Below, in pieces: positions 1 to 64,000 of a stretch of DNA of 64,000 nt. This DNA comes from Ralstonia pickettii DTP0602 (GTDB lineage: Bacteria > Pseudomonadota > Gammaproteobacteria > Burkholderiales > Burkholderiaceae). Where the stretch lies: contig CP006667.1 of the NCBI GenBank assembly GCA_000471925.1, positions 186,001 through 250,000 of the forward strand, given 5' to 3'. A program made the translations under genes and the position numbers. Below the pieces are notes generated by a model, which saw nothing but the letters and a program-made list of their open reading frames with translations, searched no databases and was not told the origin of the DNA. How positions within the stretch are numbered: the first letter of the stretch is position 1; each line of letters starts with the position of its first letter.

Positions 1-792
1 CGTGGGCGCCATGGCCACCAGTTGCTCGATATTGCGGTTGATCACGGCGGCGGCCTGGGTCGGATCCTCGGGCAGCAGGCCGCCGTCGTTGAGCACGCGG
101 AAATGGCCGCGGTAGCCGGCGCCGCGCGGCAGCCGCTCGGCGAACACCGCCACCACCGGCGCCTGGGTCAGCTGTTGCATCCGGTGCACCAGCGCCATGG
201 TGTAGGCCGGCTTGCCGAAGAATGGCGCCCAGTGACCCTCGCCGCCGGTCGGCACCTGGTCGGGCAGGATGCCCACCGCCTGGCCGCGCTTGAGGGCCTT
301 GACCAGCATGCGCACCCCGCGCGGCGTGGCCGGCGCCATATGCAGGTTCGGGCGGGTGCGCATCTTTTCGATCCAGTCGCGCAGCCAGGGCTGGTGCGGC
401 GGCTTGAACAACGCGGTGACCGGGCGCAGCAATGCGTGGGACTGCGGCAGCACTTCAAAGCAGCCCAGGTGCGGCGTCAGGATGATGAGGCCTTTGCCGC
501 GCGCTTGCAGCGCCTCCAAGGCCGGCCACATGTCGTCGTCAAAGCCGTACAGCTTCGCGCCGATCTTGCGGCGACTCCAGAAGTAGGGCATCTCGACGAT
601 CATGCGCCCCGCCGAGCGGGCGGCTTCGTCGATCATCGCGTCGGTGGCGTCCGGAAACGCCAGGCGGAAGTTTTCCCTGAGGCGCTGGCGGTAGCGGCCG
701 GGCAGGCGCCCCGCCAGAAGCCCGAGTGCGCCGCCCACGGCTTGCAGCAGGCGCAGGGGAAGGCGGGAGATCAGCCAGAAAAGAAAGGTCAT
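1..792 (-). CDS. lpxL: Lipid A biosynthesis lauroyl/acyl transferase, LpxL/HtrB family (partial, C-terminus off window)
   Basis: Reading the minus strand from an ATG at 792 gives 264 codons without a stop, running off the left edge. The protein opens with a hydrophobic N-terminus (MTFLFWLISRLPLRLLQAV), as in inner-membrane acyltransferases. It carries the HX4E catalytic motif as HLGCFE near residue 107, then a KPP and an LPDQVP segment typical of the LpxL/HtrB/LpxM family, which acylate Kdo2-lipid A from acyl-ACP. It is divergent from metK. There is no strong Shine-Dalgarno before the ATG, so a slightly different start is possible. LpxL and a second paralogue cannot be told apart here. Confidence 0.85.
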   Translation of the reverse strand, partial: MTFLFWLISRLPLRLLQAVGGALGLLAGRLPGRYRQRLRENFRLAFPDATDAMIDEAARSAGRMIVEMPYFWSRRKIGAKLYGFDDDMWPALEALQARGKGLIILTPHLGCFEVLPQSHALLRPVTALFKPPHQPWLRDWIEKMRTRPNLHMAPATPRGVRMLVKALKRGQAVGILPDQVPTGGEGHWAPFFGKPAYTMALVHRMQQLTQAPVVAVFAERLPRGAGYRGHFRVLNDGGLLPEDPTQAAAVINRNIEQLVAMAPT

Positions 793-952
793 CAGGCGCG
801 AAAAGGAAGCCTGTGCCAGGTCTGCGCCGGGGAACAGACGGGAAACAGGCGATTTTTTCGATTGCGGTGTTCAGTTCCGCGCGCAGCGTGCCGTCATCGG
901 GAGACCAGCACGGGGGCCAGCGGCGAAGTGTTGCTTTGGTCCCGTTGGTGCG

Positions 953-980
953 CTGCAAGAGCCCGGCAGGCGCGTATAAT
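953..980 (+). promoter_or_regulatory. Probable sigma-70 promoter of metK
   Basis: A perfect TATAAT lies at 975-980, with CTGCAA at 953-958 as a weak -35 and a 16-base spacer. Transcription would start near 987, giving a leader of about 130 bases before the metK GTG. The 793-1114 gap holds this promoter and presumably that of the divergent acyltransferase; I recognised no known SAM riboswitch in the leader. Confidence 0.5.
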
Positions 981-1114
981 AGCGTGTATCGCCGAGTTAA
1001 CTGACAACTTGCGGGGCGATGCGGCTCTAACCGGGCTGCTTGAAATACCGCTAAAGCGTCGCCGCCATGGACCGAACGGGCTGGCACGCAATAGCCAACC
1101 TGGAGAATAAGTTC

Positions 1115-2278
<1,164 letters not shown>

Positions 2279-2301
2279 GCCGTACCCGCCTTCACTGCAA
2301 G

Positions 2302-2336
2302 CCCCGCCGGCCCGCCAGGGCCCGCGGGGTTTTTTC
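2302..2336 (+). terminator. Rho-independent terminator of metK
   Basis: CCCCGC and GCGGGG arms enclose an inner GGCCC/GGGCC stem, followed immediately by six T residues. It lies 23 bases after the metK stop. Confidence 0.85.
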
Positions 2337-2472
2337 ATGTGGGTTTGATCCCGGTCGGCTCCATGTGTGGCGCCGCCGCCACTGCGGGCCGCAGGGAGTA
2401 AAATCCAGCCATTCCCGACCCGCCGCCGCAGGCGGCCGATCCCCTTGCTGGTGACCGTTCCCAGAGGATGCC

Positions 2473-3417
2473 ATGTCTGAAGCGCCTGTCCTTGCCACTG
2501 CCACATCGCCGAGCCGCCCGGCTGCCGCCGGCACGCTCAACCTGATCCGCCCGCAGCCTTACACCGACTGGGCGCCGCAGGTCACGGCCGAGGAGCGTGC
2601 CACGCTGCGTCGCGAGCTGGAGCAGGGCGCCGTGCTGTACTTCCCGAACCTGAATTTCCGCTTCGAGCCGGGCGAAGAGCGCTTTCTCGACAGCCGCTAT
2701 TCCGACGGCAAGTCCAAGAACATCAACCTGCGCGCCGACGACACCGCGGTGCGCGGCGCCCAGGGCAGCCAGCAGGACCTGGCGGACCTGTACAAGCTGA
2801 TTCGCCGCTACGCCGACAGCAGCGAGGCGCTGGTGAGTACGCTCTTCCCCGAGTACGTGCCGCACATGACGCGCGCCGGCACCTCGCTGCGCCCGAGCGA
2901 GATCGCCGGCCGCCCGGTCAGCTGGCGCAAGGACGACACCCGGCTGCACGTCGATTCCTTCCCGTCCAACCCGATGCTGGGCAAGCGCCTGCTGCGCGTA
3001 TTCCACAACATCGACCCGGCCGCGCCGCGGGTGTGGCGCGTGGGCGAGCCGTTCGCCGACTTTGCGCAGAAGTTCGTGCCCAAGACGCACAGCTTGTGGC
3101 CGGGGCAGGCAGCGCTGATGAAGCTGCTGCATATCACCAAGCGCACGCGCTCGGAATACGACCACCGCATGCTGCAGCTGCATGACCTGGCCAAGGCCGA
3201 CCTGGACTACCAGGCCAATGTGCCGCAGCAGGAATTCCACTTCCCGCCGGGCTCGACCTGGATCGTGTTCAGCGACCAGCTGCTGCACGCCGCCATGCGC
3301 GGGCGCGCGATGATGGAGCAGACCATCTACCTCGAACCGCAGGCGATCTCCGACCACACCCATTCGCCCGAGGCGGTGCTGTCGCGCATGCTCGGGCGTC
3401 CGATGCTGGTGTCCTGA
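2473..3417 (+). CDS. kdoO: Kdo 3-hydroxylase family protein (Fe(II)/2-oxoglutarate dioxygenase)
   Basis: A 314-residue protein matching the KdoO family, which hydroxylates the 3-position of Kdo in the inner core of lipopolysaccharide. The iron facial triad can be read as HVD (residues 159-161) plus a distal His (about 272) in QLLHAAMRGR. The Arg residues after that His would bind 2-oxoglutarate. There is no signal peptide, as in the family. An LpxL-type acyltransferase lies 1.7 kb away across metK, so lipid A/Kdo chemistry clusters here. Specificity is inferred from family resemblance only. Confidence 0.85.
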   Translation: MSEAPVLATATSPSRPAAAGTLNLIRPQPYTDWAPQVTAEERATLRRELEQGAVLYFPNLNFRFEPGEERFLDSRYSDGKSKNINLRADDTAVRGAQGSQQDLADLYKLIRRYADSSEALVSTLFPEYVPHMTRAGTSLRPSEIAGRPVSWRKDDTRLHVDSFPSNPMLGKRLLRVFHNIDPAAPRVWRVGEPFADFAQKFVPKTHSLWPGQAALMKLLHITKRTRSEYDHRMLQLHDLAKADLDYQANVPQQEFHFPPGSTWIVFSDQLLHAAMRGRAMMEQTIYLEPQAISDHTHSPEAVLSRMLGRPMLVS

Positions 3418-3438
3418 TCAGGCGTGATCAACGCCTGA

Positions 3439-4842
3439 TCAACGCAGAAGCAGCTTCAGCATCGTCTCGAAGGTCTTGCCATAGGGCGGCTTGAGCAGGC
3501 CGGCGCCATTCAGCGCCGCCTGGTGGAACACCGGCTTCACCTTGGAAAAGGTGTCGAAGCCCGCCTGGCCGTGATAGGCCCCCATGCCGCTGGCGCCGAC
3601 GCCGCCGAACGGCAGCCCGTCCTGGGCGATATGGAACAACGTGTCGTTGACGGTGACGCCGCCGGCAACGGTCTGGCGCATCACATGGCCGATCGCGCCG
3701 CGGTCGCGCTCGAACAGATAAAGCGCAAGCGGGCGCGGGCGCGCATTGATGTAGTCGACCGCTTCATCCAGCGTGCGGTACGTCACCACCGGCAGCACCG
3801 GCCCGAAGATCTCCTCGCGCATCGCCGTCACGCCCTCGGGCGCATCCAGCAGCAGCACCGGCGGCAGGCGGCGCGCCTGCGCGTCGGGTTGCGCGTCCGA
3901 GAGCGGCACCACGATCGCGCCCTGCGCCGCCGCTTCGTCAACCAGCCCTGCCAGCCGCGCAAAGTGGCGCGGGCTGATGATGCTGGTGTAGTCCGGGTTG
4001 CGCGCCAGGTCGGGATAGAGCCGGTTCACGCACTGCCGCGCGGCTTGCACCAGGCCATCGCGCAGGTCTTCCGGCACCAGCACATAGTCCGGCGCGATGC
4101 AGGTCTGGCCCGCGTTCATCAGCTTGCCCACCAGGATGCGCTCCACCGCACGCGCCAGGTCCGCGCCGGCGCCGACGATGGCCGGCGACTTGCCGCCCAG
4201 TTCCAGCGTCACCGGCGTCAGGTTGGCGGCTGCCGCGCGCATCACATGGTGGCCGACCGCGGTCGAGCCGGTGAACAGGAGGTGGTCGAAGGGCAGCGCG
4301 GTAAAGGCGCTGGCGACCTCGGCATCGCCGTTGACCACCACGATCTCGTCCGGCGCGAATTCCTGCTGTGCCAGTTGCGCAAACAGCGCCGCGAAGCGAG
4401 GTGTGTATTCCGACAGCTTCACCATGGCGCGGTTGCCCGCGGCCAGCGCGCCCGCCAGCGGCCCCACCGTCAGGTACAGCGGATAGTTCCAGGGCACCAT
4501 GATGCCCACCACACCCAGCGGCTGCGGCACCAGGCGCGAGCGGCCCGGGCGGAACCAGAAGCCGGTGGCGGCGCGGCGCACGCGCATCCAGCGCTTGCCG
4601 TGGCGCAGTGCATCATCGATGGCGGCCACGCTCGGGAACACTTCCAGCAGCGCGGTTTCCTGCCGCGGCCGGTTGGTGAAGTCTTCATTGATCGCGGCGG
4701 CAATCGCGGCCTGGTTCGCGGTCACCAGGCGCCGCAGCCGTTGCAGGCGATCGGCGCGCAGGGTCCAGGCCGGCAGCTGGTCACGCCGCGACGCGGCGTG
4801 CATGGCGCCAAAGACGGACGACAGGTCGGGAACTTCTCGCAT
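3439..4842 (-). CDS. Aldehyde dehydrogenase, coniferyl-aldehyde-dehydrogenase type
   Basis: A 467-residue NAD(P)-dependent aldehyde dehydrogenase. The catalytic Glu lies in ELGGKSP (E214) and the nucleophile in NAGQTCIAP (C248), with the oxyanion region VPWNYPLY at about 116-123. The short length, lack of a signal peptide and C-terminal layout fit the class-3/coniferyl aldehyde dehydrogenase group (CalB-like). An upstream frame extension exists, but the ATG at 4842 has AGGAG nine bases before it and fits family length. It is divergent from a GMC oxidoreductase; an alcohol to aldehyde to acid pair is plausible but the substrate is unknown. Confidence 0.88.
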   Translation of the reverse strand: MREVPDLSSVFGAMHAASRRDQLPAWTLRADRLQRLRRLVTANQAAIAAAINEDFTNRPRQETALLEVFPSVAAIDDALRHGKRWMRVRRAATGFWFRPGRSRLVPQPLGVVGIMVPWNYPLYLTVGPLAGALAAGNRAMVKLSEYTPRFAALFAQLAQQEFAPDEIVVVNGDAEVASAFTALPFDHLLFTGSTAVGHHVMRAAAANLTPVTLELGGKSPAIVGAGADLARAVERILVGKLMNAGQTCIAPDYVLVPEDLRDGLVQAARQCVNRLYPDLARNPDYTSIISPRHFARLAGLVDEAAAQGAIVVPLSDAQPDAQARRLPPVLLLDAPEGVTAMREEIFGPVLPVVTYRTLDEAVDYINARPRPLALYLFERDRGAIGHVMRQTVAGGVTVNDTLFHIAQDGLPFGGVGASGMGAYHGQAGFDTFSKVKPVFHQAALNGAGLLKPPYGKTFETMLKLLLR

Positions 4843-5194
4843 TGCTGCGCTCCTGGGCAATCGGTGTACGGGAAATGGAAACGGATCGCGGCAGCCGGCC
4901 AGGCAGACGCTCGCGCCTTTGGCTGCGCAATTGGATCCGATCCGCGTGCGCCCGCGCAAGATAAGGTAGCGCGCCAGCGGTGGCAATGGAAGTTTGCCAC
5001 CGGACGGACGATTCAAACGGCCGTCTGCATCGCGCCGCGGGTCATCCCTACTGTCCTTCTCCACCCCTGCGGCCAGCGTCTACACTGAATCTCACGGCTT
5101 GCCATCCGCTGGACGGACAGGGCGCGCGCGGCCGGTCAGTCCGGCCCCGCCCGGCTCACGCATGCGCGCCGCCTGCGGACTCGCGGGGAGACAG
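4843..5194. other. Divergent intergenic region, no recognised element
   Basis: This 352-base gap separates the divergent aldehyde dehydrogenase and GMC oxidoreductase genes and must hold both promoters. I found no convincing -10/-35 pair, operator palindrome or structured RNA, and no small ORF with a good ribosome binding site. Confidence 0.5.
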
Positions 5195-6874
5195 ATGGAA
5201 ACCACCTATGACTTCGTCATCGTCGGCGCGGGCTCGGCGGGCTGTGCGCTGGCCGGACGGCTCGCCGACAGCGGCGACGACACCATTGCCCTCCTCGAGG
5301 CCGGGCACCACGATCACCATGTGCTGGTACGAACACCCGCCGCGGCAGCCGCGATGCTGCCGCGCGCCGGCGCGCGCAATTATGGGTACCAGACCGTGCC
5401 GCAGCCCGGCCTGAACGGCCGCCGCGGCTACCAGCCGCGCGGGCGCGGGCTGGGCGGCTCGTCGTCGATCAACGCCATGATCTACACGCGCGGCCGGCCC
5501 GCCGACTATGACGCGTGGGCCGACGCCGGCTGCGACGGCTGGTCATGGGACGACGTGCTGCCGTACTTCCGCCGGGCCGAATGCAACCAGCGCCTGGCCG
5601 GCAGCGACGACGACCCGCTGCACGGCGGCAACGGCCCGCTGCACGTTTCCGACCTGCGCAGCCCCAACCCCTTCGGCGAACGCTTTATCGAAGCCGCGCA
5701 GCAGGCTGGCTTCCCGCGCAACGACGACTTCAACGGCGAAGAGCAAGAAGGCGTGGGCTGGTACCAGGTCACGCAGCACGCGGGCGAGCGCTGGAACGCG
5801 GCGCGCGCCTACCTGCACGGCGGCAACGTGCGCGACAAGGCCTGCAACGGCGGTCGCGCGCGGCTGCATGTGCTGACCGGCACGCAGGCACTGCGTATCG
5901 TGTTCGAAGGCCGCCATGCGGCCGGCGTGCTGGTCGCGCGCGACGGTCGCCAGCACCTGCTGCGCGCGCGCCGCGACGTGATCGTCTGCGCCGGCACGTT
6001 CGGCTCTCCGCAATTGCTGATGGTGTCGGGCGTCGGCCCCGCGGCGCAGCTGCGCGAACTCGGCATCGGCGTCGTGCACGACCTGCCCGGCGTGGGCACC
6101 AACCTGCAGGACCATCTCGACGTCATCCTGCACAAGCGCGTGGCGGCGCCCGAACTGTTCGGCGTGTCGTTCGGCGGGCTGGCGCGGCTGTTCTCGGAAA
6201 TCCTGCGCTACCGGCGCGAGCGCACCGGCATGCTGTCGAGCAACTTCGCCGAGGCGGGCGGCTTTTTGCGCAGCCGCCCGGACCTGCCCGAGCCCGATTT
6301 GCAGCTGCATTTCGTGGTCGGCATGGCCGACGACCACATGCGCAAGCTCAACAGCGGCCACGGCTATTCCTGTCACGTCTGCGTGCTGCGCCCGCGCAGC
6401 CGCGGCGAGGTGCGCCTGGCATCGGGCGATATCCGGCGCGCGCCATTGATCGACCCGCGCTACCTGAGCGATGTGCGCGACCTGGACGACATGGTGGCCG
6501 GCGTGCGCATCGTGCGCAGGATCTTCGCGCAGCCGCAGCTGGCGTGCTTCGGCGGACGCGAACTGTATTCCGCCCACCTGCGTGCCGATGGCAGCGACGA
6601 CGCCGACGTGCGCGAGATGATCCGCGAGCATGCCGATACCATCTACCACCCGGTGGGTACCTGCCGCATGGGCATGGACGCGATGGCGGTGGTCGATCCG
6701 CAGCTGCGCGTGCGCGGCGTGGAGGGTTTGCGCGTGGTCGACGCCTCGATCATGCCGACGCTGATCGGCGGCAATACCAATGCGCCGGCGATCATGATCG
6801 GTGAGCGCGCGCACGACTTGATCCGCTACGCGCCGCGGGTGATGTTGCGGGTACTGGAGTCGATGGAGGCGTGA
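5195..6874 (+). CDS. GMC family FAD-dependent oxidoreductase (choline/alcohol dehydrogenase-like)
   Basis: A 559-residue flavoprotein. The N-terminal dinucleotide fold reads VIVGAGSAGCALAGRL (residues 8-23). The first GMC signature is GGSSSINAMIYTRG, the second GTFGSPQLLMVSGVGP, and the C-terminal active-site His lies in HPVGTCRMG. The start is at ATG 5195, which has GGGAG upstream; a longer frame to 4994 lacks homology-like sequence. Family members oxidise alcohols or choline. The divergent aldehyde dehydrogenase suggests an alcohol substrate whose aldehyde is oxidised further, but which alcohol cannot be read. Confidence 0.9.
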   Translation: METTYDFVIVGAGSAGCALAGRLADSGDDTIALLEAGHHDHHVLVRTPAAAAAMLPRAGARNYGYQTVPQPGLNGRRGYQPRGRGLGGSSSINAMIYTRGRPADYDAWADAGCDGWSWDDVLPYFRRAECNQRLAGSDDDPLHGGNGPLHVSDLRSPNPFGERFIEAAQQAGFPRNDDFNGEEQEGVGWYQVTQHAGERWNAARAYLHGGNVRDKACNGGRARLHVLTGTQALRIVFEGRHAAGVLVARDGRQHLLRARRDVIVCAGTFGSPQLLMVSGVGPAAQLRELGIGVVHDLPGVGTNLQDHLDVILHKRVAAPELFGVSFGGLARLFSEILRYRRERTGMLSSNFAEAGGFLRSRPDLPEPDLQLHFVVGMADDHMRKLNSGHGYSCHVCVLRPRSRGEVRLASGDIRRAPLIDPRYLSDVRDLDDMVAGVRIVRRIFAQPQLACFGGRELYSAHLRADGSDDADVREMIREHADTIYHPVGTCRMGMDAMAVVDPQLRVRGVEGLRVVDASIMPTLIGGNTNAPAIMIGERAHDLIRYAPRVMLRVLESMEA

Positions 6875-6890
6875 ATACCCGCGTGCAGCG

Positions 6891-8552
6891 CTAACCTTCG
6901 AAGCCGCGCGAGAACACTCGCTTAAGCGTATCGGCGTCGCTGTCGAGCGTGCCGAACACGCGCCCATGCTGCCGCCCCAGCCGGCTGGCGACAAACAGCT
7001 CAGCGTTCTCCGTATCGGCATGCGCCAGCATCAGCGCCGCCTGCGCGGTCAGCACCAGGCCCTGCGCAAAGCGGCGCGCATGCGTTTCGAGATGCTCCGG
7101 CGCCTCGCGCAGCATTGCCTGCAGCGAGGCCAGCTCCGCGCGCACTGCGGGATGGCCGCCGGCGCGGCGCGACAGGTCGTGCAGCAGCCGCGCCGCATCG
7201 TCGGGATTGCGCTGAATCGCGCGCATCACGTCCAGGCACATGATGTTTCCCGAGCCTTCCCAGATCGAATTGACCGGCGCCTCGCGATAGAGCCGCGCCA
7301 TCGGGCCTTCCTCGACATAACCGTTGCCGCCCCACACCTCCATCGCTTCGCCGGTGGCTTCGAGGGTGCGCTTGCACACCCAGAACTTGGCCGCGGGCGT
7401 GACCACGCGCTTCCACGCGGCGGCGAGCGGATCGTCGTCGGCGTGCTCGAAGGCGTGGCCCAGTTCCATCATCATCAGCGTGGCCGCTTCCGCTTCCAGC
7501 GCCAGATCGGCCAGCACATTGCGCATCAGCGGCTGGTCGGCCAGCAGGCGCCCGAAGGCGCTGCGGTGGCGCGTGTGGTGCAACGCCTGCACGAAGGCCG
7601 CGCGCAGGATCGCGGCGCTGCCGATCACGCAGTCGAGCCGCGTGCTGGTGGCCATTTCGATAATGGTCGGGATGCCGCGGCCTTCCTCGCCGATCAGGAT
7701 GCCGGTGGCGTCGCGGAATTCGACCTCGCTGCTCGCGTTGGAGCGATTGCCCAGCTTGTCCTTCAGGCGCTGGATCAGGATCGGGTTCTTGCTGCCGTCA
7801 TCGCGAAAGCGCGGCACGAAGAAGCACGACAGCGGCCCGTCTTCGGCGCCCATGCGCGCGACCACCAGGTGCGCATCGCACATCGGCGCGGAGAAGAACC
7901 ACTTGTGGCCGGTCAGCGCATATTCCGCGCCGCGGCCCTCGCCGCGCACGGGGCGCGCCACGGTTGTGTTGGCGCGCACGTCGGAGCCGCCCTGTTTCTC
8001 GGTCATGCCCATGCCGATCATGATCGCCGTCTTGTCGCGCCAGGGCAGGTCGCGCGCATCGTGCTCGGCCGAATACAGCCGGGGCTCCAGCTCGGCAAAC
8101 AGCGCGGTTTCCTTGCGCAGCACGGGGATGCTCGCCAGGGTCATGGTGGGCGGGCACAGCGAGCCTGATTCCACCTGCGCCTGCAGGAAGTAGCCTGCCG
8201 TGCGCGCCGCCCACGCGCCCGCGCGCGGCTGCGCGAAGGGCAGCGACTGCAACTGCTGGCTGCGCAGCATTGACAGCAGCGCATGCCAGCTCGGGTGGAA
8301 GCTCACCACGTCGATGCGCTCGCCCGTGCGGCTGTGCGTATGCAGCTCGGGCGTGTAGCGGTTGGCGTCCGCCGCCCATTGCTGGACCTCCGGCTCGCCC
8401 AGGCGCGCGCCGAACTCGCCGAGCGCATCGGCGTTCCAGTCGCCGCCGAGCCGCGCCAGCGCACCGCACAGGGCGGGATCGGTGGCGAACAGGTTGTAGT
8501 GCACGAGATCGGGCACTTGGTTGAACACGCGGTGGGTGGCAGCTTCGGTCAT
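6891..8552 (-). CDS. Acyl-CoA dehydrogenase, AidB-like
   Basis: A 553-residue protein. The start at 8552 gives MTEAATHRVFNQVPDL, and VFNQVPDL followed by YNLFATDPAL is the hallmark N-terminus of the AidB branch (adaptive-response acyl-CoA dehydrogenase, about 540 residues). The acyl-CoA dehydrogenase signatures GMGMTEKQGGSDVRAN and RHRSAFGRLLADQPLM are present, and a Glu in WEGSGN sits at the catalytic region. It lies tail to tail with the GMC gene. AidB proteins bind FAD and DNA and are linked to alkylation protection; a plain isovaleryl-CoA dehydrogenase-like role is also possible. Confidence 0.88.
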   Translation of the reverse strand: MTEAATHRVFNQVPDLVHYNLFATDPALCGALARLGGDWNADALGEFGARLGEPEVQQWAADANRYTPELHTHSRTGERIDVVSFHPSWHALLSMLRSQQLQSLPFAQPRAGAWAARTAGYFLQAQVESGSLCPPTMTLASIPVLRKETALFAELEPRLYSAEHDARDLPWRDKTAIMIGMGMTEKQGGSDVRANTTVARPVRGEGRGAEYALTGHKWFFSAPMCDAHLVVARMGAEDGPLSCFFVPRFRDDGSKNPILIQRLKDKLGNRSNASSEVEFRDATGILIGEEGRGIPTIIEMATSTRLDCVIGSAAILRAAFVQALHHTRHRSAFGRLLADQPLMRNVLADLALEAEAATLMMMELGHAFEHADDDPLAAAWKRVVTPAAKFWVCKRTLEATGEAMEVWGGNGYVEEGPMARLYREAPVNSIWEGSGNIMCLDVMRAIQRNPDDAARLLHDLSRRAGGHPAVRAELASLQAMLREAPEHLETHARRFAQGLVLTAQAALMLAHADTENAELFVASRLGRQHGRVFGTLDSDADTLKRVFSRGFEG

Positions 8553-8753
8553 GGCGGCATGGAAGATGGACACGGTCTTACTGCATGGTAGAGCACGTAA
8601 CAAGCGTTTGAGTGCCGGGGGATGCCCTTGGCTGCGGCGCAAGCCGCATGACGCGTTGCAGCATGGCGCATTGGATACGTTGGCGCACGGCAGTTGCGAC
8701 CGAATTAGGGGTGGCGCCTGCCGGGGGCTTGTGCTTAAATTCACCCCGTTGGA

Positions 8754-10830
<2,077 letters not shown>

Positions 10831-10847
10831 GGCAGTGACAAGTAGTA

Positions 10848-10873
10848 CGGGCATGGCTTCGCACCCATGCCCG
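10848..10873 (+). other. Intercistronic hairpin between thiC and thiO
   Basis: CGGGCATGG (10848-10856) and CCATGCCCG (10865-10873) form a perfect 9-bp stem with an 8-base loop, just after the thiC stop. There is no T tract, so it is more likely an mRNA 3'-end stabiliser or weak attenuator than a full terminator. Confidence 0.5.
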
Positions 10874-10967
10874 CTCGTGTTTCGCCGCCGCGCAGCGCCT
10901 CGCGCGGCGGCACCGACAACAAGGAGGCCGGCGCGGCCGCACGCCCCGTCCGGCACAAACACCCCTC

Positions 10968-12158
10968 ATGACAGCAGTGCAGTCGTTTGACGTCGCCATC
11001 CTCGGGGCCGGTCTAGCCGGCCGCCTGGCCGCCTGGCAACTGGTACGCAGCGGCGCCCGCGTGGCGCTGGTGGAGCGGGCCGGTCCGGACGGCGCGGGCT
11101 CGGCCGCCTATGTGGCAGCGGCCATGCTCGCGCCGCTGGCGGAGTCGGCCATTGCCGAGCGCCGCATCGTCGACCTGGGTATCGCCAGCGTCGACCTGTG
11201 GCGCGCGTGGCTGGCCGAGTTGCCGGAGCCGGTCTTCTTCCAGGAGGACGGCACGCTGGTGGTCTGGCATGCGCGCGACCGCGGCGAGATGTCGCTGTTC
11301 ACCAGCCGCATGCGCGCGGTGGCGCCGCCGGAACTGGTGGCGCAGCGGCTACGCGTGCTGGATGGCAAGGGTGTGGGCGAGGTCGAGCCCGCGCTGGCGG
11401 GCCGTTTCCCGCAGGGCTTGCTGCTCGCGGGCGAAGGCCAGCTCGACAACCGCGGCGTGCTGCGCGCGCTGCTGTCGTGCGCGGTCAGCGAAGGCGTCCA
11501 CTGCGTCTGGGAAGCCGGCGAAGTCGATGCCGCGACGCTGCCCACGCTCGGTATCCGTGCCGACGTGGTGCTGGATTGCCGCGGCCTGGGCGCGCGCTCG
11601 GCCTGGCCTGCGCAGCCGGGCGGCGACAAGCCGGGCCTGCGCGGCCTGCGTGGCGAAGTGGTGCGCGTGCATGCGCCCGACGTCAAGCTGCACCGGCCGG
11701 TGCGGCTGCTGCATCCGCGCTATCCGATCTATATCGCGCCCAAGCCCAACGACCTGTACGTGATCGGCGCCACCGAACTGGAAAGCGAGGACGAATCGCC
11801 GATGAGCGTGCGTTCCGCGCTGGAACTGCTGTCGGCGGCGCATTCGTTGCATCCCGCCTTTGGCGAGGCGCGCGTGCTGGAACTGAACGTGCAGCGGCGC
11901 CCGACACGGCCCGACCACCTGCCGGCGATCCGCGTCGACCAGCGTGCGCGCGTGGTGCGCGTCAACGGCCTGTACCGCCACGGCTTCCTGATCGCGCCGG
12001 CGGTGACCGAGGCCGCGTGCGCGGTGGTCGGTGCGCTGCTCAAGGGCGATCCCGCCGCGCATGCGGTGCCGGCGGCGCTGCGCTGGCCCGGCATGATCGA
12101 GGCGGTCACCGAAGCGCCCGCAGCCACCATGGTCGCGCCCGCCGGGCTGCTGCACTAA
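10968..12158 (+). CDS. thiO: Glycine oxidase / FAD-dependent oxidoreductase ThiO
   Basis: A 396-residue protein with an N-terminal FAD fold AILGAGLAGRLAAWQL (residues 10-25) and a C-terminal NGLYRHGFLIAPAVTE segment typical of ThiO. ThiO oxidises glycine to the imine used for the thiazole ring in aerobes. It sits between thiC and thiS, with thiS starting three bases after its stop. The nearest strong AAGGAGG lies about 40 bases upstream of the ATG, so either translation starts weakly here or another signal is used; no better in-frame start was found. Confidence 0.93.
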   Translation: MTAVQSFDVAILGAGLAGRLAAWQLVRSGARVALVERAGPDGAGSAAYVAAAMLAPLAESAIAERRIVDLGIASVDLWRAWLAELPEPVFFQEDGTLVVWHARDRGEMSLFTSRMRAVAPPELVAQRLRVLDGKGVGEVEPALAGRFPQGLLLAGEGQLDNRGVLRALLSCAVSEGVHCVWEAGEVDAATLPTLGIRADVVLDCRGLGARSAWPAQPGGDKPGLRGLRGEVVRVHAPDVKLHRPVRLLHPRYPIYIAPKPNDLYVIGATELESEDESPMSVRSALELLSAAHSLHPAFGEARVLELNVQRRPTRPDHLPAIRVDQRARVVRVNGLYRHGFLIAPAVTEAACAVVGALLKGDPAAHAVPAALRWPGMIEAVTEAPAATMVAPAGLLH

Positions 12159-12161
12159 CGC

Positions 12162-12368
12162 ATGACTGACATGGAAATCCTGCTCAACGGCCGACCGCTC
12201 GCGCTTACCGAATCCGCCACGCTGGCGGACGCGGTGACCGCGGCGCAGATCGCGCCCCCCTTTGCCGCGGCGGTCAACGGCCAGTTCGTGCCGCGCGCCG
12301 CGCACGCCAACACCCCCCTTGCGGCCGGCGACCGCATCGACCTCGTGCAACCCGTAACGGGAGGCTGA
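12162..12368 (+). CDS. thiS: Sulfur carrier protein ThiS
   Basis: A 68-residue ubiquitin-like protein ending in VTGG. The C-terminal Gly-Gly is the site adenylylated and thiocarboxylated for sulfur donation to ThiG. The segment IDLVQPVTGG is the classic ThiS tail. It lies between thiO and thiG with gaps of three bases on each side. A second in-frame ATG at 12171 (MEILLNG) is an alternative start that would suit ThiS length equally well. Confidence 0.95.
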   Translation: MTDMEILLNGRPLALTESATLADAVTAAQIAPPFAAAVNGQFVPRAAHANTPLAAGDRIDLVQPVTGG

Positions 12369-12371
12369 CCC

Positions 12372-13205
12372 ATGACATTCGAACCTTCCGAAACCTTGCG
12401 CGACCCGTTCGTGCTGTATGGCGAGTCGTTCGGCTCGCGCCTGCTGCTGGGCACCGCGCGCTATCCGTCGCCGGCCACGCTTGAAGCGGCCGTGCAGGCG
12501 TCGACGCCCGCCATGATCACCGTCGCGCTGCGCCGCCAGGGCGCGGTCGGCAATGGCGAAGGCGGCCAGGCCTTCTGGCAGATGCTCAAGGCGCTCAACG
12601 TGCCGGTGCTGCCCAACACCGCCGGCTGCTTCACCGCGCAGGAGGTCATCGCCACCGCGATGATGGCGCGCGAGGTCTTCGAAACGCCGTGGATCAAGCT
12701 CGAGCTGATCGGCGACGACTACACGCTGCAGCCCGACACGCTGAACCTGCCCGCCGTGGCCGAGACCCTGATCAAGGAAGGCTTCAAGGTGCTGCCGTAC
12801 TGCACCGAAGACCTGGTGCTGTGCCGCCGCCTGCTCGACGTTGGCTGCCAGGCGCTGATGCCCTGGGCCGCCCCGATCGGCACCGGCCGCGGCGCGGTCA
12901 ACCCGCATGCGATGCGCGTGCTGCGTGAGCGGCTGCCGGACACGCCGCTGATCGTTGACGCCGGCCTGGGCCTGCCGTCGCATGCGGCGCAGGTGATGGA
13001 GTGGGGCTACGACGGCGTGCTGCTGAACACTGCCGTGGCGCAGGCCGCTTATCCGGTCAACATGGCGCGCGCCTTCGCGCAGGCCGTGGAAGCGGGTCGC
13101 ACTGCTTATCTGGCCGGGCCGATGCCCGAGCGCGAGGTCGCGCAGGCCAGCACGCCGGTGGTCGGCATGCCGTTCTGGCATGCGGATACGGAGCAGCGGG
13201 CATGA
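12372..13205 (+). CDS. thiG: Thiazole synthase ThiG
   Basis: A 277-residue TIM-barrel enzyme that builds thiazole phosphate from deoxyxylulose phosphate, the ThiO imine and ThiS thiocarboxylate. The Schiff-base Lys lies in WIKLELIGDD, and the phosphate-binding end includes GVLLNTAVAQA. Its stop overlaps the thiE start (ATGA at 13202-13205), which indicates translational coupling. Confidence 0.97.
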   Translation: MTFEPSETLRDPFVLYGESFGSRLLLGTARYPSPATLEAAVQASTPAMITVALRRQGAVGNGEGGQAFWQMLKALNVPVLPNTAGCFTAQEVIATAMMAREVFETPWIKLELIGDDYTLQPDTLNLPAVAETLIKEGFKVLPYCTEDLVLCRRLLDVGCQALMPWAAPIGTGRGAVNPHAMRVLRERLPDTPLIVDAGLGLPSHAAQVMEWGYDGVLLNTAVAQAAYPVNMARAFAQAVEAGRTAYLAGPMPEREVAQASTPVVGMPFWHADTEQRA

Positions 13206-14338
13206 CGCGCCGCCCCGTGCATGCCGCCAGTGACGGCCCGCTGCGTGCGGCGGTGCTCGAACACTATGGCGAGACCTTCGGCGTCGACGACAAGCCCTGG
13301 CAGGCCTGGCGTCTGGAAGATGCCCCGGCGCAGCCGGGCGCGCATGACGTGCTGCTGTCCGACGGCGAAGCCACCGAGGACGTGATCGCACGCGTCGCCG
13401 CCAGCGGCGCCACGCTGCTCGAGACCGACCGCGAAGGCGGCCAGTGGATCGACACGGTGCGCTCGCCGATGGGCACATGGGTGTTCTCTGTCACCGCGGA
13501 CACCGACCAGCCGCATTCGCCCGCGTTCGTCGCGGTGCTGCTGGCGAGCCTGTCGCTGCATTTCCCCGCGCATGACGCACTGTGCCTGGCGCGCGCCTGG
13601 GAGCCAGGCTCGGCCGATTGGCCGTCGGACTTTGCCCGCTTCCCGCACGTGCGGCATGCCGCGCTGGTGGCGCCGGAGCAAACGGCCGCCCCGTTCGTGC
13701 CGTGTCCCGCGCTGGGTCTGTACGTGGTGGTGCCGACTGCCGAGTGGATCGAGCGGCTGGCACCGCTGAACGTGCCGACGGTGCAGCTTCGCTTCAAGTC
13801 GGATGACTCCGCCGCAGTGCGCGCCGAGATCGCGCGCGCTGCCAAGGCCATGCGGGGGTCGACCTCGCGCCTGTTCATCAACGACCACTGGCAGGCCGCG
13901 ATCGACTACCGCGCGGCCAACGGCGGCGACCAGAGCGGCATCTACGGCATCCACCTCGGCCAGGAAGACCTGGACGACGCCGACCTGGACGCGATCCGTG
14001 CCTCCGGCCTGCGGCTGGGCGTCTCCACCCACGGCTACGCCGAGATGCTGCGCGTGGCTGCGATCCGCCCGAGCTACCTGGCGCTGGGCGCGATCTTCCC
14101 GACCACTACCAAGGTGATGCCGACCCAGCCGCAAGGCATGGGCCGCTTCCGCGCCTATGTGAAGCTGATGCAGCCGGTGATCCCGTCGCTGGTCGGGATC
14201 GGCGGCGTCAACGCGACCAATATGCGCGAAGTGCTGGCGGTGGGCGTCGGCAGTGCGGCGGTGGTGCGCGCCGTGACCGAAGCCGACGACGTGCCGGCCG
14301 CGGTGGCTCACCTGGTCAGCTTGTTCCCGGCCGCCTGA
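13202..14338 (+). CDS. thiE: Thiamine phosphate synthase ThiE with long N-terminal extension
   Basis: Joins the pyrimidine and thiazole halves to form thiamine phosphate. The catalytic half occupies about residues 180-378 and includes LFINDHWQAA, GIHLGQEDL, LGVSTHG and a phosphate-binding GIGGVNA. The protein is 378 residues whereas stand-alone ThiE is about 210, so some 170 residues precede the barrel. The start at 13202 is fixed by the ATGA overlap with thiG. The extension contains LASLSLHFPAHDALCLAR, which resembles the C-terminal helix region of ThiD-type kinases, suggesting a degenerate kinase remnant. A separate intact thiD lies at 16425-17261. Confidence 0.93.
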   Translation: MTRRPVHAASDGPLRAAVLEHYGETFGVDDKPWQAWRLEDAPAQPGAHDVLLSDGEATEDVIARVAASGATLLETDREGGQWIDTVRSPMGTWVFSVTADTDQPHSPAFVAVLLASLSLHFPAHDALCLARAWEPGSADWPSDFARFPHVRHAALVAPEQTAAPFVPCPALGLYVVVPTAEWIERLAPLNVPTVQLRFKSDDSAAVRAEIARAAKAMRGSTSRLFINDHWQAAIDYRAANGGDQSGIYGIHLGQEDLDDADLDAIRASGLRLGVSTHGYAEMLRVAAIRPSYLALGAIFPTTTKVMPTQPQGMGRFRAYVKLMQPVIPSLVGIGGVNATNMREVLAVGVGSAAVVRAVTEADDVPAAVAHLVSLFPAA

Positions 14339-14351
14339 GCGCCGCCCCGCG

Positions 14352-14870
14352 ATGGCGCCGACCGCCGCCGCGCCCCGCATTCGCCTGGCGGTGGAAGACG
14401 ACCTGCCGCGCCTGCCCGAGATCGAGCTGGCCGCGGCGGCGCTGTTCCCGGATGCCGACCTGCCGGCGCTGCTGCGGTTGGTCAGCACACCGGCTTCGGC
14501 ACTTGCAGCCGCGCAGCGCGAACGCCGCCTGTGGGTGGCCGAGCGCGGCGGCGCACTGGCCGGCTTTGCGCTGGCCAGCAGCAAAGGCGAGTGCGGTTAT
14601 CTCGATGAAATGGATGTCCACCCGGAGCACGGGCGCCGCGGCATCGGGCGCTCGCTGGTTGGGGCGGTGCAGGTCTGGGCGCGGGCGGGTGGCTTGCGCT
14701 CGCTGAACCTGACCACGTTTGCGCATTTGCCGTGGAATGCGCCGTTCTATGCATCGCTGGGGTTTCGCCAGTTGCGCGATGAGGAGCTTTGTCCGCTGCT
14801 GGCGTATGCACTGGCGGCGCAACGGGCGGCGGGATTGCGGCAGCGGGTGGCGATGCGGCAGGTATTCTGA
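14352..14870 (+). CDS. GNAT family N-acetyltransferase
   Basis: A 172-residue acetyltransferase. The acetyl-CoA binding motif reads [15 protein letters not shown] (about residues 91-105), followed by the GNAT C-terminal APFYASLGF. It starts 14 bases after thiE and may be transcribed with the thiamine operon. The acceptor substrate is not recognisable. Confidence 0.85.
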
Positions 14871-14886
14871 CGGCATGACCCCATCG

Positions 14887-14906
14887 TTGCTATACTTGTA
14901 TAGCAA
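14887..14906. promoter_or_regulatory. Palindromic operator overlapping the toxin-antitoxin promoter
   Basis: TTGCTATAC and GTATAGCAA are exact inverted 9-base arms around a TT centre. The left arm includes TATACT (14891-14896), a good -10 hexamer. An autoregulatory site for the ribbon-helix-helix antitoxin encoded 20 bases downstream is the natural reading. Confidence 0.7.
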
Positions 14907-14925
14907 TCACTTTGGAGGGGCTGCG

Positions 14926-15150
14926 ATGCTCGCCATCCGACTACCCGAGGACATCGAAGAACGCCTGGAAGTCCTTGCCAAACGCACCGGCCGCACCAAG
15001 ACGTTTTATGCGCGTGAGGCCATCATGCAGCACCTGGATGACCTTGAAGACCTGTATCTGGCAGACAAGGTTGCCGCGCGTGTTCGCTCCGGCGAGGAAT
15101 CCACGGTAACGCTGGATGAGCTGGAGGCGCGGCTTGGCCTGGCGGATTGA
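14926..15150 (+). CDS. RelB/DinJ-like antitoxin (ribbon-helix-helix)
   Basis: A 74-residue protein starting [20 protein letters not shown], a ribbon-helix-helix DNA-binding opening, followed by [13 protein letters not shown] and an acidic C-terminus for toxin binding. ATG 14926 follows GGAGGGG (14914-14920), while a longer frame back to 14719 overlaps the acetyltransferase and is not credible. The RelE-type toxin gene overlaps its 3' end. It should neutralise the toxin and repress its own promoter at the 14887-14906 palindrome. Confidence 0.9.
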
Positions 15151-15403
15151 AATCACGCAAACGGCAGAGAAACAACTTGCCAAACTGGACCGCCCGGTCG
15201 CCAGGCGTATTGTTACGTTCTTGCGCGAGCGGGTCGCGGCATCCGCCGACCCCCGCTCGCTTGGCGAAGCCCTGAAGGGCAGCGAGCTTGGCGAATACCG
15301 GAAATACCGGGTCGGCGACTGGCGCTTGATTTGCCAGATCGAAGACGCGCGCATCACTGTTGTCGTGCTGCGTCTTGGGAACCGCAGGAACGTGTATCGC
15401 TAG
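15134..15403 (+). CDS. RelE/ParE-superfamily toxin
   Basis: An 89-residue basic protein, [19 protein letters not shown] when read from TTG 15134, ending RVGDWRLIC...[13 protein letters not shown], the RelE-type core YRVGDWR. Family members cleave mRNA at the ribosome. I prefer TTG 15134 because GGAGG (15123-15127) lies six bases upstream and the family usually begins there. An in-frame ATG at 15116 would add MSWRRG and has a poor binding site. Either way it overlaps the antitoxin gene, implying coupled translation. Confidence 0.88.
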
Positions 15404-15507
15404 CGCCAAGATTTGTGCGACATTCGCCCAGCCGCCAAAACCGAGCGGCAGCCCGCCGCTATGATGGCAGGCAGCATTCCCCGCCCACCATCCCCGCCAT
15501 CCCGACC

Positions 15508-15960
15508 ATGTCCTCCCAGCCCTCCGCCGAAATCATCCCCGCCGCGCCCGGCACGCTCGAGAAGCCCTACTTCGGCATCGACGTCCCGCTGATGCGTTAT
15601 TTCGGCCTGCAGCCGGAGCTTATCGAGGAGGGCTATTGCCGCACGCGGCTGCCGGCGCACCCGCAGCTGGTGAACAGCCGTGGCGATGTGCATGGCGGGA
15701 CGCTGATGGCGACGCTGGACTTCACGCTGAGTGGTGCCGCGCGCTCACATGCGCCCACGGAAACCGGCGTGATCACCATCGACATGTCGACCCACTTCCT
15801 GGCCGCCGCGCGCGGCGAGCTGACGCTGGAGGCGCGCTGCCTGCGCCGTGGCGCACGCATCGCATTCTGCGAGGGGGAAGTGAAGGATGCGGCCGGCACC
15901 GTGGTGTGCGTGGCGCGGGCCGCGTTCAAGCTGGTGCCGCTGTCCAGCGGCGGCAACTGA
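15508..15960 (+). CDS. PaaI-type hotdog thioesterase
   Basis: A 150-residue hotdog-fold protein. It has the PaaI/YbgC-like motif VNSRGDVHGGTLMATLD, in which the HGG-T segment lies at the active site, and the second strand pair ending in VARAAFKLVP. Such enzymes hydrolyse acyl- or aryl-CoA thioesters. It follows the toxin gene by about 100 bases on the same strand. The physiological substrate is unknown. Confidence 0.87.
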   Translation: MSSQPSAEIIPAAPGTLEKPYFGIDVPLMRYFGLQPELIEEGYCRTRLPAHPQLVNSRGDVHGGTLMATLDFTLSGAARSHAPTETGVITIDMSTHFLAAARGELTLEARCLRRGARIAFCEGEVKDAAGTVVCVARAAFKLVPLSSGGN

Positions 15961-15982
15961 TCCCTTCCTGAAGGCCGGCCGC

Positions 15983-16417
15983 TCAGTCCTGCAGCGGCCG
16001 GTACACCTGTTCGAACCTTGCGCGCTCGGTGATGCCAAAGTCGCCGGGCGCGTATTGCATCAGCCAGTCGCCCGGCTTGCCATGGAGCACGTCGCCACCG
16101 GCACTACGTTCGATGCTGAAGGCATCGTGCATCTCGCGCGCCAGCACCGGGATCGGCTTGTTGCGGTAGGCGCCGTCCTGGCCGTGCGCGAGCGGCGGCA
16201 CGGCTTCGTACTTGGGGTCGAAGCGGTCGCGCGACACGCACCAGCGATCGCCGGTGCGGCTGGTGATCAGCGCGTCGCCCGGCCGGTAGCGGTTGGGGCC
16301 TTCGCGGCTGATCAGCTCGCCGGCTTCGGAGGCGAACACCACGTCGACGACTTCATGCTTGAGGTAGAAGGCGGCTTCGGGATCGCTGCGCAGGTCGATA
16401 TCGGTCAGCATCGTCAT
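15983..16417 (-). CDS. PGDYG-domain protein of unknown function
   Basis: A 144-residue soluble protein carrying a C-terminal GDWLMQYAPGDFGI segment, which matches the PGDYG domain (a small uncharacterised family named for that motif). It begins MTMLTDIDLRSDPEAAFYLK. It lies seven bases downstream of thiD on the same strand, so the two are probably co-transcribed. I do not assign a function. Confidence 0.75.
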   Translation of the reverse strand: MTMLTDIDLRSDPEAAFYLKHEVVDVVFASEAGELISREGPNRYRPGDALITSRTGDRWCVSRDRFDPKYEAVPPLAHGQDGAYRNKPIPVLAREMHDAFSIERSAGGDVLHGKPGDWLMQYAPGDFGITERARFEQVYRPLQD

Positions 16418-16424
16418 GTGGCCC

Positions 16425-17261
<837 letters not shown>

Positions 17262-17347
17262 CTGGGAAGGGAATCGGGGAGCCGGCGCAGGCGCGCAGGC
17301 AAATCGCCGGTGCGCAAGGCAGCCGGGCACGCTACAATACCGCCACT

Positions 17348-17456
17348 CCGAGGAGCGTTGCAACGGATGGGGCCAGGGCAGAGCACATTGCCCGGCCGGC
17401 GGGAAAGCCGCCCCATGCCATCCGCCAGGCTCGGACTGTCTTCAACGGCGCTCGCT
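17348..17456 (+). ncRNA. SAH riboswitch (S-adenosylhomocysteine sensor) upstream of ahcY
   Basis: The region has the SAH-riboswitch signature: CCGAG (17348-17352) followed by GAGCGTTGCAACGG, later GCCAGGCTCGG and CAACGGCGCTC (17443-17453). P1 forms between GAGCGTTG and CAACGGCGCTC. The pseudoknot forms between CCGAG and CTCGG (17430-17434). An inner stem forms between ATGGGGC (17367-17373) and GCCCCAT (17410-17416). This class activates ahcY when S-adenosylhomocysteine accumulates. It ends about 125 bases before the ahcY start. Confidence 0.95.
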
Positions 17457-17581
17457 GATCCGTGGTTTCGCACGGAGGCGAGTCGACCTATCCGCCCGCC
17501 ATGCATGCTTTTTGTCATGCAATTGGCGCGGCCCATCTCCCGTACTCGTCACCTGCGTGCCACTCTTCACCGGAGTGAAAC

Positions 17582-19000
<1,419 letters not shown>

Positions 19001-19028
19001 TACGGTTCACCGTTCGCAGCTTGCCGGA

Positions 19029-19058
19029 CTCCCCTCTCCCGCTTGTGGGAGAGGGGAG
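19029..19058 (+). repeat. Perfect 12-bp inverted repeat between ahcY and the membrane protein gene
   Basis: CTCCCCTCTCCC (19029-19040), loop GCTTGT, GGGAGAGGGGAG (19047-19058). It has no T tract and lies 23 bases before the next start codon. It looks like a dispersed intergenic repeat of GC-rich Burkholderiales or an mRNA processing hairpin. Confidence 0.6.
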
Positions 19059-19080
19059 GAACCACCTTCAAGGAGCCGTC

Positions 19081-19431
19081 ATGAGACTACTGGTCGTCTG
19101 GGTCATCAACGCCGTTGCGCTGTTCGTGCTGCCGTACATCATCTCGTCGATCCACATCAAGAGCTTCGGCTCGGCGATGCTGGCGGCGCTGGTGCTGGGC
19201 CTGGTCAACACGCTGATCCGTCCGATCCTGGTGATCCTGACGCTGCCGGTGACACTGCTGACGCTGGGGCTGTTTATCTTCGTCATCAACGCGCTGCTGT
19301 TCCTGTTTGTCGGCAACCTGCTCTCGGGCTTTACGGTCGGCGGCTTCTGGGCGGCCCTGCTGGGCTCCATCCTGTACAGCGTGATCTCGTGGCTGCTGTC
19401 CAGTCTGCTGCTGGGCGACCGCAACGACTGA
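19081..19431 (+). CDS. Small membrane protein, phage-holin-like (PF04020 type)
   Basis: A 116-residue, very hydrophobic protein with about four predicted membrane segments and the conserved LGLVNTLIRPIL and LPVTLLTLGLFIFVINALL stretches of the PF04020 family. AAGGAG precedes the ATG. Members are often annotated as phage holin family proteins, but the gene sits in a housekeeping ahcY-metF context and is not a prophage gene. Function unknown. Confidence 0.85.
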   Translation: MRLLVVWVINAVALFVLPYIISSIHIKSFGSAMLAALVLGLVNTLIRPILVILTLPVTLLTLGLFIFVINALLFLFVGNLLSGFTVGGFWAALLGSILYSVISWLLSSLLLGDRND

Positions 19432-19483
19432 AGCGGACCACGAATCCATACCGCGCGCCGCGCCAACGCGGCGCGCCACCATC

Positions 19484-20314
19484 ATGCAAGACCGCTACTT
19501 CAGCTTTGAATTCTTCCCGCCCAAGACGGCGGAGGGCACGGAAAAACTGCGCAACACGCGTGCGCAGCTGGCCCCGCTCAAGCCCAAGTACATCTCGGTG
19601 ACGTTCGGCGCCGGCGGCACCACGCAGCAAGGCACGCTCGACGCGGTGCTGGAAATCCAGCGCGAAGGCATCGAGGCCGCGCCGCACCTGTCGTGCGTGG
19701 GCTCGTCGCGCGACAGCATCCGCGAGATCCTGAAAAAATACCGCGAGGGCGGAATCCGCCACATCGTCGCGCTGCGCGGCGACATGCCCTCGGGCATGGG
19801 CGAGATCGGCGAGTTCCGCTACGCCAACGAACTGGTCGAGTTCATCCGCGCCGAGACCGGCGACTGGTTCAACATCGAAGTCGCGGCCTACCCCGAGTAC
19901 CACCCGCAGGCCAAGTCCCCGCGCCACGACCTGGAGAACTTCGTGCGCAAGGTCAATGCCGGCGCCAACTCCGCCATCACGCAGTACTTCTACAACGCCG
20001 ACGCGTACTTCCGCTTCGTCGACGATGTGCGTGCGATGGGCGTGGAGGTACCGATCGTGGCGGGCATCATGCCGATCACCAACTACTCGCAGCTGATGCG
20101 CTTCTCCGATATGTGCGGCGCCGAAGTGCCGCGCTGGGTGGCCAAGCGGCTGGAGAGCTTCGGCGACGACCGCGAATCGATCCGCGCCTTCGGCCTGGAC
20201 GTGGTCACCGCCCTGTGCGAGCGGCTGCTGGCCGCGGGCGTGCCGGGGCTGCATTTCTACACGCTCAACGCGGCCGGTGCGACCAAGGCGATCTGGCAGC
20301 GGCTGAAGCTGTAA
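19484..20314 (+). CDS. metF: Methylenetetrahydrofolate reductase (NAD(P)H)
   Basis: A 276-residue flavoenzyme that makes 5-methyl-THF for homocysteine remethylation. The N-terminal FSFEFFPPK motif, VTFGAGGTTQ, ALRGD and the C-terminal PGLHFYTLN are all diagnostic. It is downstream of ahcY on the same strand, so it is likely also under the SAH riboswitch unless it has its own promoter. Confidence 0.97.
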   Translation: MQDRYFSFEFFPPKTAEGTEKLRNTRAQLAPLKPKYISVTFGAGGTTQQGTLDAVLEIQREGIEAAPHLSCVGSSRDSIREILKKYREGGIRHIVALRGDMPSGMGEIGEFRYANELVEFIRAETGDWFNIEVAAYPEYHPQAKSPRHDLENFVRKVNAGANSAITQYFYNADAYFRFVDDVRAMGVEVPIVAGIMPITNYSQLMRFSDMCGAEVPRWVAKRLESFGDDRESIRAFGLDVVTALCERLLAAGVPGLHFYTLNAAGATKAIWQRLKL

Positions 20315-20322
20315 GGCGCAAC

Positions 20323-20685
20323 ATGGCCACGCGCCGCCCGGATCCCTTCATCGAACACCTGCTCGAACTGATGGGCCCGCTGGCGGCGCGCATCGGGCCT
20401 GTCACGGCGAAGCGGATGTTCGGCGGGCACGGGCTGTTCTATGACGGGCTGATGTTTGCACTGGTGTCGGATGGCACTTGCTACCTGAAGGCCGATGACG
20501 CGACGCTGGCGAAGTTCGAGGCCGAGGGCAGCGAGCCGTTCCGCTACCAGTCGGCGAAGCGCGTGGTCACCATGCGGCACTACCTGAGCCTGCCGCCCGC
20601 GGCGCTGGAATCGCCGGCGGCGATGACGCCGTGGGCGAAGCTGGCGGTGGAGGCGGCGCTGCGGTTGGGGAACCAGGCCGGCTGA
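20323..20685 (+). CDS. TfoX/Sxy N-terminal domain protein
   Basis: A 120-residue protein with the TfoX N-terminal domain pattern: LLELMGPLAARIGPVTAKRMFGG-type opening, then LMFALVSDGTCYLKAD and the mid-protein PFRYQ. It contains only the N-terminal half of the competence regulator Sxy/TfoX, which is the usual form in betaproteobacteria. It starts nine bases after metF and is probably in the same operon. Its role here is unclear. Confidence 0.82.
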   Translation: MATRRPDPFIEHLLELMGPLAARIGPVTAKRMFGGHGLFYDGLMFALVSDGTCYLKADDATLAKFEAEGSEPFRYQSAKRVVTMRHYLSLPPAALESPAAMTPWAKLAVEAALRLGNQAG

Positions 20686-20726
20686 GTCCGCGCACGCAGC
20701 GCGAAAACGGTGCCATACTCGCCCCC

Positions 20727-21470
20727 ATGGTCACCGCCACCTTCCGCTTCTACGAGGAACTGAACGACTTCCTCGCGCCGGACCAGCGCCGGCGTGACCT
20801 CCCCTGCGCCTGCGCACGCGCCGCCACCGTCAAGCACATGATCGAAGCACTGGGCGTGCCGCACACCGAGGTCGAGCTGATCCTGGTCAACGGCGAATCC
20901 TCCGGCTTCGAGCGGCTGCTGCAAGACGGCGACCGCGTCTCCGTCTATCCCAAGTTCGAACGCCTCGACGTCTCGCCGCTGCTGCGGGTCCGCGAGCAGC
21001 CGCTGCGCGTGATGTGCTTTGTCGCCGATGCCCACCTGGGCGGACTGGCGCACCTGCTGCGCATGACCGGCTTCGACACCCTCTACGACAACCACTTCGA
21101 AGACAGCGAGATCGAGCGCATCGCCGTCGACGAAGGCCGCGTCGTGCTGACGCGCGACCGCGAGCTGCTCAAGCGCCGCGGCATCACACACGGCTGCTAT
21201 GTGCGCGCGATCAAATCCAGGCAGCAGGTGCGCGAGATCTTTGCGCGGCTGGACCTGGCGCGCAGCGCGCGGCCGTTCTCGCTGTGCCTGGACTGCAACG
21301 CGCCGCTGCGCACGCTCGATGCCACCGCCGCCGCGGGACGCGTGCCGGATGGCGTGCTCGAGCGCCATCGCAGCTTTTCCACCTGCGACCACTGCCGGCG
21401 CGTGTTCTGGGAGGGCTCGCACTGGCGCTGCATGCGCGCGCTGGTGGACGAGCTGGTGCAGGGGGGCTGA
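20727..21470 (+). CDS. Mut7-C RNase domain protein with N-terminal ubiquitin-like domain
   Basis: A 247-residue two-domain protein. Residues 1-80 form a ThiS/MoaD-like beta-grasp (LILVNGESSGFERLLQDGDRVSVYP) lacking a terminal GG. Residues about 90-240 match the Mut7-C PIN-like domain, with the acidic FVADAHLGGLAHLLRMTGFDT start and a zinc-binding CLDCN...CDHCRRVFWEGSHW C-terminus. Mut7-C proteins are predicted ribonucleases. ATG 20727 keeps the whole first domain. It follows the TfoX-like gene on the same strand. Confidence 0.85.
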   Translation: MVTATFRFYEELNDFLAPDQRRRDLPCACARAATVKHMIEALGVPHTEVELILVNGESSGFERLLQDGDRVSVYPKFERLDVSPLLRVREQPLRVMCFVADAHLGGLAHLLRMTGFDTLYDNHFEDSEIERIAVDEGRVVLTRDRELLKRRGITHGCYVRAIKSRQQVREIFARLDLARSARPFSLCLDCNAPLRTLDATAAAGRVPDGVLERHRSFSTCDHCRRVFWEGSHWRCMRALVDELVQGG

Positions 21471-21520
21471 GCGCCGCCCGGGCTCAAGCCTTGCGGCTGG
21501 CGTGGCGTCAGCCTGCCAGG

Positions 21521-22105
21521 CTAGAACGTCCCCGTTTCCGTCACGATCCAGTCCATCGCGATGTCATGCGGCTGCGCCAGCAGCGCGATGCGGCAGGACT
21601 CGTAGCCGATGCCGATCGCCACCGGACGCTGCGGCATGGCCGCCAGCGTGCGGTCGTAGAAGCCGCCGCCGTAGCCCAGGCGGAACTTGTCCGGGCTGAA
21701 ACCGACACAGGGAATGACCAGCGCATCGGGCGTCACGGCCTCGGTGCCGTCGGGCACCGGGATGCCGTAGTGGCCGGTGGCCATCGGCGTATCGGGCGCC
21801 CACAGGTGGAAGTCCAGCGGCGCGCCCGGGCGGCTGACCGCGGGCAGGGCGGCCTGGCGGCCCGGTACGGCGGCGAGCCAGCGCGCGACGGCGTCGCGGG
21901 CGTCGAATTCCTGCTGGATCGGCCAGTAGAAGCCCAGGCAGCGCACGGCCAGCCCGGCCAGCAGTTTGGCCAGCGCGGCGGCGATGCGGGCATCGGCCTC
22001 GGCGCGCGACGCCAGGCCGGCGCGCAGGGCCAGCAGCCGCGAGCGCAGCGCGCGGCGGTCGCCGTCGGCGGCGTCCGGGGAAGGGATGGCAGGAGTGGAA
22101 GACAT
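21521..22105 (-). CDS. 5-formyltetrahydrofolate cyclo-ligase
   Basis: A 194-residue enzyme (Fau/YgfA family) that converts 5-formyl-THF to 5,10-methenyl-THF using ATP. The signature LGYGGGFYDRTLA is near the C-terminus, preceded by PDALVIPCVGFS. The ATG at 22105 was chosen; an in-frame ATG at 22138 adds MLVRTQALSHA without a better ribosome site. It is divergent from the lytic transglycosylase with only about 100 bases between them. It links to the folate/one-carbon theme of metF and folB. Confidence 0.93.
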   Translation of the reverse strand: MSSTPAIPSPDAADGDRRALRSRLLALRAGLASRAEADARIAAALAKLLAGLAVRCLGFYWPIQQEFDARDAVARWLAAVPGRQAALPAVSRPGAPLDFHLWAPDTPMATGHYGIPVPDGTEAVTPDALVIPCVGFSPDKFRLGYGGGFYDRTLAAMPQRPVAIGIGYESCRIALLAQPHDIAMDWIVTETGTF

Positions 22106-22210
22106 GGCGTGGGATAATGCCTGCGTCCGAACCAACACGGACGGTGGATGCGGTAGCCTTGCACGACGTTGCGGGCGCCGGCGCCGCCGTCATCGACAAG
22201 GAAGCAAAGA

Positions 22211-24163
22211 ATGCTGAAGGGAGTATATCTGCAGCGTGCAGGGCGGGCCGCCTGGATCGCCCTTGCATGTGCACTGCTTGTCACGCCGGTCCACGCGCAG
22301 AAGCGCCCGCAGCCCGTGGCACGCCAGCAGCCCGCGGCGATCCCGGGCGATCCCGACGACGCCTTCGCGCAGTTGCGCGAAGCCGCGCGCAAGAACGACG
22401 TGGAGCGTGCCTATGCGATCTCGGCCACGCTGGTCGATTACCCGATCCCGTCCTATGTCGAGTACTTCCGCATCAAGCCGCAGCTGTTCGACGCCAGCGG
22501 CCTGGCGCGCATCGACGCGCCCGACGACCAGGTGCGCGCATTCCTGCAGCGCTACAAGGGCGAGGCCATTGCCGACCGCATGCGCAACGACTGGCTGCTG
22601 GTGCTGGGCAAGAAGCGCGACTGGGCCAACTTCGATGTCGAGTACCCGCAGTTCGCGCTGAAGGACGACACCCAGGTCGAGTGCTATGCGCTGCTGTCGC
22701 GCGCGCTCAAGGGCCAGAACGTGGCCGCCGAGGCACGCAGCGTGCTGAGCGACCCCAGGTACTACGGCGAAGGCTGCGTCGACCTGATCGGCTACCTGGT
22801 GCAGAGCCGGCAGATCCAGCCCAGCGACGCCGCCTTCCAGGCGCGCCTGGCGCTGGAGCAGAACTTCATCACGCTGGCCGGCAGGATTGCCGCGCTGGTG
22901 CCCGACGCACGCGCCGACGGCGACACGCTCGCCACCATCGTCAAGATGGCGCGCAGCGACCCGTCGCAGGCGGCAGCCTACCTCAGCACCGCGCAGGGAA
23001 CGCTCTCGCGCGACGAGCAGGGCGCGGCCTGGGGCGTGATCGGTCAGTTCGCGGCCAAGAAGCTGCTGCCCGAGGCGGCCGGCTACTACCGCCGCCAGAT
23101 GGAGCAGGGCGGTAACCAGTGGCTGTCCGATGACACGCAGGAATGGCGCGTGCGCGCCGCGCTGCGCCAGGGCGACTGGAAGCAGGTGCGCCAGGCGGTC
23201 GAGCTGATGCGTCCGGAGCTGCGCGCCAAGGATCCGGCCTGGCTCTACTGGTACGGCCGCGCGCTCAAGGCCGAGGGCCGCGATACCGAGGCGCAGCAGA
23301 ACTTCCAGCAGATCGCCGGCCAGTTCAACTTCTACGGCCAGCTCGCCAGCGAAGAACTGGGCAACCGCATCACGCTGCCCGCGCGTACCAGCGTCAGCGA
23401 CGCCGAGGCCATGGCCATGCGCACGCGCCCGGGTTTCCAGCGCGCGCAGAAGTTCTATGCGATGAACCTGCGCTTCGAGGGCAACCGGGAGTGGAACTGG
23501 GAGCTGCGCGGCATGAACGACCGCGAGCTGCTGGCCGCGGCCGAGTACGCGCGCCGCATCGAACTGCTGGATCGCACCGTCAACACCGCCGACCGCACTC
23601 GCAACGAGCATGACTTCACGTTGCGCTTCCTGATGCCGTACCGCGACATCATGCAGCGCGCCACCGACGACGTTGGCCTGGACATGGCGTGGGTGTACGG
23701 CCTGATCCGCCAGGAATCGCGCTTCCTGATGAGCGCACGCTCCTCCGCCGGCGCGCACGGCCTGATGCAGGTGATGCCGGCTACGGCCAAGTACGTGGCG
23801 CGCAAGATCGGCATGAACGATTTCTCGCCAACGATGATGGGCGATCCCAATATCAACATCCTGCTCGGCACCAACTACCTGAGCATGGTGCTGACCGACC
23901 TTGACAGCTCCTGGACGCTGGCTTCGGCCGCGTACAACGCCGGTCCGGGCCGGCCCAAGGCCTGGCGCAGCACGCTGGCGAAGCCGGTGGAAGGCGCGAT
24001 CTTTGCAGAGACCATCCCGTTCAATGAAACGCGCGGCTATGTGAAGAATGTGCTTTCCAACGCTACGTACTATGCTGCATTGATGAGTGGCCGGCCGCAG
24101 TCGCTGAAATCGCGCCTGGGCACGGTTGCGCCGTCGCCGGTGACCACCACCAGCCTGCCCTGA
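22211..24163 (+). CDS. slt: Soluble lytic murein transglycosylase (Slt70-like)
   Basis: A 650-residue periplasmic enzyme that cleaves peptidoglycan to 1,6-anhydro products. The N-terminus is a signal peptide (WIALACALLVTPVHAQ, cleavage after about residue 34). A long alpha-superhelical region follows, and then the C-terminal SLT domain: catalytic Glu in RQESRF, then GAHGLMQVMPATAK and AYNAGPGR. ATG 22211 follows AAGGAAG at 22199-22205; an earlier in-frame ATG at 22169 would place charged residues before the signal peptide. Confidence 0.94.
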   Translation: MLKGVYLQRAGRAAWIALACALLVTPVHAQKRPQPVARQQPAAIPGDPDDAFAQLREAARKNDVERAYAISATLVDYPIPSYVEYFRIKPQLFDASGLARIDAPDDQVRAFLQRYKGEAIADRMRNDWLLVLGKKRDWANFDVEYPQFALKDDTQVECYALLSRALKGQNVAAEARSVLSDPRYYGEGCVDLIGYLVQSRQIQPSDAAFQARLALEQNFITLAGRIAALVPDARADGDTLATIVKMARSDPSQAAAYLSTAQGTLSRDEQGAAWGVIGQFAAKKLLPEAAGYYRRQMEQGGNQWLSDDTQEWRVRAALRQGDWKQVRQAVELMRPELRAKDPAWLYWYGRALKAEGRDTEAQQNFQQIAGQFNFYGQLASEELGNRITLPARTSVSDAEAMAMRTRPGFQRAQKFYAMNLRFEGNREWNWELRGMNDRELLAAAEYARRIELLDRTVNTADRTRNEHDFTLRFLMPYRDIMQRATDDVGLDMAWVYGLIRQESRFLMSARSSAGAHGLMQVMPATAKYVARKIGMNDFSPTMMGDPNINILLGTNYLSMVLTDLDSSWTLASAAYNAGPGRPKAWRSTLAKPVEGAIFAETIPFNETRGYVKNVLSNATYYAALMSGRPQSLKSRLGTVAPSPVTTTSLP

Positions 24164-24250
24164 CGGGGCCGGCGCCGGGATGCGTTCCCGGCGCAGGGCC
24201 TTGCTGGCGCGGGTGCCGCGGCGTGCAGTTCTCTTGGCACGGAGGCATTC

Positions 24251-25273
24251 ATGCAGACCAGCAACGTCCTTGTCATCGGTGGTGCCGGCTTTATCGGCAG
24301 CCACCTTGTCTCGCGCCTGGCCGGGGCTGCCTCGGCCTCGGGCGCGCCGCTGGAGCCGGGCAGCAACCCGGATTCCCCGATCGCCCCGCAGCGCATCGTG
24401 GCCGGCACGCGCAATGTCGAGCACGCGCAGCACCTGCTGCTACTGCCGCGCGTGGAGGTGGTCGAACTGGGCCTGGCCGACAATGCCGCGCTCGATGACG
24501 CGATCGGCTCGCTGGGCGTCGACGGCATCGTCGTCAACCTGGTGGGCGTCCTGCACGGCGAGCGCGCCGAACCCTACGGCGAAGCCTTCGCCAGCGCGCA
24601 TGTGGAAATGGTGCGGCAGATCGTGGCCTCGTGCCTGTCTACCGGCGTGCGCCGGCTATTGCATATGAGCGCGCTGGGCGCGGACAGCCAGGGCCCGTCG
24701 ATGTACCTGCGCAGCAAGGGTGACGGCGAGCGCATCGTGCGCGCCAGCGGCCTGGATTGGACCATATTCCGGCCCTCGGTGGTGTTCGGCCCCGACGACC
24801 ACTTCCTGAACCTGTTCGCCCATATGCAGCAGATGGCACCGGTGGTGCCGCTGGCATGCGCGCATGCGCGCTTCCAGCCGATATTCGTGCAGGACGTGGT
24901 GCAGGCCTACCTGAATGCAATGGTGAACCCCGCTACGATTGGCCATGGCTATGAGCTGGGTGGGCCGCAGGTCTACACGCTGGAAGAGCTGGTGCGCTTT
25001 GCCGGCCGTGCCTCGGGCCATCCGCGCCCGGTGATCGCGCTGCCCGATGCGCTGGCGCGCGTGCAGGCCACCATCATGGAGCACATGCCGGGCGATCCGC
25101 TGCTGTCGCGCGACAACCTGGACTCGATGCAGCTCGACAACGTGCTGGAACGCCCGCTCGCGCCCGAACTGAACCTGCATCCCGCCAGCCTGGAGTCGGT
25201 GATGACCGACGCGCTGGCCGGGCGCAATCGCGACAAGGCGCTGACGCATATGCGCGCCAGCGTGCATCGCTGA
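24251..25273 (+). CDS. Complex I NDUFA9 subunit family / NAD-dependent epimerase-like protein
   Basis: A 340-residue extended-SDR protein with the Rossmann motif VIGGAGFIGSHLVSRL at residues 7-22. It has NLVGVLHG and the SALGAD...YLRSKGDGE region, where the Tyr and Lys of the SDR site are spaced YxxxK (YLRSK). This layout matches bacterial homologues of mitochondrial complex I subunit NDUFA9. The true substrate is unknown, and a quinone or sugar-nucleotide binding role cannot be excluded. Confidence 0.82.
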   Translation: MQTSNVLVIGGAGFIGSHLVSRLAGAASASGAPLEPGSNPDSPIAPQRIVAGTRNVEHAQHLLLLPRVEVVELGLADNAALDDAIGSLGVDGIVVNLVGVLHGERAEPYGEAFASAHVEMVRQIVASCLSTGVRRLLHMSALGADSQGPSMYLRSKGDGERIVRASGLDWTIFRPSVVFGPDDHFLNLFAHMQQMAPVVPLACAHARFQPIFVQDVVQAYLNAMVNPATIGHGYELGGPQVYTLEELVRFAGRASGHPRPVIALPDALARVQATIMEHMPGDPLLSRDNLDSMQLDNVLERPLAPELNLHPASLESVMTDALAGRNRDKALTHMRASVHR

Positions 25274-25491
25274 CGTCGCGGGATCGGCCTGTCCGGCCTG
25301 TCCGCTATGTGACCGGAATTCATATCGGTTGCGAGTGCAATTCACTTTGATACGCGCGGCCGGGCTGGCAAAATGACCGATCCGGCGCGCGGCTGCCACG
25401 CCGACCGTGCGCAGGGGCACCGCCCCGTGCGCAGGCCGCTGGCGCCGCGCCTGCGCCGTCTCCCTCCGTCTCCTCCCCCAAGGATCCCACG

Positions 25492-26190
25492 ATGAAGCTC
25501 ATCATCGGCAACAAGAACTATTCTTCCTGGTCGCTGCGCCCGTGGCTGCTGCTGCGCCAGGCCGGCATCGAATTCGAAGAGGTGCAGGTGCGCCTGTTCA
25601 CCGGGAACTTCGCCGCCGAGATCGCGCGCTATTCGCCCGCGGGCAAGGTGCCGGTGCTGATCGATGGCGAGGTCACCGTGTGGGACTCGCTGGCGATCGC
25701 CGAATACCTGGCCGAGCGCTTCCCGGAAAAAAACCTGTGGCCGGCCGACCGCGCCGCGCGCGCGGTGGCGCGCGCGGTCTGCGCCGAGATGCATTCGGGG
25801 TTCGGCAACCTGCGCAACCAGTTGCCGATGAACGTGACCGCGGTGCTGCCCGGGTGCGGCTGGAACGTCGCCGTGCAGCGCGACGTCGACCGCATCGCCG
25901 CGATCTGGGGCGGGCTGCGCGCGCAGCATGGCGCCGCCGGCCCGTTCCTGTTCGGCGAGTTCACGGTGGCGGATGCGTTCTTCGCGCCGGTAGTGAGCCG
26001 TTTTGCCACCTACGGCATCCATCTTCCCGATGAAGCGGAGGAGGCCAAGGCCTATGCCGACTTCATGCTGGCGCTGCCGACCATGCAGGAATGGATCGTC
26101 GCCGCGCGCGAGGAACGCGACTTCCTCGCCGACGACGAGCCCTACCGCCTGGCCCCCGATCGCCCCGATGCGATAATCGTCAACCACTAG
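25492..26190 (+). CDS. Glutathione S-transferase family protein
   Basis: A 232-residue GST. The N-terminal thioredoxin-like domain reads MKLIIGNKNYSSWSLRPWL, with the Ser/Tyr active-site stretch at residues 10-13 and GKVPVLIDGEVTVWDSLAIAEYL for glutathione binding. A helical C-terminal domain follows. It starts a three-gene same-strand run with cca. It is typical of the family with YSSWSLRPW; the substrate is unknown. Confidence 0.9.
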   Translation: MKLIIGNKNYSSWSLRPWLLLRQAGIEFEEVQVRLFTGNFAAEIARYSPAGKVPVLIDGEVTVWDSLAIAEYLAERFPEKNLWPADRAARAVARAVCAEMHSGFGNLRNQLPMNVTAVLPGCGWNVAVQRDVDRIAAIWGGLRAQHGAAGPFLFGEFTVADAFFAPVVSRFATYGIHLPDEAEEAKAYADFMLALPTMQEWIVAAREERDFLADDEPYRLAPDRPDAIIVNH

Positions 26191-26249
26191 CAACACCGCC
26201 GGCGCCGGGGCTGTGCCCCGCGCGCCCGGCACTTGACGAGGCCAGAACG

Positions 26250-27485
26250 ATGCAGGTGTATGCCGTCGGCGGCGCGATCCGCGACGAATTGCTGGGCAAG
26301 CCCAGCCAGGACCGCGACTACGTAGTCGTCGGCGCGACCCCGCACGAGATGGAAGCCGCGGGCTATCGCCCGGTCGGCAAGGATTTCCCGGTCTTCCTGC
26401 ATCCTGAGACCCATGAGGAATACGCGCTGGCGCGCACCGAGCGCAAGACCGCAATGGGCTACAAGGGCTTTGCCTTCTATTGCGAGCCCGATGTCACGCT
26501 CGAGGACGACCTGGTCCGGCGCGACCTGACCATCAACGCGATGGCGCGCGCCGTCGATGCCGACGGCAACCTGGTCGGGCCGGTGATCGATCCGCATGGC
26601 GGCCAGCGCGACCTGCAGGCCCGGCTGTTCCGCCATGTCTCCGACGCCTTTGCCGAAGACCCCGTGCGCATCCTGCGGCTGGCACGCTTCGCCGCGCGCT
26701 TCCACGATTTCACCGTCGCTGCCGAAACCATGCGGCTGATGCGCGAGATGGTCGCCGCCGGCGAAGTCGACGCGCTGGTGGCCGAACGCGTGTGGCAGGA
26801 GCTGGCGCGCGGACTGATGGAAGCGCGCCCGTCGCGCATGTTCGAGGTGCTGCGCGAATGCGGCGCGCTGGCGCGGCTGCTGCCCGAGCTCGATCGCCTG
26901 TGGGGCGTGCCGCAGCGCGCCGACTACCACCCCGAGGTCGATACCGGCGTGCATGTGATGATGGTGATCGACTGCGCCGCCGCGATGGGCACGCCGCTGC
27001 CGGTGCGCTTTGCCGCGCTGGTGCACGACCTGGGCAAGGGCACCACGCCCGAGGACGTGCTGCCGCGCCATACCGGCCACGAGATGCGCAGCGTGAAATT
27101 GCTGGAGGACGTCTGCACGCGCCTGCGCGTGCCCAACGAGTGCCGCGACCTGGCGCTGGTGGTGGCGCGCGAGCACGGCAATATCCACCGCTCGCTGGAG
27201 ATCGGCGCGGCGGCCGTGATGCGCCTGCTCGAACGCTGCGATGCATTGCGCAAGCCGGCCCGCTTTGCCGAAGCGCTGCAGGCCTGCGAGGCCGACATGC
27301 GCGGACGCAAGGGCTTTGAATCGAGCGCGTACCCCCAGGCGGCGCGCTTGCTGACCGCGCTGGACGCAGCGGCGGCCGTCGACGCCGGCGCGATCGCGCG
27401 CGCATGCGCCGACGATGTCAGCCAGATCCGCGACCGCGTTCATGCGGCGCGCGTAGCGGCGGTGGCGCAGCGGCTCGGGAGCTAG
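26250..27485 (+). CDS. cca: Multifunctional CCA tRNA nucleotidyltransferase / phosphohydrolase
   Basis: A 411-residue enzyme that adds or repairs the 3' CCA of tRNA. Visible are the start VYAVGGAIRDELLG, the catalytic acidic pair in QDRDYVVVG (D21, D23), RRDLTINAMA, and EDPVRILRLARFAARF. The C-terminal HD domain (ALVHDLGKG) marks the 2',3'-cyclic phosphodiesterase/phosphatase form. ATG 26250 gives the standard N-terminus. Its last four bases overlap the stop of the convergent universal stress gene. Confidence 0.96.
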   Translation: MQVYAVGGAIRDELLGKPSQDRDYVVVGATPHEMEAAGYRPVGKDFPVFLHPETHEEYALARTERKTAMGYKGFAFYCEPDVTLEDDLVRRDLTINAMARAVDADGNLVGPVIDPHGGQRDLQARLFRHVSDAFAEDPVRILRLARFAARFHDFTVAAETMRLMREMVAAGEVDALVAERVWQELARGLMEARPSRMFEVLRECGALARLLPELDRLWGVPQRADYHPEVDTGVHVMMVIDCAAAMGTPLPVRFAALVHDLGKGTTPEDVLPRHTGHEMRSVKLLEDVCTRLRVPNECRDLALVVAREHGNIHRSLEIGAAAVMRLLERCDALRKPARFAEALQACEADMRGRKGFESSAYPQAARLLTALDAAAAVDAGAIARACADDVSQIRDRVHAARVAAVAQRLGS

Positions 27486-27919
27486 CGATAAACCAGCACC
27501 GGAATCTTCGTATGCGTCAGCACCTTTTGCGTTTCGCTGCCGAGGACCAGTGCCTGCACCCCGCGGCGCCCGTGCGATGCCATCACGATCAGGTCGCAGC
27601 CCCTGGCCCCGGCCGTATCGATGATGGTCTCGTAGACGTGGTCGCCAGTGACGCAGGTGGTTTCACACTTCACGCCCGCCGCAGCTGATTCCTCTGCGAT
27701 CTTCGCCAGGTATGCCTCGGCCTGGCTGTACATCTCCTTCATGTAGTGCTCCGCGATTTCCCGCCGCGTAGGGGTTTGCAGGCGGAACGTGTCGTAGTGG
27801 CTCACGACCTGTATCGCCGTGATGCTGGCGTGGATTCCCTGGGCCAGCGCGATCGCTTTGCGGTAGGTCGCCTCGGACAGTTCTGAGCCGTCGACCGCCA
27901 GCAGCATATGCTTGAACAT
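27482..27919 (-). CDS. Universal stress protein (UspA family)
   Basis: A 145-residue single-domain Usp, MFKHMLLAVDGSELSEATY, with the ATP-binding C-terminal run MASHGRRG followed by VLGSETQKVL. A good GGAGAC lies upstream of the ATG. It is convergent with cca, the two stops overlapping, and lies 41 bases after livF on the same strand, so read-through from the transporter operon is possible. Confidence 0.92.
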   Translation of the reverse strand: MFKHMLLAVDGSELSEATYRKAIALAQGIHASITAIQVVSHYDTFRLQTPTRREIAEHYMKEMYSQAEAYLAKIAEESAAAGVKCETTCVTGDHVYETIIDTAGARGCDLIVMASHGRRGVQALVLGSETQKVLTHTKIPVLVYR

Positions 27920-27960
27920 TTGGGTCTCCTTGCAAACCGGCGCCTGCCATCCCGTCCGGG

Positions 27961-28794
27961 TCAGGCACCGAGAAACAGCCGGCCGACCTCCGGGTCCCGG
28001 CTCACTTCGCCTCCGGTGCCGGCCATGGCCAGCTGCCCGGCCACCAGGACATAGCCGAGGTCGGCGAAGGCGAGCCCTTTGCGGGCGTTCTGCTCGACGA
28101 GGAGGATGGTCTTGCCCTCGTCTTGCTGCAGTTGGCGCAGGAGTTCGAACACCAGATCGACATAGCGCGGCTCCAGCCCGATCGAGGGCTCGTCCACCAG
28201 CAGCACGGCGGGGTCCATCATCAGCGCGCGCGAGATTTCCAGCAGCCTGCGCTCCCCACCGGAGAGCACGCTGGCGCGCTGGCCGCGCCGTTGCGCGAGC
28301 GCGCCATGGCGCTGGAAGATGCGCTCGGCGGCGGCCGCGGCGTCTCGCGGGTGCCGCATCAGGTACCCGCCCATCAGCAGGTTTTCTTCCACCGTCATGT
28401 CGGGGAAGATCGAACCCTCCTGCAGCACATAGGCCACGCCTGCCTGCCGCAGCTTCTGCTCGGCACGCAGGTGGGTGACCGGCGCGCCGGCCACGGCGAT
28501 GGTCCCCGACATGACCCGGGCCAGGCCGTAGATGGCGCGCAGCACCGTTGACTTGCCCGCGCCGTTCGGGCCGATCAGGCACAGCGAACTGCCGCGCGCC
28601 ACGCGCAGGCTGAAGCCGTGCAGGATCTCCATGCCGCCATAGCCGGCGACCAGGTTGTCCACGGCGACCATCGGCGTGCCGCCGGCCAGTCGTTCGAGTT
28701 GCGCGACGGTTGGCCGGGGGCGCGAGAGGGCGGCGGCGAGCGTGGCGGCGGGCGCGTGGGCAACCGGCCGGGCCGCGGTGCGCGCGGTGATCAT
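27961..28794 (-). CDS. livF: Branched-chain amino acid-type ABC transporter ATP-binding protein (LivF)
   Basis: A 277-residue ATPase with Walker A GPNGAGKS, signature LSGGERRLLEIS and Walker B VLLVDEPS, in the short-branch LivF pattern. About 45 extra residues precede the usual VDNLVAGYGG start. A shorter start at the internal Met before VAVDNLV is possible, but ATG 28794 overlaps the livG stop (ATGA), as seen at the other junctions in this operon. Last gene of livK-H-M-G-F. Confidence 0.92.
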   Translation of the reverse strand: MITARTAARPVAHAPAATLAAALSRPRPTVAQLERLAGGTPMVAVDNLVAGYGGMEILHGFSLRVARGSSLCLIGPNGAGKSTVLRAIYGLARVMSGTIAVAGAPVTHLRAEQKLRQAGVAYVLQEGSIFPDMTVEENLLMGGYLMRHPRDAAAAAERIFQRHGALAQRRGQRASVLSGGERRLLEISRALMMDPAVLLVDEPSIGLEPRYVDLVFELLRQLQQDEGKTILLVEQNARKGLAFADLGYVLVAGQLAMAGTGGEVSRDPEVGRLFLGA

Positions 28795-29537
28795 GGCTGT
28801 CCTCCCAGGTAGGCCTCGATCACTGCGCGGTTGGCGGTGATCTGCGCCGGCGAACCCTGCGCCAGCATCTCGCCATGCGCCAGGCAATAGACGTGGCCGG
28901 CCAACTGCATCATGACCCGCATATTGTGTTCGATCACCAGCAGTGCGATGCCGAGCCGCGCATTGATGTCCCTGAGCAGCGCGATCAGGCTGTCGATCAT
29001 CACCGGGTTCACGCCAGCGGTCGGCTCATCGAGCAGCAGCAGCCTGGGCTCGTTCATCAGGGCCATGGCGATCTCGAGCAGCTTCTGCTGTCCGAACGAG
29101 AGGTCGGCACCGCGCTGGTCCAGGTGGTCCTCCAGGCCGGCAAAGCGCAGGATCTGCCGGGCCCGTTCCGTCACCGCCGGCGTCTGCCGCGTGCACATCG
29201 CGCCGAGTCCTTCATGCACATGGGGCACGCTGACCAACAGGTTCTGCAGGCAGTTCATCTTGCCGAACACCCGGGTCTGCTGGAAGGTGCGCACCAGGCC
29301 CAGGCGGGCGATCTCGGGGACGCGCAGGCGCGAGATCTCGCGCCCGTCGAACATGATCGATCCGCCATCGATCGGGTGGTAACCGACGATGGAATTGAAC
29401 AGGGTCGTCTTGCCCGAACCGTTCGGCCCGATCAGGCCCACGATGCTGCCGTGCGGCACCTGCAGGGAGATCTCATGGTTGGCGACGACACCGCCGAAGC
29501 GCTTGGTGACGTCGCGCACCGCAAGCAGGTCGGTCAT
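28791..29537 (-). CDS. livG: Branched-chain amino acid-type ABC transporter ATP-binding protein (LivG)
   Basis: A 248-residue ATPase with Walker A GPNGSGKT, signature LSFGQQKLLEIA and Walker B LLLLDEPTAGVNP, the last being typical of LivG. Its start overlaps the livM stop and its stop overlaps the livF start, both as ATGA, so the permease and ATPase genes are tightly coupled. Confidence 0.94.
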   Translation of the reverse strand: MTDLLAVRDVTKRFGGVVANHEISLQVPHGSIVGLIGPNGSGKTTLFNSIVGYHPIDGGSIMFDGREISRLRVPEIARLGLVRTFQQTRVFGKMNCLQNLLVSVPHVHEGLGAMCTRQTPAVTERARQILRFAGLEDHLDQRGADLSFGQQKLLEIAMALMNEPRLLLLDEPTAGVNPVMIDSLIALLRDINARLGIALLVIEHNMRVMMQLAGHVYCLAHGEMLAQGSPAQITANRAVIEAYLGGQP

Positions 29538-30556
29538 GGCGCGGCGCTCCCCGTCATGTGGCGGCGCTTTGCACTGGGTTCGCGCAGCCAGCCCATGATG
29601 CCGGTCGGGAACAGCACCACGATCAGCACGATCAGCACGCCCAGCGCAACGCGCTGCCAGTTCAGCAGGTAAGTCCAGAACAGCTCCTGGGTGAGGTGGA
29701 ACAGCGCGGCGCCGATCACCGGCCCCCACAGCGTGCCCTTGCCGCCCAGGATTGCCATCACCACCATCCACACGCCGAAAGTAGCGCCGGCAAAGGCCAG
29801 CTCGCGCGGATCGATGAAGCCCACCAGGTTGCCCGTCAGGGCGCCCGCCATGCCGAGGAAGACGGCGCAGACGCACCAGGCCAGGATCTTGTAGCGCGTC
29901 GTGTGCAGGCCGAGCGCCTCGGCCTTGTCCTCGTCGTCGCGAATGGCATTGAGCGCGAGCCCGAACGGGCGCGCGTAGAGCCAGCGCAGTGACAGCAGGG
30001 TCGCCACGGCCAGCACCAGCATCGCGTAGTAGAAGAACGGCTCGCGGCTGCCTGCCGCGCCCGGGAATAGCGGCAGCGTCATGCCCGATCCCGCGCCGAT
30101 GAAATCCCAGCCGGCGGCGGCATCGGCGCAGGCGATGCCCAGGCCCAGCGTTCCGATGGCGAAGTAGTGGCCGCGCAAGCCCAGCATGGCCGGACCCAGC
30201 GCAAGCGCCGCAGCCACAGCCGCCAGCGCCGCCAGGCCGGTACCCGCGGCCAGGCCGGCGAAGTATCCCAGCCCGAAGTCGCGCTGCGCCACCGCGCAGA
30301 CATAGGCGCCCACGCCGAAGAATACGATGTTGCCGAAGGAGTTGTAGCCCATCTGCCCGCCCATCACGTCCCACGTCAGCGCGAACAGCACCATCAGCCA
30401 GAGAAAGGTCAGTTGCGTGGTGATACCGGCGAACAGCCACGGCGCGATCAGCGCGCCCAGGCTGCCCGCCAGCAGCGCCAGCCAGGCAGCCCGGGCGGCC
30501 GGGGTGACCGGGACCTCCGATGCGGGCCGGCGCGCGCCGCGCAGGTGCGGGTTCAT
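29534..30556 (-). CDS. livM: Branched-chain amino acid-type ABC transporter permease (LivM)
   Basis: A 340-residue multi-spanning membrane protein with the LivM motifs GQMGYNSFGNIVFFGVGAY and ALNAIRDDEDKAEALG, the latter being the cytoplasmic coupling loop. The start is ATG 30556, overlapping the livH stop. It works with LivH as the inner-membrane channel. Confidence 0.94.
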   Translation of the reverse strand: MNPHLRGARRPASEVPVTPAARAAWLALLAGSLGALIAPWLFAGITTQLTFLWLMVLFALTWDVMGGQMGYNSFGNIVFFGVGAYVCAVAQRDFGLGYFAGLAAGTGLAALAAVAAALALGPAMLGLRGHYFAIGTLGLGIACADAAAGWDFIGAGSGMTLPLFPGAAGSREPFFYYAMLVLAVATLLSLRWLYARPFGLALNAIRDDEDKAEALGLHTTRYKILAWCVCAVFLGMAGALTGNLVGFIDPRELAFAGATFGVWMVVMAILGGKGTLWGPVIGAALFHLTQELFWTYLLNWQRVALGVLIVLIVVLFPTGIMGWLREPSAKRRHMTGSAAP

Positions 30557-31449
30557 CTCAGGTAGCCGCGCCGCCGGCGCAGCATCAGGTTGCGGCTCAC
30601 CAGGATCGCCACCAGCAGGGCATACAGGAAGGCGGTCTGGTATTCGGTACCGAGCAGGAAGCCGGCGTAGTTCTCGGCAATGCCCAGCCCACCCCCGGCG
30701 CCGAGCACCGGCAGCATGCTGCCAAGCCCGGCCACCACCACGATCATGAAGGCGCGCACGGTATAGGGCAGGCCCAGGTAGGGGTGGATGATCCAGGTCA
30801 TTGCCACCAGTCCGCCGGCCGCGCCGCAGATGGCGGCATTGAGGGCGAAGGTCGAGGCGTAGATACGATCGGCGTCCACCCCCAGCACACGGGCAGCGCG
30901 CGCGTTCTGGGCGATTGCCCGGATCGCCTGGCCGCGGCGGGAATGCCTGAGGAACAGCATCAGGCTGGCGCCCAGCGCCAGGGCTGCGGCGAACGCCGCC
31001 AGCTTGATCTTCGGCACCACCAGTCCGCCCGGCAGCAGCAGGCTGCCCAGCCCCGCATCGACCGTGCGCACATTGGCGCCGAATACCAGGTTGGCGAGCT
31101 GCTGCAGCACGATGCTCAGGCCGAAGGTGGCCAGCACCGAGACAAAGAGATCGCGCTCGACCAGGCGGAAGATGACGATGCGATAGAGTCCCCAGCCCAC
31201 GCAGTACATCACCGCCGCGGCAACCGGCACGGCCAGCATCGGGGGCACGCCCTTGCCGACCAGCCAGATCACGATATAGCCGCCCAGCATCACCAGCTCG
31301 CCCTGGGCCACGTTGATGAGGTTCATCACGCCCCATACCAGCGCCATGCCGTAGGCGGCCAGCGCGAAGATCGCGCCGGCCAGCAGGCCATCCACCACGA
31401 GCTGCAGGTTAAGCTCGGGGCTCTGGACGAGGACCGCGAGATTGGTCAT
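30553..31449 (-). CDS. livH: Branched-chain amino acid-type ABC transporter permease (LivH)
   Basis: A 298-residue permease with about eight membrane segments and the LivH hallmarks GMALVWGVMNLINVAQGE and AIAQNARAARVLGVDADRIY. It is the second gene of the operon, 25 bases after the binding-protein gene. Confidence 0.95.
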   Translation of the reverse strand: MTNLAVLVQSPELNLQLVVDGLLAGAIFALAAYGMALVWGVMNLINVAQGELVMLGGYIVIWLVGKGVPPMLAVPVAAAVMYCVGWGLYRIVIFRLVERDLFVSVLATFGLSIVLQQLANLVFGANVRTVDAGLGSLLLPGGLVVPKIKLAAFAAALALGASLMLFLRHSRRGQAIRAIAQNARAARVLGVDADRIYASTFALNAAICGAAGGLVAMTWIIHPYLGLPYTVRAFMIVVVAGLGSMLPVLGAGGGLGIAENYAGFLLGTEYQTAFLYALLVAILVSRNLMLRRRRGYLR

Positions 31450-31474
31450 CTGCGTCAGGCCGCGCAGCAGCCCC

Positions 31475-32758
31475 TTATTTGCGCCGCGCCCAGGCAGGTG
31501 CCGGATAGATGACCTTCGACGACGCCCACTTGGCCGGCGCGACCACCTTGAACTTGCCGTCCTGTACCTGGTACAGCACCATCGACTTGGCGATGTTCTT
31601 GCCGCTCTGGTCGAACTTGAGCGGGCCGTAGAACGTCATCAGGTCGGAGGCGGCAAGCGCGTCGCGGACCTTTTCCGTATCGAACGAGCCGGCGCGCTCG
31701 AAGGCATCGGCGAAAGCCAGCACCGCGGCGCTGGATTCGGCCGCCTGGTAGGGTGCCTCGTAGCGAAACTCCTGCTCGAAGCGCCGCGCATACTGGTCGG
31801 CCGTGCCGAACCAGCGGTCCTTGTAGCTCAGCGAGCGGTCCCATTGCGAGCCGCACACCGCGAATTCCGCGCTCTTGCCGAACTTCTCGATGATTTGCGC
31901 GGAGTCGCAGTGGGTCAGGGCCAGCATCGGCACGTCGATGCGCATCTCCGCCACTTGCCGCACCGCCAGCACCGCGCCCTTTTCATGGCCGGATACCACC
32001 AGGATGTCCGGCTTGAGCGCCTTTACCTTGGCCAGCGTGGCCGACATGTCGTTCAGCTCGGGCGGCAGCTTGTCGTCTATTACCACCTGCATGCCAAGGC
32101 GTTTCGCATCCTCTGCCACGCCGTCGCGCACGTCCTGCGAGAAGTTGTCGTTCTCGATGGCGATGGCTACCTTCAGGTTCTTCGGCGCCTTGCCCGCCCG
32201 CTGCGCTTCTTCGGCGGCAAGGTTGATGGCCGCACGCAGGTAATAGTCGGATGTGTTGAGCACGGCGAACATATAGCGGTAGCCCTGCGTGAACAGGTTG
32301 CGGTCCGCGCCGTTGCCCTCGACCATCGGAATCCTGTACTTCTCAGTGACCGGGGCGATGGCCTTGGTCAACCCGGAACTGTAGGGCCCCAGGACGAACT
32401 TCACGCCGTCCTGGCCGATCAGCCGCTCGGCCAGTTGCGCGCCGCGTGCCGAGGTGGATTCGTCGTCGTAGTAGAGGACCTTCAACTGATAGGCCTTGCC
32501 TCCGACCTTGACGCCCCCCATCTCATTGACGCGCTTCACGGCAAGGTTGTAGCCGTCCTGGGTGTTCTTGCCATTGGTGGAGTACTTGCCGGTCAGGGAG
32601 ACCGCGGCACCGAGGATGATGGTGTTGCCCTCCACCTTGGCGGCGGCGGGGACCGACACGGCCAGGCCAAGACCGGCCAGGGCGCAGACGGTGGCATGGC
32701 GTAAATGGATAGCGTGCCTGGGATCGCCTGGCGAGCTTCGTGCAGATGCGTTTTTCAT
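31475..32758 (-). CDS. ABC transporter periplasmic binding protein, branched-chain amino acid type (LivK-like)
   Basis: A 427-residue type-I periplasmic binding protein. The signal peptide ends VSVPAAA (cleavage about residue 40), followed by IILGAAVSLTGKYSTNGKN, which is the Leu/Ile/Val-binding-protein opening. A strong AGGAGG precedes the ATG. It is the first gene of the livKHMGF operon. At 427 residues it is longer than the classic LivK (about 370), and such proteins also bind amides, aromatic acids or urea, so the ligand is open. Confidence 0.9.
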   Translation of the reverse strand: MKNASARSSPGDPRHAIHLRHATVCALAGLGLAVSVPAAAKVEGNTIILGAAVSLTGKYSTNGKNTQDGYNLAVKRVNEMGGVKVGGKAYQLKVLYYDDESTSARGAQLAERLIGQDGVKFVLGPYSSGLTKAIAPVTEKYRIPMVEGNGADRNLFTQGYRYMFAVLNTSDYYLRAAINLAAEEAQRAGKAPKNLKVAIAIENDNFSQDVRDGVAEDAKRLGMQVVIDDKLPPELNDMSATLAKVKALKPDILVVSGHEKGAVLAVRQVAEMRIDVPMLALTHCDSAQIIEKFGKSAEFAVCGSQWDRSLSYKDRWFGTADQYARRFEQEFRYEAPYQAAESSAAVLAFADAFERAGSFDTEKVRDALAASDLMTFYGPLKFDQSGKNIAKSMVLYQVQDGKFKVVAPAKWASSKVIYPAPAWARRK

Positions 32759-32950
32759 GGCACCTCCTCACTCTCTCCAACGTAGGACTCATTTCTGAAA
32801 GCGGAAGTGCCGTATGTCACGGGTCCATCACTCCATGAGGTGTTCCCGGGATTCCCTAATCATGAAATGAGGCCTACGCTTGAGTTGATCAGGTAGATCG
32901 TTGCTCGACCGGGATGGGAGCCGACCGCTTTCTCGCATAAGGAGATAGCC

Positions 32951-34342
32951 ATGGCCAAGACAGCGCATCCAGGTGGTACCCACGTGGCAGTCGCCACCAG
33001 CCCCAATCCGCATACCAATACCGGCCGGCGCAGATTCATTCGGACCGCAGGGGCCGCTAGCCTCGTTGCCGGCGTCGGCCCCTTCCTGATCCCGCACTAC
33101 GCCCGCGCGGCAAAGCACACGCTCAAGATCCTGCAGTGGAACCACTTCGTGCCGGGCTACGACAAGTGGTTCGATGACACCTATGTGAAGGAGTGGGGCC
33201 AGAAGAACGACACCGAGGTGGTGGTCGACCACGTCGGCATTCCGGCGCTGGCCACGCGCGCGGCGGCCGAAGTGTCGGCGCAGAAGGGGCATGACCTGTT
33301 CATGTTCCTGTCGCCGCCGCCGGTCTACGAGGAGCAGGTGATCGACCATCGCGAGCTTTATGAGGAATGCCAGCGCAAGCATGGCAAGCCGATGGAGCTG
33401 GCGATCAAGAGCACGTACAACCCGAAGACGAAGAAGTACTTCGGCTTCTCGGACAGCTTCGTGCCGGACCCGATCAACTACCGCAAGGACCTCTGGGACG
33501 ACGTCGGCATGAAGCCGCCGGACACCTGGCTGGACGTCCTCGCCGCCGGCCGCAAGATCAAGGCCAAGCGCGGCATTCCGGTTGGCGTCGGGCTGTCCGC
33601 GGAACTCGACACCGCGATGGCGATGCGCGCCATCCTTTATGCCTTCGGCGGCTCGATCCAGGATGACCGGCACACCGTGGTGCTGAACTCGAAGAACACC
33701 CTGGAAGCGGTGAAGTTCGTCAAGGCGCTGTTCCAGGAGACCATGACGCCGGAAGTGCTGGCATGGGACCCGTCGTCCAACAACCGCGCCATGCTGGCGG
33801 GCAAGATCTCGCTCTGCCTGAACGCCATCTCCATCACCCGCGAGGCCGAGAACAAGAACCTGCCGATCGGGCGGGACATCTGGCTCACGCAGGCCCTGCA
33901 GGGGCCGGTGCGGCGCATCGCGCTGGAGCACGTGATGGACTGCTACGTGATCTGGAAATTCGCCGAGAACATCGCCGGCGCGAAGAAGTTCCTGGTCGAC
34001 TATATCGACAACTTCCGGCAGGGCTTCCTGGGCAGCGAGTTCTACAACTTCCCCTGCTTCCTCAGCACCGTGCCCGACCTGCAGAAGCTGATCGCCGACG
34101 ACCAGAAGGCCACGCCGCGCGACAAGTACAAGGTGCTCGGCGCGCTGATGAACCAGGCGACCAATGTCGGCTACCCCGGCTACGCCAACGCGGCCGTCGA
34201 CGAGATCTTCAATACCTGGGTCCTCAACACCATGTTCGCCAAGGCAGCCACGGGCGACGAGACGCCGGAGAACGCGGTCCGGATCGCCGATGCCGCGTGC
34301 AAGCGCATCTTCTCCAAGTGGCGAGACAAGGGCATGGTGTAG
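32951..34342 (+). CDS. Extracellular solute-binding protein (family 1) with Tat-type signal
   Basis: A 463-residue binding protein. The N-terminus carries a twin-arginine stretch GRRRFIRTAG (residues 25-34), a hydrophobic run SLVAGVGPFLIP and a cut after about ARA, so export by Tat in folded form is likely. The mature part (LKILQWNHFVPGYDKWFDD) resembles sugar/polyamine-type binding proteins. It heads a plus-strand ABC operon (ATPase and two permeases), divergent from livK with a 192-base gap. The ligand is not identifiable from sequence. Confidence 0.88.
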   Translation: MAKTAHPGGTHVAVATSPNPHTNTGRRRFIRTAGAASLVAGVGPFLIPHYARAAKHTLKILQWNHFVPGYDKWFDDTYVKEWGQKNDTEVVVDHVGIPALATRAAAEVSAQKGHDLFMFLSPPPVYEEQVIDHRELYEECQRKHGKPMELAIKSTYNPKTKKYFGFSDSFVPDPINYRKDLWDDVGMKPPDTWLDVLAAGRKIKAKRGIPVGVGLSAELDTAMAMRAILYAFGGSIQDDRHTVVLNSKNTLEAVKFVKALFQETMTPEVLAWDPSSNNRAMLAGKISLCLNAISITREAENKNLPIGRDIWLTQALQGPVRRIALEHVMDCYVIWKFAENIAGAKKFLVDYIDNFRQGFLGSEFYNFPCFLSTVPDLQKLIADDQKATPRDKYKVLGALMNQATNVGYPGYANAAVDEIFNTWVLNTMFAKAATGDETPENAVRIADAACKRIFSKWRDKGMV

Positions 34343-34355
34343 CGCGCGGCTGGAT

Positions 34356-35384
34356 ATGGCTTCAGTAGAAGTTCGCTCGCTCACCAAGCATTTCGACGGT
34401 GCCAACGCGGTCGATAACGTCGACCTTGGCGCCCGCGATGCCGAGTTCCTGGTCCTGCTGGGGCCGTCCGGCTCCGGCAAGACCACGCTGCTGCGCCTGA
34501 TTGCCGGGCTCGAGGCGCCGAGCCGCGGCGACATCCTGGTGGACGGCCGCGTCGTCACGGCGCTGCCGCCCAGGCTGCGCAACATGGCGATGGTGTTCCA
34601 GAGCTACGCCCTGTACCCGCACCTCAATGTGTTCGACAACATCGCCTTTCCGCTGCGGGCCAGGCACATGTCGCGCGACGAGGTCGGGCGCAAGGTGGAC
34701 TGGGCCGCGCAATTGTTCGGCATCGGCCATCTGCTGCAGCGCAAGCCGCGCCAGCTGTCCGGCGGCGAGCGCCAGCGGGTGGCGCTGGCGCGCGCGGTGG
34801 TGCGCGAGCCGGTGGCGTTCCTGCTCGACGAGCCCTTGTCCAATCTCGACGCCAAGCTCCGGACCTCGGCGCGCGACGAGCTGCAGCGCTTCCAGCGCCG
34901 GCTGGCCATCACCACCATCTATGTCACCCACGACCAGATCGAGGCGCTGGGCCTGGGGGACCGCATCGCCATCCTCGACCATGGCAGGATTCACCAGATC
35001 GGCACGCCGCAGGAGGTCTATGAACATCCCGCCAATCTCTTCGTCGCCACCTTTATCGGCTCGCCGCCGATGAACCTGATGGAGGCCGACGGGGTCGTGA
35101 CCGGATTCCGGCCTGAGCATTTCCTGCCGCGCGAAGCCTATCCCGCAGGGGATGCGCTGCGAGCCTTTGTTGTGGACGTGACGCGCATCGAGAACCTGGG
35201 CTCGGACCGCCTGGTGTACGGCAAGCTGGAAGCGCCGCTGCCGACGGCCAGCGTGGTCTCGCGCATTCCCTGCACGGTGACGGTCCCGATCGAGGCCGGC
35301 ACCGGCCACCGGTTCGTGGTGCGCGAGCGCGACCTGCGCCGCTTCGATGCGAAATCCGGAGCCAGCCTGGGAGCCGCGCCGTGA
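34356..35384 (+). CDS. ABC transporter ATP-binding protein (MalK/UgpC/PotA type)
   Basis: A 342-residue ATPase with Walker A GPSGSGKT, signature LSGGERQRVALARA and Walker B VAFLLDEPLSNLDAKL. A C-terminal regulatory TOBE-like region includes GFRPEHF. ATG 34356 lies 14 bases after the binding-protein stop. The upstream frame back to 34164 overlaps that gene and is rejected. The stop overlaps the next start as GTGA. Confidence 0.93.
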   Translation: MASVEVRSLTKHFDGANAVDNVDLGARDAEFLVLLGPSGSGKTTLLRLIAGLEAPSRGDILVDGRVVTALPPRLRNMAMVFQSYALYPHLNVFDNIAFPLRARHMSRDEVGRKVDWAAQLFGIGHLLQRKPRQLSGGERQRVALARAVVREPVAFLLDEPLSNLDAKLRTSARDELQRFQRRLAITTIYVTHDQIEALGLGDRIAILDHGRIHQIGTPQEVYEHPANLFVATFIGSPPMNLMEADGVVTGFRPEHFLPREAYPAGDALRAFVVDVTRIENLGSDRLVYGKLEAPLPTASVVSRIPCTVTVPIEAGTGHRFVVRERDLRRFDAKSGASLGAAP

Positions 35385-36328
35385 AGCCGCAGCACATCGC
35401 CACTGGGCAGCCTGCGCAGGACGTAGCGCGACAGCCCGCGCAGCGCCTGGCCGACGACGACCGCTGGCTCGGCCGCGCCATGCTCGCCCCGGCGGTGATC
35501 TACATCGCCTTGCTGGTCGGCTTTCCGTTCATGCTGTCGATCTACTACAGCCTTTCGGATGCCACGGTAGGCAGCCAGGTGCTGCACTTCGTCGGCCTGG
35601 AGAACTTCCGGCGCGTGCTGGAAAGCAATACGTTCTGGCGTTCGCTGCGCAATGCGCTGGTCTTCACGCTGGTGTCGCAGGCGCTGGTGGTGGTGCTGGC
35701 CAAGATACTGGCAATGGCCCTGTACCAGGACTTCCGCGGCAAATGGCTGGTGCGCCTGCTGATCCTGCTCCCGTGGGTGGCGCCGATCTCGCTCGGCACC
35801 ATCGGCTGGCTGTGGATCTTCGATCCGGTCTACAGCATCATCAACTGGACCCTGGCCGCGGTCGGGGTTCTGGGGCCGCACAACTGGCCGGTGTGGCTCG
35901 GCCAGCCGGAACTGGCGATGGCCTCGGTCATCGTGGTGGACGTCTGGCGCCTGCTGCCGCTGGCCACGGTGATCATCCTCGCCGGGCTGAGCGGCATCCC
36001 GCAGGACATCCACGACGCCGCCGCCATGGATGGCGCCGGCTTCTGGAGGCACCTGTTCCTCATCAACATTCCGCTGTTGATGCCCATCATGCTGGTGGCG
36101 CTGCTGTTCGGCATCGTGTTCACCTTCACCGACATGATCATCATCTACGTGCTGACCCGCGGCGGGCCATACGACACCACCCAGGTGCTGGCCAGCCTGG
36201 CCTTCTTCACCGGCATCCAGGGCGGCGACCTGGCGGAAGGGGCCGCCATCTCGCTGTTCCTGTTCCCGGTGCTGGTGGCGGTCGTGATCGTGCTGCTGAC
36301 CGTGGCGCGCCGCACCGAGGTGACCTGA
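35381..36328 (+). CDS. ABC transporter permease (MalF/UgpA type)
   Basis: A 315-residue inner-membrane protein with six predicted segments and the EAA-type coupling loop GIPQDIHDAAAMDGAGFWRH. The start is GTG 35381, overlapping the ATPase stop, which implies translational coupling. First of two permeases. Confidence 0.92.
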   Translation: MKPQHIATGQPAQDVARQPAQRLADDDRWLGRAMLAPAVIYIALLVGFPFMLSIYYSLSDATVGSQVLHFVGLENFRRVLESNTFWRSLRNALVFTLVSQALVVVLAKILAMALYQDFRGKWLVRLLILLPWVAPISLGTIGWLWIFDPVYSIINWTLAAVGVLGPHNWPVWLGQPELAMASVIVVDVWRLLPLATVIILAGLSGIPQDIHDAAAMDGAGFWRHLFLINIPLLMPIMLVALLFGIVFTFTDMIIIYVLTRGGPYDTTQVLASLAFFTGIQGGDLAEGAAISLFLFPVLVAVVIVLLTVARRTEVT

Positions 36329-36329
36329 A

Positions 36330-37184
36330 ATGCGCCCCGCTGCCATCACCTGGCGACGCTGGGCCGCGCGCGGCGCCCATTTCGGCGTCATCGCCGCATT
36401 TGCGACGTTCTGCGCGTTTCCCTTCTACTGGATGCTGATCACGACCTTCAAGGATGTGCACGACCTGATCAACACCGCCAACAACCCGTTCCTGTTCAAC
36501 CTGCCGCCGACGATGGAGAACCTGCGGATACTGTTCGGCGAGACCCGCTATTTGCGCTGGGTGTTCAATACCCTGGTCGTGTCCGTAGGTGTAGTGCTGA
36601 TCACGCTGCTCCTGGCCGTGCCCGCCGGCTACAGCCTGGCCCGGCTGTCGGGGCGATGGGGCCGGCAGTGGGCCATCGGCATCTTCCTGACCTACCTGAT
36701 TCCGCCCACCATCCTGTTCATCCCGTTTTCGCGCATCATCGGCACACTGGGCCTGCAGGATTCGCTGTGGTCGCTGGTGCTGGTGTACCCCAGCTTCACG
36801 GTGCCGTTCTGCAGCTGGCTGATGATGGGGTTTTTCAAGGCTGTGCCGCGCGACATCGAGGAAGCCGCGATGATGGACGGCCTGAGCCGCTTCGGCGCGT
36901 TCCTGAAGGTGGTGGTGCCGCTGTCGTCGAGCGGGATACTGACCGTGGTCATCTTCAGCGCCACGCTGGCGATGCAGGAATTCGTCTATGCGCTGACCTT
37001 CATCACCAGTTCGTCGCAGTACACGGTGAGCGTCGGCGTGCCGACCTTCCTGGTGCGGGGCGATGTCTATTTCTGGGGTTCCCTGATGGGCGCCTGCCTG
37101 ATCGTCAGCGTGCCGGTCGCTGCGCTCTACAACAGTTTCCTTGACCGTTTCGTTGCCGGGTTTACCGTCGGCGCGATCAAGTGA
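36330..37184 (+). CDS. ABC transporter permease (MalG/UgpE type)
   Basis: A 284-residue permease with six predicted segments and the coupling loop AVPRDIEEAAMMDGLSRFGAF. It starts one base after the preceding permease stop and completes the importer. Partner of the 35381 permease. Confidence 0.92.
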   Translation: MRPAAITWRRWAARGAHFGVIAAFATFCAFPFYWMLITTFKDVHDLINTANNPFLFNLPPTMENLRILFGETRYLRWVFNTLVVSVGVVLITLLLAVPAGYSLARLSGRWGRQWAIGIFLTYLIPPTILFIPFSRIIGTLGLQDSLWSLVLVYPSFTVPFCSWLMMGFFKAVPRDIEEAAMMDGLSRFGAFLKVVVPLSSSGILTVVIFSATLAMQEFVYALTFITSSSQYTVSVGVPTFLVRGDVYFWGSLMGACLIVSVPVAALYNSFLDRFVAGFTVGAIK

Positions 37185-37194
37185 TTCCGTAAAA

Positions 37195-37389
37195 CTAAAG
37201 CAGCTTGCCGATCACCAGCGCGATCAGCGAAATCAGGATCGTCGATGCAAACGGCAGCACGAATTCGCGTCCGAACACGCGGAAGCGCACGTCGCCGGGC
37301 AGTTTTCCCAGCCCGATCTTCTGCAGCCACGGCAGCGCCGCGGACAACACGATCACGCTCAGGAAGATGGTGAGGGTCCAGCGCAGCAT
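37195..37389 (-). CDS. DUF2905-family small membrane protein
   Basis: A 64-residue protein with two hydrophobic segments around LGKLPGDVRFRVFGREFVLPFAS, the conserved core of DUF2905. It lies between the ABC operon (convergent) and the methyltransferase gene upstream on the same strand, 17 bases away, and probably shares that transcript. Function unknown. Confidence 0.85.
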   Translation of the reverse strand: MLRWTLTIFLSVIVLSAALPWLQKIGLGKLPGDVRFRVFGREFVLPFASTILISLIALVIGKLL

Positions 37390-37406
37390 GGCGGCCTCCG
37401 GTGCCG

Positions 37407-38594
37407 TTACAGCGTGTGGCAGCGGTCGCCGCGGGCAAAGCCGTCCATCGGCTCACTGTCATCCAGGCCGCGCGTGAGCGCGATCACCTTGAACAGCTCG
37501 CCCATTTCGGCTTCGGACAGCAGCTTCTGCACGGCGTTGGCCTGCGGCAGGAAGGCGCGCGCGTCGGACGGATCCAGTGCCGTCAGCAGCTCGGTGATGC
37601 CGGCGTTCATCAGGAAGCGCGCCTGCGAGGCAAAGCCCGACACTGTCAGGCCCGCATCCACGGCGGCCAGGGCGATGCCGCTGAAGTTCACGTGCGCGGT
37701 GATGTCCTGCAAGCCGGGGTAGAGGAACGGATCCGGGTGCGCATGATGGCGGTAGTGGCACATCAGCGTGCCGCCGGCGCGCTGCGGGTGGTAGTACTCG
37801 CCGGCCGGGAAACCGTAGTCGATGAAGAAGGCGGCGCCACTTGCCAGCATGGCGCCCACCGCGCGCGTGAAGCCCTCGGCTTCGGCGTGGGTCTCGGTGA
37901 CCAGGTCGTGGTTGCCTGGGATGGCGCGCAGGGTCTCCGGCACGTCGGCGTCGGCCAGCGAGCGGTCCTCGAAGCGGAAGGCGCGTTCGCCATCGTCGCT
38001 GCGCACCACGCCGCGCTCATGCCAGCGGCCGCCGTTGCGCGCGTAGAGCTGCACCGGCATCGCATCCAGCACTTCATTGCCGACGATCACGCCTGCGAAA
38101 GTGTCCGGCAGCGTGTCGAGCCAGGTGACCCGGTCCGCCAGGTGCGGTGCGCGCTGCGCCAGCGTGGCCTGCTGGCGCGCGCGCAGTTCGCCCGACAGCT
38201 CGACGATGGCGTACGACTCCGGCAACCGGCCTTCCTGCTCCAGCCCCAGCAGCAAATCCGCCGCCAGCCGCCCGGTGCCGGCACCGAATTCCATCACGCC
38301 CGGCAGGCCCCGGGCCAGCAGCGGCGCGAACTGGCGCGCCAGCGTGCGCGCGAAGAAGGGGCTCAGTTCGGGGGCGGTGATGAAGTCGCTGCCGTCGCGG
38401 GCGTCGCGCCCGAACTTGGCCGAGCCGCCGCTGTAATAGCCCAGGCCCGGCGCGTACAGCGCCAGCGCCATGTAGCGGTCAAAGCCGATCCAGCCGCCGG
38501 CTGTATCGATGGTTTCGCCAATACGGGCCGTAAGGGTATCGGAGGCGGCCTGCGCGTCGGCGGGGGGAAGGGGTAAACTAGCGGCTTTCTGCAT
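37407..38594 (-). CDS. SAM-dependent methyltransferase, NDUFAF7/MidA-like (PF02636)
   Basis: A 395-residue protein with GFDRYMALALYAPGLGYYS at the front, a SAM-binding EFGAGTGRLAADLL and VGNEVLDAMPV, all features of the NDUFAF7 (MidA) family that methylates an arginine of a complex I subunit in mitochondria. The bacterial target is not known. It is divergent from the SDR gene with 15 bases between starts. Confidence 0.88.
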   Translation of the reverse strand: MQKAASLPLPPADAQAASDTLTARIGETIDTAGGWIGFDRYMALALYAPGLGYYSGGSAKFGRDARDGSDFITAPELSPFFARTLARQFAPLLARGLPGVMEFGAGTGRLAADLLLGLEQEGRLPESYAIVELSGELRARQQATLAQRAPHLADRVTWLDTLPDTFAGVIVGNEVLDAMPVQLYARNGGRWHERGVVRSDDGERAFRFEDRSLADADVPETLRAIPGNHDLVTETHAEAEGFTRAVGAMLASGAAFFIDYGFPAGEYYHPQRAGGTLMCHYRHHAHPDPFLYPGLQDITAHVNFSGIALAAVDAGLTVSGFASQARFLMNAGITELLTALDPSDARAFLPQANAVQKLLSEAEMGELFKVIALTRGLDDSEPMDGFARGDRCHTL

Positions 38595-38609
38595 CCCGCG
38601 ATTGTAGCA

Positions 38610-39446
38610 ATGCCCGCATCCAATACTCCGGCCGGCCAACCGCCCGCCCAGCCAGGCCAGCCCGCCACGCGCGGCGTGGCGCTCGTGACCGGCGGCGCGC
38701 GCCGTCTGGGCCGCGCCATCGCGCTCGAACTGGCCGCGCAGGGCTGGGACGTGGCCGTGCACTGCCATCGCTCGGTGGACGAGGCCGAGGCCCTGGCCAC
38801 GCAGATCCGCGCCCTCGGCCGCCGCGCCGCGGTGCTGCGCGCCGACCTGGCCGACGAAGCCGCCACCGGCCGCCTGGTGGCCGACTGCACGGCCGTGCTG
38901 GGCGTGCCCACCTGCCTGGTCAACAATGCCTCGTTGTTCCAGTACGACGTGGCGACCAGTTTCTCGTATGCGTCGCTCGATACGCATATGCGCACCAATG
39001 TGGCGGCGCCGTTGCTGCTGGCGCGCGAACTGCACAAGGCCCTCACTGCCGCAGCCGGCTCTGACAAGGCCGCCGAGCCGCGCGGCGTGGTGATCAACCT
39101 GCTCGACCAGAAGCTGGATAACCTGAACCCCGATTTCCTGTCGTACACGCTGTCCAAGGCCGCGCTGCAGACCGCCACGGTGCAGCTGGCGCAGGCGCTG
39201 GCGCCGCGCCTGCGCGTGGTCGGCGTGGCACCGGGCATCACGCTGGTGTCGGGCGAGCAGTCCGAGCAGAGCTTCCGCCGCGCGCACCGGGTGACGCCGC
39301 TGGGCCAGTCGTCCACGCCCGAGGATATCGCCCAGGCGGTGGCCTACCTGGCGCAGGCGCGCGCCGTGACCGGCACCACGCTTTACGTGGACGGCGGCCA
39401 GCACCTGATGCCGCTCGCGCGCGACGTGATGTTCCTGACCGAGTAA
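38610..39446 (+). CDS. SDR oxidoreductase, pteridine/dihydromonapterin-reductase-like
   Basis: A 278-residue short-chain dehydrogenase with VTGGARRLGRAIALEL, VNNASLF, and a YTLSK (YxxxK) active site. The TGGARRLG form and the C-terminal VTGTTLYVDGGQHL match FolM/PTR1-type pteridine reductases. It is followed by folB on the same strand, so a pterin role is likely but not proven. Confidence 0.85.
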   Translation: MPASNTPAGQPPAQPGQPATRGVALVTGGARRLGRAIALELAAQGWDVAVHCHRSVDEAEALATQIRALGRRAAVLRADLADEAATGRLVADCTAVLGVPTCLVNNASLFQYDVATSFSYASLDTHMRTNVAAPLLLARELHKALTAAAGSDKAAEPRGVVINLLDQKLDNLNPDFLSYTLSKAALQTATVQLAQALAPRLRVVGVAPGITLVSGEQSEQSFRRAHRVTPLGQSSTPEDIAQAVAYLAQARAVTGTTLYVDGGQHLMPLARDVMFLTE

Positions 39447-39549
39447 GCTGGAAGCCAGCCTTCCACCGAAATTCGGGATTGCCGAAGTACCGATCGATGT
39501 GCCGCGCCCGCCGGGCGCGGTTTACTTTTTTTCTCCCTCCGCTGCCGCC

Positions 39550-39951
39550 ATGACCATGCTCGCCGCCCTTTCCCACCCCAGCCTGCAAGACTGCCGACGC
39601 ATGTTCCTGCGCAACTACGAAGTGCAGATCAATATCGGCGTGCACGAGTTCGAAAAGAAGGGCGAACAGCGGGTGCTGATCAATATCGACCTGTTCGTGC
39701 CGCTGGCGCAGAGCACGCCCCAGGCGGACAAGCTCGAAGAAGTGGTCGACTACGACTTCATGCGCAACACCGTGGCCGAGCGCATGGCGCAAGGCCACGT
39801 GCACCTGCAGGAAACCTTGTGCGACGACGTCGCGCGCGCCATGCTCAAGCATCCCAAGGTGCGCGCGGTGCGTGTCTCGACCGAAAAGCCCGACGTGTAC
39901 CCGGACTGCGATTCGGTCGGCGTCGAGGTCTTCCATATCAAGCAGGCCTGA
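39550..39951 (+). CDS. folB: Dihydroneopterin aldolase/epimerase family protein
   Basis: A 133-residue tunnelling-fold enzyme of pterin/folate synthesis. Diagnostic are MFLRNYEVQINIGVHEFEK (residues 18-36), then VVDYDFM and VSTEKPDVYPDCDSVGVE. The start is ATG 39550 or the ATG six bases later. With the upstream SDR this may be a FolX-FolM (tetrahydromonapterin) pair rather than a strict FolB. Confidence 0.88.
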   Translation: MTMLAALSHPSLQDCRRMFLRNYEVQINIGVHEFEKKGEQRVLINIDLFVPLAQSTPQADKLEEVVDYDFMRNTVAERMAQGHVHLQETLCDDVARAMLKHPKVRAVRVSTEKPDVYPDCDSVGVEVFHIKQA

Positions 39952-40059
39952 GCCGCGGCCAACTGGCGCCAGCATCGTGCGGGCGCCTAAAGTAAAATGT
40001 TGCCCCTTCGCGCCGCGCCGGCCATTCCATCCGGCGGGCGCCACGCAACAGGATGCTCC

Positions 40060-41001
40060 ATGAGCCACTCGAACAACTTCTACCGCCTCGAGACGAGGCT
40101 GCAATCGCAAACCGGCAAGGCCATTGGCGACTTCGGCATGATCGAGGACGGCGACACCGTGCTCGTCTGCATGAGTGGCGGCAAGGACTCGTACACCATG
40201 CTGTCGGTCCTGATGGCGCTGCAGAAGCGCGCGCCGATCAAGTTCAAGCTGATCGCGATGAACCTGGACCAGAAGCAGCCCGGCTTCCCGGAGCACGTGC
40301 TGCCGGAGTACCTGAAGTCGGTGGGGGTGGAATACCTGATCGTCGAGGCGGACACCTACTCGATCGTCAAGGAGAAGGTGCCCGAGGGCAAGACCACCTG
40401 CTCGCTGTGCTCGCGCCTGCGCCGCGGCGTGATCTACCGCACCGCCAAGGAGCTGGGCGCCAACAAGATCGCGCTGGGCCACCACCGTGACGACATCGTC
40501 CAGACCTTCTTCCTTAACATGTTCTTCGGCGGCAAGATGAAGGCGATGCCGCCCAAGCTGTCGACCGACGACGGCCAGCACATCGTGATCCGCCCGCTGG
40601 CCTACTGCTCGGAGAAGGACATCGCCGCGTATGCGCGTGCGATGGAATTCCCGATCATCCCGTGCAACCTGTGCGGCTCGCAGGAGAACCTGCAGCGCAA
40701 GAAGGTCAGCGAGATGCTGCAGCAGTGGGAGCGCGAGAACCCGGGGCGCATCGACAATATCTTCTCGGCGCTGCGCAACGTGGTGCCGTCGCACCTGGCC
40801 GATACCGAGTTGTTCCCGTTCACGGGCCTGGCCACCGGGCTGGCCAAGGTGGATGAGGCCTCGCTGTTCGGCGAGACCACCTTCCAGCAGCAGCCGCTGG
40901 TGTTCGCCGGCAGCGTGGAAGAGAACCGGATGGAGTTCGTGCGCTTCGAGCGCCCGGCCGCGGCAGCAACGCCCGCGGCGGAGCAGGCCGGCACGCAGTA
41001 A
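40060..41001 (+). CDS. ttcA: tRNA 2-thiocytidine(32) synthetase TtcA
   Basis: A 313-residue enzyme that thiolates C32 of some tRNAs using an iron-sulfur cluster. The PP-loop is [11 protein letters not shown], and the cluster Cys pairs are CSLC and CNLC, with [10 protein letters not shown] between them. ATG 40060 gives the standard N-terminus. Confidence 0.96.
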
Positions 41002-41016
41002 CGCTGCGCCAGCCCC

Positions 41017-41055
41017 CCGCTTGCGCGGACCGCTTGCGCGGACCGCTTGCGCGGG
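41017..41055. repeat. Three tandem copies of a 13-bp hairpin-forming repeat
   Basis: CCGCTTGCGCGGA repeats at 41017-41029, 41030-41042 and 41043-41055 (last base G in copy three). Each copy can fold as CCGC-TTGC-GCGG. It lies in the gap between convergent ttcA and the lipoprotein gene, where it may act as a terminator; GTTTT follows the third copy on the plus strand. Confidence 0.8.
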
Positions 41056-41082
41056 CGTTTTGCCTTGGGCGAGGCCGTGGCT

Positions 41083-42015
41083 TCAGTTGGCCGCCGCCGA
41101 CCGCACCGGCCCGCTCGCCTTATCGCGCATCAGCGCATGCGTATCGTCGATCCACTTCTGGAAGCGGTCTTCGGCGTGCGCCTTCTGCTTGGGCGTGGTC
41201 ATGTTGGCGATAGCCACGGTCAGCGCAACGCCGGCGTTGTTGGTGGCCTCGTGGCTGACGGCGCGCCTGCCCGGCGGGTTTTGCCAGTATTCGCGGAAGC
41301 GCCGCAGCAGGTCCATCACCTGCGCCTTGGGCGGTTGCGTAGTCTGCACGTAGCGCACCAGCTTGATCCATTCCTGCTGCCGGGCCACGCGCTCGGCATA
41401 GCGGGCGTCGGCGTTCTGCACCACCGGGGCGAGCGCGGCGCGGATCGCCTTCTCCTGTTCGTTGGAGAAGCTGCCGTAGACCAGCTTGGCGTATTCCATC
41501 ACCTTGTCAAAGCGCGCCTCTTCGCGCTCGGCCGGCTTGGAATTCAGGAATGTCTTGCGGTACTTGGCATTGCCGTCGGCGAACTTCTTCTCCATCCGGC
41601 TGATCTGCTCAGGCGTCAGCGTCAGCAGCAGGTCGGCCATGTCGGGCATCGCATAGTCAAATGACTGGCGCGCGAGCCGCTGCGAAGCGTCCTGGAAGTG
41701 CTCGACCATGGCCGGGGTGACCGGCTGGCGCACCTCGGCCTTGGCGTGCTGCAGCAGGCTGGCGATCTCCGGAAGCTGCGCCTTGCGGTGCCAGGCGAAG
41801 AAGCGCGCGATGGCCTCGCGCGTGTGCGGTTCCTGCTCGGAACTGACGTCGACATAGTTGTCGATCCACCAGTACGCCAGGTGGTCGCCCTGCTGGTATC
41901 CCAGCTTCATGGCGCTGCATGCGCACAGTGCCGCCGCACCCAGAAACACGAAAATCCGCCGTGCCCAGCGATTGTGAGTTTCAGAAACAGCGGCGCGTTG
42001 CGCAGAATGCGCCAT
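41083..42015 (-). CDS. DUF6279-type lipoprotein
   Basis: A 310-residue probable lipoprotein. The N-terminal segment IFVFLGAAALCACS gives a lipobox LCA-C near residue 30, followed by YQQGDHLAYWWIDNYVDV, which is the family's recognisable start. The rest is charged and helical. ATG 42015 was chosen; an ATG at 42033 is possible. It is divergent from glmU. Function unknown. Confidence 0.82.
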   Translation of the reverse strand: MAHSAQRAAVSETHNRWARRIFVFLGAAALCACSAMKLGYQQGDHLAYWWIDNYVDVSSEQEPHTREAIARFFAWHRKAQLPEIASLLQHAKAEVRQPVTPAMVEHFQDASQRLARQSFDYAMPDMADLLLTLTPEQISRMEKKFADGNAKYRKTFLNSKPAEREEARFDKVMEYAKLVYGSFSNEQEKAIRAALAPVVQNADARYAERVARQQEWIKLVRYVQTTQPPKAQVMDLLRRFREYWQNPPGRRAVSHEATNNAGVALTVAIANMTTPKQKAHAEDRFQKWIDDTHALMRDKASGPVRSAAAN

Positions 42016-42200
42016 GTTAAAATCGGCGCGCATCGCCCCGGGCTTGTTTCGCTGGCCGCCAGCCCAGTGCTGGCAAGGGTTTGCGGGATTTTTCGCGGGC
42101 CCGGCGGCGCTGTTCCGCCAACCCTGGCGGTACATTCCGCGAAACACCCGGCCGGCGTTTTCCAGAATATTTTTGGACACACTCACTTAGGGGTCTCCTT

Positions 42201-43565
42201 GTGAATATCGTCATTCTCGCCGCGGGCATGGGCAAGCGGATGTATTCCGATTTGCCCAAGGTGCTGCACCCGGTTGCGGGGCGGCCCATGCTGGCCCACG
42301 TCCTGGATACGGCTCGTGCGCTGTCGCCGTCGCGGCTGGTCGTCGTCGTCGGTCACGGTGCCGCGCGCGTGCGCGAGGCCGTTGCCGCAGACGATGTCGC
42401 CTTCGCCGAGCAGGCCCAGCAGCTCGGCACGGGCCATGCGGTGATGCAGGCACTTCCATTGTTGGACGACAGCCAGCCTACATTGGTTCTGTATGGTGAC
42501 GTGCCGCTCACTACCGCCGCCACGCTCAAGGCACTGGTGGCCGAAGCCGGCGCACGGCGCTTCGGGGTGCTGACGGTGGAAATGCCCGATCCGACCGGCT
42601 ATGGTCGCATCGTGCGCGACGCCGCCGGCAACGTCGTCCGCATTGTCGAGCAAAAGGACGCCAGCGACGCGGTCAAGGCGATCCGCGAGATCAACACCGG
42701 CATTATCGTGTGCCCGACCGGCCACCTGCGCAAGTGGCTTTCCACACTGCGCAACGACAACGCCCAGGGCGAGTACTATCTGACGGACACCGTCGAGCGC
42801 GCCGCCACCGAAGGCGTGGAGATCGTCTCGGCCCAGCCTGCGGCGATCTGGGAGACGCTTGGCGTCAACAGCAAGCTGCAACTGGCGGAGGTCGAGCGCA
42901 TCCACCAGGGCAACCAGGCCCGCCGCCTGCTGGAAGCCGGCGTGACGCTGCTGGATCCGGCCCGCATCGACGTGCGCGGCGAGCTGACCTGCGGCCGCGA
43001 CGTCACCATCGACGTCGGCTGCGTGTTCGAAGGCCGCGTGCACCTGGAGGACGGTGCCCGGATCGGCGCCAATTGCGTGATCCGCAACAGCACCGTGGGT
43101 GCCGGCGCGCTGGTGCACCCGTTCTGCCATATCGACGAGGCCAGGATCGGCCCGGCCGGCCGCATCGGCCCGTACGCGCGCCTGCGCCCCGGCACCGAGC
43201 TGGGCGAGGACGTGCATATCGGCAATTTCGTCGAAGTCAAGAACGCACAGGTGGCTGCGCACAGCAAGGCCAACCACCTGGCCTATGTGGGCGACGCCAC
43301 AGTGGGGTCGCGCGTCAACATTGGCGCGGGTACCATCACCTGCAACTATGACGGTGTGAACAAGCACCGCACGGTGATCGAGGACGATGTCTTTATCGGG
43401 TCCGACACGCAGCTGGTGGCGCCGGTGACGGTGCGCCGCGGCGCCACGTTGGGCGCCGGCACCACGCTGACCAAGGAGGCGCCCGCCGACAAGCTGACGC
43501 TGTCGCGGGCCAAGCAGCTGACCATCGACGCCTGGCAGCGTCCGGTCAAGCAGCCGAAGAAGTAA
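42201..43565 (+). CDS. glmU: Bifunctional UDP-GlcNAc pyrophosphorylase / GlcN-1-P N-acetyltransferase
   Basis: A 454-residue enzyme making UDP-GlcNAc for cell wall and LPS. The N-terminal nucleotidyltransferase opens [14 protein letters not shown], and QLGTGHAV binds uridine. From about residue 250 the left-handed beta-helix acetyltransferase follows, with NFVEVKNA and [16 protein letters not shown] 42201 is the start, with TAGGGG upstream. glmS lies 112 bases downstream. Confidence 0.96.
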
Positions 43566-43677
43566 TCGTCAGGCCGCCGCTTGAGCGGCCAGGGAAACGC
43601 CGCCTCCGCCTCGCCGGGGCGGCGTCAGTGGTTTGATACCGGCGCCGCACAGGCGGCGCCTGAAACGGGGGTTCACC

Positions 43678-45516
<1,839 letters not shown>

Positions 45517-45535
45517 GTCGGCGCATCATCATGCA

Positions 45536-45566
45536 AAAGAGGCCCTTCCGGGCCTCTTTGCTTTGG
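45536..45566. terminator. Bidirectional intrinsic terminator between glmS and the LysR gene
   Basis: AAAGAGGCCC (45536-45545) and GGGCCTCTTT (45550-45559) form a perfect 10-bp stem with a TTCC loop. T-rich bases flank both sides, so it can serve glmS and the convergent regulator. Confidence 0.88.
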
Positions 45567-45649
45567 TGCGCAGGCTCACGCCACATACAGCAGGCACGCC
45601 CGCGCTGTCAGCGGATACACCAAGCTTGTGCCAGTGAGCCACGGGCGGG

Positions 45650-46606
45650 TCAGCCTGCATGCGGCGGCGCACCTTGGCTTTGCGCCAGCACTTCATGCAC
45701 CAGCGCCGCGAACGCGCGTACGGCCGGCGAGGGCGAGTGCCCGGCCAGCGACACGATGCCGTACTGCGCCCTGAGTTCGCTGGGCGGGCGCATCGGCAGG
45801 GCCACCGCCGCGCCTTGCGCACAGGCGTCGGCCATCATCGCCGCCGGTACCAGCGCCACGGCGTCGGTGCCCAGCATCAGCGTGCGCAGCGCGTGCATGT
45901 CGTTGCAGGTGACGGTCAACAGGGCGGGGGCGTCTTCGCCGGCCGGGCCGGCATTCTCACCAGCATCGTGCAGCGCTTGCCGGAAGAAATCGCGGATATG
46001 CGGCGGCAGCCGCGGCCCCGCCACCGGGAAGGCCGTCAGCGCGGGGAGGCTGACTTCGCGCAACTGCGCCAGCGGATGCGCGCGGCGCACGAAGAACCCG
46101 GTCTCGAGCGCCGGCAGCCGCTCGATCTGCAGGTGGCCGAGCGCCGCCAGGCTGCGGCTTTCTCCGACGAAGATGTCGAGCCGCTCGGCTTCCAGCGCGC
46201 GCAGCATGGCCGGGGTGTCGGCGGTCTCCACGTCGATGCGCAGGCGCGGGTAGCGCCGCACCAGCGCCTCCAGCACCGGATCGAGCAGGAACGACGCGGC
46301 GAACGGCCCGAAACCGGCGCGGATCTCGCCGATCTCCACGTCCTCCAGCAGCTGCAGGTCGCGCCGCAGCTCGCGGCCCTCGCGCAGCATGCGCCGCGCG
46401 CGTTCCAGCACCAGCGCGCCGGCTGCGGTCGGGCGCACTTTGCCGTAGCTGCGGTCGATCAGCTGGCCCAGGTCGGCTTCCAGCGCCTGGATGCTGCGCG
46501 TCAGTGCCGGCTGCGACAGGTGCAGTGCGGTGGCGGCGCGGGCAAAGCTGCCCTGTTCGACCAGGGTGACGAAGTGATGCAGCTGCCTTATTCCCATCAA
46601 GCCCAT
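45650..46606 (-). CDS. LysR family transcriptional regulator
   Basis: A 318-residue regulator with an N-terminal winged helix (FARAATALHLSQPALTRSIQALEADLGQ) and a LysR substrate-binding domain. Starts at 46606 or 46597 are both plausible; neither has a strong ribosome site. It is divergent from a Bug-type binding protein, the usual pairing in this group, so it probably controls that gene through sites in the 110-base gap. Confidence 0.9.
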   Translation of the reverse strand: MGLMGIRQLHHFVTLVEQGSFARAATALHLSQPALTRSIQALEADLGQLIDRSYGKVRPTAAGALVLERARRMLREGRELRRDLQLLEDVEIGEIRAGFGPFAASFLLDPVLEALVRRYPRLRIDVETADTPAMLRALEAERLDIFVGESRSLAALGHLQIERLPALETGFFVRRAHPLAQLREVSLPALTAFPVAGPRLPPHIRDFFRQALHDAGENAGPAGEDAPALLTVTCNDMHALRTLMLGTDAVALVPAAMMADACAQGAAVALPMRPPSELRAQYGIVSLAGHSPSPAVRAFAALVHEVLAQSQGAPPHAG

Positions 46607-46628
46607 GAACTTAACCGTTTCTGCATGG

Positions 46629-46643
46629 AAATATGAAAAATAT
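46629..46643. promoter_or_regulatory. Probable LysR-type binding site (T-N11-A)
   Basis: AATAT-GAAAA-ATATT is a perfect 5-base inverted repeat around a 5-base centre, containing the T-N11-A core of LysR operators. It lies in the divergent gap, 23 bases from the regulator start. Confidence 0.5.
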
Positions 46644-46716
46644 TGCATTGGACGTGGTTTCTCAAGCCCGCTACCGTTGTCCTCCAAAACCATAAAGACG
46701 ACCTGGAGACGACGAC

Positions 46717-47697
46717 ATGAACCGACGCGCAATGCTCGCGCTCGCACTCGGCGGGCTTACGCTCAGCCTGGCCCTGCCGGCCGCGGCGCAAACCTATCCC
46801 GTCAAGCCCATCCGCATCGTGGTGCCCTATGTGGCCGGCGGCGGCACCGACACCATTGCCCGCGCCATGGGTGAGAAGCTCAGCAAGCGGCTGGGCCAGC
46901 CCGTGGTGGTGGACAACAAGGCCGGCGCCTCCGGCATCATCGGCACCGACGCCGTGGCCAAGGCCGCGCCCGACGGCTACACGCTGCTGCTGACGATCAC
47001 CCAGTCGGTGCTGACCAACCAGTTCCTGTACGAGAAGCTGCCCTACGACCCGCGCAAGGACCTGACCATGATCAGCGTGCTGGCCGATGCGCAGCTGGTG
47101 CTGGTGGCACATCCGTCGGTGTCGGCGCGCACGGTGCGTGAGCTGGGCGACTACGCGCGCGCCCGGCCGGGCAAGGTCACCTATGCCTCGTGGGGCGTGG
47201 GCTCGCTGTCGCATCTGAGCGGCGCCTACTTCAGCAAGCTCACGCGCGGCGATGCCACGCACGTGCCGTACAAGGGCGAGGCGCCGATGATGCAGGACCT
47301 GCTGGGCGGCCAGGTGCAGTTCGGCTTTGCCAGCATCCTGACGGCCAAGCCGTATATCCAGAGCGGCAAGCTCAAGGCCCTGGCAGTCACCGGCACGCAG
47401 CGTAGCAGCGCGCTGCCGGAGATGCCGACCTTTGCCGAATCCGGCATGCAGGACAGCGCCTTCAAGACGCTGGGATGGATCGGCCTGCTGGCGCCGGTGG
47501 GGGTGCCCGCGCCGGTGGTCGCAAAGCTGGAAGGCGAGGTGCGCGCAATCCTGCAGACGCCGGATATGCAGGCGCGGCTGGTGGCGCTGGGACTGCGCAC
47601 CGTGGGCAGTTCGCCGGCCGAGGCGCAGGCGCTTTATGCGCGCGACTGGCCGGTGCTGAAAACGCTGGTGGCGGATTCGGGCGCGAAGCTGGACTGA
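46717..47697 (+). CDS. Bug-family tripartite tricarboxylate transporter substrate-binding protein
   Basis: A 326-residue periplasmic protein. The signal peptide ends LALPAAAQ, then YPVKPIRIVVPYVAGGGTDTIARAM, which is the Bug (TctC-like) hallmark. It has no membrane partners (TctA/TctB) nearby, as is usual for most Bug genes in Cupriavidus and Bordetella. The ligand is a small carboxylate by family, but unassigned. Confidence 0.92.
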   Translation: MNRRAMLALALGGLTLSLALPAAAQTYPVKPIRIVVPYVAGGGTDTIARAMGEKLSKRLGQPVVVDNKAGASGIIGTDAVAKAAPDGYTLLLTITQSVLTNQFLYEKLPYDPRKDLTMISVLADAQLVLVAHPSVSARTVRELGDYARARPGKVTYASWGVGSLSHLSGAYFSKLTRGDATHVPYKGEAPMMQDLLGGQVQFGFASILTAKPYIQSGKLKALAVTGTQRSSALPEMPTFAESGMQDSAFKTLGWIGLLAPVGVPAPVVAKLEGEVRAILQTPDMQARLVALGLRTVGSSPAEAQALYARDWPVLKTLVADSGAKLD

Positions 47698-47721
47698 TTA
47701 TTCCTGCCTGAATCCCGAGGA

Positions 47722-47757
47722 CGGGCGGCGCGGCGGATACCGCGTCCGCCCGTTTTT
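47722..47757 (+). terminator. Rho-independent terminator of the Bug-family gene
   Basis: CGGGCGG (47722-47728) pairs with CCGCCCG (47746-47752) with a further GCGG/CCGC pairing inside, followed by five T residues. It lies 24 bases after the stop. Confidence 0.85.
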
Positions 47758-47933
47758 CATTTGGTTATCGTGTGCGAATCGGACGAATAGAGGGCGAATA
47801 GAAACTATTGCCATTCGCATCCTCAATTAGCCCGGGGAAACTGGAAAACCCGCCGAATTCGCTTGATGTACGCCTTGGCCGGACTACCATGAAAGCCACG
47901 ACGGGAGATTCCCTGCGGATATTCCGTGTGCAT

Positions 47934-47952
47934 GAAAATAATAATTGATCCA
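47934..47952 (+). promoter_or_regulatory. Possible degenerate Fur-type site upstream of bacterioferritin
   Basis: The AT-rich GAAAATAATAATTGATCCA matches 11 of 19 positions of the enterobacterial Fur box and lies 30 bases before the bfr ATG in otherwise GC-rich DNA. This is suggestive only. Confidence 0.25.
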
Positions 47953-47981
47953 CCCGTATCGAGGGGTCGTTAGGGGTTGCC

Positions 47982-48458
47982 ATGAAAAGCGACAAAAAGG
48001 TGATCCAGTTGCTCAATGGCCAGCTCAGGCATGAGCTCACCGCGATCAACCAGTATTTCCTGCATGCCCGCATGTACGGGCATTGGGGGCTCAATGCCCT
48101 GGGCAAGCACGAATACGAGGAATCGATCGAGGAAATGAAGCATGCCGACAAGCTGATCGAGCGCATCCTGCTGCTTGACGGCCTGCCCAACCTGCAGGAC
48201 CTGAACAAGCTGCTGATCGGCGAAAACACCGAGGAAATGCTCGGCTGCGACCTGAAGCTGGAGCAGGTCTCGCAGGCAAGCTGCAAGGATGCGATCAAGT
48301 ATTTCGAATCGGTCGGCGACTACGTGTCGCGCAAGGTCGTGGTCGATATCCTGGAGGCCACCGAAGAGCATATCGACTGGCTTGAAGCGCAGCTCGAACT
48401 GATTGGCAAGGTCGGCGCGCAGAACTATATCCAGTCCGCCATGGGCGACATCGGCTAG
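47982..48458 (+). CDS. bfr: Bacterioferritin
   Basis: A 158-residue iron-storage protein. The haem-ligand Met (residue 52) lies in EEMKHADKLIERIL. Ferroxidase ligands are visible as Glu18 in RHELTAINQYF, Glu51, His54, Glu94-region and the later EEHIDWLE. Length matches Bfr exactly. It stands alone between two terminated units and directly precedes tRNA-Cys. Confidence 0.95.
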   Translation: MKSDKKVIQLLNGQLRHELTAINQYFLHARMYGHWGLNALGKHEYEESIEEMKHADKLIERILLLDGLPNLQDLNKLLIGENTEEMLGCDLKLEQVSQASCKDAIKYFESVGDYVSRKVVVDILEATEEHIDWLEAQLELIGKVGAQNYIQSAMGDIG

Positions 48459-48487
48459 CCGCTCCGGGGCAGCGCCTGCGCGGTGCC

Positions 48488-48516
48488 CTGCAGACTTTTC
48501 CATTTCCCGCTACACT
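48488..48516 (+). promoter_or_regulatory. Probable promoter of tRNA-Cys
   Basis: CTGCAG (48488-48493), a 17-base spacer and TACACT (48511-48516) form a fair sigma-70 promoter 41 bases before the tRNA. The -35 resembles the CTGCAA proposed for metK. Confidence 0.45.
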
Positions 48517-48557
48517 GCGGCCCGCAACCCGACGCGCCTGTATGACGCGTCGTCCAC

Positions 48558-48632
48558 GGCGGGGTGGCAGAGTGGTGATGCAACGGCCTGCAAAGCCGTG
48601 TACGACGGTTCGATTCCGTATCCCCGCCTCCA
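48558..48632 (+). tRNA. tRNA-Cys (GCA)
   Basis: The acceptor arms GGCGGGG (48558-48564) and CCCCGCC (48622-48628) pair fully, followed by T and an encoded CCA. The anticodon stem ACGGC/GCCGT closes loop CTGCAAA, giving anticodon GCA (48590-48592). The T arm contains GGTTCGATTCC. It is not on the ORF-based gene set; all arms fold normally. Confidence 0.97.
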
Positions 48633-48977
48633 GTATTCTCTTGCCGGCGCATTGCCGCCGGGCGTGAACGGCATCCCGTTCCTTTGCGCTGCGCGACGCT
48701 CCTGCAACGCTCTCATCTCTCAGCGTTTTCCCGCATACCACTCCGGCCGCGTGAACGCGCAGCCATGCGCGCGCCTGCGCCAAAATAACCTACGTATTTC
48801 CGTACACCCCCCTTATTCGGTTTCATCCCTGATAGATCAAAGCGGGCGGATCGGGTAGTGTTGCGCGTCAGGCCAAAACGGCCTGCGTGCATAGCGCGCC
48901 GCCTGCCGGCAGCGCAACCATGACCGGGCTTCCATGGTGTTCCCGTCGCTAAGTGATGTGAAGAAGAGAGGCTCCAG
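48633..48977. other. Intergenic region after tRNA-Cys, with a short inverted repeat
   Basis: This 345-base gap holds no credible gene; the frame crossing the tRNA is not coding. TACG-TATTTC-CGTA at 48791-48804 is a small inverted repeat of unknown meaning, about 175 bases before the acetyltransferase start. No intrinsic terminator for the tRNA was recognised. Confidence 0.4.
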
Positions 48978-49421
48978 ATGATCAAGGACCTGCGGATCCG
49001 GGCGGCCATGCCCTCGGACGCGCCAGCCGTGGGCGCAGTGCTCGAGCGTTGCGGCCTGCCGACAGACGATGTGTTCCGCTTGCTGGAGCACTTCCACGTC
49101 GCCATTCTCGAATCGCAGATCATCGGCTGCGCTGCCGGTGAGCTGTTCGGTCAGACCGTGGTCATCCGCTCGGTCGCCGTGCTGCCAGAGCACCGCGACC
49201 AGGGCGTGGCCACGCACGTGGTGCATGCCGCGCTGATGCGCGCGCGTGCCAACGGCGCGCGGCGCGCGGTGCTGCTGGCCTCGAGTTGCCCCAGCTATTT
49301 CGCCCGCTACGGCTTTACGCTGGTGCCGGCCGCCAAGCTGCCGCAGGAGGTGATGTCCTCCAGCGAATTCCATCGCCATACGGATACGCCGCCGCTGTGC
49401 ATGTGGTGCGAGTTGAGCTGA
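48978..49421 (+). CDS. GNAT acetyltransferase (ArsN2-like)
   Basis: A 147-residue acetyltransferase with the acetyl-CoA motif VAVLPEHRDQGVATHVV and the late PSYFARYGF. GAGAGG precedes the ATG. The order of the motifs and the C-terminal Ser-rich/Met-Trp-Cys end resemble ArsN2-type proteins linked to arsenic resistance, but no ars genes are nearby, so the substrate is unproven. Confidence 0.8.
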   Translation: MIKDLRIRAAMPSDAPAVGAVLERCGLPTDDVFRLLEHFHVAILESQIIGCAAGELFGQTVVIRSVAVLPEHRDQGVATHVVHAALMRARANGARRAVLLASSCPSYFARYGFTLVPAAKLPQEVMSSSEFHRHTDTPPLCMWCELS

Positions 49422-49457
49422 GCCCGCACCAGGTGGAGTGAGCGGGAGATGCGCGCG

Positions 49458-50444
49458 TCAGTGCGCGCCATCCTCGCAGCGGCTGATCTCCACCGTCACG
49501 TGCACCAGTTCCTCGTGCACGGACAGCGCCTGCCGCACGCGTTGCGGCGTCAGCGCCTGGTCATGCGTCACCAGGCTGACGATGCAGGCGAACTTCTGCC
49601 GGCCTACGCGCCATACATGCAGGTCGGTCACGCTGGTAGGTTGCTCACCCTGGTTGTGGCCATGGTCGAGGCTCGCCAGCACCTCGCGCACTTCTTCCAC
49701 CACTGGGTGGTCCATCTCGCGGTCCAGCAGCACCGTGCCGCTCTGGCGCAGCAGGCCGATCGCCCACTTGCCCACCAGCGCCGCGCCCACCAGCCCCATC
49801 ACCGGGTCCAGCCAGGCCAAGCCCAGCCACCAGCCGCCGGCCAGCGCGACGAGCGCGAGCACCGAGGTCGCGGCATCGGCCAGCACGTGCATATAGGCGG
49901 CGCGCAGGTTGATGTCGTGGTGGTGCTGGCCGTCGTGGTCATGGTGATGGTGGCCATGCCCGTGATCGTGGCCATGATCGTGCCCGTGTGAATGCCCGCC
50001 GAGGATCAGCGCGCAGCCCAGGTTGACCAGCAGTCCCAGCGCGGTCACGGCCATGGCCTCGCGGTAGTGGATTGCCTGCGGGCTGAACAGCCGCTCGACC
50101 GAGCCCGCCGCCATCAGCGCCGCGATGCCCAGCAGGAACACCGCGCTGGCAAAGCCGGCCAGCACCTCGATCTTCCAGGTGCCGAAGGCAAAGCGCCAGT
50201 CGCCGGCATAGCGCCGCGCGGCCGCATAGGCAAAGGCCGACAGGCCGATGGCAAGGGCGTGCGAACTCATGTGCCAGCCATCGGCCAGCAGCGCCATCGA
50301 GTTGAACCAGAGGCCAGCGGCGATTTCCACCACCATGGTGACGGCGGTGATCGCCATCACCAGGCGCGTGCCGCGCTCGGCGGCGCGGTTGCCGGTGTCG
50401 AAGGCGTGGCTGTGGGTCCACGCGGACAGGTCGTGGGTGTGCAT
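49458..50444 (-). CDS. dmeF: Cation diffusion facilitator, DmeF-type Co/Ni exporter
   Basis: A 328-residue CDF transporter with six membrane segments. The metal-site motifs are LLADGWHMSSH (D55, H58) in the second segment and HVLADAATS in the fifth. A long His/Asp-rich cytoplasmic loop lies at residues about 151-176 (HSHGHDHGHDHGHG and on). The loop and the N-terminal MHTHDLSAWTHSHAF match DmeF, which exports Co(II) and Ni(II). No dmeR-type regulator was seen beside it. Confidence 0.9.
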   Translation of the reverse strand: MHTHDLSAWTHSHAFDTGNRAAERGTRLVMAITAVTMVVEIAAGLWFNSMALLADGWHMSSHALAIGLSAFAYAAARRYAGDWRFAFGTWKIEVLAGFASAVFLLGIAALMAAGSVERLFSPQAIHYREAMAVTALGLLVNLGCALILGGHSHGHDHGHDHGHGHHHHDHDGQHHHDINLRAAYMHVLADAATSVLALVALAGGWWLGLAWLDPVMGLVGAALVGKWAIGLLRQSGTVLLDREMDHPVVEEVREVLASLDHGHNQGEQPTSVTDLHVWRVGRQKFACIVSLVTHDQALTPQRVRQALSVHEELVHVTVEISRCEDGAH

Positions 50445-50695
50445 CGTCAGGTCCTGCTCAAAGCTTGAAGTCGGTCAGTCGCGACTCTGCGGGGCGGCCA
50501 TTCACTCAGGCAAGGGTAGCAGAGCACCAGTGCGCCAACGGCTACATCCCTGACGGGCGCAGGGGCGGGTAGCCGGCCCAGATTGATGAATGCCTGGAAC
50601 GAATGAGTGTCGCCAGAGGAAATCATTTCCATGGATTTCGTGATTACACTTAGCCATCGGACGCCAATGCCAGCGGCCAGCACAGGAGACAGACG

Positions 50696-51574
50696 ATGTT
50701 CGAAGGATTCACGCCGCACCGGATCGATTGCGGCGAGGTAACCATACACGCGGTGGCGGGCGGGCAGGGCCCGGGTTTGCTGCTGCTGCACGGCCACCCG
50801 CAGACGCATGTGATCTGGCACAAGGTGGTGCCGGTGCTGGCGCAGCACTTCACCGTGGTGGCGGCCGACCTGCGCGGCTATGGCGACAGCGACAAGCCCG
50901 CCGGCCTGCCTGACCACGCCAACTACAGCAAGCGCACCATGGCCGCCGACCAGCTCGCGGTAATGCGCGCGCTGGGTTTCGACCAGTTCAGCGTGCTGGC
51001 GCACGATCGCGGCGCGCGCGTGGCGCACCGGCTGGCGGTCGACCATCCCGAGGCCGTGCAAAAGCTGGTGACGCTCGACATCGCGCCCACGCTGGCCATG
51101 TACGAGCAGACCCACGAGGCCTTTGCCCGCGCCTACTGGCACTGGTTCTTCCTGATCCGCCCGGCGCCGTTCCCCGAGACCCTGATCGAGGCCGATCCCG
51201 CGCTCTACCTGCGCCAGACCATGGGCAGCCGCAGCGCCGGGCTGGCGCCGTTCACCGACGCCGCCATGGCCGAGTACCTGCGCTGCCTGAGCCTGCCTGG
51301 CGCCGCCCACGGCCTGTGCGAGGACTACCGTGCCAGCGCCTCGATCGACCTGGAACATGACCGCGCGGACCTCGCTGCGGGGCGCATGGTCGAGTGCGAG
51401 ATGCTGGCGCTGTGGGGCGAGCACGGCGCGGTGGGTCAGTGTTTCCGGCCGCTGGAAGCGTGGCGCGAGGTGGCGCGCCGGGTGCGCGGCCATGCGCTGC
51501 CGAGCGGGCACTACATCGCCGAAGAGATTCCTGAGCGCCTGCTCGAGGAAGTGCTGCCTTTCCTGCGCGGCTGA
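50696..51574 (+). CDS. Haloacetate (fluoroacetate) dehalogenase-type alpha/beta hydrolase
   Basis: A 292-residue alpha/beta hydrolase. Residues matching the characterised fluoroacetate dehalogenase set are all present: nucleophile D104 in HDRGARVAHR with R105 and R108 for the carboxylate, D128, the halide pocket H149-W150 (YWHWFF) and Y211 (CEDYRA), and H272 (GHYIAEE). These enzymes hydrolyse fluoroacetate to glycolate. It stands alone, divergent from dmeF, with no transporter or regulator beside it. Other alpha/beta hydrolases of this subfamily act on chloroacetate or epoxides. Confidence 0.88.
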   Translation: MFEGFTPHRIDCGEVTIHAVAGGQGPGLLLLHGHPQTHVIWHKVVPVLAQHFTVVAADLRGYGDSDKPAGLPDHANYSKRTMAADQLAVMRALGFDQFSVLAHDRGARVAHRLAVDHPEAVQKLVTLDIAPTLAMYEQTHEAFARAYWHWFFLIRPAPFPETLIEADPALYLRQTMGSRSAGLAPFTDAAMAEYLRCLSLPGAAHGLCEDYRASASIDLEHDRADLAAGRMVECEMLALWGEHGAVGQCFRPLEAWREVARRVRGHALPSGHYIAEEIPERLLEEVLPFLRG

Positions 51575-51685
51575 CGGCGCCGCCGGCTGCTGCTGCCTTG
51601 CGGCGCAGCCGGTTTCCTCATGCCGGGTAGGCCCGGCACCTTTCCAAGCGCCCGGTTTCTGGAAGCGGTGTGTTTTCCACGTTGT

Positions 51686-51716
51686 GAAATATCCCAGTGT
51701 TTCGCTGGGATATTTC
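51686..51716. repeat. Perfect 12-bp hairpin, AT-rich
   Basis: GAAATATCCCAG (51686-51697), loop TGTTTCG, CTGGGATATTTC (51705-51716). There is no T tract afterwards. It lies between the hydrolase and the AcrR-like palindrome and differs in base composition from the surrounding DNA. Confidence 0.65.
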
Positions 51717-51725
51717 CGACGCCCT

Positions 51726-51752
51726 TACATACATTCATGAATGGATGTATGA
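51726..51752. promoter_or_regulatory. AcrR/TtgR-like palindromic operator without a nearby efflux gene
   Basis: TACATACATTCATGAATGG followed by ATGTATGA is a near-palindrome whose halves match the known AcrR operator (TACATACATT...TGAATGTATGTA), with one extra G. No tetR-type regulator or RND efflux gene is beside it. The 51575-51971 gap holds only this site, the hairpin at 51686 and a possible 29-codon ORF. Confidence 0.5.
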
Positions 51753-51801
51753 TTCGGCGAAGAATTCACATTGCCACAACATCTTTGTTGTCGTTTCCGA
51801 G

Positions 51802-51891
51802 ATGAGCTACCGATTCATTGCCATTTGCCTCACCTCCTGGGTGGCCGTCTGCGCCACCGCGGGCTGGGTCGTCGAGCGCCTCTGGAGCTGA
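51802..51891 (+). CDS. Possible small single-span membrane protein (29 residues)
   Basis: ATG 51802 opens MSYRFIAICLTSWVAVCAT and ends VVERLWS, giving one hydrophobic segment flanked by Arg. It lies 50 bases after the AcrR-like palindrome. The ribosome site is weak (CCGAG). A chance frame is possible, and I recognise no family. Confidence 0.3.
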   Translation: MSYRFIAICLTSWVAVCATAGWVVERLWS

Positions 51892-51971
51892 CGCCGCGCC
51901 GGGGAGCGGCGCCGGTCATGCTCCCGCCAGAATAAAAAAAGCAGCACCCGAATCAGAAGAAGACGGCTCGC

Positions 51972-52538
51972 ATGCGTACCCTCACCGCCTTGCTCGACCG
52001 GCTGGCCAGTAAGGCTGCCATTGCCGTGGCTGCGGCATTTACCCTGTGCGGCACCGCCTACGCCGACCCCGCCGTGTACGTCGCCTTCGGGCGCGACCCT
52101 GGCCACGACATCAACAAGTACGAGATCGGGCTGAACTGAGATTCCGGCTTTGCCTGGGGCAATCCACAGGGGTGGCTGGCCAGGCTGCAGTGGGAAGTGG
52201 AACTGGCCGAGTGGAACACGCGCAGCGGCACCAACCGCCGCAACATCACCGAGCTGGGCTTCTCGCCGATCTTGCGCGTGGAAAAGCGCGGCGGCGCGCT
52301 GGTGCCGTTCCTGGAGGCGTCGGTGGGCGCGCGCGTGCTCAGCCATACCAGCACCTCCGACGAGCACCAGTTCAGCACCGCCTTCCAGTTCTCGGACATG
52401 ATCGGCGTGGGCGTGGCCTTCGGCCCCAAGCAGGCGGCCGAGGCCGGCTTCCGCTTCCAGCACATCTCCAATGCCGGTATCAAGAATCCCAACCCGGGCT
52501 CCAACTTCTACACCGGCTACCTGCGCTATCGCTTCTGA
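51972..52538 (+). pseudogene. pagL: Lipid A 3-O-deacylase (PagL), interrupted by an in-frame stop
   Basis: The frame starts MRTLTALLDRLASKAAIAV with a signal peptide cut after TAYA, then VYVAFGRDPGHDINKYEIGLN. There a TGA (52137-52139) stands where PagL normally has Trp (GLNWDSG). The same frame continues DSGFAWGNPQGW to the natural end YTGYLRYRF, including the active-site FQHISNAG (His and Ser of the catalytic dyad). PagL is an outer-membrane beta-barrel that removes the 3-O acyl chain of lipid A. One base change (TGG to TGA) accounts for the break. An IS605 end lies within 20 bases of the stop. Confidence 0.88.
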
Positions 52539-52568
52539 TTCTTTCCGTTGACATCCTCCCCGACCTGA

Positions 52569-54276
52569 AGAGGCTGTCGCGAAAGCCCATTGCCGATAAA
52601 ATCCGGTGACGCAACCCTGATGAAGAGATGAGCGATGAGCACGGCTCGCAAAGTACCATCACCGGACAGTAAGCGACACGATCTGTTTGGTGGAGTGCCG
52701 GCTCAAGATGTCAGACCCAGGCCAAACGCGTCGGATACGGGGCGCCGGTTTGTAACAGGCAACCCGCATGAGATTGTCTTGGGCACGACGCGCCTGGAGG
52801 ACTATCTGAAGCAGGCCGGTCAACGTGCACCATTTGTCGTAGCGCATTTGCTCGGACAGCAGGACTGGCTACCGTTCGAGCAGCGCTATGCTGCCACCGG
52901 GCGCGCTCCTTACGCGCCGCGCCTGATGATGGGTCTGATCCTGTATGGCGTCATGCAGGGTGTTCATTCGCTGCGTGAGCTGGAGCGACTGGCGCGGCTG
53001 GACTTGGGATGCATGTGGGTGACGGGGGGTATCGCGCCGGATCATGCCAATATTGGTCGCTTCATCGTATTGCACGAGGACTCGCTGACCCAGGGGTTTT
53101 TTGAATCGCTCACGCGCGCGATATTGAAAGCCAGTGGTTCCCGCAGCACGCGTTTAGCCGGCGACGGCACCGTCATTGAAGCGGCTTGCTCGCACTACAA
53201 TTTGCTCAAAGAAGAGGCCGTCAAGGCGCGCGCAGAAGCCGCTATCAAAGCGGTTGAGCGGGCCCCCGATGATCAGGCCGTGCAACAGGAGCTGCAACGC
53301 AGCAAACAATGCCAGGACATCTTCGAGCAGCGTCAAGCCGCTCGCCACAGCCATGGCAAGAGCAGCGAGACCTTGCGCATCAGCGCCAGCGAGCCGGAGG
53401 CCATGGTGCAGCGCCTGAAGCGCGGACGGGGGTTCGCGGCATCGTACAAACCGTCGGTTCTGGCCAACGAAGATCGGATCATCACGGCCCTCGCGCTGGA
53501 CGCGTCAAGTGAAACACAGGTAATCGCGCCAATGCTGGATCAAAGCGCACGAGTGACGGGTGCGCAGGCAGAAGAAGTGTTGCTCGATGCAGGATACTTC
53601 GACGATGAGGTCATCGAAGCGACGTTTGCGCGTGATGTCAGCCTGTTATGCCCGGATGGGCAGTGGCCTGCAAAGACGCGGGAAGAAGGACTGTTCCATA
53701 AAAGCGCCTTTGACTATTACCCGCAAACTGACACCTATCATTGCCCCGCCGGGCAAACGCTGATTCTGCTGAGCAAGTGCGAACAAACACTGCGAAGCCG
53801 AGAGCATCGTGTGTATGGGTCTACGAGCTGCGAGGGATGCCACTTACGCGCGAACTGTACGAAAGCGGCGCAGGGACGACGCATCAAACGCTACCCCGAG
53901 GATGAGCATCGCGAGGCGCTTCGCCTCGTGATGCAGCATCCTCAGGCGCGACGCATTTTCAGCCAGCGCAAGGCGATCGTGGAACCTGTGTTCAGCAGCT
54001 TGCGTTCCCAGCAGGGGCTGAATCGCTTTCGGCGCAGTGGGCTCCAGGCGGTCAAGCGGGAATTCGCCTTGCATGTCCTGGCGCACAACCTGTCCCGGGC
54101 AGTTGCCCTGTCGAGGGCATTATTTACCCTTTTGTATGCGGTTCTACGCGGCCTCCACGAGGTTGCGCACTGTTTTTTGGGACAGATTCTTCGATTTGTT
54201 GGCTCGCGCCAAAGCAATCACATCCACGCTCGGACTTGAATTGGACGCACAGCAGAAACGTTTTGCGACGGCCTCT
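52569..54276 (+). mobile_element. IS1182-family insertion sequence
   Basis: A 1.7 kb element bounded by 16-bp terminal inverted repeats AGAGGCTGTCGCGAAA (52569-52584) and TTTTGCGACGGCCTCT (54261-54276), matching at 14 of 16 positions. It contains one transposase gene. I see no clear target duplication. It sits in the loop of the IS605 right-end hairpin. Confidence 0.85.
52635..54239 (+). CDS. IS1182 family transposase
   Basis: A 534-residue DDE transposase. The N-terminal region contains YAPRLMMGLILYGVMQGVHSLRELE. The acidic residues are visible as LAGDGTVIEAA, LLDAGYFDDEV and KAIVEPVFSSLR. A Cys-rich strip CEGCHLRANC is typical of the family. The frame is complete, so the element may be active or recent. 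Confidence 0.93.
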   Translation: MSTARKVPSPDSKRHDLFGGVPAQDVRPRPNASDTGRRFVTGNPHEIVLGTTRLEDYLKQAGQRAPFVVAHLLGQQDWLPFEQRYAATGRAPYAPRLMMGLILYGVMQGVHSLRELERLARLDLGCMWVTGGIAPDHANIGRFIVLHEDSLTQGFFESLTRAILKASGSRSTRLAGDGTVIEAACSHYNLLKEEAVKARAEAAIKAVERAPDDQAVQQELQRSKQCQDIFEQRQAARHSHGKSSETLRISASEPEAMVQRLKRGRGFAASYKPSVLANEDRIITALALDASSETQVIAPMLDQSARVTGAQAEEVLLDAGYFDDEVIEATFARDVSLLCPDGQWPAKTREEGLFHKSAFDYYPQTDTYHCPAGQTLILLSKCEQTLRSREHRVYGSTSCEGCHLRANCTKAAQGRRIKRYPEDEHREALRLVMQHPQARRIFSQRKAIVEPVFSSLRSQQGLNRFRRSGLQAVKREFALHVLAHNLSRAVALSRALFTLLYAVLRGLHEVAHCFLGQILRFVGSRQSNHIHART

Positions 54277-54420
54277 AAAGGCCGGAGATTCCTACGGCGC
54301 TCAGACGCGGCATTGAGCCGCCCCTGAGTCGCTTCGGTGGGTTCCTGCTGCTGACGCCGTTACCGCAGCGTTCACTTCACAGGCTAACCGGGCGTGTCCC
54401 GCCCTTAGAACATTGATCGC
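54277..54420 (-). ncRNA. Predicted TnpB guide RNA (omega RNA) scaffold, 3' end cut by the IS1182 insertion
   Basis: In IS605 elements the guide RNA scaffold spans the 3' end of tnpB and the right-end sequence, with the guide lying beyond the element. Here the segment on the minus strand runs from the end of tnpB through the conserved GAGCGCCGTAGGAATC to the first arm of the right-end hairpin (CTCCGGCCT) and then meets IS1182. The 5' limit is a guess from family knowledge. Confidence 0.4.
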
Positions 54421-55524
54421 GCCGACCACATCGGCATTTTCCTCGAAACCGCATTCCACGCACTCGAACCGGGCTTGCGTCTGGCGGTTGTCTGCCGAGA
54501 CATGGCCGCAGCATGGACAGGTGCGGCTCGTGTTCTGCGGTGGCACGGCGATGAGATAGCCACCGTTCCAAGCCAGCTTGTAGTCCAGTTGGCGGCGGAA
54601 CTCGAACCAGCCTTGATCGAGGATGGCTTTGTTCAGGCCGGACTTGGCCTGAACCTGCTTACCCGGCTGTTCGGTGCTGCCTGCCGCCGACCTGGACATG
54701 TTCCGTACCTGCAAGTCCTCGATACACACCATCGCGTGGTTTTGGCTGATCGTGGTGGAGCACTTGTGGAGGTAGTCGCGGCGGGCATTGCCGAGGCGGG
54801 AATGGATGCGCTGGACGCGGGCTTTCGCCTTCTTCCAGTTGCTGCTGAACTTCTGTTTGCGGCTCATCGCCTGCTGCGCTTTGCGCAGCGCGGCCTCTTG
54901 CCGCTTGAAACTATTGAGCGGGGCGTAGAACGTCCCGTCCGAAAGCGTGGCGAACCGGGCAACACCCATGTCGATGCCAACCGCGCTCGCGGCCCGTGCC
55001 ACCGGCTGTTCGACCTCACGCTCGGTCTGGATCGACACGAACCACTTGCCGCAGGACTGCCTGACTGTGACGTTCTTCACCACCCCCAGCACCTTCCGGC
55101 TGTTGCGGTATCGCAGCCAGCCCAGCTTGGGCAAAAACAGGCGGCTGCTGGCCTGGTCGAGCTTGATTTGCTTGGGGTCGGGATAGCGGAAACTGTCGCC
55201 CTGGCCCTTCTTCTTGAAGCGCGGAAAGTCGGCCCGCTTGGCAAAGAAGTTGCCGTAGGCCCGCTCCAAATCTTTGAGCGTCTGTTGCAGCGGATGAACC
55301 GGCGCATCGGCCAGCCATGCGGTTTCCGTGCTGTTGCGCCACTCGGTGAGCAGCTTGCACAGTCCGGCGTAGCCGTGCTTCTTCTCGCCTTGCTCGTAAC
55401 GAGCCTTCTGCAACGCCAGTGCCTTGTTGAAGACGAACCGGCACGAACCAGAAAAGCGACGCATGTTGCGTTGCTGCTCGCCGGTCGGCATCAGTTCGTA
55501 CTTGTAGGCTTGAAGTCGCTGCAT
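54301..55524 (-). CDS. tnpB: RNA-guided endonuclease TnpB (IS605/InsQ family)
   Basis: A 407-residue TnpB with the helical N-terminus (RFVFNKAL), RuvC catalytic residues D185 (GIDMGV), E269 (VCIEDLQV) and D365 (NADVVGAINVL). The zinc finger is C336/C339 and C355/C358 (CPCC, CVEC). All key residues are intact, so it is likely an active nuclease if its guide RNA is made. It is divergent from tnpA, with 22 bases between the starts. Confidence 0.94.
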   Translation of the reverse strand: MQRLQAYKYELMPTGEQQRNMRRFSGSCRFVFNKALALQKARYEQGEKKHGYAGLCKLLTEWRNSTETAWLADAPVHPLQQTLKDLERAYGNFFAKRADFPRFKKKGQGDSFRYPDPKQIKLDQASSRLFLPKLGWLRYRNSRKVLGVVKNVTVRQSCGKWFVSIQTEREVEQPVARAASAVGIDMGVARFATLSDGTFYAPLNSFKRQEAALRKAQQAMSRKQKFSSNWKKAKARVQRIHSRLGNARRDYLHKCSTTISQNHAMVCIEDLQVRNMSRSAAGSTEQPGKQVQAKSGLNKAILDQGWFEFRRQLDYKLAWNGGYLIAVPPQNTSRTCPCCGHVSADNRQTQARFECVECGFEENADVVGAINVLRAGHARLACEVNAAVTASAAGTHRSDSGAAQCRV

Positions 55525-55546
55525 GGCTCAATCATACTCTTGGCCT

Positions 55547-55960
55547 ATGAGCGATGACAACGATATTAGACACGGAAGACACTGCGTTTTCAAGATGCAC
55601 GTCCATTTGGTCTTCGTGGCGAAATACCGCCGCAGAGTGTTCGACGGCGACGCCATCAAACGGCTGCGCGCCATCTTCGACAAGGTATGCGCCGACTTCG
55701 AGGCGAACTTGATCGAGATGGACGGCGAGGACGATCACGTTCACCTGCTGGTGGAGTACCCGCCAAAGGTCGCGGTGTCGAATCTGGTGAACAGCCTCAA
55801 GGGCGTGTCCAGCCGCCTGCTGCGCAAGGAAAGACCCGACATCCAGAAACGCTACTGGAAGGGCGTGCTGTGGTCGCCTTCCTACTTCGCATCATCCTGT
55901 GGCGGCGCACCGATCGCCATCGTGCGCCAGTACATCGAACAACAGCAGACCCCACACTGA
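55547..55960 (+). CDS. tnpA: IS200/IS605 family TnpA Y1 transposase
   Basis: A 137-residue single-strand transposase. The HUH motif is HVHLL (H64, H66) and the catalytic Tyr is Y129 in IVRQYIEQQ. ATG 55547 (MSDDNDIRHG) suits the family; a longer frame from 55523 is less likely. It would excise and insert the element as single-stranded DNA by reading the end hairpins. Confidence 0.93.
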   Translation: MSDDNDIRHGRHCVFKMHVHLVFVAKYRRRVFDGDAIKRLRAIFDKVCADFEANLIEMDGEDDHVHLLVEYPPKVAVSNLVNSLKGVSSRLLRKERPDIQKRYWKGVLWSPSYFASSCGGAPIAIVRQYIEQQQTPH

Positions 55961-56038
55961 AAAGCCAACAGCAAGGACGGCTACGCCGTCCGCGCTATCC
56001 TTCCCCACCATGAATGGCGGGGCTTGCCGCGCACTGGG

Positions 56039-57505
56039 TCAGGCCGCCGCCGCGCGCGGCGCCTGCGCCAGGCTGTCGAAGAACTGCCATAGCTGCGGCG
56101 CATCGCCGGTGGCCACGTTGAAGCGGATCCACGGCGAATCGGTCTCGTCCGGCTCGAAGTACGAGCCCGGGGCCAGCCAGATGCCGTGTTCCAGCGCCAG
56201 CGTCGCCAGCCGGTTGCCGTGCAGCGGCTCGCCGCGCCTGCTGGCCTGCAGCCGCGCCTGTACCGCCTCGCTCAGCCGCGCCCACGCGAACATCCCGCCT
56301 TCCGGGCGCAGCAGCACTTCCAGCCCGTGGGCTTCCATCTTCTCGGTCACACGGTCCTGCTGCGCGCGCAGCCGTTCGGCCAGCGCCGCCACGTGGCGGC
56401 CGTAGTGGCCGCTGGTCAGCACCGAATAGACCAGCCGCTCCGTCACCTCCGACGAGGTCAGGCCGACCGCCATCTTGGTGCGCGCGAAGGCCTTGGCCAG
56501 GTCCGGGCTGGCGGCGAGATAGCCGACGCGCAGCGAAGGCGTGATGGTCTTGGAGAACCCGTTGACGTAGACCACCTGCGACAGTCCGTCCATGGCCGCC
56601 AGCATCGGCGAGCCGGCTGGCGCCAGTTCGCGATAGATGTCGTCTTCCACCACCAGCAGCCGGTGTTGCTCGGCCAGTTGCAGCACGCGGAAGGCGTTCA
56701 TGCTGCTCAGGCTGGCGCCGGTCGGGTTCTGCAGCACGGTGTTGACGAACAGCGCGCGCGGCGCGTGCGCGCGGATGGCATCGTCCAGCGCATCGGTATC
56801 GAGCCCCGCCGCCGAGCGCGGCACGCCGACCACGCGCAAGCCAGCCAGCCGCAGGATCTGCAAGAGATTGCAGTAGCAGGGGGATTCCACCAGCACCGTG
56901 TCGCCGGCGCGCAGCAGCGTGCGCACCACCAGGTCCAGCGCCTGCGTCGCGCCCTGCGTCAGCACCACCTGCTGCGCCTGCAGCGGGATGCCGTACTGGC
57001 CCAGGCTGGTGGCGATATGCTCGCGCAGCGGCGCGAAACCGTACGGGTGGCCATAGCCCGATAGTTGCGCCGCCGGTACCCGCGCCGAGGCGCGCATGGC
57101 CTGGTGCAGCCCTTCCTCGTTGAGCCAGTCGCCGGGCAGCCAGCCCGCGCCCGCCTTGATCGGCACGGAGTGGTCGGCAAACACATCGGAGAGCAGCCAC
57201 GCCGCGTTCAGCCCCGGTGCTTCCCATTGCGGCGCGCGTGCGTGGCCGGTGGGCGCATGGCGGTGCGCCACGGTATAGCCCGAGCCGGCACGCGCCGCCA
57301 GGTAGCCCAGCGCGGTCAGCCGGCCATAGGCCTCGGCCACGGTGAAGGTGCTGACGTGATGGTGCTGCGCAAAGCGGCGCACCGAGGGCAGCGCGGTGCC
57401 GGCGCGCAGCGCGCGCTGCTCCACCAGCTCGGCGATACCGGCCACGATCTGCTCGGTCAGGGTTTCGCCGCCGCGGCGGCTGCGGGTCAGGTTCAGGGTC
57501 AGCAT
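56039..57505 (-). CDS. MocR/GabR-type regulator (GntR DNA-binding + aminotransferase domains)
   Basis: A 488-residue protein: an N-terminal winged helix (ALPSVRRFAQHHHVSTFTVAEAYGRL, residues about 38-63) is followed by a fold-I PLP domain with the Lys in VNGFSKTITPSLRVGYL. It is divergent from the omega-amino acid aminotransferase gene, so it very probably regulates beta-alanine or related catabolism. ATG 57505 was chosen; the longer frame to 57850 crosses the shared promoter region. Confidence 0.92.
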   Translation of the reverse strand: MLTLNLTRSRRGGETLTEQIVAGIAELVEQRALRAGTALPSVRRFAQHHHVSTFTVAEAYGRLTALGYLAARAGSGYTVAHRHAPTGHARAPQWEAPGLNAAWLLSDVFADHSVPIKAGAGWLPGDWLNEEGLHQAMRASARVPAAQLSGYGHPYGFAPLREHIATSLGQYGIPLQAQQVVLTQGATQALDLVVRTLLRAGDTVLVESPCYCNLLQILRLAGLRVVGVPRSAAGLDTDALDDAIRAHAPRALFVNTVLQNPTGASLSSMNAFRVLQLAEQHRLLVVEDDIYRELAPAGSPMLAAMDGLSQVVYVNGFSKTITPSLRVGYLAASPDLAKAFARTKMAVGLTSSEVTERLVYSVLTSGHYGRHVAALAERLRAQQDRVTEKMEAHGLEVLLRPEGGMFAWARLSEAVQARLQASRRGEPLHGNRLATLALEHGIWLAPGSYFEPDETDSPWIRFNVATGDAPQLWQFFDSLAQAPRAAAA

Positions 57506-57528
57506 CAGGCACTCTGGCAGGCACGAAC

Positions 57529-57537
57529 CTGTACAGT
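57529..57537. promoter_or_regulatory. CTGTACAGT half-site near the MocR-type gene start
   Basis: A single palindromic-like CTGTACAGT lies 24 bases upstream of the regulator start. It is related to the two CTGTACGGT copies at 57677 and 57700 and may mediate autoregulation. Confidence 0.4.
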
Positions 57538-57676
57538 TTAGCGGCCCGCACCGGGGCTCGCTCAGGCCCGCGTTCCGCCACGCGAAATTTGCCGCAGTGC
57601 AGCGTGGGATGCCGCACGGCGGTCCGGTGCGGCATGTGGCACGGTGGTGGGCCGGCCACACCCCGGCAACGCTTGC

Positions 57677-57708
57677 CTGTACGGTTGCGCGTGAGCAAAC
57701 TGTACGGT
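57677..57708 (+). promoter_or_regulatory. Direct-repeat operator for the MocR-type regulator
   Basis: CTGTACGGT occurs at 57677-57685 and again at 57700-57708, 23 bases apart, about two helical turns, as in GabR/MocR direct-repeat sites. They lie in the 368-base divergent gap before the aminotransferase gene. Confidence 0.6.
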
Positions 57709-57873
57709 AAGGCAGTGCTGTCAGGACTGTATATTTTGTCGGCCAGAGGCCGCCGGTAGAGTGGCCGTCATTGCCGCCGTTTCCTTGCCTGCACCTTTTT
57801 ACGAGCAAGGCGGCACAAGATCGCCGCTGCGCAACCAGCCAGCGCGCCAACCAGATTTCCCCGAGGAGGACGT

Positions 57874-59205
57874 ATGGACGCCGCCAAGACCGTGATTCCC
57901 GATCTCGATGCCCTGTGGATGCCCTTTACCGCCAACCGCCAGTACAAGGCGGCGCCACGCCTGCTGGCGTCGGCCAGCGGCATGTACTACACCACCCACG
58001 ACGGCCGCCAGATCCTGGACGGATGCGCGGGCCTGTGGTGCGTCGCCGCCGGTCACTGCCGCAAGGAGATCGCAGAGGCCGTGGCGCGCCAGGCCGCCAC
58101 GCTGGACTATGCACCGCCGTTCCAGATGGGCCACCCGCTGTCGTTCGAGGCTGCCTCCAAGGTCGCCGCGATCATGCCGCAGGGGCTGGACCGCATCTTC
58201 TTCACCAACTCGGGCTCCGAGTCGGTCGACACCGCACTGAAGATCGCGCTGGCCTACCACCGCGCGCGCGGCGAAGGCCAGCGCACGCGCTTTATTGGCC
58301 GCGAGCGCGGCTACCACGGCGTGGGCTTCGGCGGCATGGCGGTGGGCGGCATCGGCCCCAACCGCAAGGCCTACTCGGCCAATCTGATGCCGGGCACCGA
58401 CCACCTGCCGGCCACGCTCAACATCGCCGAGGCAGCCTTCTCCAAGGGCCAGCCGCAATGGGGCGCGCACCTGGCCGACGAGCTGGAACGCATCCTGGCG
58501 CTGCATGACCCGGCCAACGTCGCCGCCGTGATCGTCGAGCCGCTGGCCGGCTCCGCTGGCGTGCTGGTGCCGCCGGTCGGCTACCTGGAAAAGCTGCGCG
58601 AGATCACCAGCAAGCACGGCATCCTGCTGATCTTCGACGAGGTGATCACCGCCTTCGGCCGCCTGGGCGCCGCCACCGCGGCCGAGCGCTTCAACGTGAC
58701 GCCGGACCTGATCACCATGGCCAAGGCGATCAACAACGCCGCCGTGCCGATGGGCGCCGTGGCCGTGCGCCGCGAAGTCCATGACACTGTGGTCAACGCC
58801 GCCGCGCCGGGCACGATCGAACTGATGCATGGCTACACCTACTCCGGCCACCCGCTGGCTGCCGCGGCCACGATCGCGACGCTCGACCTGTACGAGCGCG
58901 AGAACCTGTTCGGCCGCGCCGCCGAACTGGCGCCGGTGTTCGAAGCGGCGGTGCACGGCGTGCGTGGCGCGCCGCACGTGAAGGACATCCGCAATTACGG
59001 GCTGGTGGCTGGCATCGAGCTGGAGTCGCGTCCGGGCCAGCCCGGCGCGCGCGCCTACGAGGCCTTCCTGAAATGCCTGGAGCGCGGCGTGCTGGTGCGC
59101 TACACCGGCGACATCCTGGCGTTCTCGCCGCCGCTGATCATCTCGGAAGCGCAGATCGCCGAGCTGTTCGATACCGTCAAGCTGGCGCTGCAGGACGTCA
59201 AGTAA
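57874..59205 (+). CDS. Omega-amino acid (beta-alanine)-pyruvate aminotransferase
   Basis: A 443-residue class-III PLP aminotransferase. It opens [15 protein letters not shown], the usual start of omega-amino acid:pyruvate transaminases. The cofactor region reads [13 protein letters not shown], and the PLP Lys lies in [14 protein letters not shown] precedes the ATG. With mmsA downstream it would turn beta-alanine and pyruvate into malonate semialdehyde and alanine. Confidence 0.93.
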
Positions 59206-59229
59206 GCGGCCCGGGCCGCCATGCATCCT

Positions 59230-59251
59230 TGCCGGGCCTGAGGGCCCGGCA
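59230..59251 (+). other. Intercistronic hairpin between the aminotransferase and mmsA
   Basis: TGCCGGGCC (59230-59238), loop TGAG, GGCCCGGCA (59243-59251) form a perfect 9-bp stem, with CTCTCGTTTTC after it. It may partly terminate transcription and lower mmsA relative to the first gene. Confidence 0.5.
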
Positions 59252-59311
59252 GTCTCTCGTTTTCAAGGGCCCGTAGGCGTCGCACGCCTGCGGCCATCGA
59301 GGAAAAATCCA

Positions 59312-60829
59312 GTGAATATCGCAGAAAACCGGCAGCTGGCCGAGATCCACCATTACATCGGCGGCGCCGTGCGCCGCGCCGGCGGGCAGCGCCTGGCCGA
59401 CGTCTTCAATCCCGCCACCGGCGAGGTCAGCGCTCGCGTCGCGCTCGGCACCACGCAGGATGTGGCCGACGCCGTGGCTGCCGCCAAGGCCGCCTTCCCG
59501 GCATGGTCGGAAACCCCGCCGCTGCGCCGCGCGCGCATCCTGTTCAAGTTCAAGGAGTTGCTCGACCAGCACCACGACGACCTGGCCGCGCTGATCACGC
59601 GCGAGCACGGCAAGGTGTTCTCGGACGCCAAGGGCGAAGTCACGCGCGGCGTCGAGGTGGTGGAGTTCGCCTGCGGCATCCCCAACCTGCTCAAGACCGA
59701 CTTCACCGACAACATCGGCGGCGGCATCGACAACTGGAACCTGCGCCAGCCGCTGGGCGTGGTGGCCGGCATCACGCCGTTCAACTTCCCGGTGATGGTG
59801 CCGATGTGGATGTTCCCGGTGGCGATCGCCTGCGGCAATACCTTCGTGCTGAAGCCTTCGGAACGCGATCCGTCGCCGAGCCTGCTGATTGCCGATCTGC
59901 TGCGCCAGGCCGGCTTGCCCGATGGCGTGTTCAACGTGGTGCAGGGCGACAAGGAAGCGGTCGATGCGCTGCTGGCGCATCCGGATGTGCAGGCGCTGTC
60001 GTTCGTCGGTTCGACGCCGATTGCGGAGTACATCTATACGGAAGGCACCAGGCACGGCAAGCGCGTGCAGGCGCTGGGCGGTGCCAAGAACCACCTGGTG
60101 GTGATGCCCGATGCGGATCTCGACCAGGCGGTGGATGCGCTGATCGGCGCGGCCTACGGCTCCGCCGGCGAGCGCTGCATGGCGATCTCGGTGGCGGTGG
60201 CGGTTGGCGACGTGGCCGACAAGCTCGTGCCGCGACTCGCCGAACGCGCCAGCTCGCTGAAGATCCGCAACGGCATGGAGACGGACGCCGAAATGGGTCC
60301 GCTGGTGACCGCTGCGCACAAGGCGAAGGTGGAGGGCTATATCGCCAAGGGCGTGGAAGAGGGCGCGACGCTGGTGACCGATGGCCGCGGCCACAAGGTC
60401 GAAGGGCATGAGAACGGCTTCTATGTCGGCGGCACGCTGTTCGACAACGTCAAGCCGGACATGACGATCTACAAGGAAGAGATCTTCGGCCCAGTGCTGT
60501 CGGTGGTGCGCGTGCATGACTTTGCCGATGCCGTGGCGCTGATCAATGCGCATGAATACGGCAACGGCGTATCTTGCTACACCAGCGATGGCGGCATCGC
60601 CCGCGCCTTTGCGCGGCAGATCCAGGTGGGCATGGTCGGCATCAACGTGCCGATCCCGGTGCCGATGGCCTGGCATTCGTTCGGCGGCTGGAAGCGCTCG
60701 CTGTTCGGTGATCACCACGCCTATGGCGAAGAAGGCGTGCGCTTCTACACGCGCTACAAGAGCGTGATGCAGCGCTGGCCGGATTCGATTGCCAAAGGCG
60801 CTGAGTTCACGATGCCGGTGGCCAAGTAA
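59312..60829 (+). CDS. mmsA: CoA-acylating methylmalonate/malonate-semialdehyde dehydrogenase
   Basis: A 505-residue aldehyde dehydrogenase of the MmsA branch, which makes acetyl- or propionyl-CoA from malonate or methylmalonate semialdehyde. It has [27 protein letters not shown] and the nucleophile Cys in [13 protein letters not shown] 59312 follows GAGGAAAA. Position after the aminotransferase supports a beta-alanine pathway. Confidence 0.94.
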
Positions 60830-60842
60830 CCGGCGCGCGGGC

Positions 60843-61193
60843 ATGAGGGTCAACCGGATCGTTGCCAACATTGCCGCCGCCGACCCGGCCGGTGCCCGCG
60901 CTTTCTACCAGGACATCCTGGGCCTGGACGTGTTGATGGACCACGGCTGGCTCCAGACCTACGGCAGCACCGCGACCATGACCGTCCAGCTCAGTGTCGC
61001 CACGGAAGGTGGCAACGGCACGCCGGTGCCGGACCTGTCGATCGAAGTCGATGACGTCGACGAGGCGCACCGGCGCATGCTGGCCGCCGGCATTGCCATC
61101 GAGTACGGTCCCGCCGACGAGCCGTGGGGCGTGCGCCGCTTCTACGTGCGCGATCCGTTCGGCCGGCTGGTCAATATCCTGATGCACACCTGA
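60843..61193 (+). CDS. Glyoxalase/VOC family protein
   Basis: A 116-residue VOC-fold protein: ARAFYQDILGLDV near the front and VRDPFGRLVNILMHT at the end, with the second repeat between. It follows mmsA by 13 bases and is probably in the same transcript. Function unknown; many homologues act on or bind small reactive compounds. Confidence 0.85.
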   Translation: MRVNRIVANIAAADPAGARAFYQDILGLDVLMDHGWLQTYGSTATMTVQLSVATEGGNGTPVPDLSIEVDDVDEAHRRMLAAGIAIEYGPADEPWGVRRFYVRDPFGRLVNILMHT

Positions 61194-61199
61194 GCGCAG

Positions 61200-62177
61200 T
61201 CATTCCGCGCTGCCGGCGCGGGCTTGCCGGTATGCCTTAGGCGTGGACGGCTCGGCTTTGTTCCAGCAGGCGCGGAAGGCCTGCACGCTACCGAAGCCGC
61301 TTTTCAGCGCAATCTCTTCTACCGGCAATGTCGATGCCGCCAGCAGCTTGCGCGCGCGCGCCATGCGTAGCGTGAGTTGGTACTGCTTGGGCGTGAGGCC
61401 GGTTTCTTCATGGAACATGCGGGACAGGTGCCGCACGCTGATGGCGAAGCGGTCGGCGAAGCGCGGGTCGGCAACATTGGTGTCGAGCTCCCGCGAGATC
61501 GCGTCCTGTACCGCATGCACCAGCGCGTTGCCATGCGAGCGCGCGCGGAACTGCGGAGCGAGCTGCGGATCGCCGCTGAAGCGGCGGAAGGGCACCACGT
61601 TGTCGCGTGCCACGGCGATGGCGGCTTCGTCGCCGTAGGCGTCGGCCACCAGACGCAGCGCCAGGTCGATGCCCGAAGCCACGCCGGCTGACGTCCACAC
61701 ATTGCCATCGCGAACGAACACCCGGTTGTCGACGACCGAGGCGGCGGGGTGCCGCGTGCGCAGGCGGCGGGTGTGGGCATGGTGGGTGGTGCACAGGCGG
61801 CCGTCGAGCAGGCCGGCGGCGCCCAGCAGGAAGGCACCGGTGCAGACGGCGGCGACTTGTACGTCGGCGTTCCTGCCGTCGCCGAAAGACGCCTTCAGCC
61901 AACTCGCGGTATCGTGCCATGCGGGCGAGGTAGTCAGCGTGTCCAGAAGTTTGCTGCCGATGGCCAGCACCACGTCGCCGGGCGAGAGTCGTGCAGGCAG
62001 GCGTTCGACCTGGCCCAGTGCCGGCCCCTGGAACGAAGTGACGCTCGAATGCGGCCCGACGCAGCGCACCTTGAGCGGCGCAACGCCCAGCTCCGATACG
62101 CTCGACAGGATCTGCAGCGGGCCGCCAAGGTCGAGCATGTGGACGTTGGGCAGCACCAGGAGATAGGCGGTAGTCAT
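61200..62177 (-). CDS. GlxA-type AraC family transcriptional regulator
   Basis: A 325-residue regulator with an N-terminal DJ-1/PfpI-like domain (LPNVHMLDLGGPLQILSSVSE; AAVCTGAFLLGAAGLLDG) and a C-terminal AraC helix-turn-helix (ISVRHLSRMFHEETGLTPKQY). It is divergent from the MFS gene, with a 166-base gap, which suggests it controls that transporter. Confidence 0.9.
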   Translation of the reverse strand: MTTAYLLVLPNVHMLDLGGPLQILSSVSELGVAPLKVRCVGPHSSVTSFQGPALGQVERLPARLSPGDVVLAIGSKLLDTLTTSPAWHDTASWLKASFGDGRNADVQVAAVCTGAFLLGAAGLLDGRLCTTHHAHTRRLRTRHPAASVVDNRVFVRDGNVWTSAGVASGIDLALRLVADAYGDEAAIAVARDNVVPFRRFSGDPQLAPQFRARSHGNALVHAVQDAISRELDTNVADPRFADRFAISVRHLSRMFHEETGLTPKQYQLTLRMARARKLLAASTLPVEEIALKSGFGSVQAFRACWNKAEPSTPKAYRQARAGSAE

Positions 62178-62343
62178 CGCGGCAAGGGAAGAGCGAGCGA
62201 TACGATGCCGTCATTCTCGCGCGATTCCAGCGCAACGCAACAGTGATGGCCGAAAATTTGCTTTTCTGGTCCAGGCGGTTGCCGTGGCGAGGGGGCGGGC
62301 TTGCTTAGCATGCCACCAAGCCTCGCACGACTGAGAGATCGAC

Positions 62344-63579
62344 ATGCCCCGCACCCGCATCCCCGCCATCACCCTTGCCCTGGTCGCTATCGGCTTTGCC
62401 GCGATGTTCGTCTCGACCGCGGTCAAGGGCCTCTACCAGGTGTATTTCGTCGACCTAGCGGCGCACTTCGGCCAGGGTCGGGCGCAGTTCGCCTGGTCCG
62501 GCAGCGTATTCATGCTGGCCACCGGGCTGATGTCGCCGGTGGTCGGCGCGCTCAGCGACCGGATCGGTCCGTTGCGCACCTCGGCGGCCGGTGCGCTGGC
62601 GGCGGGGCTGGCGCTCGCCGGGGTGGCGCTATGGCAGCAGTCGCTGGCGTTCTTCGTGCTGATGTTCGGACTCGCCGGTGCCTTCGGTCTGGCGGCGATG
62701 ACCTTCGTGCCGATGGGCATCCTGGTCGACCGCCTGTTCGAGGAACGCAAGAAGGGGCTGGCCTATGCGGTCGTCACCAACGGCACCGCGATCGGCTTTA
62801 TTGTGCTGTCGCCGCTGTGGATCTGGCTGCAGCCGCAGGCAAGCTGGGGCGCGGCCTTCGGCGTGGCCGGAGCGGTGTTCGCCGTGCCGGTTGCCATGGC
62901 GTTGTGGCTGGCATCGCACTGGGAACCGGCGTCGGGGCAGCGCACGGCGGCAGTGGAAGCCTCGGCATGGACGGTGGTGCGGCGCGATCCGGTCTTCTAC
63001 GCGCTGGCGGCCAGCTTCTTCGGCTGCGGCGCGACCATGGCCTTTATCGACGTGCACCTGATCGCGCACTGGCAAGGGCAGGGTGAGCCGCGCCTGGCGA
63101 TGGGCTATGGCATGAGCACGCTCGGCGTGCTGGAGCTGGCCAGCGGCATCGCCTCCGGCGCGCTGGCGCTGCGCTTTGACAAGCACCGGCTGCTGGCCGG
63201 GTTCTACGCGCTGCGCTCGGCGTCGATGCTGTTGCTGCTGCTGCCGGGGCTGGGCGTGCTGCCGTTCGCGATCGGCTTCGGCGCCAGCTACCTGGGCACG
63301 GTGGTCCTGACCTCGATGTTCTGCTTCGAGCGCTACGGCAGCCGGATCAAGGGCAAGGTGTTCGGCCTGCTGTTCCTTGGGCATCAGCTGGGCGCTTTCC
63401 TGACCGTGCAACTCGGGGCGTGGTCGTTCGACGCAACCCGCAGTTACCAGCACACGATCGCGGCGCTGGTCGCGGTGACGCTGTGCTCGGCCGCCTGGGC
63501 GTGGTTCGGCCTGCGCCGCGCGGGACCGCTGCCCGCGCTGGCCGACCTCCCGGCGATGCCGGAAGCCGCCAGCCGTTGA
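62344..63579 (+). CDS. MFS transporter
   Basis: A 411-residue protein with twelve predicted membrane segments and the MFS loop 2-3 motif GALSDRIGPLR. The DRLFEERKKGLAYA loop between later helices fits the OFA/monocarboxylate-type MFS. It is divergent from the GlxA-type regulator. The substrate is unknown. Confidence 0.9.
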   Translation: MPRTRIPAITLALVAIGFAAMFVSTAVKGLYQVYFVDLAAHFGQGRAQFAWSGSVFMLATGLMSPVVGALSDRIGPLRTSAAGALAAGLALAGVALWQQSLAFFVLMFGLAGAFGLAAMTFVPMGILVDRLFEERKKGLAYAVVTNGTAIGFIVLSPLWIWLQPQASWGAAFGVAGAVFAVPVAMALWLASHWEPASGQRTAAVEASAWTVVRRDPVFYALAASFFGCGATMAFIDVHLIAHWQGQGEPRLAMGYGMSTLGVLELASGIASGALALRFDKHRLLAGFYALRSASMLLLLLPGLGVLPFAIGFGASYLGTVVLTSMFCFERYGSRIKGKVFGLLFLGHQLGAFLTVQLGAWSFDATRSYQHTIAALVAVTLCSAAWAWFGLRRAGPLPALADLPAMPEAASR

Positions 63580-63589
63580 GGCCCGGGCC

Positions 63590-63805
63590 ATGATCGCGCC
63601 GGCGTTGCTGCGCATCGTCTTTGCCGGAGTCACCCTGCTGCCTCTGGCGCTGGCAGCGTGGGCGCTGCCATGGCCGCTGCGCGCAAGAATCGCGGCGCTG
63701 GCCTTGCTTGCGCTCTGTGCCGCCGCCGTGCTGGCGCTCGATCCCCTGGCCGCCGCATTCGCGCGTGTGGACGGCATCCTCTCGGCGCCGGGCTGCGGCG
63801 GTTGA
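63590..63805 (+). CDS. Small hydrophobic membrane protein, hypothetical
   Basis: A 71-residue protein with two hydrophobic helices (LLRIVFAGVTLLPLALAAWAL and RIAALALLALCAAAVLAL), 10 bases after the MFS stop on the same strand. I recognise no family. Its high Ala/Leu content means a chance frame is possible, though the position favours co-transcription with the transporter. Confidence 0.5.
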   Translation: MIAPALLRIVFAGVTLLPLALAAWALPWPLRARIAALALLALCAAAVLALDPLAAAFARVDGILSAPGCGG

Positions 63806-63828
63806 TCGGTCGGCGGTCAGCACCCTGA

Positions 63829-64000
63829 TTTTCCTATCATTTCGCGGACCTGCACCGCGGCGCTTCCATCCCAAAAGTGATTGCCTTTACGCTGATCTCC
63901 GTGGCGGTGCTGGTGCTGCGCAAGACGCGCCCGGAACTGCCGAGCGCGTTCCGCTGCCCGGGCGTGCCGGTGGTGCCGCTGCTGTCGATCGGCTTCTGCC
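63829..64000 (+). pseudogene. C-terminal remnant of an APC-family amino-acid permease (5' truncated, runs off window)
   Basis: In frame, from 63829 after a TGA, the DNA reads FADLHRGASIPKVIAFTL, then VLVLRKTRPELPSAFRCPG and VPVVPLLSIGFC. That is the late membrane segment and cytoplasmic loop of cationic-amino-acid permeases. The first 300-400 residues are absent here: a stop and then the 71-residue gene lie upstream. The rest continues past the window edge. A GTG at 63877 might allow translation of a fragment. Confidence 0.65.

Follow-up and report, generated by a model that had tools for sequence, protein, structure and literature searches.

Probable targeting of hairpin-forming palindromes, many of them IS200/IS605 ends, by a clade of IS1182-family insertion sequences

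We propose that one clade of IS1182-family insertion sequences probably inserts at the axis of hairpin-forming palindromes, mostly the ends of IS200/IS605 elements and short derivatives of them, duplicating two base pairs of the loop. The transposase likely recognises the folded hairpin. The clade includes an element in the window, by which we mean the whole 64,000-nucleotide stretch of Ralstonia pickettii DTP0602 that was analysed (contig CP006667.1, positions 186,001 to 250,000). This element interrupts an IS200/IS605 element, hereafter IS605, exactly at the symmetry axis of its right-end hairpin.

The IS1182 element occupies positions 52569-54276 of the plus strand (1708 bp), and two more full copies in the same genome match it at 99%. 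Its ends are 16-bp terminal inverted repeats, read directly in the sequence, at 52569-52584 (left, plus strand) and 54261-54276 (right, minus strand), which agree at 14 of 16 positions and differ at two. The sole gene (52635-54239, plus strand) encodes a 534-aa transposase that scores 274.1 bits against the curated IS1182 model of NCBIfam (NF033551, cut-off 270) and matches the Pfam families DDE_Tnp_1_6, DUF772 and DDE_Tnp_1. The element therefore has two features used to define the IS1182 family, terminal inverted repeats and the type of DDE domain expected.

The interrupted IS605 lies on the minus strand at 52548-56041, approximate limits taken from the sequence common to its copies. It has the components of an IS200/IS605 element: a Y1/HUH tnpA of 137 aa (55547-55960, plus strand; Pfam Y1_Tnp, E 6.7e-46), a tnpB of 407 aa (54301-55524, minus strand; NCBIfam guided_TnpB, 366.9 bits) and hairpins near both ends. 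The left-end hairpin (56003-56022, minus strand) is uninterrupted, and its equivalent is the target at two loci in relatives, L017 and L023. Just outside, a PagL-domain reading frame (52197-52538; Pfam E 5.8e-32) stops about 10 bp before the IS605 boundary, and an in-frame stop upstream suggests that this gene is broken.

The outer arm of the right-end hairpin (52557-52566, minus strand) and the inner arm (54279-54288, minus strand) pair at 10 of 10 positions. The original prediction had located the IS1182, the arms and the loop bases, and had counted nine of nine minus-strand pairs with two G-U pairs. Re-reading of the sequence bore out the coordinates and the pairing, with the wobbles as two G-T pairs and the tenth pair gained on extension. 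Across the junction the order is CCCCGACCT (52558-52566), GA (52567-52568), the IS (52569-54276), AA (54277-54278) and AGGCCGGAG (54279-54287). This pairing exceeds chance: strand-coherent 10/10 pairing occurs at 22 of 60,379 window positions (0.036%). Moreover, the uninterrupted right end exists twice in the same genome. Four copies of the IS605 are present at 99-100%, and in two of them the right end reads ...CTCCGGCCTTCAGGTCGGGGAG..., placing both arms together as the prediction had anticipated. The window flanks, joined with one GA, match the intact IS605 at 100% over 91 bp with no gap, and the joined flanks of a second insertion, L003, do so at 100% over 89 bp, likewise gapless. Consequently, the IS1182 entered with duplication of 2 bp at the axis and without loss of sequence. 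What had been described as about four loop bases (GA + AA) is instead a 2-bp target duplication, of which the intact copies carry a single GA; the right-hand copy, AA rather than GA, has one substitution. The imperfect duplication at L022 (AA/GA) shows the same change as the GA/AA of the window, C to T on the TTCA strand (n=2); deamination of a loop cytosine left exposed might explain it.

Three full copies of the IS1182 are present in the genome, including that of the window. The L003 copy interrupts the corresponding hairpin of a different IS605 copy and faces the other way, and so represents a separate insertion event. The third (L002/L065) lies in a hairpin adjoining the motif TTGCTTCGAGAAACCCCG. 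A matching motif is found upstream of a TnpB gene in three other elements of this genome (L071, L076 and L081), which identifies the L002/L065 hairpin as of the left-end type. Its arms pair at 7 of 10 positions, with an IS605-type end on only one of the two flanks. A Tn5-type transposase gene (L065:3894-5288) directly adjoins this third copy, where the target IS605-type end is one-sided.

Insertion sites of relatives come from 19 loci found by scanning named genomes and from further whole-genome searches. The axis and the 2-nt duplication were defined from the three own-genome copies (two score 10 and the third 7), and a threshold of 8/10 strand-coherent pairs was fixed after 16 sites had been seen. 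Among two-sided insertions outside this genome, 16 of 17 lie on the axis of a palindrome with at least 8/10 pairs, a level reached by 2.18% of the 60,379 window positions and by 1.87% of 73,730 positions in 26 fetched loci. The other copies and relatives are accordingly not at random sites, which was the second check that the prediction invited. With the own-genome copies included, 18 of 20 two-sided sites reach the threshold. The exception outside this genome is L136, from Colwellia, with 5/10 pairs and no hairpin.

The position of the axis is also precise. When the junction was slid along its own joined flanks (80 bases each way, 161 positions), the true position was best or tied best at 11 of 16 sites. 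The two 2-nt copies agree at 13 of the 17 sites outside the genome and at 15 of 20 overall, and disagree at 5 of 20; at L135 the duplication comprises four bases (TTTA) rather than two. Empty sites could be compared at several loci. At L066 and L067, respectively, 35 and 34 distinct subject alignments cross the junction, gapless in the four listed for each. At L028 the comparison matched its own neighbourhood only. For 8 of 16 sites no empty-site match spanning the junction was present among the fetched loci, and the duplication there is thus read from the junction alone.

Most of these facts would also follow if a symmetric transposase dimer read a linear palindrome. According to this alternative, which we consider unlikely though deserving of weight, the transposase reads a double-stranded palindrome with a preferred half-site, roughly a C-rich arm followed by T-NN-A, and folding is irrelevant. 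The half-sites do share a C-rich, T-NN-A flavour, and many of the IS605-type hits have CCT-TC-AGG or something close to it. Both orientations are seen, as a symmetric linear site allows. Further, arms swapped among 13 sites pair at 6.30/10, above the window mean of 4.46, and still reach at least 8 in 24% of 312 swaps. However, own arms pair at 8.77/10, and widely different arm sequences remain complementary, among them the REP-like L025 and L028, the AT-rich L038, and L068. The distribution of wobble pairs is also at odds with a purely linear site. At 9 of the 11 sites with at least two, all wobbles share a strand, versus 356 of 784 background palindromes (45%), although two of the hits belong to a single hairpin family and the coherence may mirror a constraint of IS605 itself. 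L068 pairs at 10/10 with three wobbles, all on one strand, and no IS605 gene or end motif was found in its neighbourhood. As DNA, the tnpB-sense strand of the intact right-end hairpin folds at -5.0 kcal/mol and the opposite strand at -1.8. Even the former is not unusually stable, since a fold as good was reached by 28 of 200 shuffles.

Together, the wobble, fold and L068 data favour a one-strand hairpin. IS605 hairpins are biased in any case and the numbers are small, so recognition of the folded rather than the linear palindrome is something that we infer. The prediction that the IS recognises folded hairpins therefore divides in two: targeting of hairpin-forming palindromes is well supported (16 of 17 sites), and the folded form itself keeps a conditional standing. 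If the hairpin is what is read, a DDE transposase would bind an extruded hairpin or cruciform, the two IS ends would join on opposite strands, each at the 5' side of the 2-nt loop centre, and the 2-bp duplication would then arise by gap repair.

Counting one-sided copies, we tallied 32 insertions: IS605 genes accompany 6 and IS605-type end motifs 12, 3 are REP-like, and 11 fall in none of these classes. IS605-type ends thus make up 18 of 32, although the one-sided right end L130 (Massilia cavernae) may complete L128 or L129, in which case 32 and 18 would each be one too high. Twelve rows with one readable end enter this tally only and stand outside the palindrome count. The 11 other sites include hairpins of IS605-like appearance (L069, L022, L135, L144 and L132) that have none of the fixed motifs. 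One left-end motif, LE-b, is loose, with four window matches on both strands, at least one of them a real left end; among sites that have no IS605 genes it was decisive for L033 only. The REP motif is short, with 24 window matches on both strands, making the REP-like class weak. TnpA or TnpB genes adjoin six sites, four at right ends (L001, L003, L020 and L026) and two at left ends (L017 and L023).

The genome of Massilia cavernae contains 41 matches to left-end motifs and 25 to right-end motifs. Many form pairs with a spacing of about 300 bp, and we read these from sequence as a putative family of short IS605-derived elements of about 300 bp (L066, L067, L101-L124). L066 and L067 are insertions in the left-end hairpins of such elements, and intact versions free of the IS are frequent. 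A second, diverged clade element in this species (L028; 69% identity in alignment) sits at the axis of a REP-like palindrome.

IS605 ends and REPs lie for the most part between genes, in dispensable DNA. Insertion could be indiscriminate, with copies in IS605 ends seen since selection spares harmless places. We regard this as very improbable. Neutral insertion at random would leave copies throughout IS605 and the spacers, whereas the axis position is exact to the base and is used in both orientations. Further, the window density predicts about 2,960 palindromes in the genome that match the right end in quality; were all chosen equally, finding two of the three copies among the four right ends would have P ~5e-6, a value calculated after the fact from the density of one 64-kb sample.

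Carriage of the IS1182 by IS605 copying, which would reduce the two right-end hits to one event, draws on the near-identity of TnpB among the IS605 copies (98.5-100%), but it is contradicted by the opposite orientations of the IS relative to IS605 in the window and L003, and by further hits in different IS605 groups, ends and genera; we give it almost no credence.

Equally hard to credit is a target consisting of the folded right-end guide RNA or its transcription. The stronger fold of the right-end hairpin on the tnpB-sense strand agrees with such a target, and the original prediction had suggested that the RNA of the tnpB strand is what is conserved. However, left-end hairpins beside tnpA (L017 and L023) are used as well as right ends, which speaks against this reading and makes an RNA unnecessary, and REP-like repeats are also used. 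IS200/IS605 transposition is described as strand-specific and single-stranded in the available portions of PMC8266576, and single-stranded DNA bound by TnpA accounts equally well for the strand bias in pairing. No Rfam family reached its gathering threshold in positions 50000-57500 of the window. Full-length matches of the intact IS605 right ends to HgcC (L005:3138-3266 and L007:1471-1629) scored 23.2 and 22.1 bits against a threshold of 50 and were taken as chance.

Insertion into a right-end hairpin should have consequences for the IS605 that receives it. A split IS200/IS605 right end should stop use of that end by TnpA and break the right-end guide RNA. In two of the four IS605 copies, the IS1182 cuts tnpB off from the outer part of the right end, and such a copy would no longer serve TnpA as a substrate or supply an intact right-end guide RNA. 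We tentatively raise the possibility, which at present seems to us more doubtful than probable, that the DDE clade (769 relatives at E <=1e-60) is a hyperparasite of HUH elements, homing at base precision to IS200/IS605 and REP hairpins extruded as single strands and thereby knocking out TnpA/TnpB. The nested insertion leads to a testable rule, namely that a DDE clade lands at the end hairpins of another transposon class with base precision in several genera. It offers a natural assay for whether a DDE transposase can read DNA shape, and it suggests a way in which TnpB loci would be inactivated in nature.

Within the IS1182 family, IS1272 is already published as a hairpin-targeting element; different here are the duplication at the loop centre and the enrichment of IS200/IS605 ends. 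As far as the available portions of two papers describe them (Furi 2016, PMC4923244; Wan 2017, PMC5678879), IS1272 targets hairpins and deletes all or part of the stem-loop with no target duplication, and 3 of 13 older copies have targets other than inverted repeats (PMC5678879). Both papers cite a review by Siguier and colleagues for palindrome-targeting IS1182 members. IS1272 and TnSha1 of Staphylococcus resemble the window IS in family and in using hairpin-capable inverted-repeat targets with little common primary sequence, and one TnSha1 target was entered in both orientations. An inverted-repeat target of this type is found at 16 of the 17 other two-sided sites. In contrast to the stem-loop loss of IS1272, the window clade keeps the stem and duplicates two loop bp; intact copies match gaplessly, with one extra 2-bp copy. 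It therefore represents a loop-duplicating counterpart to the stem-deleting IS1272. In the parts of PMC5678879 that we could consult, loop duplication is drawn only as a possible pathway (Fig 13, pathway c), and those of both papers make no mention of an association with IS200/IS605 ends for IS1272/TnSha1. In a search of titles and abstracts, outside subscription journals and ISfinder, we found no report of the combination of hairpin targeting by an IS1182 member, loop duplication and IS200/IS605-end enrichment.

Other elements share parts of this behaviour. According to the accessible sections of Tobes and Pareja 2006 (PMC1525189), ISPsy8, ISPa11 and ISRm22 insert in palindromic repeats. In the case of ISPsy8, a predicted hairpin is entered at its symmetry axis, and a 3-base direct repeat is present. 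However, the REP-targeting IS of that study belong to five families (IS3, IS110, IS4, IS256 and IS5), not IS1182, and target REPs, not IS605 ends. IS4321/IS5075 and the IS1111-attC group are, like the window clade, specialised on ends or folded sites of another mobile element, but use DEDD transposases guided by seekRNA, as outlined in PMC11187229, whereas the window element has a DDE transposase and no Rfam family at threshold. TnpA-REP, which is related to the IS200/IS605 transposase, binds REP repeats, and both enzymes recognise the same hairpin class as single-stranded DNA (PMC8266576, as excerpted). These are HUH enzymes acting on their own ends or REPs; in contrast, the IS1182 enzyme is an unrelated DDE transposase that uses them as a target.

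Searches of species genomes, own genome included, gave a DNA match in 3 of 60 of the genus, one of just 39 bp. With at most three candidates scored per genome and the own genome again included, relatives were found at E 1e-60 in 2 of 398 genomes of the family and 1 of 399 of the order, and at E 1e-40 in 1 of 369 of the class and 2 of 398 of the phylum. Plasmids gave no near DNA match and one record at E 1e-60, and none of 58 pattern matches in viral contigs encoded a relative. Among metagenome proteins, 769 of 7,997 candidates scored were relatives at E <=1e-60. Most of the 120 listed (P0001-P0120) have a longest contig under 3 kb, approximately the length of the IS, as is expected where assemblies break at a multi-copy element. 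A further plasmid locus, L144, at 49% identity, was included in the clade counts. Outside the counts are fragments that have no recognisable IS end (for example L015/L056 in genome G040) and a Colwellia match of 25% identity (L055).

Distant plasmid IS1182 members (26-29% identity) served as a contrast set, nine being taken of 60 listed and eight left after removal of L149, which has ambiguous terminal repeats. At the best of six offsets, 2 of 8 reach 8/10 pairs (chance 5.4% each). Distant members mostly have no long junction palindromes, and the trait therefore looks like a property of the window clade. Four of these distant elements (L145, L148, L150 and L151) have GGCC at both junctions, which may be a 4-bp palindromic target with duplication.
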